From Jannaschia aquimarina (GTDB lineage Bacteria; Pseudomonadota; Alphaproteobacteria; Rhodobacterales; Rhodobacteraceae), in the NCBI RefSeq assembly GCF_000877395.1, contig NZ_JYFE01000013.1, positions 1 through 53,623 of the forward strand: a DNA stretch of 53,623 nucleotides. The letters run 5' to 3'. The notes under the pieces were generated by a model. That model saw nothing but the letters and a program-made list of their open reading frames with translations, was not told the DNA's origin and searched no databases. A program made the translations under genes and the position numbers. Positions 1 to 53,623 of the stretch are shown one piece after another; positions within the stretch are counted from its first letter, which is position 1, and each line of letters starts with the position of its first letter.

Positions 1-33
1 GGATCGGACGGGGTTCGATGCCCCGTCCGATCC
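1..33 (-). terminator. Terminator-like hairpin after the exported protein gene
   Basis: A perfect 13-bp inverted repeat (1-13 pairs with 21-33, 7-nt loop) starts 3 bp beyond the stop codon of the minus-strand gene ending at 37. Its position and GC-rich stem fit an intrinsic terminator. Any following T-tract would lie outside the window, so termination itself cannot be judged. Confidence 0.6.
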
Positions 34-36
34 GGT

Positions 37-381
37 TCAGTTCAGGTCCACGGTCATGCCTTCGCCCCAGCCATGGACGCTGTCCCGCGCCCGCACGACC
101 ACCCGTGCCGTCCCATCCGGGATCGCGACCCCCGACAGAGACCGGGTGAAGGGCTGCTCCTCCACATGGGGATGATGCAGCACGCGCATTCCCAGCTCGG
201 TGCCGTCCTCGGCCTCGACCCGCCAGCCGTCTGCATAATGGTCCCAGCCGGTATCGGGATGGCTGACGGTCACGTCGAAGCGCCAGGCGTCGCCCTGGCG
301 GGTGGCCTCGACGGCCTCCACGACAGGCGAATCGGCGAAAGCGGGGGCGGAGAGCAGGATCAGCGGCAACAGAAATCTCAT
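37..381 (-). CDS. Small exported protein of unknown function
   Basis: Codes for 114 residues starting MRFLLPLILLSAPAFA, a clean Sec signal peptide with an AxA-type cleavage site, so the product is probably periplasmic. The mature part is acidic and rich in Trp, His and Val and ends GWGEGMTVDLN; I see no catalytic motif or named domain. The reading frame stays open upstream to 546, but that extension only translates a DNA repeat and lacks a signal peptide, so the internal ATG at 379-381 is chosen. A terminator-like hairpin follows, and the gene is probably a single transcription unit. The family is not recognised. Confidence 0.7.
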   Translation of the reverse strand: MRFLLPLILLSAPAFADSPVVEAVEATRQGDAWRFDVTVSHPDTGWDHYADGWRVEAEDGTELGMRVLHHPHVEEQPFTRSLSGVAIPDGTARVVVRARDSVHGWGEGMTVDLN

Positions 382-490
382 GCGCCGCACCGTGCCCCGC
401 CCGCGGCCGCCTGTCCAATCGCGCCTGCGTGATCGGCAGAAAGCCTGACCGGTTCCTCTGTGCCGTCCGGACATCGGCCCGGCGCCGTTT

Positions 491-531
491 GTGCAGACGG
501 GGGGTGCACGGGGGGTGCACGGGGGGTGCAC
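491..531 (-). repeat. Phased GTGCAC/C-run repeat array, copy A
   Basis: Three GTGCAC palindromes lie at 504-509, 515-520 and 526-531, exactly 11 bp apart. On the minus strand each is followed by CCCCC, and the array ends with GTCTGCAC (491-498). It lies in the gap between the HemJ-like gene and the exported-protein gene, about 110 bp upstream of the latter, with the C-rich strand equal to its coding strand. Related arrays occur at 34006 and 53532. Confidence 0.85.
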
Positions 532-578
532 GTTGCATTCCGGCAATAGTGGGCGGATTGGTCAGATTTGATGACCGC

Positions 579-989
579 TCAGAACGGCTTGACGACCACC
601 GCCCAGAGGATGGCCAGAAAGACCAGGACGCTGACCTCGTTGAAGACCCGCAACCAACGGTCGGAATGGGGAAACTCGCCTCGCCGCGCCAGGAAAACCA
701 GCCGTCCGGTCCAGCCGTAATGTACTGCCAGAAGTCCCACGAGCGCCGTCTTCAGATGCGTCCAGCCAGGCCAGCCCCAGAGATGCGCGAGCCACAGACC
801 CAGCACGACCCCGATCACCGCCAGTCCGCCCGAAAAGCGGTAGAGCCGCATGGTCAGATCCGCCAGCGGGCCCCGCTCGCCCAGCCTTTCCCATTCACGG
901 CGCCAATAGATCAGTGCGCGCGGTACGGCGAAGACGCTGGTCATCCAGCCGAACACGCAGAGCAGGTGGAAGATCTTTGCCCAATCCAT
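579..989 (-). CDS. hemJ: HemJ/CopD-family (UPF0093) membrane protein, putative protoporphyrinogen oxidase
   Basis: 136 residues with about four hydrophobic helices. Family features are the N-terminal WAKIFHLLCVFGWM with an invariant His (residue 8), an R-rich segment after helix 1, the HLKTALVGLL stretch with a conserved Lys, and the ending RVFNEVSVLVFLAILWAVVVKPF-type tail in which NEV and VVVKPF match HemJ. HemJ is a haem-binding inner-membrane enzyme oxidising protoporphyrinogen IX to protoporphyrin IX. The start abuts the stop of the upstream DUF599 gene, suggesting cotranscription. Some homologues this short are labelled only CopD family, so the enzymatic role is inferred. Confidence 0.75.
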   Translation of the reverse strand: MDWAKIFHLLCVFGWMTSVFAVPRALIYWRREWERLGERGPLADLTMRLYRFSGGLAVIGVVLGLWLAHLWGWPGWTHLKTALVGLLAVHYGWTGRLVFLARRGEFPHSDRWLRVFNEVSVLVFLAILWAVVVKPF

Positions 990-1679
990 TCACTTCTCCA
1001 GCAGCACCGTCCGGGAGGCCGAGGCGAATTCCCGGCTGAGCACGACCCATAGCGTCACCAGCGTGGCGAGCAACAAGGCATGGGGGCCGATCAGCCAGGC
1101 CAGCCCCGCCAGGGCGAAGTAGACCGCGCGCAGCCCGCGGTTGAAGTTCACGGCGGCGCGGATGTTAATTTCCGCTGCCTGTGCCGCGCGCCGGGTCGCC
1201 CGGGCATCGCCGGTATCGTTCGGCGCGGCGGCCATGACGACGGCGCAATAGCCGAACAGTCGGTTCGACCAGATGAACTTGAAGACCGCGCTTGCCAGCA
1301 GCAACGCCACCAGCGCCAGCTTGGCCTGCCAGAAGACGACCGGCTGCAACCCCTCGCCCACGCCCGTGGCGAGGCTCTGGAGTTGCTCCGCATTGCCCGC
1401 CAGTGCCAGCACGCCGCCCACCGCGATCATCGCCGCCGAGGCCAGGAAGGTGGTGCCTTGCCGCAGGCTCGACAGGATGGCGGCGTCGAAGATCCGCGGC
1501 TGCCTGGTCAGCATCTCGACCATCCAGTCGCGCCGGTATTGCGCCATGAGAACGCTCACCGATAAGCGGGAGGCCGGCGGATGCTCCACCACCCATCCCG
1601 TCCCGCCCCAGGCGATCAGAAACAGCGCAAGCGCCAGCGCATCGAGAAAAGCGAAGGAATCCACGACGTCCGACAGCAT
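990..1679 (-). CDS. DUF599 domain membrane protein
   Basis: 229 residues with several hydrophobic segments: near residues 8-28, around 75-95, 115-135 and 185-220. The conserved central features YRRDWMVEM and NFNRGLRAVYFALAGLAW are typical of DUF599 proteins, which have no known biochemical role. The gene lies directly upstream of the HemJ-like gene with no spacer and probably shares its transcript. It is divergent from glcD, with 90 bp between the two starts. Confidence 0.8.
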   Translation of the reverse strand: MLSDVVDSFAFLDALALALFLIAWGGTGWVVEHPPASRLSVSVLMAQYRRDWMVEMLTRQPRIFDAAILSSLRQGTTFLASAAMIAVGGVLALAGNAEQLQSLATGVGEGLQPVVFWQAKLALVALLLASAVFKFIWSNRLFGYCAVVMAAAPNDTGDARATRRAAQAAEINIRAAVNFNRGLRAVYFALAGLAWLIGPHALLLATLVTLWVVLSREFASASRTVLLEK

Positions 1680-1707
1680 GCCGCAGCCCTAGCGCGGAAT
1701 GCGGGCT

Positions 1708-1746
1708 TTGCCTCCCCCGGAAATTGGTCTAATAATCTTACCAATT
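1708..1746 (+). promoter_or_regulatory. glcD promoter with overlapping palindromic operator
   Basis: A sigma70-like promoter reads TTGCCT (1708-1713), a 17-bp spacer, then AATAAT (1731-1736, 5 of 6 to consensus). The -10 sits inside an inverted repeat with arms AATTGGT (1722-1728) and ACCAATT (1740-1746), spacer 11 bp. The arms match half-sites of GntR/FCD regulators such as PdhR, though those sites usually have a much shorter spacer. The glcD ATG is 24 bp downstream. An operator covering the -10 implies repression; no matching regulator gene is in the window. Confidence 0.6.
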
Positions 1747-1769
1747 CCCGCCCCCTCTGAGGACGTGCC

Positions 1770-3203
1770 ATGGAAATGCCCCCCGTCGACGACTTCGCGC
1801 TTGCAAAGAAGGACGCTCTGGTCACCCGACTCGGCGAGGTCCTGCCCGGGGACGCCGTCATTCACACCGTCGAGGAGCTGAAGGCGTACGAATGCGACGC
1901 GCTCACGGCCTATCGCTGTCCGCCGCTCGCCGCCGTTCTGCCCCGGACGACCGAAGAGGTCAGCGCCGTTCTCAAGGTCTGCCACGAGATGGAGGTGCCG
2001 GTGGTGCCCCGTGGCTCGGGCACGTCTCTGGCAGGCGGCGCGCTGCCGACGGCGGACAGCGTCATTTTGGGCACCTCCCGCCTGACCGACGTGCTCGAGG
2101 TCGATTATGCCGACCGCTTCATCCGCGTTCAGTCGGGGCGCACCAACCTCTCTGTCACCGGAGAAGTGGAGCACGAGGGCTGGTTCTACGCCCCCGACCC
2201 CTCGTCGCAGCTAGCCTGCGCCATCGCGGGCAACATCGCGATGAACTCGGGCGGCGCGCATTGCCTGAAATACGGCGTGACGACCAACAACCTGCTGGGC
2301 GTGCGCATGGTCCTCATGGACGGCACCATCGTCGATCTGGGCGGGGCGCATATGGATGCGGGCGGGTTGGACCTGCTGGGCGTGGTCTGCGGCTCCGAGG
2401 GGATGCTGGGCGTTGTGACCGAGGCGACGCTGCGTATCCTGCCCAAGCCCGAGGGCGCACGTCCCGTGCTCATGGGTTTCGACAGCAACGAGGTGGCGGG
2501 CGCCTGCGTCGCCGACATCATCAAGGCGGGCGTCCTGCCAGTGGCCATCGAGTTCATGGATCGACCCATCATCCGCATCACCGAGGATTTCGCTGGCGCG
2601 GGCTATCCCGACTGCGAGGCCCTGTTGATCGTCGAGGTCGAGGGATCAGAGGCCGAGATCGAGGAGCAGCTCTCCACCATCGAAGAGATCGCCCGCCGTC
2701 ACGACCCGGTCGAGTTGCGGCGCTCCACCTCCGAGGACGAAAGCCAGCGCATCTGGCTGGGCCGCAAGTCCGCTTTTGGCGCGACGGGCCGCGTGGCGGA
2801 TTACATGTGCCTCGATGGCACGATCCCCGTCAGCGAGCTTCCCCGCGTCCTGCGCGGCATCTCGGATCTGTCCGAGAAATACGGCCTGCGCGTGGGCAAC
2901 GTCTTCCATGCGGGCGACGGCAACATGCACCCGCTCATCATGTTCGACGCCAACAAGCCCGGCGATCTGGAAACCTGCGAGGAGATGGGCGCCGAGATCC
3001 TGAAGCTTTGCGTCGAGGTCGGCGGTTGCCTGACTGGAGAGCATGGGGTCGGTGTCGAAAAGCGAGATCTCATGAGCCACCAGTTCGACGCTGCCGATAT
3101 GGAGATGCAGATGCGCGTCAAGGACGTGTTCGATCCGTCCTGGCTGCTGAACCCGGCCAAGGTGTTCCCGCTGGACGTCACCGCCGACCGGCGCGCAGGC
3201 TGA
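1770..3203 (+). CDS. glcD: Glycolate oxidase FAD subunit GlcD
   Basis: 477-residue FAD-linked oxidase. The FAD_binding_4 domain spans roughly residues 50-195 and carries PRGSGTSLAGG (80-90). The C-terminal oxidase domain carries HAGDGN (380-385) and GEHGVG (423-428), both family hallmarks. With GlcE and GlcF it oxidises glycolate to glyoxylate and passes electrons to the membrane quinone pool. The ATG at 1770 has a GAGGA ribosome-binding site and lies just downstream of a promoter/operator. It is first in glcDEF. Length is slightly below E. coli GlcD (499). A D-lactate dehydrogenase role is possible, but three adjacent subunit genes favour glycolate oxidase. Confidence 0.93.
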   Translation: MEMPPVDDFALAKKDALVTRLGEVLPGDAVIHTVEELKAYECDALTAYRCPPLAAVLPRTTEEVSAVLKVCHEMEVPVVPRGSGTSLAGGALPTADSVILGTSRLTDVLEVDYADRFIRVQSGRTNLSVTGEVEHEGWFYAPDPSSQLACAIAGNIAMNSGGAHCLKYGVTTNNLLGVRMVLMDGTIVDLGGAHMDAGGLDLLGVVCGSEGMLGVVTEATLRILPKPEGARPVLMGFDSNEVAGACVADIIKAGVLPVAIEFMDRPIIRITEDFAGAGYPDCEALLIVEVEGSEAEIEEQLSTIEEIARRHDPVELRRSTSEDESQRIWLGRKSAFGATGRVADYMCLDGTIPVSELPRVLRGISDLSEKYGLRVGNVFHAGDGNMHPLIMFDANKPGDLETCEEMGAEILKLCVEVGGCLTGEHGVGVEKRDLMSHQFDAADMEMQMRVKDVFDPSWLLNPAKVFPLDVTADRRAG

Positions 3204-3254
3204 GCGCGCTGACGCCTCCGGCGGGAGTATTTGGGCCGAGAAGAAGGAGCGCGC
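3202..3254 (+). repeat. Intercistronic palindrome plus TATTTGG element, copy 1
   Basis: The core at 3214-3249 has a short GC hairpin (CTCC-GGCG-GGAG), then TATTTGG and a purine-rich tail ending AAGGAG. It aligns with 51590-51625. An 8-bp direct repeat GAGCGCGC flanks it (3202-3209 and 3247-3254). The AAGGAG doubles as the ribosome-binding site of glcE. Similar elements are, from memory, common between genes in Rhodobacteraceae. Confidence 0.55.
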
Positions 3255-3255
3255 G

Positions 3256-4323
3256 GTGCTGACACCCCGGAGCGAAGACGAACTGGCCGAGATCGTGCGC
3301 GGCGCGAACGGGCCTCTTTCCATACGCGGCGGCGCCACGCGGCATCTGCCGGGCGACGGAGAGCCGCTGACCACGCGCGGCCTGACGGGGATCACGCTCT
3401 ACGAGCCCGGGGCTCTGACGCTGGTCGCGCGCGCCGGAACGCCCGTGGCCGAGGTCGAGGCGGCGCTTGCCGGCGAGGGGCAGCGCCTGCCATTTGAGCC
3501 CATGGATCACCGTCCGCTGTTGGGCACGGACGGGGAGCCGACCATCGGCGGCGCCGTCGCGATGAACGTCTCGGGGCCGCGCCGGGTCCAGGTGGGCGCC
3601 TGCCGGGACGCCCTGATCGGAGTTCGGTTCGTCACCGGCGAAGGGGCGGTCGTCAAGAATGGCGGCCGGGTCATGAAGAACGTCACCGGCTACGATCTTG
3701 TGAAGCTGCAGGCGGGTGCGCGGGGCACGCTTGGCATCCTCACCGAAGTCGCGTTCAAGGTGCTGCCCGCCGCGCAGTCTCAGGCGACGCTGCGGTTGGA
3801 CGGGCTGGATGCGGATGCGGCGATGGCCGCGATGGCAGCCGCACTCGGCTCTCCGTTCGAGGTCTCGGGTGCGGCGTGGACCGAGGCGGGGACCTTCCTG
3901 CGGGTTGAGGGGTTGGAAGGCTCGGTCGCCTACAGGACCGGCAAGCTGTTGGAAGTGCTTGCGCCCTGGGGTTTGGCCGAAACGGTCGATGATCCGTGGG
4001 CCGACCTGCGCGACGCCCGCGCGGTCGCAGGGCCGGGCGACGTTTGGCGGGTGCATTGTCGCCCGAGCCAAGCCCCCGCCCTGATCGCCGCCGTGGGAGC
4101 GGAGGCCGCGCAGATGGACTGGGGCGGCGGGCTGGTCTGGCTGCGGGTCGCGGCAGGGACCGACCTGCGCGCGGCGCTGCCCGCCTTCGACGGGCACGCG
4201 AGCCGGGTGACCGGGGCAGCCGACACCGCGCCGCAGTCCGGATCGGTCGCTGCCCTGGAAGCCGGTATCCGCGCCAGGTTCGACCCGCGCGGCCTGTTCT
4301 CCCCGATGACCGAGACCGCCTGA
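3256..4323 (+). CDS. glcE: Glycolate oxidase FAD-binding subunit GlcE
   Basis: 355 residues with a GTG start at 3256, supported by AAGGAG 6 bp upstream. It is a truncated relative of GlcD: the PCMH-type FAD domain in the N-terminal half carries TIGGAVAMNVSGP and KNGGRVMKNVTGYDLVKL, while the full C-terminal oxidase domain is replaced by a short one. Its stop overlaps the glcF start by one base (TGATG), so the two are likely translationally coupled. GlcE is required for the activity of the membrane-associated GlcDEF complex. Confidence 0.92.
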   Translation: MLTPRSEDELAEIVRGANGPLSIRGGATRHLPGDGEPLTTRGLTGITLYEPGALTLVARAGTPVAEVEAALAGEGQRLPFEPMDHRPLLGTDGEPTIGGAVAMNVSGPRRVQVGACRDALIGVRFVTGEGAVVKNGGRVMKNVTGYDLVKLQAGARGTLGILTEVAFKVLPAAQSQATLRLDGLDADAAMAAMAAALGSPFEVSGAAWTEAGTFLRVEGLEGSVAYRTGKLLEVLAPWGLAETVDDPWADLRDARAVAGPGDVWRVHCRPSQAPALIAAVGAEAAQMDWGGGLVWLRVAAGTDLRAALPAFDGHASRVTGAADTAPQSGSVAALEAGIRARFDPRGLFSPMTETA

Positions 4324-5726
4324 TGCAAACGACCTTTACCCCCGCCCAGCTGACCGACCCCGCCACCGCGCGGTCCAACGAGATCTTGCGCGCCTGCGTG
4401 CATTGCGGCTTCTGCACGGCGACATGCCCGACATATCAGGTGCTGGGCGACGAGCTCGACAGTCCGCGGGGGCGTATCTACCTGATCAAGCAGATGCTCG
4501 AAGAGGGGCGGCCCGCCGATGCCCAGACCGTCAAGCATATCGACCGATGCCTGTCCTGCCTGGCTTGCATGACGACCTGCCCCTCGGGTGTGCATTACAT
4601 GCATCTCGTGGACCATGCGCGGGAGTATATCGAGCAGACCTATACCCGCCCCTGGCACGACCGTGCGCTGCGTTGGGTGTTGGCACAGATCCTGCCCTAT
4701 CCGATGCGCTTCCGCGTGGCGCTGCTGGGCGCGAAGATCGGCAAGCCCTTCGCTCGGCTTATGCCCGATGCGCGCCTGCGGGCCATGCTGGCGATGGCGC
4801 CAGACACAATCCCGCCGGTCAGCCGCAACGACGACCCCCAGACCTTCGCCGTGCCCGAGCGGAAGATGCGCGTCGCGTTGATGACGGGTTGCGCGCAGAA
4901 GGCGCTGAACACCGACATCAACGACGCGACGATCCGCCTGCTGACGCGGCTGGGCGCCGAGGTCGTGGTGGCCGAGGGGGCCGGGTGTTGCGGCGCGTTG
5001 ACCCATCACATGGGCAAGACCGAGGAAAGCCACCGCTTCGCCGCCGCCAATATCGAGGCGTGGCACCGCGAGATGCAGGGCGATGGACTGGACGCGATCG
5101 TCATAAACACGTCGGGCTGCGGCACGACGGTCAAGGATTACGGCCATATGTTCCGAAGCGATCCCCTGGCCGAAAAGGCGGCGGCCATCGCTGGATTGGC
5201 CAAGGATGTCAGCGAGGTGCTCGTCGACCTTCTGCCCGCCGACTTCCCGTTCGAGACGCCGCCGCGTCCGGCGAAGACCGGCATCGCGGGCGTGCCCACC
5301 TCCCGCCGCCCCGATGCCGAGGGGCAGGGGCCGATGCGCGTGGCCTACCACGCCGCCTGCTCGCTCCAGCATGGGCAGAAGATCAAGGCGGCACCGAAGG
5401 ACCTGCTCAAGCGGGCCGGGTTCGAGGTGGTCGAGCCGCGCGACAGCCACCTGTGCTGCGGCAGCGCGGGGACCTACAACCTGATGCAGCCTGAAATCAG
5501 CGGCGAGTTGAAGGCCCGCAAGGTCGCCACGCTGGAGGAGAGAGCGCCCGACGTGATCGCCGCGGGCAATATCGGGTGTATGATGCAGATCGGATCGGCC
5601 GCCTCGGCGCCCGTGGTCCACACCGTGGAATTGCTCGACTGGGCGACCGGAGGACCGGTTCCACCGGCGATCGAATCCGTTTCCGGACAGATGCCGAAGG
5701 CCCCGGCGGTGCCAAAGTTACGCTAG
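4323..5726 (+). CDS. glcF: Glycolate oxidase iron-sulfur subunit GlcF
   Basis: 467 residues. Two ferredoxin-type 4Fe-4S motifs are at Cys25/28/31/35 (CVHCGFCTATCP) and Cys76/79/82/86 (CLSCLACMTTCP). Two CCG domains follow, with CCGALTHH and CCGSAGTYN, the heterodisulfide-reductase-like motifs that bind further Fe-S clusters. This subunit carries electrons from the FAD site to quinone. The frame is open further upstream, but the ATG at 4323 overlaps the glcE stop and begins the conserved sequence. No glcB or glcG follows; the next gene is an unrelated protease. Confidence 0.93.
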   Translation: MQTTFTPAQLTDPATARSNEILRACVHCGFCTATCPTYQVLGDELDSPRGRIYLIKQMLEEGRPADAQTVKHIDRCLSCLACMTTCPSGVHYMHLVDHAREYIEQTYTRPWHDRALRWVLAQILPYPMRFRVALLGAKIGKPFARLMPDARLRAMLAMAPDTIPPVSRNDDPQTFAVPERKMRVALMTGCAQKALNTDINDATIRLLTRLGAEVVVAEGAGCCGALTHHMGKTEESHRFAAANIEAWHREMQGDGLDAIVINTSGCGTTVKDYGHMFRSDPLAEKAAAIAGLAKDVSEVLVDLLPADFPFETPPRPAKTGIAGVPTSRRPDAEGQGPMRVAYHAACSLQHGQKIKAAPKDLLKRAGFEVVEPRDSHLCCGSAGTYNLMQPEISGELKARKVATLEERAPDVIAAGNIGCMMQIGSAASAPVVHTVELLDWATGGPVPPAIESVSGQMPKAPAVPKLR

Positions 5727-5782
5727 GGTTTCGCCGATTTCGGGCGGCACACCGGTAGGAAGAACTATCGGAGTACCCCCCA

Positions 5783-6583
5783 ATGCGTCTTGCAGCCCTG
5801 ATCCTCTCGCTCGCGATGTCTCTCCCCGCCGCGGCGGAAGGGCCGCTCCGACGGCTGGACACGGCGACGGATCTCCGCGGGCTCGAAGGCGTCGGACGGA
5901 TCGATCTGGGGCGGGAAGGCTATTGCACCGGCGCGCTAGTGACGCCCACACTCGTCCTGACGGCGGCGCATTGCGTCACGGATGGCGAGACGGGCGAGGC
6001 CTTTAACCAGGAGACGATCACCTTCCGCGCGGCATTTCGGAACGGCGAGGAGGCGGCGCGCCGGGGCGTCCGGCGCATGGTCATCGACCCCGCCTACCGT
6101 CCCGGGCCGAAACCGACGCATCAAAGCGTCTCCCACGACCTTGCGCTTCTGGAGCTCGATCGCAGCCTCGATCTGCCGCGCGTGCAGCCCTTCGAGGTGA
6201 GCGGCCGGCTGGAGGTCGGAGATACCGTCCGCGTCGTCAGCTACGGGCGGGGCCGATCCGATGCGCCCTCGATCGAGGAAGCCTGTTCTGTCCTCGACCG
6301 GGCTCCGCGGGTCCTCATTCTCGACTGCGATGCGGATTTCGGCTCATCGGGCGCGCCGGTCTTCGTCGCGACACCTCAGGGCTTGCGCATCGTCTCGGTC
6401 ATTTCAGCCGGGGGAAGCTGGGACGGCCGGGAAGCCTCTTTCGCGGTCACGGTGGAGGAGGGGCTCAAGCGGCTCAGCTACGAGTTGCGCCGCGCGACGA
6501 ACCTCGTTTCGGCCGGCGCGAAACGTCTCGAGGTGGGCAAGCGGTCGGGCGCGATCCGGTTCCAGCGCCCGCCCACGAATTGA
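5783..6583 (+). CDS. Secreted trypsin-like serine protease (tandem copy 1)
   Basis: 266 residues. The signal peptide MRLAALILSLAMSLPAAA is followed by a chymotrypsin-fold domain. The catalytic triad is visible: His63 in LTAAHC, Asp119 in HDLALLEL and Ser189 in FGSSGAPVF, where the usual GDSGGP reads GSSGAP. Two further cysteines, in EEACSV and LDCDAD, may form a disulfide. It probably acts in the periplasm or outside the cell; the substrate is unknown. A paralogue of nearly the same length follows 258 bp downstream, so this is a tandem duplication. Confidence 0.85.
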   Translation: MRLAALILSLAMSLPAAAEGPLRRLDTATDLRGLEGVGRIDLGREGYCTGALVTPTLVLTAAHCVTDGETGEAFNQETITFRAAFRNGEEAARRGVRRMVIDPAYRPGPKPTHQSVSHDLALLELDRSLDLPRVQPFEVSGRLEVGDTVRVVSYGRGRSDAPSIEEACSVLDRAPRVLILDCDADFGSSGAPVFVATPQGLRIVSVISAGGSWDGREASFAVTVEEGLKRLSYELRRATNLVSAGAKRLEVGKRSGAIRFQRPPTN

Positions 6584-6699
6584 GCTGACGGCGCCTGCCG
6601 CGGGGCGGCGCATCGGGACGGCTACGGCTGTTCGAGACGGAATGTCGACGCGCCTTTGGCAAACCCGGCGCCAGAACGGGGCGGATTGAACCGGGCCTT

Positions 6700-6721
6700 G
6701 CCGCATTCCCCCCGATGCGGC
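6700..6721 (+). terminator. Hairpin between the two protease genes
   Basis: A 7-bp perfect stem GCCGCAT/ATGCGGC (6700-6706 and 6715-6721) with an 8-nt C-rich loop lies in the 258-bp gap between the proteases. It has no T-tract, so it could be a weak terminator or a chance palindrome. Confidence 0.3.
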
Positions 6722-6841
6722 CCCATTGCCGCCCAAGCCGGCACAAACCGCCCCCGAAATACCCCGTCGCCGCGCCATACCCGACAAAGCCCGGCCCGAC
6801 TGTCCGGTCATCCCCGACCGTGGCAGGACAGGAGTGGTCAG

Positions 6842-7645
6842 GTGCGCAATCTGTTGGACATCGTGGCGAAGGCCGCATTGGCGGTTCTTCTGATCGCGGG
6901 TGTGGGATATGCGGAAGACACGCGCATGGAAATCCTGGCGACGGCCGACCAGTCCCGTGGCTGGGAAGCGGTCGGACGACTGGATTTTGGCGGTGACGGG
7001 TTCTGCACGGCGGCGCTCGTGACGTCCGACATCGTGTTGACCGCGGCTCATTGCCTTTACGACAATGCGACAGGCAAGCCGGTCCCTCCCGAAAAGATTC
7101 AGTTCCGCGCCGGTCTTCGCTATGGCCGGGCCGAGGCCTATCGCGGCATCCGCAGGATCGTGGTCCATCCCGACTACGCGATCGAGGACGTCGACCGCCT
7201 CTCTGTCATCGGCAGCGATCTCGCCCTCTTGGAACTCGACCGTCCCGTACGCGCAACGCATGTGAAACCGTTCCGCACCCATCTTGCGATCCGCGAAGGG
7301 GACGAGGTGCAGGTCGTCAGCTACGCGAAAGACCGTGCCGAGGCGCCATCGCGCGAGGAGTCCTGCAAGGTGCTCACCCGGGATCGGGACATCCTGGTGC
7401 TGAGCTGCTCGGTCGATTTCGGATCGTCAGGCGCCCCCGTCTTCGTTCGCCAGGGCGACGAGGTGCGGATCGTGTCGGTCATTTCCGCCAAGGCGGCCTG
7501 GGACGACAAGCCCGTCGCATTGGCTGCCGTGATGGAGGGGGAATTCGAGGCCTTGCTGTCGGAATTCGCCCGGACCCCCGCGCTGGCCCCCGTCGGGAAC
7601 AAGACGGTGCGCCCCCGCGAGGTCCGCCCGACCTCTTCGGACTGA
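6842..7645 (+). CDS. Secreted trypsin-like serine protease (tandem copy 2)
   Basis: 267 residues from a GTG at 6842, chosen because GGAG lies 7 bp upstream and it opens a signal-peptide-like segment (VRNLLDIVAKAALAVLLIAGVGYA). The longer open frame from 6656 adds only Pro/Arg-rich sequence. The triad is His70 (LTAAHC), Asp127 (GSDLALLELD) and Ser196 (FGSSGAPVF). Homology with copy 1 is obvious throughout: shared F-T/C-TAALV context, VVSYxxxRxxAPSxEExC and the GSSGAPVF serine box. It is likely a periplasmic or secreted protease of unknown target. Confidence 0.82.
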   Translation: MRNLLDIVAKAALAVLLIAGVGYAEDTRMEILATADQSRGWEAVGRLDFGGDGFCTAALVTSDIVLTAAHCLYDNATGKPVPPEKIQFRAGLRYGRAEAYRGIRRIVVHPDYAIEDVDRLSVIGSDLALLELDRPVRATHVKPFRTHLAIREGDEVQVVSYAKDRAEAPSREESCKVLTRDRDILVLSCSVDFGSSGAPVFVRQGDEVRIVSVISAKAAWDDKPVALAAVMEGEFEALLSEFARTPALAPVGNKTVRPREVRPTSSD

Positions 7646-7842
7646 CAGATCATCAGCGCCGAGCCCGACCGGTCCACAGTCTGGACCTGGCTCGACCTGG
7701 CCGATGGCTTGGCGGAGAGGGTGCGCGGAGGCGCCTGCATTGGGCCAGGCATCTCTGCCACGGCAAGATCGCGAAGATCCGAGCTTGACGCGCAGCTGGC
7801 CGAACGGGGGTGCCCCGCCGGAGTACGTCTTCACGATAGGTT

Positions 7843-8619
7843 CTAATGAACCGTCTCGTGGGCAGCCGCCGCGATCGGATCTCCCATGGCCTGCGGCAAC
7901 TCGGAGACGGGAAATCCTGCCTCCGCCATCAGTCGGTTCGACGCGCCTTCGATCCTTGCTTCGAGCACAGCCATGAAGGTCGCACGGTCCAGCCCCGGCG
8001 GTATCGGTTCCAGAAACTCTATGACGGCCGTTCCGGGCTTTCGCAGTAGCCCGCGCTTTGGCCAGAAGACGCCCACATTGCAGGCGACCGGCACGCAGGG
8101 CTGCCCCAGTTGCTCATAGAGCGCGAAGGTACCCACCTTGTAGGGAATATGCGCACCCGGCGCGACGCGGGTGCCCTGGGGATAGATGACAAGCTGCCCG
8201 CCCGCCCGCTCGCCCGCGCGAACTTCTTGCAGCATCCGCTTGATCGCCTCGGACCGCTTGCCGCGATGAACGGGGATACAGCCCAGCAGGATCGCGTAGC
8301 GGCCCCAGACCGGCACGAAGCGGAGCAGGGCCTTCATGATGAAGAATGGACGCGGAAGCGCATCCCAGATCATCAGGATATCCAGAAAGCTCTGATGCTT
8401 TGCGGCGACCAGCACCTGTCCCTCAGGGGGCGTCCCGCGCACTTCGCAGCGCAGCCCGATCACCGGGTCCGCAATGCGCAGGATGAACTTGGCGATGGTG
8501 CTGCATGCGGTGCGCGCGCCCTTGCGCGAGAAGAGGGCCCAAGGCGCGAACAGGAAGCCCAGAAGGACGAACATCGCGTACATCGCGACATTGAAGAACA
8601 GGCTTCTTGCGTATTGCAT
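7843..8619 (-). CDS. plsC: 1-acyl-sn-glycerol-3-phosphate acyltransferase
   Basis: 258 residues. An N-terminal membrane segment (about residues 10-32) is followed by the acyltransferase HX4D motif KHQSFLD (His75, Asp80) and the glycerol-phosphate-binding motif YPQGTR (146-151), a variant of the usual EGTR. It acylates lysophosphatidic acid to phosphatidic acid at the inner membrane. The ATG overlaps the ftsX stop by one base (TGATG), so it is the third gene of an ftsE-ftsX-plsC operon. Much of the long frame upstream to 9522 is antisense-type sequence within ftsX and is not coding. Confidence 0.9.
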   Translation of the reverse strand: MQYARSLFFNVAMYAMFVLLGFLFAPWALFSRKGARTACSTIAKFILRIADPVIGLRCEVRGTPPEGQVLVAAKHQSFLDILMIWDALPRPFFIMKALLRFVPVWGRYAILLGCIPVHRGKRSEAIKRMLQEVRAGERAGGQLVIYPQGTRVAPGAHIPYKVGTFALYEQLGQPCVPVACNVGVFWPKRGLLRKPGTAVIEFLEPIPPGLDRATFMAVLEARIEGASNRLMAEAGFPVSELPQAMGDPIAAAAHETVH

Positions 8620-9578
8620 CACTCGAACCTTCCCAAGGCGCGGGCGGTGGCCCGCTTCGTTGCCAGCAGCGCGACCAAGCCCGCCAGAAGCGGGATGAGG
8701 ACCAGCCAAAGCCACCCTGCGCCGGACAATGCAAGCCCCTGCGGGAGAACCGCGCCCGGAGCGGGCAGCAGGTAAAGCCCGACCCCACCCAGAACCGTCC
8801 CCGCCGCCGCGCCAGCCAGCGCGCGCAGGGTGAAACGCCGGGTGAAGGCACGGATCACGAAGCCGTCCCGCGCGCCGACCAGACGAAGGACCCGGATCGC
8901 CTCGGCATTGGCCGCGAGGGCCGATTGTGCCCCCAGCGTGATGATGGCCGCGACCGTCCCGGCGATCAGCGCGAGGGCCAGCCATCCGACTGCACGCAAG
9001 CCCGCCGCCGCCTCGATCAGAGGCGCGCGCCACGTCGCATGATCGTCGAGGACCGCCTCGGGCACCTCGGCATGCAGCCGCAATGCGAGCCCGCGCAGAT
9101 CCAGGCCCTCGTCGCTCTGCACGTCGATGAGAAGCGGCAGGGGCAGCGATGACGCATCCAGGCCGGTCCCGAGCCATGGCTCCAACAGGTCTGCCTGCGA
9201 GGTGCTGTCGATCTGTGTGGCCGACGCGATACCGGGCGTCGTCGACAGGATCTCCATCGTCCGCGCCAGCTGGTCGTCGGCCCCTGGGGGCAGGCGCACC
9301 GTGAGGGCGCGGGATAGCTCCTCGGACCAGCCCTCGGCCACCTGGTCGACGGCCAGCGCGAAGGCGAGTGCGAAGACCGCCAGGAATGCCATCGCCGCAG
9401 AAGCCAGCACGGTCAGCCAGACCGTGTGTCCGGTCGGCGGCACGACACGATCCGCGTCCCGGTCCCCCAAGGCCAGTTCGACCGCCCGCGTCAGCCCGGC
9501 GCCGGTCCGGCGCGCCGTCCACCCGGCCCCCTGCGCCGCCAGCCGCGTCAGGTACTTCGCGGTTGTCGCCGCACTCAC
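8619..9578 (-). CDS. ftsX: Cell division protein FtsX (ABC permease)
   Basis: 319 residues from a GTG that overlaps the ftsE stop (GTGA). A cytoplasmic N-terminus and a first membrane helix near residues 50-75 are followed by a periplasmic domain (LTVRLPPG and later LPLLIDVQSDEGLDL). Three C-terminal hydrophobic segments follow, including LALALIAGTVAAIITLGAQSA and TVLGGVGLYLLPAPG. This is the FtsX layout. FtsX pairs with FtsE at the division septum and transmits ATP-driven changes to cell-wall hydrolases in other bacteria. Sequence conservation is modest, so the call leans on topology and on the adjacent ftsE. Confidence 0.88.
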   Translation of the reverse strand: MSAATTAKYLTRLAAQGAGWTARRTGAGLTRAVELALGDRDADRVVPPTGHTVWLTVLASAAMAFLAVFALAFALAVDQVAEGWSEELSRALTVRLPPGADDQLARTMEILSTTPGIASATQIDSTSQADLLEPWLGTGLDASSLPLPLLIDVQSDEGLDLRGLALRLHAEVPEAVLDDHATWRAPLIEAAAGLRAVGWLALALIAGTVAAIITLGAQSALAANAEAIRVLRLVGARDGFVIRAFTRRFTLRALAGAAAGTVLGGVGLYLLPAPGAVLPQGLALSGAGWLWLVLIPLLAGLVALLATKRATARALGRFE

Positions 9579-10252
9579 AACTCGGCTCCGGCCGCTTGGA
9601 GGTTGCCGCCGGCGAGCCGCAGGATCCGTGCCTGCACCAGAGGTTTCGCGGCGCGGATCAGCCCCATATCGTGCGTCGCCACGACCACCGCCTTCCCCAT
9701 GCGGTTCAACTCGGTCAGCAGCGTCAGGAGGCGCTGGGACATCTCGGCATCGACATTGCCGGTCGGCTCGTCGGCAAGCAGCACATCCGGATCCATGATG
9801 ACCGCGCGGGCGAGGGCGGCGCGCTGCCGCTCTCCGCCCGACAGTTCCGGGGGGCGAGCCTCGGCGCGGGCGCTCAAACCCACCCAACTGAGCAACTGGG
9901 CCAGGTCCGTTGCGTGGGCCGACGGGTCGCGGCCCGTGACCTGAAGCGGCAGGGCGACGTTGTCGACCACGCTCAGATGATCGAGAAATCGGCAATCCTG
10001 ATGTACCACGCCGACCTTCCGGCGGATCCTCGCCAATCCGTCCCGATCGACCTTGCGGCTATCCTGACCGAATAGCAGCGCCGCCCCGGAACTGGGCTTC
10101 AATTCACCGTAGAGCAGCTTGAGAAGGGTGGTCTTGCCCGCCCCGGACGGGCCGGTAAGGAAGTGAAACGAGCCGGGGGCAAGCGTCAGGTCGAGGTCGC
10201 TCAAGGTCGCGCCCCGCCCATAGCTGTAGCCTGCCTGCCGAAGCTCGATCAT
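9575..10252 (-). CDS. ftsE: Cell division ATP-binding protein FtsE
   Basis: 225 residues starting MIELRQAGYSYG. Walker A is GPSGAGKTT (34-42), the signature is LSGGERQRAALARA, and Walker B is VLLADEPTGNVD. It is the ABC ATPase partner of FtsX. Two in-frame ATGs exist (10258 and 10252); 10252 is preferred because AGGA lies 5 bp upstream of it, while for 10258 that sequence is too close. The frame remains open further upstream, but that sequence is shadow of the divergent zinc-ribbon gene. First gene of ftsE-ftsX-plsC. Confidence 0.9.
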   Translation of the reverse strand: MIELRQAGYSYGRGATLSDLDLTLAPGSFHFLTGPSGAGKTTLLKLLYGELKPSSGAALLFGQDSRKVDRDGLARIRRKVGVVHQDCRFLDHLSVVDNVALPLQVTGRDPSAHATDLAQLLSWVGLSARAEARPPELSGGERQRAALARAVIMDPDVLLADEPTGNVDAEMSQRLLTLLTELNRMGKAVVVATHDMGLIRAAKPLVQARILRLAGGNLQAAGAEL

Positions 10253-10411
10253 GGTCATCCTGCCTGGTTCGGGGCCGTATGCCAGCGCCACATCGGCGCC
10301 GCAATCTTGCAAACGGGTCACGGGCTTATACCGCCCGCAGGGACGGCGCCTTGCGGAGCGACAGACCGTCGCTAGTCTGGCGACGACCAAGAGGCGAGGA
10401 ATCTGCCGGCA

Positions 10412-11335
10412 ATGCGCCTGATCTGCCCGAGTTGTGGCGCCAAATACGATGTCGCCGCCGATCTGATCCCTCCGGAGGGACGCGACGTTCAGTGTTCCAA
10501 TTGCGGCGGGAGCTGGTTCCAGGAACCGGAGCCGGTGGCAGAGGAAGCGCTGGCCGGCGCGGATGCCGCGCCGCCTCCGCCGGAGCTTGAACCCCGGGCA
10601 CCCGAACCCCGCGCCAGCGAACCGGCGCAAAAGCCGGCCGCCGGGACCACCGACGACGCCGTCCTCGAAATCCTGCGGCAAGAGCGGGAATACGAGAGCC
10701 GCGCCCGTGCCGCCGAAGGCAGGGGCGCGTCTGGGATCCCGTCCGACTTGCCCGAAACCGCCCCCGACACCGCGGCCCCACCGGATGACGATACGCCGGA
10801 GGAGCGTGGAGCGAGGGAGCGCGCCCGCATGGCCGCTGCGGCCACGATCGCCCGGTCGCGTGACAAGACGCCGGTTTCGGATCCGGATGCGCCAGAGAAG
10901 GCCGATCCCGGGCTGTCCGAGGAAGATGCGGCCATTTCCGCTGCTCTCGCCGAGGCAGCACAGGATGATGGGCAAGGTTCGGTCGAGGTCATCTCTGCGG
11001 CGTCACGGCGCAACCTTTTGCCGGACATCGAAGAGATCAACGAGACGCTCAAACCAGATGAACGGGCGATCGAGCAGGCGGCTGCGGAGGATGCCGCCGA
11101 GGATGCTGCGATCTCCGAAAGCGACGGACGCAGCGGGTTCCGCACAGGATTCCTCGCTGTGCTTCTGGTCTTCATCGTCCTGATCGGTGTTTATCTCGCT
11201 GCACCCCAGCTTGCCGATGCGATACCTGCCCTGATCCAGCCTTTGACGGAATATGTGGGGCTGGTGGATCAGCTTCGCTCGATCCTCGCGGGCGGCGCCG
11301 AGTCCCTGACGGAGTGGCTGTCCACGCCATCCTGA
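10412..11335 (+). CDS. Zinc-ribbon domain membrane protein
   Basis: 307 residues. The N-terminus MRLICPSCGAKYDVAADLIP has the MJ0042-type zinc ribbon with Cys5, Cys8, Cys28 and Cys31. A long acidic, Pro/Ala-rich low-complexity region follows (about 40-235). A single membrane helix near residues 245-268 and a short C-terminal tail complete it. The likely topology is a cytoplasmic zinc finger tethered to the inner membrane. It is divergent from ftsE with 159 bp between starts. Proteins of this layout are frequent in alphaproteobacteria; their function is unknown. Confidence 0.82.
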   Translation: MRLICPSCGAKYDVAADLIPPEGRDVQCSNCGGSWFQEPEPVAEEALAGADAAPPPPELEPRAPEPRASEPAQKPAAGTTDDAVLEILRQEREYESRARAAEGRGASGIPSDLPETAPDTAAPPDDDTPEERGARERARMAAAATIARSRDKTPVSDPDAPEKADPGLSEEDAAISAALAEAAQDDGQGSVEVISAASRRNLLPDIEEINETLKPDERAIEQAAAEDAAEDAAISESDGRSGFRTGFLAVLLVFIVLIGVYLAAPQLADAIPALIQPLTEYVGLVDQLRSILAGGAESLTEWLSTPS

Positions 11336-11359
11336 ACCGGACTGCCGGACCTTTCCCGT

Positions 11360-13945
11360 TCAGAACTGTTCCAGCAGGCGGCGAAGGTAGTCGCGCTCGT
11401 CCTCGGGTCGGGCGCGTTCGCCGAGCCGCCGCCGGATCTCGTCCAGCAGGTCCTGCGCGCGGCGTGCCCCGTCCGGCCCACCCAGCAGGCTGTCTTCCGT
11501 GCCGAGCCGCGCACCTTCGCCGCTCTGACGTCCGAGCGGATCGCGACGGAAACCGTCGCCCGGCCGGCCCGCTGCCTGCCCTTCGCCGCGTGCACCGTCA
11601 TTCTCGCCCTGCTCACCGGCCTGCTGGCGACCGAGCTCTTGCATCCCGTCGCGCAGGGCGTCCATGGCCTGTGCTTGATCGTCCAGTGCGCCGCCCAGAT
11701 TTCCGCTTTCAAGGTCGCGCTGCGCCTGATCCATCGCCCGGCCGGCACGGTCCAGAGCGTCATCCACTCCCTCGCCATTGCCGCCCAGACCTTCCCGCAG
11801 AGCGTCGAGTTGCCGGCGCAATTCTTCCTGCCGACGGGCCAGTTCGGCAGGAGAACGCCCTCCGCCTTCGCGGCCGACCTGAGAGCCCGATCCGGACCCC
11901 TGCTCATTCCCCGGCCGACCCGACGGCTGACCACCCTGACCTTGCTGCTGGCCCTGCTGGCCCTGTTGCCCTTGTTGGCCCTGCTGCCCTTGTTGGCCCT
12001 GCTGCCCTTGCTGACCTTGCTGTTGGCCCTGTTGCTGGCCGAACTGTTCCTGAAGTTCTCGGAAAGCCTCGTCCGACAGTTCCTGCTGATCCCGCAATGT
12101 GTCGCGCAGATCGTCCATGGCCTGCTCGCCCGGCTGTCCCTGTCCCTGGCCACCCTGACCCTGCGTGACCTGAAGGTTTTCCATCATCTCCTGAAGCTGG
12201 CGCAACAGCTCCTGCGCCTCGGCAACGCGGCCCTGGCGCATCAATTCCTCGATCCGCTCCATCATCTGGTCCAGCATGTCGGGCGTGATTTCCTGCGTCT
12301 CGCCCTGGGCCTGCTGCTGACCCTGCTGTCCCTGCTGCTGTTGCTGGGCGAGCTGTCTGGTGTAGTCGTCCATGGCCCGGCGCATCTCTTCGGTGAGCCG
12401 CGCGATTTCTTCGGGGGACGCGCCTTGCCGGATCGCCTCCGACAACCGCTCCTGCGCCTGCCGCAATCTCTGGAGGGCGCTGTCGAGGGAGTTCTCTTCC
12501 AGCCGGATCGCGGCTTCCCACAACATCTCGGCCAGTTCATCGCGCGCTTCGGCCGTCAGGTCAGGCTGTCCTTCCAGCCGTCGGATGGCCATCCTGACGA
12601 TCAGGAACGCGGACGGATTGTCGAACGTGTCGTCGCCGCGCCAGGTGATGGCGCGCAGCAGCCGCGCGGACCGGGCGCGATTTTCCCGTGACCAGAGCAG
12701 GTCGCGGCGCATTTCGATCAGCGCACCGGCCACGGCGTCGTAGAACGGGCGCGCCGGCAGGATCATCGTCTCGCTGGACGTCCCCGTCTGGCCCGCCGCG
12801 TCGTCCGCTTCGAGCTGTGCGGTCACCGGAAGACCCGCGAAGGGATGCTTGGACAGATCGAGCCGCGCGACTTCCTTGATCTCGGTCCGATCGCCGGCAA
12901 TCGGCAACGCAAGATCCACCGTCACCGGCTCTCGCGCCTCAGGGTCTGGCTGGAGCCCGTACCGACGCTCGACCGACGCGAGATCCAGAGTGAAGGTCGC
13001 TCGTGCGGCGACGATCCCGAAATCGTCCGTCGCTTCCCACGGAATGACCTGACTGCCCGGGATCTCGAAATCCGGCTCTCCGGCCAGCGCGATCGTCGGC
13101 GACGCGTCGGGCGCAACGGTCAGTGTCCAGAGCGGCTCATCCTCGCCGCCGGAGATGGCGATCGTGCCGGACTGAGTGACGTCGAACTCTTGCAGCGGAT
13201 CGGATGGCGCGGTTTCTCCCCGGCCCGAAACGGTCTCCGACACGGAGAGCGCGCCCGGTTCGCCATACAGGCGCAGGGTGACCCGCGTTCCCTCGGGCAC
13301 CTCGACCGGGCCGGACGCGACCTCGTTCAGGTAGAGCGTCGGGAGCCCGGTATGCCGCGGCGGCTCAAGCCATCCTTCCCAGACCGGGCCTTCGGCGATG
13401 GCCTGCCCTTCACCGCCCGGAAGCACGGGCGCCGCCGGGACCCGCCACAGCGTTCCGAACAGGATCGCCACGGCGGCGAGCATTACGGCCAGATAGCGCA
13501 GGGCATAGGGATCCCGCCGCGACACGCGCAGGTCCGGGGGAACGGCTTGCGCCTCGCCCAGCCGGTTCCGCAGGCGTTCCCTGTGGGCCTCCCACACGGC
13601 GGCAGAGGCCGCGTCCGTGGCGCCAACGGCCTGGGTATCGCTGAGACCCTGAAGCGGTCGATCCGGCAATGTCGCGTCGAGGCGATCCCTGACCTCACCC
13701 TCGGTCGGAGCATGGAAGGCGCGCGCCCCGAAGATCAGGCAGGTCAGGAACAGCAGGCCCAGAGCGACGAGAAGCGACCCTTCCCACAACGGAGGGACCA
13801 CGCCGGATGCCCAAACCGCCGCCGCAAGGAATGCGGTCGTCCAGGCAGGCCAAAAACATCGCGTGATCCGTTCAGCCCACAGGCCGACACGGGTCAGTCG
13901 CAACTGGCGCGTCACATGTGCGCGCAGATCGGTCGGGTCGGACAA
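11360..13945 (-). CDS. TIGR02302-like large membrane-anchored protein
   Basis: 861 residues. The start is a TTG at 13943-13945 with GGAG 8 bp upstream. Two N-terminal membrane helices (about 30-75) and another near 150-170 are followed by a predicted periplasmic beta-rich part (170-400). A long helical, Gln/Gly-rich region follows, with many QQGQ units (roughly 535-690). The C-terminus ERARPEDERDYLRRLLEQF is characteristic of this alphaproteobacterial family (also called DUF4175). Function is unknown. It ends 24 bp from the convergent zinc-ribbon gene and lies downstream of lysA, an arrangement common in the group. Confidence 0.82.
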   Translation of the reverse strand: MSDPTDLRAHVTRQLRLTRVGLWAERITRCFWPAWTTAFLAAAVWASGVVPPLWEGSLLVALGLLFLTCLIFGARAFHAPTEGEVRDRLDATLPDRPLQGLSDTQAVGATDAASAAVWEAHRERLRNRLGEAQAVPPDLRVSRRDPYALRYLAVMLAAVAILFGTLWRVPAAPVLPGGEGQAIAEGPVWEGWLEPPRHTGLPTLYLNEVASGPVEVPEGTRVTLRLYGEPGALSVSETVSGRGETAPSDPLQEFDVTQSGTIAISGGEDEPLWTLTVAPDASPTIALAGEPDFEIPGSQVIPWEATDDFGIVAARATFTLDLASVERRYGLQPDPEAREPVTVDLALPIAGDRTEIKEVARLDLSKHPFAGLPVTAQLEADDAAGQTGTSSETMILPARPFYDAVAGALIEMRRDLLWSRENRARSARLLRAITWRGDDTFDNPSAFLIVRMAIRRLEGQPDLTAEARDELAEMLWEAAIRLEENSLDSALQRLRQAQERLSEAIRQGASPEEIARLTEEMRRAMDDYTRQLAQQQQQGQQGQQQAQGETQEITPDMLDQMMERIEELMRQGRVAEAQELLRQLQEMMENLQVTQGQGGQGQGQPGEQAMDDLRDTLRDQQELSDEAFRELQEQFGQQQGQQQGQQGQQGQQGQQGQQGQQGQQGQQQGQGGQPSGRPGNEQGSGSGSQVGREGGGRSPAELARRQEELRRQLDALREGLGGNGEGVDDALDRAGRAMDQAQRDLESGNLGGALDDQAQAMDALRDGMQELGRQQAGEQGENDGARGEGQAAGRPGDGFRRDPLGRQSGEGARLGTEDSLLGGPDGARRAQDLLDEIRRRLGERARPEDERDYLRRLLEQF
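11941..12040 (-). repeat. In-gene tandem repeat encoding Gln-Gly tract
   Basis: About 100 bp of imperfect 9/18-bp tandem repeats (unit on the plus strand close to CTGCTGCCCTTGTTGGCC) encode the QQGQQG tract of the TIGR02302-like protein. All units are multiples of three, so length changes would keep the frame. Confidence 0.8.
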
Positions 13946-14124
13946 GAGGCATACTCCGGTCGGTCTTTGACCAACCTAGGCGCGGGAGGTGGGAACACCA
14001 ACCCCGGATCGCAGTCTGACATGGATGTGAGCGGGTTGGCCGCAGGCCGTCCGGCCTATCCTGAGCCGCACTGGCCAAGGTTTCCGCATTGTCAGAACGC
14101 CGCCGCGTTGAAATGCGGCACTGA

Positions 14125-15396
14125 TTAGCCGTCAAGCCAGGCCGGCACGCTTTCCCGCGCGATCATCTCGTCGTAGCTGGGCCGGGGCCGGATGACGGAC
14201 CAGTTCTCTCCACGCACGAGGACTTCTGGGACCAGCGGACGGGAGTTGTACTCGCTCGCCATCACGGCGCCGTAGGCTCCGGCGGACCGGAAGGCGACGA
14301 CGTCCGAGGGGGCAAGCGGCGGCAGGAGACGCGCCTTCGTGAACGTGTCACCGGACTCGCAGACCGGCCCGACGACGTCGTAGGGATGCATCTCGGCTCC
14401 GGCGGCCGTCTCTCGGAGGGGGACGATATCGTGGTGCGCACCGTACATGGCGGGCCGGATCAGATCGTTCATTGCCGCGTCGAGGATTAGGAAGTCACGG
14501 CCTTCGCCTTCCTTTACGAAAATGACCGAGGCCAGCAGGACGCCCGCATTGCCCGCGATCAGCCGCCCGGGCTCGATTTCGATCTCGCAGCCCAGATGAC
14601 CGACCTCGTCGCGGACGACCTGCCCGTATTCCAATGGAACCGGCGGCGCGAGGTTCGAGCGTTCATACGGGATCCCCAGGCCGCCGCCCAGATCGAGCCG
14701 GTCGATCGTATGCCCGTCGGCACGCAACGTCTCGGTCAGGTCAGCGACCTTGCGATAGGCCAGCCGGAACGGGTCCAGATCGGTCAACTGGCTGCCGATA
14801 TGCACGTCTATGCCGACGACCCGAAGGCCGGGCAGCGTGGCAAGCTCCGCATAGACGTTGCGGGCCTTGGCGATCGGGATGCCGAACTTGTTTTCGGACT
14901 TGCCGGTGGCGATCTTCTCGTGGGTCTTGGCGTCGACATCCGGATTCACGCGGACGGTCACCGGGACCTCGATCCCCATGTTCGACGCGATTTCGGACAG
15001 CATCCGGTATTCCGGCTCGCTTTCCAGGTTGATCTGCCGGATGCCGCCTTCGAGCACGTGCCGCATCTCGCCCGGCGTCTTGCCCACGCCCGAGAAGACG
15101 ATCCGGTCGCCGGGCACACCGGCCGCGCGGGCGCGTCGGTATTCACCTTCCGAGACCACGTCCATGCCCGCGCCCTCATCGCCCAGAAGCTTCAACAAGG
15201 CCACGTTGCTGGCGGCCTTCACCGCGTAGCAGACCAGATGCGGACCCCAATCCAGAGCCTCGTCGAAAAGCCTGTAATGCCGAAGCAGGGTCGCCGCCGA
15301 ATAGACGTAGGCCGGCGTGCCGACCGAGGCCGCGATCTCGGGCAGGGGCACGTCCTCGGCATGCAGAATGCCGTCGCGATAGAGGAAATGGTCCAT
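14125..15396 (-). CDS. lysA: Diaminopimelate decarboxylase
   Basis: 423 residues of the fold-III PLP decarboxylase family. The PLP lysine is Lys60 in CYAVKAASN. Other marks are HIGSQLTDLDPF, the phosphate-binding GGGLGIPY, and CESGDTF near residue 345, whose Cys acts at the partner active site. It converts meso-diaminopimelate to L-lysine, the last step of lysine synthesis. The length is normal. It sits between the DUF2834 gene (39 bp upstream) and the TIGR02302-like gene (179-bp gap with only a weak 5-bp stem at 14103-14120). Confidence 0.95.
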   Translation of the reverse strand: MDHFLYRDGILHAEDVPLPEIAASVGTPAYVYSAATLLRHYRLFDEALDWGPHLVCYAVKAASNVALLKLLGDEGAGMDVVSEGEYRRARAAGVPGDRIVFSGVGKTPGEMRHVLEGGIRQINLESEPEYRMLSEIASNMGIEVPVTVRVNPDVDAKTHEKIATGKSENKFGIPIAKARNVYAELATLPGLRVVGIDVHIGSQLTDLDPFRLAYRKVADLTETLRADGHTIDRLDLGGGLGIPYERSNLAPPVPLEYGQVVRDEVGHLGCEIEIEPGRLIAGNAGVLLASVIFVKEGEGRDFLILDAAMNDLIRPAMYGAHHDIVPLRETAAGAEMHPYDVVGPVCESGDTFTKARLLPPLAPSDVVAFRSAGAYGAVMASEYNSRPLVPEVLVRGENWSVIRPRPSYDEMIARESVPAWLDG

Positions 15397-15435
15397 GGCC
15401 GCGCCCCTAGCGCGCCTTTTCCGTCCGCGCTAGTC

Positions 15436-15762
15436 TCACGCCTCTCGTCTTCCGCGCAGGAAGAGGTGCAAAGGCAGCCCAAGACTGACACCGACACCGA
15501 AGGTCGCCGGGATCGATGCCAGCAGCAGCCAGTCCCGTCGCGTATACGCTTCGTGAACGATCCAGACGGTCAGCGCGGCCGCCGCGACGGTCAGATCCCA
15601 GACCAGACCGCTGGACGCCGCATTCGCGTGCCAGGCATCGACCATGGCGCCGAGGCTCCAACCGTTCTCGGTAAACCACGCGAGAAAGTAGCGCCACGGC
15701 AGTATGATCCCGACAATACAGAGGATCAGGTAGAGGATGCGGAGAGGTGAGAATGTGCCCAT
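15436..15762 (-). CDS. DUF2834 small membrane protein
   Basis: 108 residues from the ATG at 15760-15762. Three hydrophobic helices lie at about residues 8-26, 52-70 and 80-100. The motif ILPWRYFLAWFTENGW after helix 1 and the polar loop HEAYTRRDWLLL are typical of DUF2834 proteins, whose function is unknown. The frame extends upstream to 15918, but that part would cover the divergent acetyltransferase start. It lies 39 bp upstream of lysA on the same strand and may be cotranscribed. Confidence 0.8.
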   Translation of the reverse strand: MGTFSPLRILYLILCIVGIILPWRYFLAWFTENGWSLGAMVDAWHANAASSGLVWDLTVAAAALTVWIVHEAYTRRDWLLLASIPATFGVGVSLGLPLHLFLRGRREA

Positions 15763-15839
15763 GAGCCGGAGGTAGCGGGGCGCGCCTGGAAGGCGAGGGC
15801 GGCATTGTCGGCACAAGGGATCGGCGCGATATTCGCTGG

Positions 15840-16283
15840 ATGCCCGTACGGATCGCGACGCCATCTGATATCGAAGACTGGGTGGCGTTGCGCGCGCGTC
15901 TCTGGCCTGGAACGTCACAAGCCGTTCATCGGGAAGAGGCTGCGGCCCTCCTCGAGGCGATGCCGGTCAATGGCTGCGTTTTCGTCCACGACGACGGGAG
16001 AGGCCCCTTCGCCTTTTCCGAGGCCACCCTGCGCCGCGACCACGTGAACGGATGCGAAACCTCGCCGGTGGCCTTCCTCGAAGGCATCTACGTCGCGCCC
16101 GACCATCGACGGGAGGGGGTCGGGGCATTGCTTCTGGACGCGGTCCGGGCCTGGGCAAGGGAGCGGGGATGCACGGAGCTGGCCTCCGACGCTCATATCG
16201 ACAACATCGCCAGTCACGCGTTCCACCGAACACTCGGTTTCGAAGAGACGGTGCGTGTCGTGTGCTTCCGGACGAAGCTCTGA
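15840..16283 (+). CDS. GNAT acetyltransferase similar to aminoglycoside 6'-N-acetyltransferases
   Basis: 147-residue single GNAT domain. It resembles AAC(6')-I enzymes over its whole length: VALRARLWPG near the start, RRDHVNGCETSPVAFLEGIYV in the middle, the acetyl-CoA loop HRREGVGALLL, and the end HRTLGFEETVRV. Such enzymes transfer acetyl from acetyl-CoA to the 6'-amino group of aminoglycosides; chromosomal members may have another natural substrate. There is no mobile element nearby, so it looks like a resident gene. The similarity is from memory of the family and was not scored. Confidence 0.75.
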   Translation: MPVRIATPSDIEDWVALRARLWPGTSQAVHREEAAALLEAMPVNGCVFVHDDGRGPFAFSEATLRRDHVNGCETSPVAFLEGIYVAPDHRREGVGALLLDAVRAWARERGCTELASDAHIDNIASHAFHRTLGFEETVRVVCFRTKL

Positions 16284-16296
16284 TCGCCGGGCGCCG

Positions 16297-17316
16297 TTAT
16301 CCAGCGAACAGCTCGAGCAGCCGGTCGACTTCCTTGTCCGTCTTGGTGAAATCACAGACCAGACGGCAGAGCGGTCGCTCCTGGTCGTCCATCAGGTAGT
16401 ACTGTGCCTCCTTCTGGGCGCGGTGATGCGCCTCGGCGGGCAGACGCGCGAAGATCATGTTCGCGGCCGGCTCATGCACGATCTCCGCTCCGATCGTTCG
16501 CAGGCCCTGCGCCAGCCGCTGCCCGGCGGCGTTCGCGGCGCGCGCGTTCTCGAGCCAGAGGTTGTCCCGCAGATAGGCGGCCATCTGTGCCGACAGGAAG
16601 CGGTGCTTGGACCAGAGATGCCCGGCCCGTTTGCGGCGGAGCGCCGCCTGCCAGCCCTTGGACGGATCGCGCATCACGATCGCCTCGACCCCCATGCAGC
16701 CGTTCTTGGTGCCGCCGAAGCTGACAATGTCCGCGCCTCTCACCATCTCGGCGGCGCTGCAATCCAGTGCGGCGCATGCATTGGCAAAGCGCGCCCCGTC
16801 GAGATGTACGGGGAGGTTCAATTCCCTAGCATATGAGCAGAGGACATCGAGTTCCGCCAAGGTGTAGATCGTCCCCGCCTCGGTCACGTTGGTCAGGCTG
16901 ATCGCGCCGCGCTGGACACCATGGACGCTGCCGCCCGTTCGACTGACGGCTGCATCCAGCGCCTCCGGCGCCATCTTGGCATCTTCACCGTCGACCAGAA
17001 CGAGTTTCGCACCGCCGGTGTAGAATTCGGGCGCCCCGCATTCGTCGGCTTCCACGTGGCTGAGTCGGTGGCAGAAGACCGCCTCCCATGGCTCGACCAG
17101 CGTCGCCAGAGCCAGAGCGTTGGCGGCCGTGCCTGTCGAGACGAGCAAAACTTCGGCCTCGGGCCAATCGAACAGGCTCCGCAATCCGTCCCGAACTTCG
17201 TCCATCCACGGGTCGGCGCCGTAGGGCATGGTGCCGCCCGCATTCGCGGCGACCATCGCGTCCATGACCGGACCGGCGACGGGCCCGGTATTGTCCGAGG
17301 CGAAGTTCAGGTTCAT
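16297..17316 (-). CDS. ltaE: Low-specificity L-threonine aldolase
   Basis: 339 residues from MNLNFASDN. It is a fold-I PLP enzyme: SDNTGPVAGPVMDAM opens the domain, HLDGAR (about 171-176) binds the cofactor, and the PLP lysine is Lys204 in SFGGTKNGCMGVEA. It cleaves L-threonine or L-allo-threonine to glycine and acetaldehyde. The gene overlaps the ycgN stop by 4 bp (ATGA) and probably shares its transcript. It ends 13 bp from the convergent acetyltransferase gene. Confidence 0.92.
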   Translation of the reverse strand: MNLNFASDNTGPVAGPVMDAMVAANAGGTMPYGADPWMDEVRDGLRSLFDWPEAEVLLVSTGTAANALALATLVEPWEAVFCHRLSHVEADECGAPEFYTGGAKLVLVDGEDAKMAPEALDAAVSRTGGSVHGVQRGAISLTNVTEAGTIYTLAELDVLCSYARELNLPVHLDGARFANACAALDCSAAEMVRGADIVSFGGTKNGCMGVEAIVMRDPSKGWQAALRRKRAGHLWSKHRFLSAQMAAYLRDNLWLENARAANAAGQRLAQGLRTIGAEIVHEPAANMIFARLPAEAHHRAQKEAQYYLMDDQERPLCRLVCDFTKTDKEVDRLLELFAG

Positions 17317-17798
17317 GACGTGTCCCCCAACGGCTCTTCGATGACGAAATCCTCCCAATCCGCCGCTTCCGGGATAAGCGTCTCGTTAACGGTCTCGTCC
17401 ATCAGAGAGGCGCCCGCCGCATGGGGTGACATCGGGTCGCCGGTGAGCAAGGGATGCCAGACGGGCAGGGCGCGGCCCTCGTGAAGTCGGCGATAGGCGC
17501 AGGTCTCGGGCATGAAATACGCCACCTCCGGCAGGGAGGCGGGCGTCAGCACCACGCATTCGGGCACATACGACAATCGCGTCTCGTAGGATGTGCAGCG
17601 GCAGGTCGAATCGTCGAACAGCCGACACGCAATCCGGGTCAGGGCGACTTCGCCGGTTTCATCGTCTTCGAGCTTGTTGAGGCAGCACTTGCCGCATCCA
17701 TCGCACAACGCCTCCCATTCGATCGGCGTCAGAGCGTCCAGCGGCATCTCCCAGAAGCGGGGACGCAAGCCGTCCCGCCGGATCGGGTCAGAGGGCAA
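17313..17798 (-). CDS. YcgN-family cysteine cluster protein
   Basis: 161 residues. The cluster CDGCGKCC and further cysteines in CRLFDDSTCRCTSY and PETCAYRRL fit the zinc/iron-chelating YkgJ/YcgN family, whose function is unknown. The chosen start is a TTG at 17796-17798 because GGAGG lies 6 bp upstream and it overlaps the ribF stop by only 11 bp. A GTG at 17828 would add ten residues but has poor ribosome-binding context. The conserved part begins GLRPRFWE. It lies between ribF and ltaE, all on the minus strand. Confidence 0.8.
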   Translation of the reverse strand: MPSDPIRRDGLRPRFWEMPLDALTPIEWEALCDGCGKCCLNKLEDDETGEVALTRIACRLFDDSTCRCTSYETRLSYVPECVVLTPASLPEVAYFMPETCAYRRLHEGRALPVWHPLLTGDPMSPHAAGASLMDETVNETLIPEAADWEDFVIEEPLGDTS

Positions 17799-18711
17799 CC
17801 AGCACCTCCCGCGCAGCGGCGCCGTCACGCTCCATCTGCGCGATCAGCGCATCGAGGCCGTCGAACCTCTCCTCGGGGCGCAGGAACTCGACCAGCGCGA
17901 CCGAGAGCGGCGCGCCGTAGAGATCGCCGTCGAAATCGAACAGAAACGTCTCCAGGTTCGGACGGTTTTCACCGAACATCGGCCGCACGCCCAGGGACGC
18001 GACGCCGGTTCGGGCGCCAGCATGGGGGCCGGACAGGATGTCGACCAGGACGGCGTAGACGCCAAGCTGGGGCAGGTGCAGCCCGTCCAGCGCCATGTTC
18101 GCGGTCGGCCAGCCCAAGGTGCGGCCGCGCTTCTCTCCGTGGATCACGGGACCCTCGATTCGGTGCCAATGGCCCAGCATCGCCGCGGCATCGCGGGGGC
18201 GGCCTTCGGTCAGGGCCGAGCGGATCGCAGTCGAGGAAACCTCGCCCACCGGCCCTTCGATCAGGTCGGCAACGGTCACATCGAATCCGTGCGCCGCGCC
18301 GCCCGCTTGCAGCGCCTCCACGTCGCCCGCCCGGCCTTTGCCGAAACGGAAGTCGGCACCGACGACGACGCGCGAGAGACCCAGATCGCGGGCGATGATC
18401 TCGGACATGAAGGCCTCGGCCGTCAGGGGGGCAATCGTCCGGAAATCCAACTCGAACAGGACATCGACGCCGATCTTTGCCAGCCGCGACGCCTTCGCGG
18501 CCGGGTTCATCAGCCGGAAGGGCGGGCCATCGGGGGCAAAGACCTCGCGGGGGTGTGGCTCGAACGTCATGACGCCCAGCGGTGCGCCGTCGCGCCGTGC
18601 CAGATCGATGACGTGACGATGTCCCAGATGCACGCCGTCGAAATTGCCGATCGCGGCCGAAGCGCCGCGCAAGGCATCTGAAAGCTGGGCCGGATCGCGG
18701 ACGAAGTGCAT
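17788..18711 (-). CDS. ribF: Bifunctional riboflavin kinase/FAD synthetase
   Basis: 307 residues. The N-terminal adenylyltransferase domain has GNFDGVHLGH (HxGH-type nucleotide site), FEPHPREVF and VVGADFRFGKGRAGD. The C-terminal kinase domain has GEKRGRTLGWPTANM and NLETFLFDFDGDLYG. It phosphorylates riboflavin to FMN and then adenylates FMN to FAD. The ATG giving MHFVRDP at 18711 is chosen over the longer frame to 18771. The 40-bp gap to the SDR gene upstream leaves it unclear whether it has its own promoter. Confidence 0.93.
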   Translation of the reverse strand: MHFVRDPAQLSDALRGASAAIGNFDGVHLGHRHVIDLARRDGAPLGVMTFEPHPREVFAPDGPPFRLMNPAAKASRLAKIGVDVLFELDFRTIAPLTAEAFMSEIIARDLGLSRVVVGADFRFGKGRAGDVEALQAGGAAHGFDVTVADLIEGPVGEVSSTAIRSALTEGRPRDAAAMLGHWHRIEGPVIHGEKRGRTLGWPTANMALDGLHLPQLGVYAVLVDILSGPHAGARTGVASLGVRPMFGENRPNLETFLFDFDGDLYGAPLSVALVEFLRPEERFDGLDALIAQMERDGAAAREVLVAL

Positions 18712-18751
18712 GGGGCCGGGGTAAGGGGGGCGCGCGGCGGGTGCAAGCGCG

Positions 18752-19492
18752 TCAGATGCAGCGGCCGCCATCGACCTGCATGCAGACGCCGGTGATCATG
18801 CTGGCCTCGTCCGAGCACAGAAAGCAGGCGGCGTTGCCCATGTCCTCGGGTGTCGAGAAGCGGCCCAGCGGGATCGTGGACAGGAACTTCGCGCGGATCT
18901 CAGGCGTGTCCTCGCCCATGAACGATTTCAGCAGGGGCGTCTCGCCTGCGACGGGGTTCAGGGCGTTGACGCGCACGCCCTCGGGCGCCAGCTCGACCGC
19001 CATGGCGCGGGTCGCGGTGATCATCCAGCCCTTCGAGGCATTGTACCAATTGAGGCGCGGCCGGGGTGAAACGCCCGCGGTGGAGGCGACGTTCAGGATC
19101 GCGCCTGCGCCCCGTGCCTTCATCAGCGGCACGGCATGGCGGGCGGTCAGGTAGACCGATTTGCAATTGACCGCGAAGACACGGTCGAAATCGCTCTCGC
19201 TCACCTCCTCCATCGGGGCGGGCAGATGGGTGATACCGGCATTGTTGACCAGGATGTCGACCTCCCCAAAGAGCCGTTGCGCCTCTCGCACCATTGCGCC
19301 GACGCTCGCACCGTCCGACACATCCGCCTCGGTCGCATGCTGCTCCAGTTCTTCGGCCAGCGCCTCGGCGTCATCGCCATTCAGGTCCGCGATCAGGACG
19401 CGCGCGCCCTCTGCGGCGAATTTGCGCACGATGCCGGCGCCGAAGCCGGAGGCGCCGCCTGTCACGATGGCCGTCTTGTCTTTCAGTCTCAT
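18752..19492 (-). CDS. SDR family oxidoreductase
   Basis: 246 residues starting MRLKDKTAIVTGG. Classical short-chain dehydrogenase marks are the NAD(P) loop TGGASGFGAG (11-20), NNAG (83-86), catalytic Ser137, and YxxxK with Tyr150 and Lys154. Asp37 in LIADLN suggests preference for NAD. The ATG at 19492 is preferred over a GTG at 19501. It begins 5 bp after the aldehyde dehydrogenase stop, so it is the last gene of the arginine-type cluster. Its substrate in that pathway is unclear; a glucose/alcohol dehydrogenase-like activity is possible. Confidence 0.85.
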   Translation of the reverse strand: MRLKDKTAIVTGGASGFGAGIVRKFAAEGARVLIADLNGDDAEALAEELEQHATEADVSDGASVGAMVREAQRLFGEVDILVNNAGITHLPAPMEEVSESDFDRVFAVNCKSVYLTARHAVPLMKARGAGAILNVASTAGVSPRPRLNWYNASKGWMITATRAMAVELAPEGVRVNALNPVAGETPLLKSFMGEDTPEIRAKFLSTIPLGRFSTPEDMGNAACFLCSDEASMITGVCMQVDGGRCI

Positions 19493-19497
19493 GCGTC

Positions 19498-20952
19498 TCA
19501 CCCGTGAAATGCCGCGACGGTCTTGAGCGTGGTGAACCCGTAAAGCGCCTCGAACCCCTTCTCGCGGCCGTGACCCGACAGGCCTGTGCCGCCGAAGGGA
19601 AGCTCCACCCCGCCGCCCGCGCCGTAGTTGTTCAGGAAGACCTGGCCGGAACGAAGCGCCTTCGCCAGTCGCATCTGCCGCGCTCCGTCCCGCGTCCAGA
19701 CCGATGCTACCAATCCGTAATCGGTGCCGTTCGCGATCTCCGTCGCCTCTTGCTCGGTCTCGAACGGGATCAGGACTTGCACCGGGCCGAAGATCTCCTC
19801 TCGCGCCAGCGCGTGATCCGGGTGCACGTCCGCAAAAAGCGTCGGGCGCAGATATGCCCCGCCATCAGGAGCGTCCGCCGCGATCTCTCCACGCGCGGCG
19901 ACCGTTAGGTCCGTGCCACGGGCCAGAAAGCCCTCGACGATCTCTTTCTGACGCGGGGAGACCAACGGCCCGACGTCCAGGTCCGCCAGCGCGGGCCCGC
20001 ACCGCAGCGCCGCATATCGGTCCGCCATCATGGACAGCACCCTGTCGTAAACACCGCGCTGCACGAGGATGCGAGAGGAGGCCGAGCACGTCTGACCCGC
20101 ATTCTGAATGCCCGCATTCACGAGAAACGGCAGGGCGGCGTCCAGATCGGCGTCGTCGAAGACGAGTTGCGGAGACTTGCCGCCCAGTTCCAGCGTCACG
20201 GGAACGATGTGTTCGGCCGCGGCGCGCTGGATCAGGCGGCCCACGGCGACGGAGCCGGTGAACGAGATATGGTCGATGCCCCCATGACTCGCCAGTGCCG
20301 CGCCCGCCTCTTCGCCCAAGCCGGGGACGACGTTCAAAGCACTGTCGGGCAGGCCCGCCCGGCGTGCGAGTTCCGCGAAGGCGAGCGCAGTCAGACAGGC
20401 CTCTTCGGCCGGCTTCAGAACGGCGGCGTTGCCGACCGCCAAGGCCGCGCCGACCGAGCGGCCGATGATCTGCATCGGATAGTTCCAGGGCACGATGTGG
20501 CCGGTCACGCCATGGGGCTCACGCAACGTGTAGACCGTGTAGCCGTCAAGATAGGGGATGGTCTGGCCATGCAGCTTGTCGGCCGCGCCGGCATAGAACT
20601 CCATGTAGCGTGCGAGAGCCGCCACATCGGCGCGCGCCTGACGCAGCGGCTTGCCCACGTCCATGGCTTCCAGCCGCGCCAGCTCTTCGGCATTCTCTGT
20701 CACCAGGGTCCCGATCCGGGCGAGGATGCGTCCCCGCTCGGGTGCGGTCATCCGCCCCCACGCCCCTCGCCGCGCCTCCCGGGCTGCGGTCACGGCGCGG
20801 TCGATATCCGCTGCACCGCCGCGCGCGATAGGGCACAGCGTGCTGCCATCCGACGGGTTGCTCAGATCCAATGTCTGACCGCTCTCGCAAGGCGCCCATC
20901 GTCCGCCGATCAGGCAATGAGACGGATCGAGCTCGAGCGGGCGGATGGTCAC
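19498..20952 (-). CDS. NAD(P)-dependent aldehyde dehydrogenase, candidate 4-guanidinobutyraldehyde dehydrogenase
   Basis: 484 residues from a GTG at 20950-20952 (AGGAG 7 bp upstream). Family marks are IVPWNYPMQ, FTGSVAVGR, the general base Glu255 in LELGGKSP and the catalytic Cys289 in NAGQTCSASSR. It oxidises an aldehyde to an acid. Because it follows the AruI-like decarboxylase (53-bp gap) and precedes an SDR, the likely substrate is the aldehyde made by that enzyme, such as 4-guanidinobutyraldehyde. This specificity is context-based; betaine-aldehyde-type activity cannot be excluded. Confidence 0.87.
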   Translation of the reverse strand: MTIRPLELDPSHCLIGGRWAPCESGQTLDLSNPSDGSTLCPIARGGAADIDRAVTAAREARRGAWGRMTAPERGRILARIGTLVTENAEELARLEAMDVGKPLRQARADVAALARYMEFYAGAADKLHGQTIPYLDGYTVYTLREPHGVTGHIVPWNYPMQIIGRSVGAALAVGNAAVLKPAEEACLTALAFAELARRAGLPDSALNVVPGLGEEAGAALASHGGIDHISFTGSVAVGRLIQRAAAEHIVPVTLELGGKSPQLVFDDADLDAALPFLVNAGIQNAGQTCSASSRILVQRGVYDRVLSMMADRYAALRCGPALADLDVGPLVSPRQKEIVEGFLARGTDLTVAARGEIAADAPDGGAYLRPTLFADVHPDHALAREEIFGPVQVLIPFETEQEATEIANGTDYGLVASVWTRDGARQMRLAKALRSGQVFLNNYGAGGGVELPFGGTGLSGHGREKGFEALYGFTTLKTVAAFHG

Positions 20953-21005
20953 GGGCAGTCTCCTGTTTTCGGCCAAGCGTAGGGGGCAGCGGCGGCCCGA
21001 CGCAA

Positions 21006-22595
21006 TCACCCGCCGCGTGGCACGACCAGATCCACCAGGGCAGGCGCCCCTGATGCGAGCGCGCGGGCCACCGCGTCTGGCAGATCGGCCATGTCCTCGA
21101 TCCGCTCCGCCTGCAGGCCGTAGGCCTCGGCCGATGCATCGAAATCGGGCGGGGAGGGGCGCACCCCTATAGGTGGCAACCCGGCGCGGCGCAGATACGT
21201 CTCGATCTCGCCGTATCCCCGGTTGTTCCAGACGACGAAAACGACCGGAGCCGTCTCGTCCATGGCGGTGCCCAGTTCGGACAGACTGAACTGAAGGCCG
21301 CCGTCGCCGGTGAGACAGATCACAGGTCGGTCGGGCGCGGCCCGCTTCGCACCGATCGCCGCAGGCGCGCCGTAGCCCAGCGTTCCGAAGCCGCCCGAGC
21401 TGTTGAACCACGATCCCGGGCGCGGCGCGTCGACATACAGGTTTCCCGCATAGACCGGCTGCGTGCTATCGCCCACGACCAGTGCGTCGGGCCAGCGGGC
21501 GTAGAGCATCGCCAGCATCTCGCAGATCGGACGGTAGTTGGGGCTTACGTCGACCAACGCCGCGCGCCGCAACGCATCCGCGCGGGCTGCCCCGTCCGCG
21601 CCCCGCCGGGCGAGAAGGGGGAGCAACGCGGTGAGCGTGTCCGACGCGTCGCCCTCGATCGGCGTGTCGGCGCGAAAGTTGCGCTCCATCTGCGCGGCGT
21701 CGATCTCGATCCGGACGAGATGGGTGAGCCGGGGCAGGTCCCCATCGCCATACATATCCCAATCGGTCGGTCCCATCTGCGTGCCCACCGCGAGCACGGC
21801 ATCTGCGTCCGAAAGCGCCGCGCGAATGGCTGGCAAGCTGGGGCTGGCCGGAACGCGCAGGGAATGACCGCCCATCAGGCCCCGACCGTTGGCCGTGGTC
21901 ACGACCGGCGCGTTCAGCGCCTCGGCGACCGCGCGAAGCGGCCCGTCGGCGTCGACCGCGCCGCCGCCCGCCACGATCAGTGGCCGATCCGCGCCGCTCA
22001 GGGTTCGTGCGGCCTCGGCGATGACGGAGGGATCGGGCACCTGATGCTGGTCGGCTACGGGGATCCCGGTCTCCGCCTCTGCAGGCATAGCCATAACGTC
22101 GATCGGCACCTCGATCGCGACGGGGCCCGGACGTCCTCGGCTCATCGCGTCGAATGCCCGCGCCACCGTATCGGCGACGTCGCCGGGTCTGCGCAACGTC
22201 TCCGCATGCAGGGCGATCTGTCGGATCAGGCCAAGCTGGTCAGGTAGCTCGTGCAGATGCCCGTCTTCCCGGCCGTGGGTTTCGACGGGATTCACGCCTG
22301 TGATCACAAGCATCGGCACCGAATCCGCCCGTGCCTGCGCCATGGCCGTGACCACGTTCGTCAGCCCCGGCCCTGTGATCACGAAGCAGACGCCCGGCTT
22401 GCGGGACACACGCGCATAGCCGTCCGCCATGAATCCGGCGCCCTGTTCGTGCCGGGGCGTCACGTGCCGGATGCCGCTGCCTGCAAGCCCGCGATAGAGT
22501 TCGATCGTGTGGACCCCGGGGATGCCGAAAACCGTGTCGACGCCCCGTGCTTCCAAAGCGGCGACGAGGGCCTGACCGACCGTCCGCTGGCTCAT
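21006..22595 (-). CDS. aruI: ThDP-dependent decarboxylase, AruI-like (5-guanidino-2-oxopentanoate decarboxylase)
   Basis: 529 residues in three ThDP-enzyme domains. The N-terminal PYR domain has the activating Glu50 in RHEQGAGFMADGYAR. The central domain has RPLIVAGGGAV. The C-terminal PP domain has GDGGLQFSLSELG and later NNRGYGEI, binding Mg-ThDP. The opening VDTVFGIPGVHTIELYRGL closely resembles P. aeruginosa AruI rather than acetolactate synthase. AruI decarboxylates 2-ketoarginine to 4-guanidinobutyraldehyde. The start overlaps the aminotransferase stop (ATGA), which supports sequential action. Related alternatives are benzoylformate or acetolactate-type enzymes. Confidence 0.8.
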   Translation of the reverse strand: MSQRTVGQALVAALEARGVDTVFGIPGVHTIELYRGLAGSGIRHVTPRHEQGAGFMADGYARVSRKPGVCFVITGPGLTNVVTAMAQARADSVPMLVITGVNPVETHGREDGHLHELPDQLGLIRQIALHAETLRRPGDVADTVARAFDAMSRGRPGPVAIEVPIDVMAMPAEAETGIPVADQHQVPDPSVIAEAARTLSGADRPLIVAGGGAVDADGPLRAVAEALNAPVVTTANGRGLMGGHSLRVPASPSLPAIRAALSDADAVLAVGTQMGPTDWDMYGDGDLPRLTHLVRIEIDAAQMERNFRADTPIEGDASDTLTALLPLLARRGADGAARADALRRAALVDVSPNYRPICEMLAMLYARWPDALVVGDSTQPVYAGNLYVDAPRPGSWFNSSGGFGTLGYGAPAAIGAKRAAPDRPVICLTGDGGLQFSLSELGTAMDETAPVVFVVWNNRGYGEIETYLRRAGLPPIGVRPSPPDFDASAEAYGLQAERIEDMADLPDAVARALASGAPALVDLVVPRGG

Positions 22596-23770
22596 GCGGC
22601 GAGGGCCGCGCAATGGGCGACGATCTGGTCGATCGCCGCGTCGAACCGGGTGTCCTCGACCGTCAGGGCAACGCGGACCCAATCGTCGAGGCTGCTGCCG
22701 AACGAGGCGCCCGGCATCACCGCCACGCCTGCCTCCTCCAGCAGACGCTCCGCGAAGGCCGTGCCGTCTATGCCCAGCGGCCCTGCATCGATCAGCGCGA
22801 ACATGCCGGCCTGCGGGCGGTGGACGCGCAGGGGTGTCGCCGCCGCAAGACGGTTCGCCAACCGATCCGCCCGTGCCGCAAAGCGCGCGCGCATCCCCGC
22901 CGATACCGGAGACCCCTCGCGGATCGCGCGGGCCGTCATGTCCGCGATGAACGGTTGGTTGCCGAAGAGCATCGCTTCGGCCAGCGGCAGGACCGCGTCG
23001 ACGAAGGCCGGTGATGCGACGCACCACCCGCTGCGAAAGCCGGGCGCGGCATGTGATTTGGAGATCGACGAGACGACGATGGTCCGCTCCGCCAGATCGG
23101 CCCGCGCAAGCGGCGAGGCGAAGGGATGGTCATCGAAGATGAGGTCCGCATAGACCTCGTCCGAGATGATCCACAGATCGTGCGAACGCGCGACTTCACC
23201 GATCTCGGCGATATCTTCCGCCGTCAGAACGGCGCCTGTCGGATTGTGGGGCGTGTTCAGCAGGATCGCACGGCTGCGCGACGTGATGCGTGCTGCCAGA
23301 TCTTCCGCCCGCAGAAGAAAGCCCGCGTCCGGCGCGAGAGGGACGGGAACGAGCCCTGCGCCGCTGGCGCGGATCACCCCTTCGTAGGTCGCATACATCG
23401 GATCGCCGACCATCACTTCGTCACCGGCCTCGGCCACCCCCTGAAGCGCAAGGTACAAGGCGGTCTGGGTGCCCGGCACGCAAAGGATCGACTCCGGCCC
23501 GATCTTTCGTCCGGTGCGCGCGGTGTAATGCGCGGCAAGCGCATTGCGCAGCCCCGGTTCTCCGCGACCGCTGGAATAGCCCAGCCTCCCGGCATGGATG
23601 CCCTCGATCGCCGCGTCGCACAGGGAGGCGGGCACTGGGACGTCGGGTTCGCCGATGGTCAGGGCGATCACGTCGCGACCTGCCTCGGTCAATGCCACTG
23701 CCCTCGTGTGCATGGCCCATTTCGCGCCGCCCGATCCGGCAAGCCTCCGGGTGACGGACGTGGTCTTCAT
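22592..23770 (-). CDS. aruH: PLP aminotransferase, AruH-like (arginine:pyruvate transaminase candidate)
   Basis: 392-residue fold-I aminotransferase. Marks are YSSGRGEPGLR, NTPHNPTGAVL, ISDEVYADLIFD and the PLP lysine Lys238 in SISKSHAAPGFRSGW. The N-terminus VTRRLAGSGGAKWAMHTRA and the segment DPMYATYEGVIRASGA match the remembered AruH sequence of P. aeruginosa more than aspartate transaminases. AruH moves the amino group of L-arginine to pyruvate, giving 2-ketoarginine. It overlaps both neighbours by 4 bp (tetR stop, aruI start), indicating one translationally coupled unit. Confidence 0.8.
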   Translation of the reverse strand: MKTTSVTRRLAGSGGAKWAMHTRAVALTEAGRDVIALTIGEPDVPVPASLCDAAIEGIHAGRLGYSSGRGEPGLRNALAAHYTARTGRKIGPESILCVPGTQTALYLALQGVAEAGDEVMVGDPMYATYEGVIRASGAGLVPVPLAPDAGFLLRAEDLAARITSRSRAILLNTPHNPTGAVLTAEDIAEIGEVARSHDLWIISDEVYADLIFDDHPFASPLARADLAERTIVVSSISKSHAAPGFRSGWCVASPAFVDAVLPLAEAMLFGNQPFIADMTARAIREGSPVSAGMRARFAARADRLANRLAAATPLRVHRPQAGMFALIDAGPLGIDGTAFAERLLEEAGVAVMPGASFGSSLDDWVRVALTVEDTRFDAAIDQIVAHCAALAA

Positions 23771-24420
23771 GGGCGATCTCCGCGAGAGAGAGGGAGTGAC
23801 AGGAGCGTCGAGGCCGCATCGAGGACGAGGGTCACGAGATCTTCCTCGCTCAGATGGTCGGGCAACGCGCCGCCCTCGATCCAAAGACCGTCGATCACCG
23901 CGTTGCACAGGATCGCAAGGCGGCGCGCGTCTCGGGCGGGGACAGGGCAGCCTGTCTCTGCCAAGGCGTCGGTGATCAGCGTCTGCAACGCATCGCGAAA
24001 GGCGAGATAGGTCCGTTCGTGCGTTTGCCGGATGGGATCGCTGGCCGGAACGCGGGCGATGAAGGACGCCCACAGCGTCAGGTTGCGCGGGTTCGCCACC
24101 TCTGCCCGAACGCTGGCCGCCAGGACCTTTCGAAGCCTGTCCAGCGCATCGCCCGGGCCATCCGCCGGAGCGAGGCCAAGGCCAGTCATCGCCTCCATGT
24201 GCTGCGCATAGGCAGCGCAGATCAGGTCATCCTTGGTCTGGAAATAATGCCGGATCAGCCCTTGGGTCACGTTCGCCCGCTCCGCGATGGCGCGAACGGT
24301 GGCTGCCTCGAAGCCGTGCTCTCCGATCAGCGCGAGGGTCGCTTCGATCAGATCCTGCCGACGGCGGTCGGGGGCTTCGCGCACGAAGGCGCGGCGATCC
24401 TTGGCATCGGCTGCAGGCAT
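23767..24420 (-). CDS. TetR-family transcriptional regulator
   Basis: 217 residues. The N-terminal helix-turn-helix lies at about 22-68: EATLALIGEHGFEAATVRAIAERANVTQ, then GLIRHYFQTKDDL, the standard TetR recognition region. The C-terminal ligand domain is BetI-like (TetR_C_6 type). The stop overlaps the aminotransferase start (ATGA), so it sits at the head of the catabolic genes and is probably their autoregulated repressor. A 12-bp direct repeat lies 9-40 bp upstream. The inducer is unknown; an arginine-derived guanidino compound is a guess from context. Confidence 0.88.
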   Translation of the reverse strand: MPAADAKDRRAFVREAPDRRRQDLIEATLALIGEHGFEAATVRAIAERANVTQGLIRHYFQTKDDLICAAYAQHMEAMTGLGLAPADGPGDALDRLRKVLAASVRAEVANPRNLTLWASFIARVPASDPIRQTHERTYLAFRDALQTLITDALAETGCPVPARDARRLAILCNAVIDGLWIEGGALPDHLSEEDLVTLVLDAASTLLSLPLSRGDRP

Positions 24421-24429
24421 CTTGCTATA

Positions 24430-24460
24430 CGGATGAGTAATTGTTGTGCGGATGCGTAAC
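24430..24460 (-). promoter_or_regulatory. Direct repeat upstream of tetR, candidate operator
   Basis: CGGATGAGTAAT (24430-24441) and CGGATGCGTAAC (24449-24460) are copies of a 12-bp motif, 10 of 12 identical, starting 19 bp apart. They lie in the 81-bp gap between the dimethylarginine hydrolase-like gene and tetR. The region is AT-richer than its surroundings. A TATAGC box at 24422-24427 is very near the tetR start. The repeats are candidate binding sites for the TetR protein. Confidence 0.45.
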
Positions 24461-24501
24461 AGTAGCCAATCGACCTGGCAACACCGATCCGGCGTCGCCG
24501 G

Positions 24502-25287
24502 TTAGCTCGGCGTGAACCGCAGGCTCAGACAGGACATGCCGCCGTCCAGCTTGGCCGCCTCGGTATTGCCGATCGGCCGCACATCGTAGCCGGCCGCCAC
24601 AAGGCGCGCCTGCGTTTCGGGAAAACCTGCCGGAAACAGGACCACCTCGTTGAAGCGGATCGCGTTGGCGCTCGCCTCCTCCCCGGGGGCGGTGTGGATC
24701 ACGTCGTAGCCGCCAAAACAGCCCGAGGCTGCGAGGCGCTCTGTCGCCAGCACGGTGCCTTCGTCCAGAAGCGAGCAATCGGTCTTGAAGTGGAGGATCC
24801 CCGGCGGCGTCTCGACGACGCGAAGCGCGTGGCCCCAGGGCTCCACGATGGCGCGCAACTCATCGACACCCGCCTCATCAGTTCGCTCGGAGAGGCCGAT
24901 CAGGATCTCGTGTCCTGTCACGAGGATGTCGCCGCCCTCGATGAAGCCCGGTCCCTCGATCCGCGCGACGGTGGAATAGAGCGCCCGCAGATGCGGCGCG
25001 ATCTCGGCGGCCTCGCCAAGACGGGAGGGCGCGCCGGGGCGCATCACGATCGCGCCCTGAGGCAGGCACAGCGCCACATCCTCCACGAAGAGGCTGTCTG
25101 GATAGGCCGCAAGCGGCCCCAGTTCGATCACCTCGGCCCCCGTCGCCCGCAGGGCTGCGACATAGTCGGCGTGGTCGGCAGCCAGGCGCGGCAGGTCCGG
25201 CGCGCCGATATCCACGGCGCGCAATCCGTCCACGGCGGACCGGGCGGGGCGGCGGGTGATCGCGTGGGTGAAACGGATCGCGGACAT
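24502..25287 (-). CDS. Dimethylarginine dimethylaminohydrolase-like amidinotransferase-fold enzyme
   Basis: 261 residues of the guanidino-group-modifying (pentein) superfamily. Visible active-site residues are Cys253 in GGMSCLSLRF, His166 in GILHFKTD, Glu117 in FIEGGD and Asp70 in FVEDVAL, as in bacterial DDAH. DDAH hydrolyses asymmetric dimethylarginine or monomethylarginine to citrulline and a methylamine. The length fits DDAH (about 255) and not arginine deiminase (about 410). It lies 6 bp after an importer permease gene and upstream of the TetR-aminotransferase set, so guanidino-compound use is consistent. Exact substrate is inferred. Confidence 0.82.
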   Translation of the reverse strand: MSAIRFTHAITRRPARSAVDGLRAVDIGAPDLPRLAADHADYVAALRATGAEVIELGPLAAYPDSLFVEDVALCLPQGAIVMRPGAPSRLGEAAEIAPHLRALYSTVARIEGPGFIEGGDILVTGHEILIGLSERTDEAGVDELRAIVEPWGHALRVVETPPGILHFKTDCSLLDEGTVLATERLAASGCFGGYDVIHTAPGEEASANAIRFNEVVLFPAGFPETQARLVAAGYDVRPIGNTEAAKLDGGMSCLSLRFTPS

Positions 25288-25293
25288 CTGACC

Positions 25294-25986
25294 TCAGGCG
25301 CGGCGGCGGGGCATACGGCTCTCCATCCATCGGAAGAAAAGGATCAGGATGCCGGTCAAGACCAGATAGATGGCCGCCACGAAGAGCAGCGGCTCGTAGA
25401 TGCGGAAGGTCTCTTGCCGGACGATGGTTCCGATGCCGTAGACCTCGAACACGGTGATCGTCGCGGCCAGAGGGGTGGCCTTCAGCGTCAGGATGAATTC
25501 GCCCGCCAGCGTCGGGAACACGTTTTGCAGCGCGCGCGGCAGCCAGACCCGGCGCAGCACCTGAAAGGGTGACATCCCGAGGGCACGTGCTGCCTCCAGT
25601 TCACCCTTGGGGACGCCCCGGAAGGCGCCGCGCATCACCTCTCCCTCGTAGCCCGCGACCGACAGCGTGAAGGCGAAGACGGCATAGGGGAACGCGTCCC
25701 GCAGGATCGGCCAGAGAAAGCTCTCACGGATGGCGGGAACGAACGGGAAGAGCGATCCGAGCCCGTAATAGATCAGCCAAAGCTGGATCAGCAGGGGCGT
25801 GCCCCGGATCACCGTGCAGAAGCCCCGCGCCAGCCAGGCCAGCGGAAGCGGCCCCGTCACCTGCACCAGCCCGATGGGAACGGCGAGCGCCATGCCGAAG
25901 ACGATGGCCAATGTCAGAAGCTGGACCGTCAGCCACAGACCTTCGGCGAAGGCGGGCAGGTATTCTGGCAGCCAATACCACTGCAT
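25294..25986 (-). CDS. Amino-acid ABC transporter permease (HisM/ArtM type)
   Basis: 230 residues with five predicted membrane helices. The polar amino-acid permease (HEQ) signature region GEVMRGAFRGVPKGELEAARALGM carries the EAA loop that contacts the ATPase. FCTVIRGTPLLIQLWLIYYGL is also typical of this family. With the second permease it forms the heterodimeric inner-membrane channel. It starts 4 bp after the neighbouring permease stop and is followed within 6 bp by the dimethylarginine hydrolase-like gene. Confidence 0.9.
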   Translation of the reverse strand: MQWYWLPEYLPAFAEGLWLTVQLLTLAIVFGMALAVPIGLVQVTGPLPLAWLARGFCTVIRGTPLLIQLWLIYYGLGSLFPFVPAIRESFLWPILRDAFPYAVFAFTLSVAGYEGEVMRGAFRGVPKGELEAARALGMSPFQVLRRVWLPRALQNVFPTLAGEFILTLKATPLAATITVFEVYGIGTIVRQETFRIYEPLLFVAAIYLVLTGILILFFRWMESRMPRRRA

Positions 25987-25990
25987 CGGC

Positions 25991-26704
25991 TCAGCCCTGC
26001 ACCGGCTGGCCGCGACGCAGGCGCCGTTCCAGCCAGGCGAAAATCTGGTTCGAGACCAGCGTGACCAGCAGATAGAGGCATCCCGCCGCCACGTAGAACA
26101 GGAAGTAGGCCCGCGTTGCCCCTGCGGCCTGCCGCGTCTCCAGGGCCAATTCGCTCACGCCCACCACGGCCAGCAGAGCGGTGTCCTTGGTCGTGATCAG
26201 CCACAGGTTCGCGAGGCCCGGCAGGGCGAAGGGCAGCATGAGCGGGATCACCACGCGGGTCTGGACCTTCAGGCGGGACATCCCGATAGCGCGCGCGGCC
26301 TCGATCTGGCCCGGAGCCACGGCGCCGAACGCGCCCCGAAAGACCTCGGTCGAATAGGCGCCCTGCACGAAGCCGATCACGTAGATGCCGACCCATAGCC
26401 CGTCGAGAATGACCCGCTCGAAGCCCAGCGACGTCAGGATCACGTTGATGGCATCCTGTCCGGCGTAGAACAGCAGCAGGATCAGGACGAGTTCGGGCAC
26501 GGCGCGGATCAGCGTCGTGTAGACCTCCAGCGCTCCGCGCAGGATCGGGCCGCCATGGATCTTTCCCAGCGCGCCTAGGATGCCGATCGACATCCCTAGC
26601 GCATAGGCCCCAAGCGCGATCTGCAACGTCGAAACCAGCCCGCGCAGCAGGTTGCCGCCCCAGCCCGGCGCGCTGAACGCGAGATATTCGAAGACCTGCT
26701 CCAT
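25991..26704 (-). CDS. Amino-acid ABC transporter permease (HisQ/ArtQ type)
   Basis: 237 residues with about five membrane helices. The EAA-loop motif STEVFRGAFGAVAPGQIEAARAIGM and the segment TTLIRAVPELVLILLLFY mark a HisQ/ArtQ-type permease. It pairs with the downstream permease to form the transport channel for a basic or polar amino acid. The gene sits between the binding protein (38 bp upstream) and the second permease (4 bp downstream), in the classic order of such operons. Confidence 0.9.
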   Translation of the reverse strand: MEQVFEYLAFSAPGWGGNLLRGLVSTLQIALGAYALGMSIGILGALGKIHGGPILRGALEVYTTLIRAVPELVLILLLFYAGQDAINVILTSLGFERVILDGLWVGIYVIGFVQGAYSTEVFRGAFGAVAPGQIEAARAIGMSRLKVQTRVVIPLMLPFALPGLANLWLITTKDTALLAVVGVSELALETRQAAGATRAYFLFYVAAGCLYLLVTLVSNQIFAWLERRLRRGQPVQG

Positions 26705-26742
26705 GCAGGATCAGGGGGCGGTCGCCCGCCCCCCAAGACGGC

Positions 26743-27501
26743 TCAACCGCCGTAGATGTCGAAGTCGAAATACCTGTTCGAGATCTCATCATACGTGCCG
26801 TCTTCGCGGATCTGCCGGATCGCTGCGTTGAACCGCTCCTTCAACTCGTCCTCGCCTTGGCGCAGCCCGACGCCGACACCTGGGCCGAACACCTCTTCGT
26901 CGTTCAACTCGCCCTTCACCTCGTAGGCCTGACCGGCATCGCTTGAGAGGAAGTCCTGAAAGGCGAGGCTGTCGCCCACGACCGCGTCGACGCGACCCGC
27001 CACGAGATCCTGGTTATGCTCGTCGAATGTCTGGTAGACCTTCATCTCGGCCTGTTCCTCGAAATGCTTCTCGACGTAGTTGGCATGGATGGTCGAAACC
27101 TGCACACCGACGATCTTTCCGTCCAGCGAGGCGGGATCGCCCGAGATCTCACTGTCCTTCGCCGCCACGATGACGGCGGGCGTATTGTAGTACTTGTCCG
27201 AGAAGTCGATGGTGCGCATCCGCTCTTCGGTAATCGACATGGACGCCATGATCGCGTCCATCCGGCCCGACAGCAGCGCCGGGATGATGCCGTCCCATGC
27301 GACGGGGACGACCTCGCATTCCTCCTCCATGGCGGCGCAGACGGCGTCGATGATCTCCATCTCCCAGCCGACCCAGTTTCCGGCGGCGTCCTTTTCGGCG
27401 AAGGGCGGGTAGGCTTCGGCCGAGATGCCGATCTTGACGTCGGCGGTGGCGGCGGTGGCCGAAATCGCCGCGGCTGCGGCCAAGGTGACGATCTTCTTCA
27501 T
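26743..27501 (-). CDS. Periplasmic amino-acid-binding protein of ABC importer
   Basis: 252 residues. The signal peptide MKKIVTLAAAAAISATAATA is followed by a family 3 solute-binding domain. ISAEAYPPFAEKDAAGNWVG, WDGIIPALLSGRMDAIMASM and TEERMRTIDFSDKYYNTPA are the usual ligand-site segments. The pattern resembles lysine/arginine/ornithine or histidine binding proteins. An acidic residue-rich C-lobe is consistent with a cationic ligand but not proof. It is 27 bp downstream of the ATPase gene. Confidence 0.9.
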   Translation of the reverse strand: MKKIVTLAAAAAISATAATADVKIGISAEAYPPFAEKDAAGNWVGWEMEIIDAVCAAMEEECEVVPVAWDGIIPALLSGRMDAIMASMSITEERMRTIDFSDKYYNTPAVIVAAKDSEISGDPASLDGKIVGVQVSTIHANYVEKHFEEQAEMKVYQTFDEHNQDLVAGRVDAVVGDSLAFQDFLSSDAGQAYEVKGELNDEEVFGPGVGVGLRQGEDELKERFNAAIRQIREDGTYDEISNRYFDFDIYGG

Positions 27502-27528
27502 GGGTCTCTCCTGTCGGGGTTGTCGTCT

Positions 27529-28311
27529 CTAGTGGACGGATTGAACGAAGCGGCGGCAATGCTCGCTTTCGGGGGCGTCGAAGACCTGATCCGGAGCGCC
27601 GCGCTCGTCGACGAGGCCGTTGCGCAGGAACATGACCTCAGACGAGACGTCGCGCGCAAAGCGCATCTCGTGCGTGACGAGGATCATCGTCCGACCCTCT
27701 TCGGCCAGCGAGCGGATCACGCGCAGCACCTCGCCCACCAGTTCGGGGTCCAGCGCGCTGGTCGGCTCGTCGAACAGCATCACGCGCGGTTCCATTGCGA
27801 GCGCGCGCGCGATCGCGGCCCGCTGTTGCTGACCGCCTGACAGGAAGGCCGGATACTGGTCGCGTTTGTCCCAAAGGCCGACGCGGTTCAGAAGCGCTTC
27901 GGCACGCTCGCGCGCTTGGGCCTTCGGCACCTTCAGGATCTGGATCGGTCCCTCGACCACGTTTTGAAGGACCGTCATGTGCTGCCAGAGATTGAACTGC
28001 TGGAACACCATGCCCAGGCGCGCGCGAAACCGTTCAAGCTGCTTTCGGTCGGTAGCGACCAGCCCACCCTTGCCCGGTTTCATCGACAAGGCCTCTCCGG
28101 CCAGCACGATCTCTCCGGCCGAAGGCTGGTCGAGCATATTTATGCAGCGCAGGAAGGTTGATTTTCCGGACCCCGATGCTCCGATCAGTGTGACCACGTC
28201 CCCGTCGCGCGCGGTCATCGAGACGCCCTTCAGGACCTCGAGATCCCCGAACGACTTGTGCAGGTCGCGCACTTCGATGGCCGGCGTGGCGGTCGCGTCG
28301 TCTGTCGGCAA
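27529..28311 (-). CDS. Amino-acid ABC transporter ATP-binding protein (HisP/ArtP type)
   Basis: 260 residues. Walker A is GASGSGKST, the Q-loop region is MVFQQFNLWQHMTVLQN, the signature is LSGGQQQRAAIARAL and Walker B is VMLFDEPTSALDPE. These are the PAAT-family (HisP/GlnQ) forms. It powers the importer made with the two permeases and the binding protein downstream. It is the first gene of the block, with a possible promoter and a leader hairpin upstream (28329-28346). Confidence 0.92.
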   Translation of the reverse strand: MPTDDATATPAIEVRDLHKSFGDLEVLKGVSMTARDGDVVTLIGASGSGKSTFLRCINMLDQPSAGEIVLAGEALSMKPGKGGLVATDRKQLERFRARLGMVFQQFNLWQHMTVLQNVVEGPIQILKVPKAQARERAEALLNRVGLWDKRDQYPAFLSGGQQQRAAIARALAMEPRVMLFDEPTSALDPELVGEVLRVIRSLAEEGRTMILVTHEMRFARDVSSEVMFLRNGLVDERGAPDQVFDAPESEHCRRFVQSVH

Positions 28312-28357
28312 AAGGCTTCCCCGGTCGTGGAGCGTCTGAGCGCTCCGTCGGGGTTGA

Positions 28358-28387
28358 TTGGTAGGCGCGGGCCGGGGGCGGGGTCAA
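28358..28387 (-). promoter_or_regulatory. Possible promoter of the amino-acid importer operon
   Basis: On the minus strand TTGACC (28382-28387, 5 of 6 to the -35 consensus) is followed after 18 bp by TACCAA (28358-28363, weak -10). A 6-bp hairpin GGAGCG/CGCTCC (28329-28346) lies between it and the ATPase start at 28311. The weak -10 makes this tentative. Confidence 0.3.
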
Positions 28388-28442
28388 TGGCGCGCCGCGC
28401 GGGGCGATGGGGTTACGCGACGGCGGGTCCCGCCCAGCCGGC

Positions 28443-28961
28443 TCAGCGTACCGCCCTGGCCGCGCCCAGGGCGTCCATCAGCACTTCGCGCAGGTCCCGT
28501 CTTTCCTCGGGGGTAAGAAACGCGCCGATCTCGACGGCTCGCGGTCCGCCCTCGAGCGTCAGGTAATCCTCGACCGGGCCATCCTTGGGGTGCAGCTCGA
28601 CACGCACCCAATATGGATTCGCCTCCCAGTCGCGGGTGGCGCCTGACGGGTCACGGCGTGACAGGCGAGCGGTGTCGGCCGTCAGCTCGAAGATTTCTTC
28701 GATGGTCCGATCCCGCCACGACCGCTTGAGCGCGTACCACAGCAATCCGCCCACCCCGAGGGCGAAGGGAAGGATCCCCCAAAGCACGAGCGAGCCGACC
28801 AGCGACAGAACCGGAATGGCGATCAGACCGAAGAACAGGCCCATGGCCCAGACGAATCCCGTCGGTGTCAGCGATGAATAGGGCCAGAGCCTCACCGCCA
28901 AGAGGGAGGCCCCGGACGATGCCGGGGCCTCCAGGTTTTTCTGCGTGACCTCGAACGGCAT
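28443..28961 (-). CDS. DUF2244 domain membrane protein
   Basis: 172 residues starting [19 protein letters not shown]. Two close hydrophobic helices (about 38-57 and 60-78) are followed by a soluble C-terminal half, the layout of DUF2244. The C-terminal segment RVELHPKDGPVEDYLTL and EIGAFLTPEERRDLREVL is typical. DUF2244 genes often neighbour cytochrome oxidase genes in alphaproteobacteria, but the function is unknown. The start overlaps the ctaD stop by one base (TGATG), so translation is likely coupled. A strong palindrome lies within its first codons. Confidence 0.85.
   Translation of the reverse strand: MPFEVTQKNLEAPASSGASLLAVRLWPYSSLTPTGFVWAMGLFFGLIAIPVLSLVGSLVLWGILPFALGVGGLLWYALKRSWRDRTIEEIFELTADTARLSRRDPSGATRDWEANPYWVRVELHPKDGPVEDYLTLEGGPRAVEIGAFLTPEERRDLREVLMDALGAARAVR
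28905..28940 (+). terminator. Terminator-like hairpin inside the DUF2244 start region
   Basis: A perfect 11-bp stem GGAGGCCCCGG/CCGGGGCCTCC (28905-28915 and 28922-28932) with a 6-nt loop is followed on the plus strand by AGGTTTTT. On that strand it looks like an intrinsic terminator, but no plus-strand gene reads into it. In the ctaD-DUF2244 mRNA it forms a hairpin about 30 nt after the ctaD stop, where it could stabilise the ctaD 3' end or damp DUF2244 expression. Confidence 0.5.
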
Positions 28962-30634
28962 CAGTGATGCGGCGTGCGTTCCCACATCTCGCGGGTGGGA
29001 AGCTGCTCGAAGGTGTGCTCCGGCGGCGGGTTCGGCAGCGTCCATTCCAGCGTGTCCGCATGCTCGCCCCAGTAGGCCTTGGCGGCGATCTTCTGGCCGC
29101 GGGTTACCGTGTAGACCACGATACCGATCCAGAACAGGAACGAGGCGAAGCTGATGAACGCGCCCCACGAGCTGATATAGTGCCACAGCGCGAAGGCGTC
29201 CGGGTAGTCGATATAGCGGCGCGGCATCCCCTGACGGCCCAGAAAGTGCTGGGGGAAGAAGGTGATGTTCGCACCGATGAAGAACGCCCAGAAGTGCAGC
29301 TTGCCGGCCCATTCCGGGTACTGGCGGCCGCTCATCTTGCCGATCCAGTAATAGAAGCCCGCGAAGATGCCGAAGACGGCGCCCAGACTCATCACGTAGT
29401 GGAAGTGCGCGACCACGTAATAGGTGTCGTGATACGCTCGGTCCACGCCCGCCTGGCTCAGGACGATGCCGGTGACGCCGCCCAGGGTGAACAGGAAGAT
29501 GAACCCGATGGCGAACAGCATCGGCGTATCGAACTTGATCGACCCGCCCCACATCGTCGCGATCCAAGAGAAGATCTTCACCCCCGTGGGCACCGCGATG
29601 ATCATCGTGGCGACCATGAAGTAGGCCTGCTGCGTCAGCGACATGCCCACCGTGTACATGTGGTGCGCCCAGACGACGAAGCCCAGACCGCCGATCGCGA
29701 CCATGGCGTAGACCATCGGCAGGTAGCCGAAGATCGGCTTGCGCGAGAAAGTCGACACGACATGGGAGATGATCCCGAACGCCGGGAGGATCACGATGTA
29801 GACCTCGGGATGGCCGAAGAACCACAGGATGTGCTGGTACAGCACCGGGTCGCCACCGCCCGCCGGATCGAAGAACGTGGTCCCGAAGTTGCGGTCCGTC
29901 AGCAGCATCGTGATGGCGCCGGCCAGGACGGGCAAGGCCAGAAGGATCAGCCACGCGGTCACGAAGATCGACCAGGCGAAGAGCGGCACCTTATGCAGTG
30001 TCATGCCCGGCGCGCGCATGTTCAGGAACGTCGTGATGATGTTGATCGCGCCCAGAATGGACGAGGCACCAGACACGTGCACCGCGAAGATGGCGATGTC
30101 GGTCGACATGCCGGCTTCGGTCGTCGATAGCGGCGGGTAGAGCACCCAACCGATGCCGGAACCCAATTGTCCGTTGCCGCCCGGCACGAACAGCGACAGC
30201 ACGGCCAGCGACGTGCCCGCGGTGAAGAGCCAGAACGACAGGTTGTTCAGCCGCGGAAAGGCCATGTCGGGGGCACCGATATGCAGCGGCATGAAGTAGT
30301 TGCCGAAGCCGCCGAACAGCGCCGGAATGACCACGAAGAACATCATCGTGATGCCGTGGCCCGTGATCAGCACGTTCCAGAGATGGCCGTTCGGGGTACA
30401 TTCGCCCGCCGCGGCAGCCGTCAGGCGCCAGCCCTCCATGCACATGTACTGCACGCCCGGCTCCATCAGCTCCAGGCGCATGTAGACGGTCATCGCCACG
30501 CTGATGAACCCGGCAAAGCCGGACACGATCAGGTAGAGGATGCCGATATCCTTGTGGTTCGTGGACATGAACCACCGGGTGAAGAAGCCTGGCTTCTCGT
30601 GGTGGTCGTGGCCCGAGATGGCGGCGTCGGCCAT
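28961..30634 (-). CDS. ctaD: Cytochrome c oxidase subunit I (aa3 type)
   Basis: 557 residues with the twelve-helix haem-copper oxidase core. Marks are the low-spin haem His in [16 protein letters not shown] context, the CuB/Tyr cross-link motif [13 protein letters not shown], the K-channel region [13 protein letters not shown], and [10 protein letters not shown] near residue 400, which supplies haem ligands. It reduces oxygen to water and pumps protons, receiving electrons from cytochrome c through subunit II. Other subunit genes (ctaC, ctaE and assembly factors) are not in this window. The 130 bp upstream show no convincing promoter. Confidence 0.96.
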
Positions 30635-30764
30635 GCGGTGCTCCGTTTCTGCTCAGTCATGAGACGGGACGCACGGGCCCCGGTCGTTCTGCGCGGCTTC
30701 TAGCGGGGCGGTCCGGCCCATGCAACGCGCGGGGACCGGGAAAATCGTCGCAGTGGACAGGCCA

Positions 30765-31283
30765 TCAGGCTGCGGCGTCTCTCGGCCATTCGGAGAGGAT
30801 CCGGGCCGTCTCGGCCAACGCGCCGGTCTCGTCACCCCTATGCGCCAGCAGCGTGCCGGGGTGGCCAAGAAGGGGCAGGCTCCGCGCAACGAAGGCCGAG
30901 AGCGGAGAATTCGGATCGACGGCAGGTCGGATCAGAACGGCGTGCAGGGCGCCGATTGCGCCTTTCTCCGCGTCGCTCAGCGCTACGTAGGCGGGCGCGT
31001 CCGAAGGGTTCGCGTCGCCTCGCGCCGCCAACACCCCGAGCGGCAGCAGGAAGAAAAGGTCACCCTCCGGGCCGCCGAGTTCCTCGTCTGCCACAAGCTC
31101 CGCGAGACCCCGCGAATAGGCCGATCGCGGCGTCGTGCCGCGATGGCGTGCCGCGCAAATCGTTGCCAGATCGGGGTCGATCGGTTCGGCCGTTGGGCAG
31201 GATGGGGGGACCCGGAGGACGACATCCGAATCGGACGGCGTCACATCGCGCCCGAACAGGAGGTTGCTCAACGTCTTCATCAT
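30765..31283 (-). CDS. Unrecognised protein between lipB and ctaD
   Basis: 172 residues from the ATG at 31281-31283; a GTG at 31286 and another ATG at 31280 are alternatives. Third codon positions are strongly G/C, which supports a real gene. No signal peptide or membrane segment is obvious. The sequence has short hydrophobic patches (DLFFLLPLGVLAARG, SLPLLGHPGTLLAH) and acidic residues throughout. I do not recognise a family. It is 65 bp after lipB and 130 bp before ctaD, all on the minus strand, so cotranscription with lipB is possible. Confidence 0.6.
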   Translation of the reverse strand: MMKTLSNLLFGRDVTPSDSDVVLRVPPSCPTAEPIDPDLATICAARHRGTTPRSAYSRGLAELVADEELGGPEGDLFFLLPLGVLAARGDANPSDAPAYVALSDAEKGAIGALHAVLIRPAVDPNSPLSAFVARSLPLLGHPGTLLAHRGDETGALAETARILSEWPRDAAA

Positions 31284-31348
31284 CACTCGGTCCGCCTCGC
31301 GGAAAAGGTGACAGGCAAGACGGACGAGAATGCGGCGTCGCCAAGGCG

Positions 31349-32011
31349 TTACCGGAACGGAGAGGTCTTTCGCAGGGCGTCGTCCAGATCGCCCATCGTC
31401 ACGGGCAGGCCCAGATCGACCAGGCTGGTCACGCCATGTCCCTCGATACCGCAGGGAACGATGCCGTCGAAATGGCTCAGATCAGGTTCCACATTGATGC
31501 TGATCCCGTGAAAGCTGATCCAGCGGCGCAGGCGGATACCGATGGCGGCGATCTTGTCCTCCCGCGGGCTCCCGTCGGGCAGGGGAGGCTTGTCGGGGCG
31601 CGCAATCCAGACGCCCACGCGGCCCGGGCGGACCTCTCCGCGTAACCCGAATTCCGCCAATGAAGCGATGACCCAGCCTTCCAGAGTCTGCACGAAAGCG
31701 CGCACGTCGTGGCCGCGTTGTCCAACGTTCACCATGACATAGGCGACGCGCTGGCCCGGGCCGTGATAGGTGTATTGCCCGCCACGGCGTGCCTCGTGGA
31801 CCGGAAAGCGGTTGGGATCCCGCAGATCCTCGCGCCGCGACGACGTCCCGGCCGTGTAGAGTGGCGGGTGCTCCAGAAGCCAGATCGCCTCGGACGCAGT
31901 GCCGTTCAGAATGCCCTCGACACGGGTCTCCATTGCAGCCAGCGCATCCGGATAGGCGACTGGCCGATCCGAGACGATCCATTCCGGGGCCACTCCGATC
32001 ACGGATGACAT
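31349..32011 (-). CDS. lipB: Octanoyltransferase LipB
   Basis: 220 residues. The LipB substrate tunnel motif [17 protein letters not shown] and the active-site region [17 protein letters not shown] with the catalytic Cys are clear; [17 protein letters not shown] carries the conserved Lys. It transfers octanoyl from acyl carrier protein to the lipoyl domains of 2-oxoacid dehydrogenases, before LipA inserts sulfur. The ATG at 32009-32011 has GGAAAG upstream. It is divergent from the gene at 32134, with 122 bp between the two. Confidence 0.95.
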
Positions 32012-32050
32012 GGCTGCTTTCCAGAGGGGCGAGGTGGGGTTTTCATTACC

Positions 32051-32056
32051 TTGACA
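32051..32056 (+). promoter_or_regulatory. Perfect -35-like hexamer in the divergent lipB gap
   Basis: TTGACA occurs at 32051-32056 in the 122-bp gap between lipB (minus) and the gene at 32134 (plus). No good -10 lies 16-18 bp downstream (the sequence there is AGCGCG). It may be part of the promoter of the plus-strand gene, but the evidence is a single hexamer. Confidence 0.25.
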
Positions 32057-32133
32057 CGAGTTTCCGTTAGGTCAGCGCGCGAGGCGCACGTAGGGTCGCC
32101 CCCACAGGGGACCTTGTTTACCGGGAGAGGATC

Positions 32134-33798
32134 ATGTTCCGCAATCGCTTGCTCGCGACGGTGGCGGCATTCGCCGTCGCGATGCCCGTCACCACGATGA
32201 CCACTACGCCCGCCCGCGCCGGGGCTGACGATGTCGCTGCCGGATTGATCGGAGGCATCATAGGCGGTGCCATCGTCAACCACGAACGCAACAAGCGCCG
32301 CACGACGACCCGGCGATCGACGACCAACCGGTCGACGCGCACCCGTTCCTCGCGCCCGGCCATGACCGCCGCCCAGCGACAGGAGAACCGCGACGTTCAG
32401 ACCGCGCTGAACTATTTCGGCTTCAATGCCGGCGGAGCCGATGGCGTGCTGGGTCAACGGTCCCGCTCGGCGATCTCTGGGATGCAGGCGTTCCTCGCCT
32501 TGCCCTCCGACGGCACGCTGACGGAATTCGAACGTTCGGTCCTCCTGTCCGCTCATTCGCGTGCGTTGTCCGGCGCCCCGGACGTCGCCAAGCTCATTTC
32601 GACCTCGCAGATCGGCCAGCGCGCCGTCCTCAAGGATCAGTACGCCCGGATGAGCGGGGGTGTCACCGTCGCCTCGACCTCCAACTATCCAGGCCTGCCT
32701 GCAGAGGTCAGCCGCGCGGTGGACGAGATCGCCGCTTCCTCCGACCCGTCGGCCGAGCAACTGCTGCAGCGCGCGGGCTTCATTCAACTCGCCGACATGA
32801 ATGGCGACGGTCGCAACGACTACATCATCGACACCGCGCTTTCGGGCTCGTCCTACTGGTGCGGGGCGAACGATTGCCAGGTGCTGGTCTTTGCCTCGAC
32901 CGCCGACGGATACGCACGCAACAACCTGCTGACCTATTCACCGACGCCCGCTTCGTTCGAATGTGTGGGCGCGACCTGCCGGCTCTCGGACGCACCGCCG
33001 CAGACGCGAGAGGCGGTGGCGCCAGCGCCGGTCGTACCCGCGCCGACCGCGCCGAACGCCGCAGGCACCGTCGCAGCGGCGCTGCCGACCTTCGGTGCAC
33101 CGGCCCCGGCCGCTCCGGTCCAGGCTTCTCTGGCGGGTCATTGCGAGAAGGTCACGCTGCTGACGACGACGCGCGGCGGGCCCGTGACCCAGTCCGGCGG
33201 TGACCGCTCCGTCGCTCTGGCCGAGCAGTTCTGCCTTGCCCGCGCGCATTCGATCCTTTCCACGCAGGAGCGGCTGGACGCGCTCGGCGTGGCGCCGGAA
33301 CAGGCCGCCGCCCAATGCGAGGCGTTCAAGCCGGTCATGGCTCAGCCCGTCGCCGCGCTGGCCAGCGGTACGATGGACGATGTCATGTCCGGCGTGACGC
33401 AGGTGGTGCTCGGCGCGGGCCTGACGCCGGATCAACTGCGGGATACGGCGACCGTTTGCCTCGGTGCTGGCTACCGGGCCGACGACACCGAAATCGCTCT
33501 GGGTGCGGCGCTTCTGCTGGTCGCGCTGGGCTCGGATGCTCACGCGGAACTTCTTGGCCACCATGTGGCGCAGGGCTTCGGTGCAGACGCGGATCGCGCC
33601 CGTGCCGCCGCCTGGTACGGCCGCGCCATCGACGCGCTCAAGGGAGGGGCCACGCCGGTCTTCGCGCCCGGCCAGACCGATCGTGCGGCGTTGCTGACCT
33701 GGGCGTCCGGCGCGGCTGACGGTGCCGCGGCGGCCTCGCCCGCGACGCCTGTTCCGGCCTCGGTGGCCCTGCCGACCTTCGGCGCACCCGCCGACTGA
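32134..33798 (+). CDS. Exported protein with peptidoglycan-binding-like domain
   Basis: 554 residues. A signal peptide (about 1-29, ending TPARAGA) is followed by a glycine-rich hydrophobic stretch GLIGGIIGGAIV and a basic Thr/Arg-rich linker (50-75). A putative peptidoglycan-binding domain at about 85-150 has VQTALNYFGFNAGGADGVLG, as in the PG_binding_1 fold. A calcium-loop-like DMNGDGRNDYIID follows near 230, then Pro/Ala-rich linkers and a helical C-terminal part with a Sel1-like helix (DADRARAAAWYGRAIDAL). The motif LPTFGAPA occurs twice, near 323 and at the end. GGGAGAGG precedes the start. Function is unknown; it is likely at the envelope. Confidence 0.8.
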   Translation: MFRNRLLATVAAFAVAMPVTTMTTTPARAGADDVAAGLIGGIIGGAIVNHERNKRRTTTRRSTTNRSTRTRSSRPAMTAAQRQENRDVQTALNYFGFNAGGADGVLGQRSRSAISGMQAFLALPSDGTLTEFERSVLLSAHSRALSGAPDVAKLISTSQIGQRAVLKDQYARMSGGVTVASTSNYPGLPAEVSRAVDEIAASSDPSAEQLLQRAGFIQLADMNGDGRNDYIIDTALSGSSYWCGANDCQVLVFASTADGYARNNLLTYSPTPASFECVGATCRLSDAPPQTREAVAPAPVVPAPTAPNAAGTVAAALPTFGAPAPAAPVQASLAGHCEKVTLLTTTRGGPVTQSGGDRSVALAEQFCLARAHSILSTQERLDALGVAPEQAAAQCEAFKPVMAQPVAALASGTMDDVMSGVTQVVLGAGLTPDQLRDTATVCLGAGYRADDTEIALGAALLLVALGSDAHAELLGHHVAQGFGADADRARAAAWYGRAIDALKGGATPVFAPGQTDRAALLTWASGAADGAAAASPATPVPASVALPTFGAPAD

Positions 33799-33811
33799 CG
33801 CCTCTTGTGAC

Positions 33812-33839
33812 GGCGGGCTCAAGACCCCTTGAGCCCGCC
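33812..33839 (+). terminator. Strong hairpin after the exported protein gene
   Basis: A perfect 12-bp stem GGCGGGCTCAAG/CTTGAGCCCGCC (33812-33823 and 33828-33839) with a 4-nt loop lies 13 bp after the stop. It is positioned as a terminator separating the gene from tRNA-Leu, but no T-tract follows, which is common in GC-rich alphaproteobacteria. Its right arm contains TTGAGC, which with TAGAGG at 33852-33857 could also serve as the tRNA promoter. Confidence 0.6.
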
Positions 33840-33876
33840 CGACCGACCGGCTAGAGGGGCCGGACCGAAAGGCGAT

Positions 33877-33963
33877 GCGGCTGTGGCGGAATTGGTAGAC
33901 GCGCAGCGTTGAGGTCGCTGTGGGGTAACTCCCGTGGAAGTTCGAGTCTTCTCAGCCGCACCA
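33877..33963 (+). tRNA. tRNA-Leu (anticodon GAG)
   Basis: 87 nt including an encoded CCA. The acceptor stem pairs GCGGCTG (33877-33883) with CAGCCGC (33953-33959), then discriminator A and CCA. The anticodon stem CAGCG/CGCTG holds the loop TTGAGGT, with anticodon GAG at 33911-33913. A long variable arm (GGGGTAACTCCC) and the T-loop GTTCGAGTC confirm a class II leucine tRNA. It reads CUC and CUU codons. Confidence 0.96.
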
Positions 33964-34005
33964 CCTTTCGGCAAACCCGTCACACCCCATCGGCAAGAAT
34001 GTCAC

Positions 34006-34074
34006 GTGCACCCCCTGTGCACCCCCTGTACACCCCCCGTGCAGACAATCGTGCAGACAATCGTGCAGACAGGG
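34006..34074 (+). repeat. Phased GTGCAC/C-run repeat array, copy B
   Basis: GTGCAC units start at 34006 and 34017, a GTACAC variant at 34028 and GTGCAG at 34039, all exactly 11 bp apart and separated by runs of five or six C. Two 12-bp steps of GTGCAGACAATC follow (34039 and 34051), and the last GTGCAGACAGGG begins at 34063. The array starts 42 bp after tRNA-Leu and ends 6 bp before the glycerate kinase ATG, so its last unit overlaps the ribosome-binding region. Confidence 0.9.
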
Positions 34075-34080
34075 CCCGGG

Positions 34081-35262
34081 ATGCGGCGGGATCTCATCGA
34101 CATCTTCATGGCCGGCGTCCGACGCGCCGATCCGGATCGCGCCGTCCGCGAGGCCGTGATCGACGCCGCTCCGGACGCGATCCTCGCGCTGGGCAAGGCA
34201 GCCGTTCCGATGACCAGCGCCGCGCTGACGCGCTTTCCCGACATCCCGGCGCTGGTCGTCACCAATCCGGAGAATCGGACCGATCTGCCGGGCGCGCGGG
34301 TGATGTACGGCGCCCACCCGGTTCCGGACGAAAGCTCGGCCCGCGCGGGGGCGGCGCTGCTGGAAGCGGCCGAGGCCCTGACCGAGGGGCACCGGGCGCT
34401 GGTGCTGATCTCGGGCGGCGGTTCCGCTCTGGCGGTGGCCCCGGTCGAGGGGGTCTCGCTGGAGGATAAGGCAGAGGTCTCGCGCCTGCTACTGGGGGCG
34501 GGGCTGGAGATCGACGCGATGAACGCGGTGCGTCAGGCCCTGTCGCGGATCAAGGGAGGCGGGCTGGCAAGGGCGGCGGCGCCGGCTTTTGTCGAGGCGT
34601 TGCTGCTCTCGGACGTGATCGGGGACGACCCGGCGATCATCGCCTCGGGTCCGACGGTGCCGCCCGTAGGCGGCGCACGCGAGGTGCTGGAACGGGCTGG
34701 CCTGTGGGACCGCGTGCCGGCCTCGGTCCGGGCGGCGCTGCGAAGGCCCCCGGTGGCACAGGTCCCGGTTTCGACATGGCGGTTGGTGGGATCGAACGCC
34801 CTCTCGGTCGCGGCGATGGCCGAGGCGGCCCCCGGTGCGATGGCCGATCCAATCCCGCTGACCGGCGACGTGGCCGAGGCCGCCCGGCGGGTTGCGGCGG
34901 CGGCGCGGCGTGGCCCGGGGACGACGCTGTGGGGGGGTGAGACGACCGTCGTGCTGCGTGGCGACGGTCTTGGCGGGCGCAACCAAGAGCTTGCCTTGAG
35001 GGTCGCATTGGCCTTGGAGGACCTGGACAGGCCCTGGGCCTTTCTGTCGGGCGGGACGGATGGCCGCGACGGGCCGACGGATGCGGCGGGGGCGGTCGTC
35101 GACGATGGGACGGTCGCGCGGATCCGCGCGGCGGGACTCGACCCCGCGGCGGCACTGGCGCGCAACGACAGCTACCCGGTTCTGGATGCGGCCGGGGCCC
35201 TGTTGCGGATCGGCGGGACGGGGACGAACGTGGCAGACCTTCAGATCCTCCGGGTGCGGTGA
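34081..35262 (+). CDS. Glycerate 2-kinase (DUF4147/MOFRL family)
   Basis: 393 residues from MRRDLIDIFMAGV. The N-terminal DUF4147 domain has ILALGKAAVPM, VLISGGGSAL and SRIKGGGLARA. The C-terminal MOFRL domain has GLGGRNQELALRVAL and FLSGGTDGRDGPTDAAGAVVDD. Together these define class II glycerate kinases (GckA/TtuD), which phosphorylate D-glycerate to 2-phosphoglycerate. This could link glyoxylate made by GlcDEF to central metabolism, although the genes are 30 kb apart. The frame is open upstream to 33934 only by reading through the repeat array and tRNA end. Confidence 0.9.
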   Translation: MRRDLIDIFMAGVRRADPDRAVREAVIDAAPDAILALGKAAVPMTSAALTRFPDIPALVVTNPENRTDLPGARVMYGAHPVPDESSARAGAALLEAAEALTEGHRALVLISGGGSALAVAPVEGVSLEDKAEVSRLLLGAGLEIDAMNAVRQALSRIKGGGLARAAAPAFVEALLLSDVIGDDPAIIASGPTVPPVGGAREVLERAGLWDRVPASVRAALRRPPVAQVPVSTWRLVGSNALSVAAMAEAAPGAMADPIPLTGDVAEAARRVAAAARRGPGTTLWGGETTVVLRGDGLGGRNQELALRVALALEDLDRPWAFLSGGTDGRDGPTDAAGAVVDDGTVARIRAAGLDPAAALARNDSYPVLDAAGALLRIGGTGTNVADLQILRVR

Positions 35263-35426
35263 CAACCGGTCGAGCCCGCCTCGATTGTCTCTTGCCGCGG
35301 GCGCGAGCCGTCCCATTTGGGCGATCGTGACGCCGTGCAAAGGCCGTGCCGGGAGGTGAACCCTCTCGCATGATCATGCGCACCGTGAAAATCGTCACTC
35401 AGCACACCGTCCAGAGGAAGGTGATC

Positions 35427-35894
35427 GTGCCGAGCAACAAAAGAACCGTCCTTGCCCTGGGAGCCGCCGCCTTTGCGGCGACCGCAGGCGCGGCCTGGAT
35501 CCGCTATTCGGGCATGGAAGCCGAAGACTGGCATGTGGACCCGGAGAGCGGCAGCCGCACCGGCCGCCCGAACGAGTTCGTCGTCGCCGAAGGTGGCGAT
35601 ATGGAACCCGTCATGCGGGCGGAGGCTCCGGCCGCGCTGCTGGCGCGGCTGGATGAGATCGCCCTCGCGGAGCCCAACACCGAACGGCTGGCCGGATCGC
35701 CCGAAGAGGGGCTGGTGACCTATGTCCAGCGGTCGGACCTGATGCAGTTTCCGGACGCGATTTCCGTCAAGGCGGAGGCGGCCGGAGACGGCTCACGCCT
35801 GACGATCTGGAGCCGGTCCCGCTACGGCTATTCCGATGCGGGCGTGAACCGTGCGCGCGTAGAGCGTTGGCTGGAGGCGTTGGAGCAGCAATAG
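35427..35894 (+). CDS. DUF1499 domain membrane-anchored protein
   Basis: 155 residues from a GTG at 35427, chosen because AGAGGAAGG lies 6-8 bp upstream and the protein then begins MPSNKRTVLALGAAAFAAT, a normal N-terminal membrane anchor. An ATG at 35370 would add 19 unusual residues. The C-terminal half, VTYVQRSDLMQFPDAISVKA and RLTIWSRSRYGYSDAGVNRARVERWL, is the DUF1499 signature. The role is unknown. It ends 91 bp from a convergent small gene. Confidence 0.8.
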   Translation: MPSNKRTVLALGAAAFAATAGAAWIRYSGMEAEDWHVDPESGSRTGRPNEFVVAEGGDMEPVMRAEAPAALLARLDEIALAEPNTERLAGSPEEGLVTYVQRSDLMQFPDAISVKAEAAGDGSRLTIWSRSRYGYSDAGVNRARVERWLEALEQQ

Positions 35895-35985
35895 CCGTCG
35901 AAATCGGCGGCTGCGTTTCCGAGGTTGCGGTCATGATTCCTGCCGTAGGCCGCCGAAAATGGGCCCGACGATCGAATGATACGGC

Positions 35986-36198
35986 CTAGCCGGTGACGCA
36001 GGGCGATCCGGTATCGCGCCAGATGGTGACGTTCTGGCTCATGGCGCAAAGGGCCATGAAGCTGCGTCCATCGACGGTGAGGCAGGCCTGCGAGCCGACA
36101 TCGAAGAGTTCCCCCTGCGTGCTTCGGCATTGGCAGGGCAATTCGGCAGCCGAGGGTAACGGCAGCACGAGCAGGGTCAGCAGCGCTATCGTTCTCAT
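35986..36198 (-). CDS. Small cysteine-rich exported protein
   Basis: 70 residues. A signal peptide MRTIALLTLLVLPLPSAA is followed by a short mature part with five cysteines (LPCQCRS, SQACLTV, ALCAMS, GSPCVTG), probably disulfide-bonded in the periplasm. Good codon bias and the exact signal peptide support a real gene. No function is known to me. It is divergent from prfA (103-bp gap) and convergent with the DUF1499 gene; an imperfect GGCGGC/GCCGCC pair in that convergent gap might form a weak terminator. Confidence 0.72.
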   Translation of the reverse strand: MRTIALLTLLVLPLPSAAELPCQCRSTQGELFDVGSQACLTVDGRSFMALCAMSQNVTIWRDTGSPCVTG

Positions 36199-36301
36199 GA
36201 CATAAGGTTAGCATTCCGGGGCGATTCCGGCAATCGCGCCGTGTGCGACCGTTGGCGTGACCGCTTGACGCTATGGCTCCTGCGGGGCAAGGCGCCGTCC
36301 C

Positions 36302-37357
36302 ATGATCCCCGAAGACCGCCTCGACCAGATCCTCGCACGTTTCGAGTTCCTCGAAGCGCGGTTGAACGCGGGCGCGGATGGATCGGAGATCGGTGCGTTG
36401 ACGCAGGAATATTCCGAGCTGAAGCCTGTCGCCGATCAGGTGCGCGACTGGCGTGCCCTGGACGTGCAGATCGCCGACGCGCGCACGATGCTGGACGATC
36501 CCGAGATGGCGGAATTGGCGCAGGCGGAGCTTGCCGAGCTTGAGGCCCGGCAGGCGGCCGCTTCGGACGCGCTGCGCCTTGCCCTGTTGCCGCGAGACGC
36601 CGCCGATGCGCGCCCAGCCATCCTGGAGATACGGCCGGGCACGGGCGGTGAGGAAGCGGCGCTCTTCGCGGGCGACCTCGAGGCGATGTATCGCCGCTAC
36701 GCCGGGGCCCGGGGCTGGGGCTGGGACGTCGTCGAACGGCAGGAGACCGATCTGGGCGGCGTGCGCGAGCTGGTCGTGCGCATCGAGGGCGACGGCGTCT
36801 TCGCCCGGCTGAAATTCGAAAGCGGCGTGCACCGGGTCCAGCGCGTGCCCGCCACCGAGAGCGGCGGGCGGATCCATACCTCTGCCGCGACGGTGGCGGT
36901 CTTGCCCGAGGCGGAGGCGGTGGAGATCGACATCCCCGCCAGCGACTTGCGGATCGACACGATGCGCGCCAGCGGGGCGGGCGGCCAGCACGTCAACACA
37001 ACCGACTCGGCCGTGCGGATCACGCACCTGCCCACGGGTCTGGTCGTGACGTCCTCCGAGAAGTCCCAGCATCGCAACCGCGAGATCGCCATGCAGGTGC
37101 TGCGCGCGCGGCTTTACGATGCGCAACGCGCCGCGACGGATGCGGAGCGGTCGGCGGATCGGAAGGCCCAGGTCGGGTCGGGCGACCGATCGGAACGGAT
37201 CCGGACCTACAACTTCCCCCAGGGCCGTATGACGGATCATCGGATCAACCTGACGCTCTATTCTCTGGGGCAGGTGATGCAGGGCGATCTGGACGAAGTG
37301 ATCGACGCGCTGACGGCGGACGCGCAGGCGGCGCAACTGGCCGAGATGGAAGCATGA
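36302..37357 (+). CDS. prfA: Peptide chain release factor 1
   Basis: 351 residues. The peptidyl-tRNA hydrolysis motif GGQ is at 227-229 within [10 protein letters not shown]. The class I release-factor features [17 protein letters not shown] and [14 protein letters not shown] precede it, and [18 protein letters not shown] and [18 protein letters not shown] follow. It ends translation at UAA and UAG. The length is normal. The stop overlaps the prmC start (ATGA), coupling the factor with the enzyme that methylates its GGQ glutamine. Confidence 0.96.
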
Positions 37358-38247
37358 GCGAAACCGATGTGGCGCGGGCCATGGCCTCGGCCCGGCGGCG
37401 GCTGGCCGCGGCGGGCGTGCCCGACCCGGCGCGCGATGCGTCCGCGCTGTTCGTGGGCCTGATCGAGGATTGGATTGGCGCGGCGGGCATCATGCCGGAG
37501 GACGTGGCGCAGATCTACGAGGATGCGGTGCAGAGGCGCATCCGGAGGCAACCCGTCTCGCAGATCACGGGGCGGCGCGCGTTCTGGATGCACGATTTCA
37601 TCGTCACCCCCGCCGTGCTCGATCCGCGTCCGGAGACGGAGACGCTGGTTCGGGCCGCGACGGATCTGCCCGCCGACGCCTTGGCCGATCCCGCACGCTG
37701 GCCACGCCTGCCCGAGGCCGATTGGCCGCCGGTCCCGTTCGAGCGCGTGCTGGATCTCGGCACGGGATCGGGCTGCATCCTGGCGTCGCTGCTTCACGAG
37801 CAGCCGGACGCGACGGGGCTTGGCGTGGATATCAGCGCCGAGGCGCTGGATGTGGCGGCGCGCAACGCCGAAGTCGCCGGCGTCGCGGACCGTGCGGCCT
37901 TCGCCCGGTCCGACTGGCTGGACGGGGTCGACGGCACGTTCGACCTGATCGTCTCGAACCCGCCCTATATCGCCGAGGCCGAGATGGCCGCATTGTCGCC
38001 CGAGGTGCTGCATGAGCCGCGCATCGCTCTGACGCCGGGCGGCGACGGGCTGGAGGCCTATCGCATCATCGCGCGCGACGCCCCCGCGCATCTTGAGCCC
38101 GCCGGCCGCCTGATGGTCGAGATCGGCCCGACGCAAGCCGCTGCGGTCAGGGACCTGTTTCTGGCGGCCGGTCTGGTCCACATCGCGGTTCTGCCCGATC
38201 TGGACGGGCGCGACCGCATCGTGACGGGCGAAAAACCGCCCGCATGA
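37354..38247 (+). CDS. prmC: Release factor glutamine methyltransferase PrmC
   Basis: 297 residues. The N-terminal helical domain includes [15 protein letters not shown]. The SAM-binding domain has [16 protein letters not shown] and the catalytic NPPY at 202-205 ([11 protein letters not shown]). It N5-methylates the Gln of the GGQ motif in release factors 1 and 2. The overlap with prfA is the standard bacterial arrangement. Confidence 0.95.
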
Positions 38248-38259
38248 GGCGATTTCGGC

Positions 38260-38288
38260 TTGTAAACGTCCTGAGACATACCCATAAC
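38260..38288 (+). promoter_or_regulatory. Candidate promoter of the DUF4167 gene
   Basis: TTGTAA (38260-38265) and CATAAC (38283-38288) are separated by exactly 17 bp, each matching 4 of 6 consensus bases. They lie in an AT-richer part of the 160-bp gap after prmC. A single GTGCAC-type repeat follows at 38318. Confidence 0.4.
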
Positions 38289-38317
38289 CACCTCACAGCC
38301 GGATGCGGCGCACAGCC

Positions 38318-38331
38318 TCACGTGCACCCCC
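38318..38331 (+). repeat. Single copy of the GTGCAC/C-run motif, copy D
   Basis: TCACGTGCACCCCC is identical over 14 bases to the first unit of array B (34002-34015). It stands alone, 77 bp upstream of the DUF4167 start and on its coding strand. Confidence 0.6.
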
Positions 38332-38407
38332 GGCTTTCGCCCGAGAGCAAACAGGCGCCAGGTCCCCGGCAAGGGGCGGCGCGGCAAAACCACTCGAAAG
38401 CCATTTC

Positions 38408-39094
38408 ATGAGAAGCTCGAAGTCCCGTTCGCGGAATAAGAACCGCAACCGTCCCTCTGGCGGCAATATTATCAACCGGGTGTTCGACAGCTCCGGTCCC
38501 GAGGGGAAGGTGCGCGGAACGCCACAGCAGATCATCGACAAGTACAACCAGCTTGCCCGTGACGCCCAGCTTGCGGGCGACAGGGTCGCGGTCGAGAACT
38601 TCCAGCAACATGCGGAGCATTACACCCGCCTGCTGGCCCAGGCCCAGAAGGAGATGGATGCCAAGCGCGAACAGCAGCAGGGCGGACAGCAGAACAACCC
38701 TCAGGCCGGTCAGCAAGGTGGCCAACAGGGCGGCGGCAACCAGCAGGGCGGCGGTCAGCCCCAGGATCAGCAGGGCGGCCAGCAGCAGCGGGACCAGCAG
38801 GACGGACAGGGCGGCGATCCGCGTGGCGGACGCAACCAGGACGAGGGCCGGGGCCAGGGCGGCGGGCGCCGCGGCCGGCGCGATCGCAACGAGGACCGGC
38901 AGCCGGACGTGATCGAGCCGGACGGCGACAGCGGTCTGGTCGAGACGCCGGAAGCCAAGGCCGAAGCCCAGCCGGAGGTGAGTGCGGCAGAGGAAGAAAG
39001 GCCCAAGCGTCGTACGCGTCGCAAGGCCCCGAAGGCCGAAGAGCCCAAGGCGGAGGATGCGGGCGATCAGGCGGCGCAGGCCGAAGCTTCCTGA
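38408..39094 (+). CDS. DUF4167 domain protein with Gln/Gly-rich tail
   Basis: 228 residues from the ATG at 38408. The basic start MRSSKSRSRNKNRNRPSGG, then NRVFDSSGPEGKVRGTPQQI and ENFQQHAEHYTRLLAQAQ, form the conserved DUF4167 domain (about 1-85). The rest is low complexity: Gln/Gly-rich (about 88-170, with GGQQ-type units), then acidic Glu/Ala/Pro-rich with a basic RPKRRTRRKAPK patch. The basic N-terminus suggests RNA binding, but the function is unknown. Members of this family often follow prfA-prmC in alphaproteobacteria. Confidence 0.85.
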   Translation: MRSSKSRSRNKNRNRPSGGNIINRVFDSSGPEGKVRGTPQQIIDKYNQLARDAQLAGDRVAVENFQQHAEHYTRLLAQAQKEMDAKREQQQGGQQNNPQAGQQGGQQGGGNQQGGGQPQDQQGGQQQRDQQDGQGGDPRGGRNQDEGRGQGGGRRGRRDRNEDRQPDVIEPDGDSGLVETPEAKAEAQPEVSAAEEERPKRRTRRKAPKAEEPKAEDAGDQAAQAEAS

Positions 39095-39410
39095 GCGGGC
39101 AGGCCGATCGGGGATACCCTCGTGCCATCCTGACGGCTACATCGGTGTCGGCAGGGGATACGCGGCTTTTCCAAGACTGACGCGAGACATCTACGCGTCG
39201 GTGTCGCGTCGATTTGGCTTCCGAGCGCTTACCCGATTGACCATGGCTTCACTCGGCGTGGCCGGGTGATTTGAACCACCCTGCAGGGTCTGGCCGGTGG
39301 ATTGCCGGGGCTGGCCCGGCGGTGTCGGACGTCCTTGGGTCCCAAGAAAACGGATCGGGGGGCGGATCGTCGATCCAGGGTTTTGGATCGTACGAGCGCG
39401 CGCGAAGGGG
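39095..39410. other. Non-coding gap between DUF4167 and rsmA
   Basis: This 316-bp stretch lies between convergent genes and has no ORF I would support. It holds two 6+1+6 palindromes, CTTGGGTCCCAAG (39334-39346) and GGATCGTCGATCC (39364-39376), with GGATCG also at 39352 and 39385. It also holds a hairpin suited to rsmA termination (39371-39390). A stretch near 39260 resembles a tRNA T-loop in reverse but does not fold as a tRNA. Confidence 0.5.
39371..39390 (-). terminator. Hairpin after rsmA
   Basis: CGATCCA (39371-39377) pairs perfectly with TGGATCG (39384-39390) around a 6-nt loop, 20 bp beyond the rsmA stop on the minus strand. There is no T-tract directly after it, so termination is plausible but unproven. 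Confidence 0.4.
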
Positions 39411-40244
39411 TCAGCCCATTTCTCTCGCCAGCGCGCACCAGGCTTCCAGGGGCACCGTCTCGGCGCGGTCGGTGGGCGCGATGCCCGCCGCGCGGAGCCG
39501 ATGCTCGATATTCGGCGCCAGCCCCTTCAAGGCGGCGCGCAACATCTTGCGGCGCTGATTGAAGCCTGCCGCAACGACCCGTTCCAGCACCTGCGCGTCG
39601 GCCTCGAACCGCGGTTCGGGCAGGGCGGTCAGGTAGACCACGGCCGAATGGACCTTGGGGGCGGGGACGAAGGCCTCTGGCGGCAGGGTCAGGGCGATCC
39701 GCGCGTCGCAGCGCCACTGGGCCAGCACGGCCAAGCGACCATAGGCCTTGCCGCCCGGTTCGGCCACGATGCGTTGGGCCACCTCTTTCTGGAACATCAG
39801 CGTGAGCGACGACCAGGGCGGCGGCCATGTCGGCGGCGTCAGCCAACGGATCAGCAATTCGGTCCCGATATTGTAGGGCAGGTTCGCGCAGACCTTCCAT
39901 GGCGGCGTCAGATGGTCGGCCGGGTCGATATCGAGCGCGTCGCCGTTCACGACGTCCAAGCGGCCGGGATAGGCCTCGGCGATCTGGGCGAGGGCGGGCA
40001 GGCAGCGGGCATCCTTTTCCACGGCCAGTACCTTTGCGGCGCCTTCGGCCAGCAACCCCCGGGTCAGGCCTCCGGGGCCCGGACCGACTTCGAGCACCTG
40101 CGCACCTTCGACCCCTGCAGTGCGCGCGATCCGGGCGGTCAGGTTGAGATCCAGCAGGAAATTCTGGCCGAGCTGCTTTTTCGCGCGCAGGTCATGGGCG
40201 GCGATGACCTCGCGCAGAGGGGGCAGGGCGTCGATACGGCTCAC
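39411..40244 (-). CDS. rsmA: 16S rRNA dimethyladenosine transferase RsmA (KsgA)
   Basis: 277 residues. It starts with the substrate-binding [19 protein letters not shown]. The SAM motif is [16 protein letters not shown] and the catalytic NLPY is in [31 protein letters not shown] lies in the C-terminal part. It dimethylates two adjacent adenosines near the 3' end of 16S rRNA during small-subunit maturation. Its start overlaps the pdxA stop by 4 bp. It is the last gene of the operon beginning at lptF. Confidence 0.95.
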
Positions 40245-41218
40245 GCCGGGGCCGTGGCGCGGCGGCCGGCCATCTCCCAGGCGAGGCGGAGCGCGGCCAC
40301 CATCGAGGTCGGGTCGGCCTGACCGGTGCCCGCGATATCGAAGGCGGTGCCGTGATCGGGCGAGGTACGGATGAAGGGCAGGCCCAGCGTCACGTTCACG
40401 CCGCCCGCGAAGTCGATCGTCTTGATCGGGATCAGCGCCTGATCGTGATACATCGCCACGGCGGCGTCATAGCCTTCGCGGGCGACGGCGTGGAAGGCGG
40501 TGTCGGCGGGCAGCGGGCCGAAGCAGCCCAGTTCCGGCGCGAGGCGGTCGACGAGGGGGCCGATCCAGTCGGTTTCCTGGCGCCCCATCGTGCCGCCCTC
40601 GCCGGCGTGAGGGTTCAGGCCGGTCACGGCGATGCGCGGGGCGGCGATGCCGAAGTCGCGGCGTAGACCAGCATTGGTCACGCGCAGGCAGGTCTCCAGC
40701 GTCTCGGGAGTCAGGGCGCGGGGCACGTCCTCCAGCGCGATGTGGATCGTCGCGGGGACGACACGCAGGTCCGGACAGGCGAGCATCATCACCACGTCCG
40801 CATCCCCGCACAGGGCGGCGAGGTATTCGGTATGGCCCGGATAGGGGAAGCCCGCGCCGTCCTTGAGCGCCTTCTTGTTGATCGGCGCCGTGCAGATGGC
40901 CGAGGCGGCGCCGCTCGATGCTAGCTCCACCCCGCGGGCAATGGCCGAGATGACGCCCGCCGCCTGCGCGGGATCGGGGTGGCCGGGGGTCGCGGGGCCG
41001 GGGATGTCGTGGGGCAGGACGCAAAGCGCGTCGGTCGCGGCCTCTTCCGGCGTGTCGATCTCGCGGATGATGACGCCGTGGCCGTCGAAATGGGCGGGAT
41101 TGCCGATGACGAAGAACGGCACCTCTCCGCCGACGGCGCGGGCCTTGGCGACGACCTCGGGACCGATCCCGGCCGGTTCGCCGCAGGTTACGGCGACCGG
41201 GGCGCGCCGGTCGATCAT
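40241..41218 (-). CDS. pdxA: 4-hydroxythreonine-4-phosphate dehydrogenase
   Basis: 325 residues. Family marks are [13 protein letters not shown] at the N-terminus, [25 protein letters not shown] in the middle (catalytic His and Lys), and [16 protein letters not shown] with [19 protein letters not shown] near the C-terminus, which supply the metal ligands. It acts in the DXP-dependent pathway of pyridoxal phosphate synthesis. It overlaps both surA and rsmA by 4 bp, an arrangement known from other proteobacteria. Confidence 0.95.
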
Positions 41219-42426
41219 CGGATCTCGATCACCGCGTCGGCGCGCAACTCTTCCAAGTAGCCTTGCGCGTAGCTCACGAGACGCTGGTTCAGAAGCTGCT
41301 GCCCGATCTGCTCGAACGCGCCTTCGGGCTGTTCGGTGACGCGGCCGCAGAGCATCACAAGGCGCAGAACGCCGTTGCCCGACAGGAGCGTCGTGGTCTC
41401 GTCGGGGTCGAGCGTGGCGAGCGACTGGCGCAGGTCGTCGGGCAACTCGCCCACGGCGCGAACCTCGCGCAGGAGCGTGCCCTCGGGCTGGCCCTTGGCG
41501 ATGCCGTAGAGGTCGTCGCAGGTGTCGATCCGCTCGCGGATGCGGGCGGCCTGCGACAGCGCCTCTTCGGAGCGGCCTCCGGGGATGCGGTACTCGGCAT
41601 AGTCGATGGACAGCGTGTCCGGGACGGCAAGCTGCCCCTCGTCGAGGTCGCGCAACAGGTAGATGCCGATGAAGCTGCCGAGGTTGATCGGCTCGGTCAC
41701 CTGACCGGGGCCAAGTGCCAGAACCTGCGCGGCGATGGGCGGCGCCAGTTGCGAGAGCGGCAGCCAGTCTAGGCGCCCGCCGCGCTGGGCCGAGGGCGCG
41801 CGGGAATACTGACGCGCCGCACGCTGGAACGCGTCTTGTCCGGAGAGGTTCTGGGAGAGTTGGCGGGCGAGGGCCGTCACTTCGTCCTGGTTCTCGGGCG
41901 TAAGGGGAATGGCGATCTCGCTGAGCAGGACGCGGATGCCGGTGGCGGAATTGCCCTGGGCGAGCGCCCGCTCGATCTCCGCCTCGTTGGGGCGCGCGCG
42001 GGGGCCAAACCGGCCCTGGACAAGTTGGCGCCAGTAGAGGCCGTTGCGGATGAAGTCTCGGAAGGTTTCCGGAGAGACGCCATTGGCCTCCAGCGCCTGG
42101 ACAAACTGGTCGGGGGTCAGGTTGGCCCGGGCGGCGAACTCGACCATCGCCTCGTCCAGCGCCTCGGGCGTCACCTCGATCCCGGCGCGGCGGGCGGCGT
42201 CGACCTGTAGCGACTCGTCGATCAGCACGTCGCGCGCGCCCTCGAAATCGGCGTTTGGCGCGCGCAGCAGGGCGAAGAAGCGGGCCCGCTGTTCGACCTG
42301 GAAGCGGTTGATCTGCCGGTCGTCGACGGTGGCCACCGTCTCGAACAGGTTCTGCGCCGTGGCGGGCGCCGTGATGGCGGCCAGCGCGACCAGAAAGACG
42401 GCGACCAGCCGTGCCAGAATTCCCAT
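41215..42426 (-). CDS. surA: Periplasmic chaperone/peptidyl-prolyl isomerase SurA
   Basis: 403 residues. A signal peptide MGILARLVAVFLVALAAITAPATA is followed by the SurA N-terminal helical chaperone region (about 28-165). One parvulin-type domain lies in the middle (about 170-270, with RGGRLDWLPLSQLAPPI), and a C-terminal helix ends the protein. It escorts outer-membrane proteins, including LptD, across the periplasm. The ATG at 42426 has GAGGGG 7 bp upstream; another in-frame ATG at 42441 would overlap the lptD stop (ATGA) and add five residues. Confidence 0.88.
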   Translation of the reverse strand: MGILARLVAVFLVALAAITAPATAQNLFETVATVDDRQINRFQVEQRARFFALLRAPNADFEGARDVLIDESLQVDAARRAGIEVTPEALDEAMVEFAARANLTPDQFVQALEANGVSPETFRDFIRNGLYWRQLVQGRFGPRARPNEAEIERALAQGNSATGIRVLLSEIAIPLTPENQDEVTALARQLSQNLSGQDAFQRAARQYSRAPSAQRGGRLDWLPLSQLAPPIAAQVLALGPGQVTEPINLGSFIGIYLLRDLDEGQLAVPDTLSIDYAEYRIPGGRSEEALSQAARIRERIDTCDDLYGIAKGQPEGTLLREVRAVGELPDDLRQSLATLDPDETTTLLSGNGVLRLVMLCGRVTEQPEGAFEQIGQQLLNQRLVSYAQGYLEELRADAVIEIR

Positions 42427-42437
42427 GCTCCCGCCCC

Positions 42438-44561
42438 TCATAATCCGCAGCGTCTGCGCGCCCTCGGCCTGTCGTCCGCCCCGAAGCCCGCCAGTTCGAC
42501 CGACAGACCGAACCGCGTCGTCGGCTCCAGCGATACGGAGGACGTGAAGCGCCTTTCGACGTCGAAGTCCACCGTCACGCAATCCGAGCGATAGGTCAGT
42601 CCGAGCCCGGCCCGGCTGGCATCGTTGGTGACGAAGTCATAGCGCCAGTTGGCGCGTCCCGTCCAGTCGCGGGCCAGGTCGTAGGCTGCATCGAGCCCCC
42701 ATTCGGACGTGTCGCGGGGTCGGCCCGCCTCGGCATCGGCGTCGAGGAAGGTGTAGCGCGTCTCGAGCTCGTGCCGGCGGCCGGACCATCGCAGGATCGT
42801 CTCGGAGCGGGCGAAGTCGAGCTGGTCGTCGAAGAGCGAGCGGCTGAGCAGGCTGAACCGGTCGTCGTAGGTCGCGCCGACCGAGACGAGCCAGTCGGAC
42901 GCCTTGCTGTCGAGGCCGGTGCCGCTGCGGAACTGGTTCGAGTTGCGGTCCCGGATCGTGCGGCCGGCGAAACCGGAGATCTGCCAGCCGGACGGCGCGG
43001 TCCGCGTGTAGCCGAGGCCGATATTGATGTGATTGCCAAGCTCGCGCACGTCGCGGCCGGGAAAGCGCGAGGTCGAGAAGATGTTGGCCTCGTCATATTC
43101 CGGCGTGAGCGAATCCTCGTTGGGAACCTCGTTGCGGGAGGTGGGGGCGAAGACAACGGCGGCCACAGGCTCGATCACATGGTGGACACCGTTCGCGCCC
43201 GCGCGGGCCAGTGGCAGCCGCACTTCGAGCCCTGCATACGGGACGACGCGGCCCTCGATGTCGTCGCCGAAGCTTGGGTCCTGGGTCACGCGGTAGGCGT
43301 CGGCGTGGACCTCGCCGAAGGCCGAGACGACGGCCCCCGCCCCCGTCACCCAGGAGCGCCGCCAGCCCGCCGAGACCGAGCCGCGGGCCACGTCCCGGGC
43401 CGCGCCGGGACCGAAGCCCGGAGGCGGGCGGCTGACGGGACGCTCGCGGCCATGCGCCTCCAGTTGCCAGGTCGCGATGCCGCCGAATAGCGCGCGCCGC
43501 CGCTCTCTGGTCACCGTGACCACGCGGGAGGGGAGCGTGTCGCTCCGCTCGCCTTCGCGAAGGGTACGGATCGCGATGATCTCTCCGGAGGTGCGGCGGT
43601 CGCGTTCGACCTTAAAGACGCGGACGCTGCTTTCGAGGCGATCCTCTTCGCTGATGCCGTAATCCAGCAGGAAGGCATCGTCGCTGGCCTGCTCGATCTC
43701 GAATTCGAGCGTGTAGTCGCTGGGCAGCGCGAAGGTGCCGTCGGCGAAGAGGTATCCCCGCGTGTCGCCGGGCCGCGTGTCGTCGCGGGCGATGGCGCCA
43801 TTGAGTTCGATCGTGCCCCGGTCGAAGGCCTGCCGGTAGCGCAGGTTCAGCGCGCGCGTTCCGGTGTTGGTCACGAATGGCGCGACGGTCAGATCCCGGG
43901 ACGGGCCGACCGCGATGAAATAGGGAACCGTCACGCCCGTCCCTAGCCGGTCGTCCGAGGAGAAGCGCGGCGCGAGGAACCCGTTGGAGCGTTCGAGCCC
44001 CGGTCCGGGCAGGCGGATGACGGGCAGCCAGACGACGGGCACGCCCAGCACCTCGAAGCGCGCGCCTTCGAAATAGAGCTGGTTCTCGGCCTCGTCCTGC
44101 ACGATGCGGCGGGCCCGGATCTGCCAGAGCGGCACCGGGTTCTCGGCGCAGACCTCGCAGGACGAGGCGACGGCTTGATAGGCCTGGGTGTAGCGGCCGT
44201 CTCCGTCGCGGCTGATCCGGGCGGCGGCGATCTGAAGCTTCTGGTTCAACACGAGGCGCGCGCCCTGCAGGACGCTGTCGCGAAGCTCGGCGCCCAGCGA
44301 GGCGAAATCGGCCACCAGGATCCGGTCGGGCCCGTCGACAAGGGTCAGCGGGCCTTCGACGATCAGGCGGTCCTCGTCGCGCAGATAGGTCACGCGGCTG
44401 GCGCGCAGGACGCGGCCCTCGGCGAAGATCTCGACCGAGCCGGTTGCGACGAGCCGCGTCGGGTCGAAGTCGATCCGGTCGGCGACCAGCGTCGCGGGGC
44501 CGTCCTGCGCAAAGGCGGGACCCGTCAGCAGCACGAGCCAGAGGAGGAGCCAGCGTATCAT
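42438..44561 (-). CDS. lptD: LPS assembly protein LptD
   Basis: 707 residues. A signal peptide MIRWLLLWLVLLTGPAFA leads into an OstA-like beta-jellyroll domain (about 25-140) with DRIDFDPTRLVATGSVEI. A large C-terminal beta-barrel follows, with alternating polar/aromatic strands such as WQISGFAGRTIRDRNSNQF and the end VSLEPTTRFGLSVELAGF. With LptE it inserts lipopolysaccharide into the outer leaflet. The start overlaps the lptG stop (ATGA). Cys131, Cys134 and a C-terminal Cys pair with the disulfide pattern expected for LptD, though positions are approximate. Confidence 0.92.
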   Translation of the reverse strand: MIRWLLLWLVLLTGPAFAQDGPATLVADRIDFDPTRLVATGSVEIFAEGRVLRASRVTYLRDEDRLIVEGPLTLVDGPDRILVADFASLGAELRDSVLQGARLVLNQKLQIAAARISRDGDGRYTQAYQAVASSCEVCAENPVPLWQIRARRIVQDEAENQLYFEGARFEVLGVPVVWLPVIRLPGPGLERSNGFLAPRFSSDDRLGTGVTVPYFIAVGPSRDLTVAPFVTNTGTRALNLRYRQAFDRGTIELNGAIARDDTRPGDTRGYLFADGTFALPSDYTLEFEIEQASDDAFLLDYGISEEDRLESSVRVFKVERDRRTSGEIIAIRTLREGERSDTLPSRVVTVTRERRRALFGGIATWQLEAHGRERPVSRPPPGFGPGAARDVARGSVSAGWRRSWVTGAGAVVSAFGEVHADAYRVTQDPSFGDDIEGRVVPYAGLEVRLPLARAGANGVHHVIEPVAAVVFAPTSRNEVPNEDSLTPEYDEANIFSTSRFPGRDVRELGNHINIGLGYTRTAPSGWQISGFAGRTIRDRNSNQFRSGTGLDSKASDWLVSVGATYDDRFSLLSRSLFDDQLDFARSETILRWSGRRHELETRYTFLDADAEAGRPRDTSEWGLDAAYDLARDWTGRANWRYDFVTNDASRAGLGLTYRSDCVTVDFDVERRFTSSVSLEPTTRFGLSVELAGFGADDRPRARRRCGL

Positions 44562-45652
44562 CCGTCCTCCAGATGCAGGATGATGCCGACGGCGAGCATC
44601 GCGGCTGCCGTTGGCGGGGCCCAGGCCGCGAGGATGACGGGGATCTGGCCGCTTTCGCCCAGCACCTGCGCGAAGTTGCGCAGGAAGAACGTGCCGAAGC
44701 CCAGCAGGAGGGCGGTCAGGATCGCGATGCCGGTGCCGCCCGCGCGGCTGTGACGCATCGTGAAGGCGGCGCCCAGCAGGACCATCGCCGCCAGCATCAC
44801 GGGATTGGCCAGTTCCAGTTGCAGCCAGACGCGGTGGGTCAGGCCGGAAAAGCCCGCCGCATCCAGTTGGCGGATGAAGTCGGGCAACTCGAAGATCGGG
44901 ATCGACGACGGGACGCCGAAGCTGTCGCGGATCTGCTCGATCGTCAGGCTGGAGGGCAGCGCGTAGGCCAGTTCGATGCGGGCGCGCGCTTCGGGATTGC
45001 CGCGGTCGAGGCGCCAGATCTTGGCGCCGTTCATCTGCCACTCGCCCGAGGCTAGTTCAGCCCGCCGGGCGTCTATCCGCATCTCCGGCGAACCGTCGCC
45101 GTCGAAGCTCAGGAAGCTGGCATCGAAGAGGATCGTCCCGTCCAGCGAGGAGCGGGCGGCCCGGATCACCGTCTGGCCGGTCTCGTCGCCCTGACGGAGC
45201 CAGACGCCCTCTTCGCTGATGGAGAGGATCGAGGAGATCCCGGTGCGGAAGCGGTCGACCTCCCGCTCGTAGGCGGTCTGGGTGGCCGCGACGATGGGAT
45301 TGACGACCAGCAGTGCCGCGACGCCCAGGGCCATCGCGGCCAGAGCCGGGGCCATGACCGCGCGCAGGGCCGATCGCCCCGCGCCGCGGATCACGACGAG
45401 TTCGGACGACCGGGCGAGCGACAGGAACAGCGCCAGCGTCGCCAGGATCACGATCAGCGGCAGGATCTGGTAGAGCGCGGCGGGCAGGTTCAGCGCGGCC
45501 AGCCGCAAACCGTCGGCGAAGCTGGCCCCGTCGTCGCCCAGGCGGCGCAATTGTTCCGCCAGGTCGATGGGCAGCAGAAGGCCGGTAAAGACGAGGCAGA
45601 CCAGACCGACCAGCGAGAGGAAGCGCCGCGCGATATAGAGCGAAAGGATCAC
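44558..45652 (-). CDS. lptG: LPS export ABC permease LptG
   Basis: 364 residues from a GTG that overlaps the lptF stop (GTGA). Three helices at the N-terminus (about 12-35, 55-80, 95-120), a large periplasmic beta-jellyroll (about 140-270) and three C-terminal helices fit the YjgP/YjgQ permease family. FLSLARSSELVVIRGAGRS is the coupling-helix region that contacts LptB. With LptF and LptB it extracts lipopolysaccharide from the inner membrane. The longer upstream frame is a shadow of lptF. Confidence 0.93.
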   Translation of the reverse strand: MILSLYIARRFLSLVGLVCLVFTGLLLPIDLAEQLRRLGDDGASFADGLRLAALNLPAALYQILPLIVILATLALFLSLARSSELVVIRGAGRSALRAVMAPALAAMALGVAALLVVNPIVAATQTAYEREVDRFRTGISSILSISEEGVWLRQGDETGQTVIRAARSSLDGTILFDASFLSFDGDGSPEMRIDARRAELASGEWQMNGAKIWRLDRGNPEARARIELAYALPSSLTIEQIRDSFGVPSSIPIFELPDFIRQLDAAGFSGLTHRVWLQLELANPVMLAAMVLLGAAFTMRHSRAGGTGIAILTALLLGFGTFFLRNFAQVLGESGQIPVILAAWAPPTAAAMLAVGIILHLEDG

Positions 45653-46773
45653 GCGGCCGACCGGATCCGGCGCAAGGGCCGGGGGCCCAGCGTCGCCCGC
45701 CAGAGCAGGATCGAGGCCAGCAGGCCGGTTAGCACCGCAGGAACGTAGGCCAGCCCCCAGAGGCCCGCGTCGTCGAGCGCGCGGTTCTCGGCCACGTTGG
45801 ACAGCAGTTGAAGCACCACCGCCGCCAGCACCGCACCGCCGATCTGGCGCCAGAGACCGAGGCGAGAATAGCCCCCCAGCATCAGGAACCCCAATGCGAG
45901 CAGGGGCAGCAGCGCGGCAAAGAGCGGCTCGGCGATGCGGGCATGGCCTTCGTAGCGGAGCTCGGCGACCGCTGCGCCGGTCGCGGCCTGCGCCTCGGGA
46001 CCGGCGGCCAGAAGCGCGCCGGTTGGCAGTTCCCTCGGGTCCCGGCTGCGGGTCGTGTCGGCGCCCGTCAGCCCAGCCAGATCGTAGGCGAAATCGGCGA
46101 AAGTCGTCGTGATGAGGTTGCGGGTCCGAAGCTCCAGCGTCTGCGCCATGCCTTCCAGCATCACGAGGCGGGCGCCCGCCTCGCCGCGGACCAGATAGGC
46201 CCGCTCGGCCGTGTAGCTGGTATGGGTCTCGCCGTCGCGGCGATCCTGCAGGAAGAGGCCCAGCAATTCGCCCGTCTCGGCGATCTCGCGCACGTAGACG
46301 GTGACGCCGTCGCCGGGATGCAGGAACTCGCCCTCTTGCAGGAAACGGGCGGTGACGTCGGCGCTGAGCTCCTGCCCGCGTTCGGCCAGCGCGGTGCGGG
46401 CCAGCGGCTCCAACCCGTGGGCGAGGATCGCGGCCATCGCGCCCACGGCCAGGCCGAAGACGGCAACCGGACGAGCCAGGCGCCACGGGCCGAGGCCTGT
46501 CGTCTGCGCGACCACCATCTCGCTGTCGGACGACAGACGGTTGATGCCGTAGAGCGTGGCCACCAGCGCGGCGATCGGCAGGACGGCCCCGATGACCGAC
46601 GGCAGCGCCAAGGCGGTAAATTGCAGAAAGGTGGCCAGCGATGATCCGCCCTCGATCAGCCGGTCGAACAGCCCGATCGCACGGTTCACCCAGTAGACCG
46701 CCACCAGGACCAGCGCGAAGAAGCCGAACTGCAGCAGAAGCTGGCCCGACAGGTATCGGTCGAACGTGCCCAC
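45649..46773 (-). CDS. lptF: LPS export ABC permease LptF
   Basis: 374 residues from a GTG at 46771-46773, giving VGTFDRYLSGQLLLQFGFFA. The frame is open to 46860, but that part is Pro/Arg-rich and not conserved. The YjgP/YjgQ layout is present: N-terminal helices (about 12-110), a jellyroll, and three C-terminal helices. INRLSSDSEMVVAQTTGLG is the LptB-contacting region. It partners LptG. First gene of lptF-lptG-lptD-surA-pdxA-rsmA, divergent from pepA across a 122-bp gap. Confidence 0.92.
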   Translation of the reverse strand: MGTFDRYLSGQLLLQFGFFALVLVAVYWVNRAIGLFDRLIEGGSSLATFLQFTALALPSVIGAVLPIAALVATLYGINRLSSDSEMVVAQTTGLGPWRLARPVAVFGLAVGAMAAILAHGLEPLARTALAERGQELSADVTARFLQEGEFLHPGDGVTVYVREIAETGELLGLFLQDRRDGETHTSYTAERAYLVRGEAGARLVMLEGMAQTLELRTRNLITTTFADFAYDLAGLTGADTTRSRDPRELPTGALLAAGPEAQAATGAAVAELRYEGHARIAEPLFAALLPLLALGFLMLGGYSRLGLWRQIGGAVLAAVVLQLLSNVAENRALDDAGLWGLAYVPAVLTGLLASILLWRATLGPRPLRRIRSAA

Positions 46774-46895
46774 GTCTCGTGCGGTCCCTCTTGGTCGTCT
46801 CTTCCTAGCGGCGGCGCGCCCGAACGGGAAGGGCGTCTGGCATCCCGGCGCGGCGGGCATTACGTTCCGCTGCGAAACCGATCCCGGAGAGCCCT

Positions 46896-48374
46896 ATGAC
46901 CACCCCCGCCGCCGTCACCTTCCGTGCCATGGATCTCGATTCTCTTGCCGAGCTCGAGGGCGCCGTCGCCGTCCTCGTCCCGGCCGAAGGCACGCTCTCG
47001 CCCGGGGCGCGGCGCGTGAACCGGCTGACGCGCGGATCGCTCAAGCGCGCTGTCGAAAGCGAGGCCTTCGACAAGATGTCGGACGGGGAGGCGACGGTCC
47101 TGCGCTTTCCCCAGAACATGGCGGCCAAGGCGGTCGTGCTGTGTCGTCTGCCCCGGCGGCCCGAAGCGGGACAGGCGCGCCGGGCCGGTGCCGCGATCCG
47201 GGCCGCCGCGGGTGGCAAGGACGCGCTGGCCATCGTCGGCGACGCGCAGCGCGACCTCGCCGCGCTGGTGCAGGGGGCGGCGTTGCGCGGCTATGCCTTC
47301 GACGTCCACAAGACGGGCGACGATGCGGGCAAGGGGGCGCCCGCGATTACCGTGCTGGCGGCAAAGCCCGACGAGGTCGGGGCGGAGTTCGCCGACCTGT
47401 CCGCGCAGGTCGAGGGCGTGTTCCTGACACGTGATCTGGTCAACGAGCCGGCCAACATCCTGACTACGACCGAATTCGCCACTCGCCTCGAGGCGCTGCG
47501 GGATCTGGGCGTCGAGGTCGAGGTGCTGGAAGAGACCGATCTGGAAAAGCTGGGGATGCGCACCCTGCTGGCGGTCGGGCAGGGCTCGGAAAGCCCGTCG
47601 AAGGTCGTCGTCATGCAGTGGAAGGGCGGCGGCGACGAGAAGCCGCTCGCACTGATCGGCAAGGGCGTGGTCTTCGATACCGGCGGCATCAGCCTCAAGC
47701 CCGCCGCGGGCATGGAAGACATGACGATGGATATGGGTGGCGCGGGCACCGTCGCGGGGGCGATGCACACGATCGCCAAGCGTGGTGCCAAGGCCAACGT
47801 GGTCGGTCTGGTCGGCCTGGTCGAGAACATGCCCGACGGCCGCGCCCAGCGGCCCGGCGACGTCGTCCGTTCGATGAAGGGCGACACGGTCGAGGTCATC
47901 AACACCGATGCCGAGGGGCGCCTCGTGCTGTGCGACGTGATGTGGTACGCGCAGGATCGGTTTGAGCCCGTCGGCATGGTCGATCTGGCGACCCTGACCG
48001 GGGCCATCATCATCGGGCTGGGCTACGAGAATGCGGGCGTGTTTTCGAATGACGACAAGTTCTGTAACGCGTTCCTGAAGGCCGCGGAGACCGAGGGCGA
48101 GGGCGCCTGGCGGATGCCGCTGGGCAAGGCCTATGACAAGCAGCTCAAGTCCAGCGTGGCGGACATGAAGAACGTGGGCGGGCGGCCCGCAGGCTCGATC
48201 ACCGCGGCACAGTTCCTGCAACGCTTCGTCAAGGATGGGACGCCGTGGATCCATCTCGACATCGCAGGCGTGGCCAGCCTCGAAAAGAGCACCGATCTGT
48301 CTCCGGCAGGTGCGTCCGGCTGGGGTGTCAGGGCGCTGGACCGGCTGGTCCGCGACTACGAGACCGATGGGTGA
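46896..48374 (+). CDS. pepA: Leucyl aminopeptidase PepA
   Basis: 492 residues of peptidase family M17. The N-terminal domain covers about 1-165. The catalytic domain has LIGKGVVFDTGGISLKPA (metal-binding Lys and Asp) and the signature NTDAEGRLVLCD, which holds more ligands for the two metal ions. It removes N-terminal residues from peptides in the cytoplasm. It overlaps holC by 8 bp, as in many proteobacteria. Confidence 0.95.
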   Translation: MTTPAAVTFRAMDLDSLAELEGAVAVLVPAEGTLSPGARRVNRLTRGSLKRAVESEAFDKMSDGEATVLRFPQNMAAKAVVLCRLPRRPEAGQARRAGAAIRAAAGGKDALAIVGDAQRDLAALVQGAALRGYAFDVHKTGDDAGKGAPAITVLAAKPDEVGAEFADLSAQVEGVFLTRDLVNEPANILTTTEFATRLEALRDLGVEVEVLEETDLEKLGMRTLLAVGQGSESPSKVVVMQWKGGGDEKPLALIGKGVVFDTGGISLKPAAGMEDMTMDMGGAGTVAGAMHTIAKRGAKANVVGLVGLVENMPDGRAQRPGDVVRSMKGDTVEVINTDAEGRLVLCDVMWYAQDRFEPVGMVDLATLTGAIIIGLGYENAGVFSNDDKFCNAFLKAAETEGEGAWRMPLGKAYDKQLKSSVADMKNVGGRPAGSITAAQFLQRFVKDGTPWIHLDIAGVASLEKSTDLSPAGASGWGVRALDRLVRDYETDG

Positions 48375-48828
48375 GGCCTATTTCTACCACCTGACGCGAC
48401 GGCCGGTGGATCAGACGCTGGCCGTCCTGCTGGAGCGGTCGCTGGCGCAGGGGTGGCGCGTCGCGGTGCGCGCCCCGGATCCGGAGTTGCTGGAGGCGCT
48501 GGATGAACAGCTCTGGCTCGGTCCGAAGGAGCGGTTTCTTCCCCACGGGCTGGCCGGAGGCGCGCACGACGCGCGCCAGCCGGTCCTCCTGACCTCAGGC
48601 GTGGCGGCCAACGACCCGCATTGCGTGATGGCCCTGGCCGGGGCGGAGGTCGCGCCCAAGGAGGTCGCGCCGCTAAAGCGGGTCTGCATCCTGTTCGACG
48701 GGATGGACGGAGACGCGTTGGCGCGGGCGCGGGCGCAATGGACAATGCTGACCGGCGCGGGTGTGGGCGCGCGCTACTGGTCCGAGGAATCGGGCAAGTG
48801 GGAAGAGAAGGCGACGAAGAACGTCTGA
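48367..48828 (+). CDS. holC: DNA polymerase III subunit chi
   Basis: 153 residues from MGEAYFYHLTRRPVDQTLAVLL. The chi fold is shown by LLERSLAQGWRVAVRA, QLWLGPKERFLPHG, QPVLLTSG and RVCILFDGMDGDALARAR. Chi links the clamp loader to single-stranded-DNA-binding protein at the replication fork. The ATG at 48367 begins inside the end of pepA (8-bp overlap); the upstream open frame is a pepA shadow. Confidence 0.92.
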   Translation: MGEAYFYHLTRRPVDQTLAVLLERSLAQGWRVAVRAPDPELLEALDEQLWLGPKERFLPHGLAGGAHDARQPVLLTSGVAANDPHCVMALAGAEVAPKEVAPLKRVCILFDGMDGDALARARAQWTMLTGAGVGARYWSEESGKWEEKATKNV

Positions 48829-48876
48829 AACGGCCCGGCTTCGGGAACCTTTCGCGTTCGGGCGGCTTGGTTCGCC

Positions 48877-49038
48877 ATGAAGACCTGTCTCGCCCTCATC
48901 CTCATGACGACCGCCGCGCAGGCGAGCCTGGTTCCGATTTCGCCCATCCTGCCGGGCCTCCCGATCCGCGAACCGGCGGCGCCTGCGCCCTGCGGGGCCG
49001 TGACGGCGTGCCCGCCGGCCGATCCAGTCGCCCTCTAG
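48877..49038 (+). CDS. Very small exported ORF (53 residues)
   Basis: 53 codons starting MKTCLALILMTTAAQASLVP: a short signal peptide with an AxA-type site, then a Pro-rich mature part with a Cys pair (APCGAVTACPP). Third positions are G/C-rich, as in real genes here. Ribosome-binding context is weak. It ends 4 bp from the convergent MATE gene. It could be a genuine small periplasmic protein or a chance ORF; no family is known to me. Confidence 0.4.
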   Translation: MKTCLALILMTTAAQASLVPISPILPGLPIREPAAPAPCGAVTACPPADPVAL

Positions 49039-49041
49039 GGC

Positions 49042-50397
49042 TCAGGCGGGCAGGGGCGCCACGGGCGGCGCCATGCGCCAGAACCGGACGATCAGGGCGA
49101 TGCCCGCGACCGACAGGCCGATGACGAGGCCCAGCCAGATGCCAACAGGCCCCATCCCGCCCGGAAAGCCCAGGCCGTAGCTGATCGGGATGCCCACGAT
49201 CCAGTAGGCCGCGATGGCGTAGATCATCGGCCGCCGGGTGTCCTGCATCCCCCGCAGGAAGCCGAGCGCCATGACCTGCAGCGCGTCGACCAGCTGGAAC
49301 AGCGCGGCATAGGTCAGCAGCGTCACGCCCAGTGCGAGGATGGCGGGCGCGTCCGGCTCGGACCGGTCGAGGAAGAGGCCGATTAGAAAGTGGCCCGCCC
49401 CGAGATAGACCGCCGTTGCCAGCACAACCGCGATCCCCGACAGGACGAGCGCCGAGAGCGCCGCCTGGCGCAGGCCCAGCGCATCCGCCGCCCCCCAGAA
49501 CCGGCCGACCCGCACGGTGGCCGCCTGACTGAGCCCAAGATGCACCATGAAGACGGCCGCCGCGATCTGGATCGCGATGCCGTGCGCCGCCAACTCGATC
49601 GTGCCCAGCGCGCCCATCATCAGCGCCGCGGCCGCGAAGAGCCCGACCTCGGACACGTGGGTCAGGCCGATGGGCCAGCCGAGCCGCGCCAATCGGACGA
49701 AGACCTCTTGGTCGAAGACCTGCAAATTGCGAAAGAGGTCCCACCGCGCCATGTCGGGACCCTTGGCAGAGTAGAGCGCCAGCAGCGCACCCATGGTCAC
49801 CTGCACGCCCGCACTGGCCAGCGCGGCGCCTTGGACGCCGAGTTCGGGCATCCCGAGATTTCCGAAGATGAAGAGCCAGTTCAGCAAGATGTTCACGGCA
49901 ACCCCCGCCATGGTCACCCAGAGAACGATGCGCGTCCGTTCCAGTGCCGAGAGATGCGAGCGGAAGGTCGTCCAGATCAGTGCGGGGATCAGGCCGAAAG
50001 CGGCAATGGAGAGATAGGCCGCCGCGCCCTCGGCGATGTCGGGCGCCTGGCCCAGCGCCAGCAGGATCGGCTCGGAGGCCAACAGGACAGGCATGAGCGC
50101 CAGCCCGGCCAGAACCGACAGCCACAGGCCCATCCGCGCGGCGCGCCGCACGGACCGCTCGTCTTCCCGGCCCGCCGCATCGGAGGCGAGGCTCATCACC
50201 GCAATCGCGAAACCGGAGCAGAGCAGGTAGATCGTGAAGAACGCCGTCGATCCAAGCGTGCCCGCCGCCAGCGCCTCGACCGAGTAGCGGCCCAGCATCG
50301 CGGTATCGGTCACGCCGATCAGAACCTGCGCGACCTGACTTCCGACGAGCGGCAGACCCAGCGTCAGAGTGCGAGCGATATGCTGGCGGAACTCCAT
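49042..50397 (-). CDS. MATE family efflux transporter
   Basis: 451 residues with twelve predicted membrane helices in two similar halves. The start includes LGLPLVGSQVAQVLIGVTDTAMLGRYS, the standard MATE helix 1-2 motif. GWPIGLTHVSEVGLFAAAALMMG opens the second half. Such carriers (NorM type) export cationic drugs or metabolites in exchange for sodium or protons. The substrate cannot be predicted. It is monocistronic, convergent with the small ORF. Confidence 0.9.
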   Translation of the reverse strand: MEFRQHIARTLTLGLPLVGSQVAQVLIGVTDTAMLGRYSVEALAAGTLGSTAFFTIYLLCSGFAIAVMSLASDAAGREDERSVRRAARMGLWLSVLAGLALMPVLLASEPILLALGQAPDIAEGAAAYLSIAAFGLIPALIWTTFRSHLSALERTRIVLWVTMAGVAVNILLNWLFIFGNLGMPELGVQGAALASAGVQVTMGALLALYSAKGPDMARWDLFRNLQVFDQEVFVRLARLGWPIGLTHVSEVGLFAAAALMMGALGTIELAAHGIAIQIAAAVFMVHLGLSQAATVRVGRFWGAADALGLRQAALSALVLSGIAVVLATAVYLGAGHFLIGLFLDRSEPDAPAILALGVTLLTYAALFQLVDALQVMALGFLRGMQDTRRPMIYAIAAYWIVGIPISYGLGFPGGMGPVGIWLGLVIGLSVAGIALIVRFWRMAPPVAPLPA

Positions 50398-50461
50398 GGG
50401 CGAGTGCTACGCCCGGTCGCGCTGTCTGGCAACACCGGCGGGATGCGAAGGCGCGCTCGCG

Positions 50462-50974
50462 TCAGGCGCGGTCGGCCATGTCCTGGGTCCGGTTGGCAAG
50501 GTGGACGAGACGGGTCCGATGCCCGTTCAGCATCTCGCGCACCGCGGGCGACGCGACCCTGTCGGCGGCTTTCGCATAGGCGTCGATCGTCCGTTGCTCG
50601 CCTTTCGCGATCGGCCCGAGCGCCGCGCGGTCGATCCCGACGAGCATTCCGCGCGTCGTGACGACGACGCTGTTCAGTGTTCCCATCATGGAGCCTTCGT
50701 CATCCACGCCGCCCTGCCTGAGGAGGGCGCGCTCGAGCTCTGCGGCATGGCCCTCATGGGCCTCGCGCCAATCCCGGATCAGGCCTTGGAGGTCGGGCGC
50801 GACATGTCCCTCCATCGCCCGGTAGCCTTCGAGCGCGTCGAGCGTCGCGGTCAGCGCGTCGCGCAGGGCCTCTTCCGTGGCCCCATCACGGCTGCCATCG
50901 ACGTCGGCGACCTCGGTCGCGGCGATATGGTTCGGGGCAAGCTGGGCCGGGCTGGCGGGAAGATCGTCCTGCAT
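50462..50974 (-). CDS. DUF2383-like four-helix-bundle protein
   Basis: 170 residues from the ATG at 50972-50974. It is mostly helical. EALRDALTATLDALEGYRAMEG, WREAHEGHAAELERALLRQGG and a final helix HRTRLVHLANRTQDMA resemble ferritin-like DUF2383/PA2169 bundles. His and Glu residues could bind metal but a full di-iron site is not obvious. The function is unknown. A strong terminator of ndk lies between the two genes. Confidence 0.7.
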   Translation of the reverse strand: MQDDLPASPAQLAPNHIAATEVADVDGSRDGATEEALRDALTATLDALEGYRAMEGHVAPDLQGLIRDWREAHEGHAAELERALLRQGGVDDEGSMMGTLNSVVVTTRGMLVGIDRAALGPIAKGEQRTIDAYAKAADRVASPAVREMLNGHRTRLVHLANRTQDMADRA

Positions 50975-51021
50975 AGGCGGCCAACGTGGGCCAGGCGCCG
51001 CCGGTTCCGGGGGCCGGATGC

Positions 51022-51046
51022 AAAACGGGGCCCATGCGGGCCCCGT
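51022..51046 (-). terminator. Intrinsic terminator of ndk
   Basis: On the minus strand ACGGGGCCC pairs perfectly with GGGCCCCGT around a GCAT loop (51025-51046) and is followed by TTTTGC (51022-51025). It starts 22 bp after the ndk stop. This is the best Rho-independent terminator in the window. Confidence 0.8.
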
Positions 51047-51068
51047 CCATCGTTCGGATCGGGCGGCT

Positions 51069-51491
51069 TCAGCCGACGATCTCGAGTTCCGAGAAGAAGA
51101 AGGCGATCTCTTCCTTGGCGGTGTCCGGCCCGTCGGAGCCATGGACCGAGTTCTCGCCGATGGACAGCGCGAACTCCTTGCGGATGGTGCCTTCGTCCGC
51201 CTCGGCGGGGTTGGTGGCGCCCATGACTTCGCGGTTCTTCGCGATGGCATCTTCACCTTCCAGCACCTGCACGACGATGGGCGCCGACGCCATGAAGGTC
51301 GTCAGTTCGTCGAAGAAGGGCCGCTCCTTGTGGACGGCATAGAACTCGCCGGCCTGAGCCTTGGTCAGGTGAATGCGCTTGGAGGCGACGACGCGCAGGC
51401 CGGCCTCCTCGAACTTGGCGGTGATCTTGCCCGTGAGGTTCCGCTTGGTGGCGTCGGGCTTGATGATCGAGAAGGTGCGTTGCGTGGCCAT
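51069..51491 (-). CDS. ndk: Nucleoside-diphosphate kinase
   Basis: 140 residues. It starts [18 protein letters not shown]; the phosphorylated histidine is His117 in [20 protein letters not shown] and [15 protein letters not shown] are invariant family segments. It transfers the gamma phosphate from ATP to other nucleoside diphosphates. It is a single gene with its own terminator, divergent from the ABC-F gene. Confidence 0.97.
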
Positions 51492-51589
51492 CGTGGTCTC
51501 CGTCAGGTGTTTGGCGCGGCGCTTAGCAGGGGGGCGGGGGGAAGGAAACAGGGCGCATCCCGAAGCGGGGCGAGGGGCCGGCCCCTCGC

Positions 51590-51625
51590 GCTCCCCGGGA
51601 TATTTGGAAAGCGGAGAAGGGGGAG
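51590..51625 (+). repeat. Palindrome plus TATTTGG element, copy 2
   Basis: CTCCCCGGGATATTTGG followed by a purine-rich tail aligns with 3214-3249 with small gaps. It lies in the ndk/ABC-F divergent gap, 35 bp before the ABC-F start and on the same strand. Confidence 0.5.
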
Positions 51626-51660
51626 TTGACGCGGGCCGTCGGGCGGGCCACCCCGCGCGC

Positions 51661-53508
51661 ATGTTGCGCATCAACGATCTCGCTTATTCCGTCGCGGGCC
51701 GCCCCTTGCTGGAGGGGGCGTCCGTCACCGTGCCTTCTGGCCACAAGGTGGGCATCGTGGGTCGCAACGGGACGGGAAAGACGACGCTGTTCCGCCTCAT
51801 CCGGGGGGAGCTGACACCCGATGCAGGCGAGATCTCCTTGCCGGAGCGGGCGCGGGTCGGCGGTGTCGCGCAGGAGGCCAAGGCCGACGACCGTACGCTG
51901 GTCGAGACGGTCCTGTCTCACGATACCGAGCGCGCGGCGCTGATGGCGGAGGCCGAGACGGCCACCGACCCGGGCCGCATCGCAGACGTACAGGCCCGGT
52001 TGACCGACATCGACGCCTGGTCGGCCGAGGCACGGGCGGCGACGATCCTGGCCGGGCTGGGCTTCGACGAGGCGGCGCAGGTGCGGCGGACGCGCGATTT
52101 CTCGGGCGGGTGGCGGATGCGGGTGGCGCTGGCGGGGGTGTTGTTCTCGGCGCCGGATCTGCTTTTGCTGGATGAGCCGACGAACTACCTGGACCTCGAA
52201 GGGGCGCTGTGGCTGGAGCAATATCTCGCCGGCTATCCCCATACGGTGCTCATCATTTCCCACGACCGGGGGCTTCTGAACCGGGCCGTGGGGCACATCC
52301 TGCATCTCGAGGACAAGCGGCTGACGCTTTATACGGGCGGCTACGATACCTTTGCGAGGACCCGGGCCGAGCGGCGTGCGGTGCAGGCGGCCGAAGCCGC
52401 CAAGCAGGAAGTGCGGCGGGCGCATCTCCAGAGCTTCGTGGATCGCTTCAAGGCCAAGGCGAGCAAGGCCAAACAGGCACAGAGCCGGGTCAAGATGCTG
52501 GAGCGGATGGAGACGATCCGCGCGCCCGAGGATGCGGCCCGGACGGTTTTCACCTTCCCCGAGCCCGAACAGCTTGCGCCGCCGATCCTGCGGATGGAGG
52601 GCGCATCGGTCGGCTACGACGGGCCGCCTGTGCTGCGGCGGCTGGACCTGCGGATCGACCAGGACGACCGGATCGCCCTGCTGGGTCGGAACGGCGAGGG
52701 GAAATCGACGCTGTCCAAGGCCTTGGTCGGCGAACTTCAGGCGGCGGAGGGGCGGCGCCATGCCTCCTCCAAGCTGCGTATCGGGTATTTCGCGCAGCAT
52801 CAGGTGGATGCGTTGCATCTGGACGAGACGCCGTTGGACCATCTTCGTCGGGAGCGCCCCGATGAAGCCCCGGCGAAATTGCGGGCGCGACTGGCGACGT
52901 TCGGGCTGGGGGCGGACCATGCGGAGGTGGAGGTGGGGCGCCTCTCGGGTGGGCAGAAGGCGAGATTGTCCTTGCTTCTCGGGACGTTGGATGCGCCCCA
53001 TCTGCTGATTCTCGATGAGCCGACGAACCACCTGGACATCGAGAGCCGCGAGGCGCTGGTAGAGGCGCTGACGGCCTATTCGGGCGCGGTGGTTCTGGTG
53101 AGCCACGACATGCACCTTCTCAGCCTCGTGGCAGACCGGTTGTGGCTGGTGAAGGGCGGGCGGGTCGCGCCCTACGAAGGTGATCTGGAGAGCTATCGCG
53201 GGGAGCTTCTGGGACGTGAAGATCGATCCGGAAGGCCCGAGAAGAAAAAGGAAAAATCCAAGCCCTCCCGGGAGCGTATCCTGGAGCTGCGCGCCGAGGT
53301 GAGGCGGTGCGAGGAGCGGGTCGCGAAGATCGAGGCCATGCGCGACAAGCTGGCGAAGAAGCTTGCCGATCCGGGCATGTATGCCGACGACAAGGTGGGC
53401 GAGCTGGAGGTCTGGAACCGCAAATATGCCGAGGTGAACGAGGCGGCGGACCGGGCCGAGGCGCTCTGGATGGCGGCGGCGGAGAAGCTCGAACGGGCGG
53501 AGGCCTGA
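51661..53508 (+). CDS. ABC-F family ATPase (YheS-like)
   Basis: 615 residues with two ABC domains in one chain and no membrane part. Walker A1 is GRNGTGKTT (34-42) and Walker A2 is GRNGEGKST (about 345). Signatures [12 protein letters not shown] and [12 protein letters not shown] and Walker B motifs [12 protein letters not shown] and [12 protein letters not shown] are complete. The inter-domain linker [22 protein letters not shown] and a C-terminal coiled coil (about 540-615) fit YheS-type proteins. ABC-F proteins act on ribosomes or the translation cycle. ATG 51661 begins the conserved [10 protein letters not shown]. Confidence 0.9.
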
Positions 53509-53531
53509 GCCCCGATCGGCGGAAATCCGCT

Positions 53532-53583
53532 GTGCACCCCCCGTGCACCCCCTGTGCACCCCCCGTCTGCACGATCGGCAGAC
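53532..53583 (+). repeat. Phased GTGCAC/C-run repeat array, copy C
   Basis: GTGCAC units start at 53532, 53543 and 53554, exactly 11 bp apart, with C-runs between them. GTCTGCAC follows at 53565-53572, as at the end of array A. The last unit opens an inverted repeat GTCTGC/GCAGAC (53565-53570 and 53578-53583). It lies 23 bp after the ABC-F stop; the next gene is outside the window. Confidence 0.88.
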
Positions 53584-53623
53584 GGACCGGTTGCGCGCCG
53601 CCTTGCGCGGCCCGCACGGCAGC

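Follow-up and report, generated by a model that had tools for sequence, protein, structure and literature searches.

The stretch of DNA analysed here (hereafter the window, 53,623 nucleotides of Jannaschia aquimarina) carries three short arrays in which a six-base unit recurs in 11-bp steps, and these arrays belong to a larger set that extends over the genome and over a number of other Rhodobacteraceae. The explanation that we consider reasonably likely as a whole is that such arrays would be dispersed binding sites for a small, autoregulated ribbon-helix-helix (RHH) protein whose gene lies at another place in that genome, and that they would serve the organisation of the chromosome more than the control of single genes. 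The arrays, their period, their distribution, the linked gene and the co-variation of the repeated word with a protein strand all come directly from computation. In related bacteria the protein seems to be retained while the DNA word is another, which looks like joint evolution of the two. A family of unexplained and patchy intergenic arrays is tied in this way to one small protein of unstudied type, and its partial recognition code is now directly testable.

Phased Arrays in the Window and in the Genome

The three arrays of the window are laid out as follows.

491..531, minus strand: array A, three GTGCAC units in 11-bp steps (531, 520 and 509, read on the minus strand), with the end unit GTCTGCAC at 498-491; intergenic, downstream of the 579-989 gene (minus strand) according to our own simple gene calls
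34006..34046, plus strand: core of array B, GTGCAC, GTGCAC and GTACAC at 11 bp, then GTGCAGAC at 34039
34051..34070, plus strand: tail of array B, two more GTGCAGAC units (34051 and 34063), with 12-bp spacing
53532..53572, plus strand: array C, GTGCAC three times in 11-bp steps, with the end unit GTCTGCAC at 53565-53572

All three are intergenic according to the same gene calls, and the C-rich strand is the minus strand in array A and the plus strand in arrays B and C. Array B starts 42 bp past a tRNA-Leu(GAG) gene (33877-33963) and array C lies 23 bp past the end of an ABC-type ATPase gene. In each array the end units, either GTCTGCAC or GTGCAGAC, keep the 11-bp register of the GTGCAC units. 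The preliminary description of this DNA had GTGCAC repeated at exactly 11 bp, which is correct for the core units; in array B, the third unit is GTACAC and the last two GTGCAGAC units are set at 12 bp, a kind of tail that was seen after none of the other arrays listed from this genome. The last unit of array B had also been thought to overlap the start of the glycerate kinase gene, but it ends 10 bp before the probable ATG (34081) of this DUF4147/MOFRL (glycerate kinase-type) gene. Allowing one mismatch, GTGCACCCCC occurs 13 times in the window vs 6.24 expected, a count reached in 0 of 100 shuffles. An Rfam scan of the window at the gathering threshold returned the tRNA-Leu alone and no other RNA family. 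The tRNA gene that precedes glycerate kinase is tRNA-Leu(GAG) here and tRNA-Leu(TAG) in all five other Jannaschia loci scanned, and near the glycerate kinase gene of one Jannaschia genome ARAGORN predicts a tmRNA gene (L217:3148-3479) marked with an asterisk, which presumably denotes the permuted type.

Searching the whole genome with a two-unit pattern returned 135 sites vs 2 for the reversed pattern with up to two mismatches, and 125 vs 0 with up to one, so that the three phased arrays are real, lie where they had been described and form part of a genome-wide set. The fixed period also holds: in 1.0 Mb of this genome, chosen around arrays, GTRCAC pairs number 190 at a lag of 11, 87 at 22 and 10 at 33, with 2, 4 and 7 pairs at lags 12, 23 and 24, respectively, and none at lags 7-10 and 13-21. 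This 1.0 Mb and the window together contain 57 listed arrays (under the counting rule applied, 45 with three units, 10 with two and 2 with four), of which 55 overlap no called gene, in keeping with the non-coding setting first proposed. To the right of many of these arrays, and also at positions 1-33 of the window, stands a hairpin-forming repeat rich in GC, GGATCGGACGGGGC...GCCCCGTCCGATCC, after which a stretch resembling GCGGGRRTATTTG and then GAAGAAG are often present. Contigs often end at this repeat, and 16 of the 57 arrays lie at most 600 bp from a contig end.

Conserved Features Across Rhodobacteraceae

With the spacers left free (GTRCAC-N5-GTRCAC-N5-GTRCA), a search of 296 Rhodobacteraceae genomes gave matches in 27 of them (27 of 295 genera), with up to 103 matches each, and 2 matches in total for the reversed pattern. 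At least 113 array stretches were found among named genomes, including those of Jannaschia, Nioella, Leisingera, Tateyamaria, Roseovarius, Sulfitobacter, Planktomarina, Cypionkella and Heliomarina. Spacers between GTRCAC units differ across genomes (CCCCY, AACCC, AGGGC, CGGCT or AGCCC). Since the C-runs change while GTRCAC and the 11-bp step stay, neither C-runs nor quadruplexes are the conserved feature; what is conserved is the six-base unit and its 11-bp phase. One three-unit match also occurs in GC-rich DNA of an IMG/VR viral contig (L204:1163-1189), by chance or possibly as part of a phage of such hosts. Among the open-licence PMC papers listed in topic searches, no title or opening of an abstract seems to describe the element.

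These comparisons bear on the idea that the arrays function as a nucleic-acid structure, be it a quadruplex, an RNA hairpin or a C-rich Rho site. The runs of five to six G on the G-rich strand in the Jannaschia genome would suit such a structure. However, C-runs are absent from most listed arrays of five other genomes (G288, G303, G295, G262 and G111), both orientations relative to transcription are about equally common, and the GTMTGG and GTCTTCC words that take the place of GTRCAC in other genomes (see below) could not form the same structure. This reading can thus be largely excluded, and quadruplex folding, raised in the preliminary description, was dropped as a conserved feature because the C-runs are not kept. 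A Rho/rut site or another RNA element of the 3'-UTR, considered as all three arrays of the window lie just past a gene end, was set aside in view of the lack of a clear strand bias among the 57 arrays of this genome.

A Candidate RHH Protein Linked to the Arrays

By comparing array-adjacent genes across genera, we found several recurring neighbours, one of which encodes the candidate protein (in L039 and in the Nioella nitratireducens locus L105); in the Jannaschia genome of the window its gene is G000:C6:35717-36112 (L039:10717-11130). Its product, 138 aa long in L039, matches PF14384 (BrnA_antitoxin) with 39.0 bits in L039 and 49.3 bits in L105, for a cut-off of 26.1, and all six proteins scanned are above this Pfam cut-off (29.6-49.3 bits). 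We take the PF14384 family to have the RHH fold. AlphaFold models of two of the proteins (mean pLDDT 84.2 and 83.8) contain helices at residues 62-70 and 75-96, preceded in the monomer by an unassigned stretch where the strand is expected, with no strand assigned. Foldseek with either model returned no RHH structure match, and comparison of PDB sequences with the A1 profile returned no RHH chain up to an E value of 1; the assignment of the fold hence rests on the Pfam match and the helix pattern. NtrC- or OmpR/PhoB-type sites, another candidate reading, were dropped upon finding this gene.

Searching the 296 genomes with the A1 profile identified an RHH match (E≤1e-6) in 101 of them. Such a match is present in 20 of the 27 genomes with GTRCAC arrays vs 81 of the 269 others (P 1.7e-5), a link that is somewhat favoured by the RHH gene's own array being counted among the arrays. 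Seven array genomes have no match among the candidates scored, at most 13 per genome (G089, G170, G244, G253, G256, G262 and G313), and in 81 genomes the match is found without a GTRCAC array. Within Jannaschia, the eight genomes with array matches are the same eight that have a GTRCAC array upstream of the RHH gene, and of the twelve genomes without array matches, four lack an RHH match, seven have a different word and one shows none clearly. Among 113 loci fetched for their arrays alone, six include the RHH gene (three from Nioella and one each from Planktomarina, Roseovarius and Leisingera).

An array on the same strand stands upstream of the RHH gene in the genome of the window and in seven loci of the Nioella group, including those of two N. 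nitratireducens paralogues. In these seven loci, the array is located about 80-120 bp before the start, while DNA identity to the query ranges from 69 to 95% and spacers and flanks drift. By coordinates, an array also lies upstream of the RHH gene in G274, G077, G315, G306, G111, G221, G216, G295, G030, G008, G014 and G001. The presence of an array before its own gene suggests that the RHH protein would bind there as well and is quite likely autoregulated. Regarding the relation to BrnA, the antitoxin of the BrnTA type II toxin-antitoxin systems, the RHH region shares the sequence match above the cut-off in all six proteins, but, unlike in BrnTA, no BrnT toxin gene was matched among nine neighbours scanned and, in all 35 loci measured, 100 bp or more separate the RHH gene from its upstream neighbour, so that the gene is not part of an evident toxin-antitoxin pair. 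GTTAA or TTAAC is present within 130 bp before the start in 41 of 49 RHH upstream regions (L299-L347) vs 18 of 591 control genes, which include operon-internal ones. This motif resembles the CtrA half-site, and it may be an element of that kind or of a promoter; cell-cycle control of the RHH gene is thus possible.

Position Relative to Genes and Spacing on the Chromosome

Of the gaps that bear arrays in the Jannaschia genome, 32 are tandem, 5 divergent and 4 convergent (n=41), vs 158, 101 and 43, respectively, among other gaps of 100 bp or longer. In eight further genomes, 56 of 60 arrays are intergenic, 28 of them in tandem, 21 in convergent and 7 in divergent gaps vs 46, 8 and 35 among other gaps. 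Divergent gaps are thus depleted both there (7/56 vs 35/89, P 6e-4) and in the Jannaschia genome (5/41 vs 101/302). Convergent gaps are enriched in the eight genomes (21/56 vs 8/89, P 7e-5), an enrichment which is absent in the Jannaschia genome (4/41 vs 43/302).

An alternative is that the RHH protein is an ordinary multi-site transcription regulator, acting on a regulon as a repressor or as a roadblock at 3' ends or promoters. In its favour, the RHH gene is preceded by an array that has the look of an operator for autoregulation, arrays in tandem gaps are often found soon past a stop codon (19 of 28 are nearer to the preceding stop codon in the eight genomes), and in the first 40 clusters some families of array-flanking genes turn up again in two or three genera, which would fit a regulon. 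Several observations stand against it. The strand of the array has no clear bias with respect to transcription (in tandem gaps, 19 of 32 for the Jannaschia genome and 12 of 22 for other genera, where six further arrays made of GTGCAC alone have no defined strand and are outside the 22), divergent promoter gaps are avoided, and in the 18 other Jannaschia genomes where glycerate kinase has a close orthologue, the 400 bp upstream of it contain no GTRCAC pair (G008 has distant homologues only). Control of glycerate kinase was rejected on this last result, and the role for the next gene, raised in the preliminary description, was not supported. We hence regard a regulon as unlikely; most likely, the arrays are not a mark of particular genes and not regulators of glycerate kinase.

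The arrays are also seldom close together. The 44 strong arrays that G008 has on its 3.25-Mb contig leave 1 gap below 20 kb vs 10.2 expected (P <5e-5), or 2 vs 11.6 (P 1e-4) when three weak single-hit sites are added. For 100 of the 104 matches on the single contig of G199, the corresponding values are 4 vs 9.95 (P 0.01), with a smallest gap of 12.3 kb (P 0.0008), and among the matches listed for G358 they are 6 vs 10.4 (P 0.02), the shortest of 26 gaps, taken from eight contigs whose length is known, being 9.1 kb (P 0.0004). In the Jannaschia genome the smallest gap is 10.0 kb, a weak result once arrays at contig ends are dropped (P 0.02). Smallest gaps fall within 9-13 kb across four genomes. 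The null model behind these comparisons is uniform and blind to gene layout, and thinned match lists should not create evenness. The largest array-free stretches seem to lie near GC-skew maxima in G199 and G008, which is a weak lead from 20-point samples that are too noisy to place ori or ter.

A structural role of the arrays in the chromosome is, in our judgement, evenly poised. Species that expanded the arrays carry tens of them per genome, in intergenic DNA, away from divergent promoters and seldom close together. According to this proposal, the dispersed arrays would nucleate the RHH protein, as a site-specific nucleoid protein, at sites that organise the chromosome, and would most likely work in the manner of CdbA (see below). 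The sites of Noc, SlmA and MatP, each kind bound by one chromosome-organising protein, are likewise short sites dispersed in tens of copies, but they are single palindromes, whereas the arrays described here are phased direct repeats. A closer parallel in features is CdbA of Myxococcus xanthus, reported as an RHH nucleoid-associated protein that recognises a GC-rich direct repeat separated by four bp, with its DNA-binding regions one helical turn apart, at more than 500 ChIP-seq sites enriched in intergenic DNA, and whose depletion has minor effects on transcription (PMC7156744). As described there, CdbA shares with the present system the direct repeat, the helical turn between units (11 bp here) and the many sites (here tens per genome). 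Unlike CdbA in that description, the arrays reported here have three to five near-perfect units, number in the tens per genome and rarely neighbour each other closely, include one before the protein's own gene and change their unit word between genera. Abundant and patchily distributed sets of short intergenic direct repeats have also been reported in marine Beggiatoaceae, where one genome contains 169 intergenic sets of TAACTGA (PMC4679880). This heptamer, unlike the phased arrays, stood out above all immediately before start codons, and it was suggested that it might act post-transcriptionally; the term ribbon-helix-helix is absent from the main text of that paper (PMC4679880).

Other Words and a Partial Recognition Code

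In many genomes that carry the RHH gene and lack GTRCAC arrays, the region upstream of the gene contains 11-bp arrays of other words, namely GTMTGGY, GTCTTCC, GTTCATGC, ATGCACA, GTATGAC, GGGTGATC, GTGTTACGGC or GTCTGC; no clear word array was seen upstream of the gene in some others, such as G352, G139 and G010. A period of 11 scores best in 37 of the 49 regions upstream of RHH genes (GTRCAC types included) vs 24 of 400 control genes, and the period score is at least 0.7 in 26 of 49 vs 6 of 587 controls.

The words read before the RHH gene allowed dispersed arrays to be predicted. GTMTGG was read solely from RHH upstream regions, mainly those of G175, G199, G214, G296 and G078, and at least five GTMTGG pairs were then found in 10 of the 296 genomes, all ten having the RHH gene: G175 (105 pairs), G199 (104), G106 (61), G296 (45), G166 (42), G112 (23), G140 (17), G214 (12), G078 (8) and G132 (5). 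For the five genomes outside the reading of the word (G106, G112, G132, G140 and G166), the link to the RHH gene has a P value of 0.004. At least one pair is present in 69 genomes, single matches being at the level of the reversed control, and the Jannaschia genome of the window has none. A further prediction of this kind failed for G015, whose RHH word is GGGTGAT: 200 kb contained 0 GGGTGA pairs, about 3 being expected at the density of G008, and some lineages may therefore use the autoregulatory site alone.

The word also co-varies with the protein. At position 1 of the strand predicted to read DNA, the residue is R in 20 of 20 genes with a CA-type word and K in 15 of 17 genes with a TG-type word, 10 of the 47 rows being unclassed (two H-type, two GTCTTCC types and six without a clear or classable word). 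When the prediction was noted beforehand and new genes were then fetched, R was found in 13 of 13 and K in 4 of 5, so that 17 of the 18 genes open to the test agreed. Left out were G288, whose frame is broken, and G166b, for which there was no prediction. A pair of the expected word is present upstream of 18 of 19 held-out genes (not G108) and the opposite word upstream of none; the exceptions to the R/K rule are G109, G174 and the held-out G132. The P values of 1.5e-8 and 0.0016 are too optimistic, as related genomes are not independent and the word classes were set by eye. Word and strand residue thus co-vary as a partial recognition code, in which the strand would presumably read the DNA.

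This co-variation and an 11-bp register that outlasts changes of the unit both argue for the same-face, cooperative protein-binding array suggested in the preliminary description. Three to five units would be occupied cooperatively, on one face of the DNA, by RHH dimers or higher assemblies at intervals of one helical turn, and we consider it very likely that the RHH protein would physically bind the arrays. The preliminary reading was in this sense right in part, as the protein-binding array gained support while the quadruplex and the role for the next gene did not.

Could the arrays instead belong to a dispersed repeat, mobile or REP-like, that multiplied through copying and is spaced by target immunity or by chance? 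Their high copy number and patchy distribution would be expected of such an element, as would the hairpin repeat often found to their right and the arrays close to contig ends. Nevertheless, units and phase stay constant whereas spacers vary, even inside a single genome as well as from one genome to another, the array persists at the Nioella RHH locus where DNA identity drops to 69-76%, the word tracks the putative DNA-reading strand of a protein, and no linked transposase was noticed in an unsystematic look. Such an origin is hence very improbable, and binding sites of the RHH protein remain the reading that we favour.

Extending this favoured reading to the family as a whole, we would tentatively propose, with slightly less than even confidence, that Rhodobacteraceae possess a system for organising the chromosome, in which one RHH protein acts with tens of well-spaced arrays phased at 11 bp. 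Its word would have been re-coded via changes in the strand, not just from genus to genus but also among paralogues of a single genome, implying that genome-wide sites and protein change together, and the arrays would have undergone several expansions from a single autoregulatory site. If the chromosome role is true, these bacteria would offer a natural series of species in which genome-wide sites and their binding protein were re-coded together, a way to ask how dispersed sites get rewritten without loss of function, and an added class of nucleoid proteins for Rhodobacteraceae.

Some Jannaschia genomes have two RHH paralogues with separate upstream words, as in G005 (L329/L347), G003 (L330/L346) and G006 (L334/L345). 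The words are paired as GTRCAC with GTCTGC or as GTACAC with GGGTGA, as if two codes coexist.
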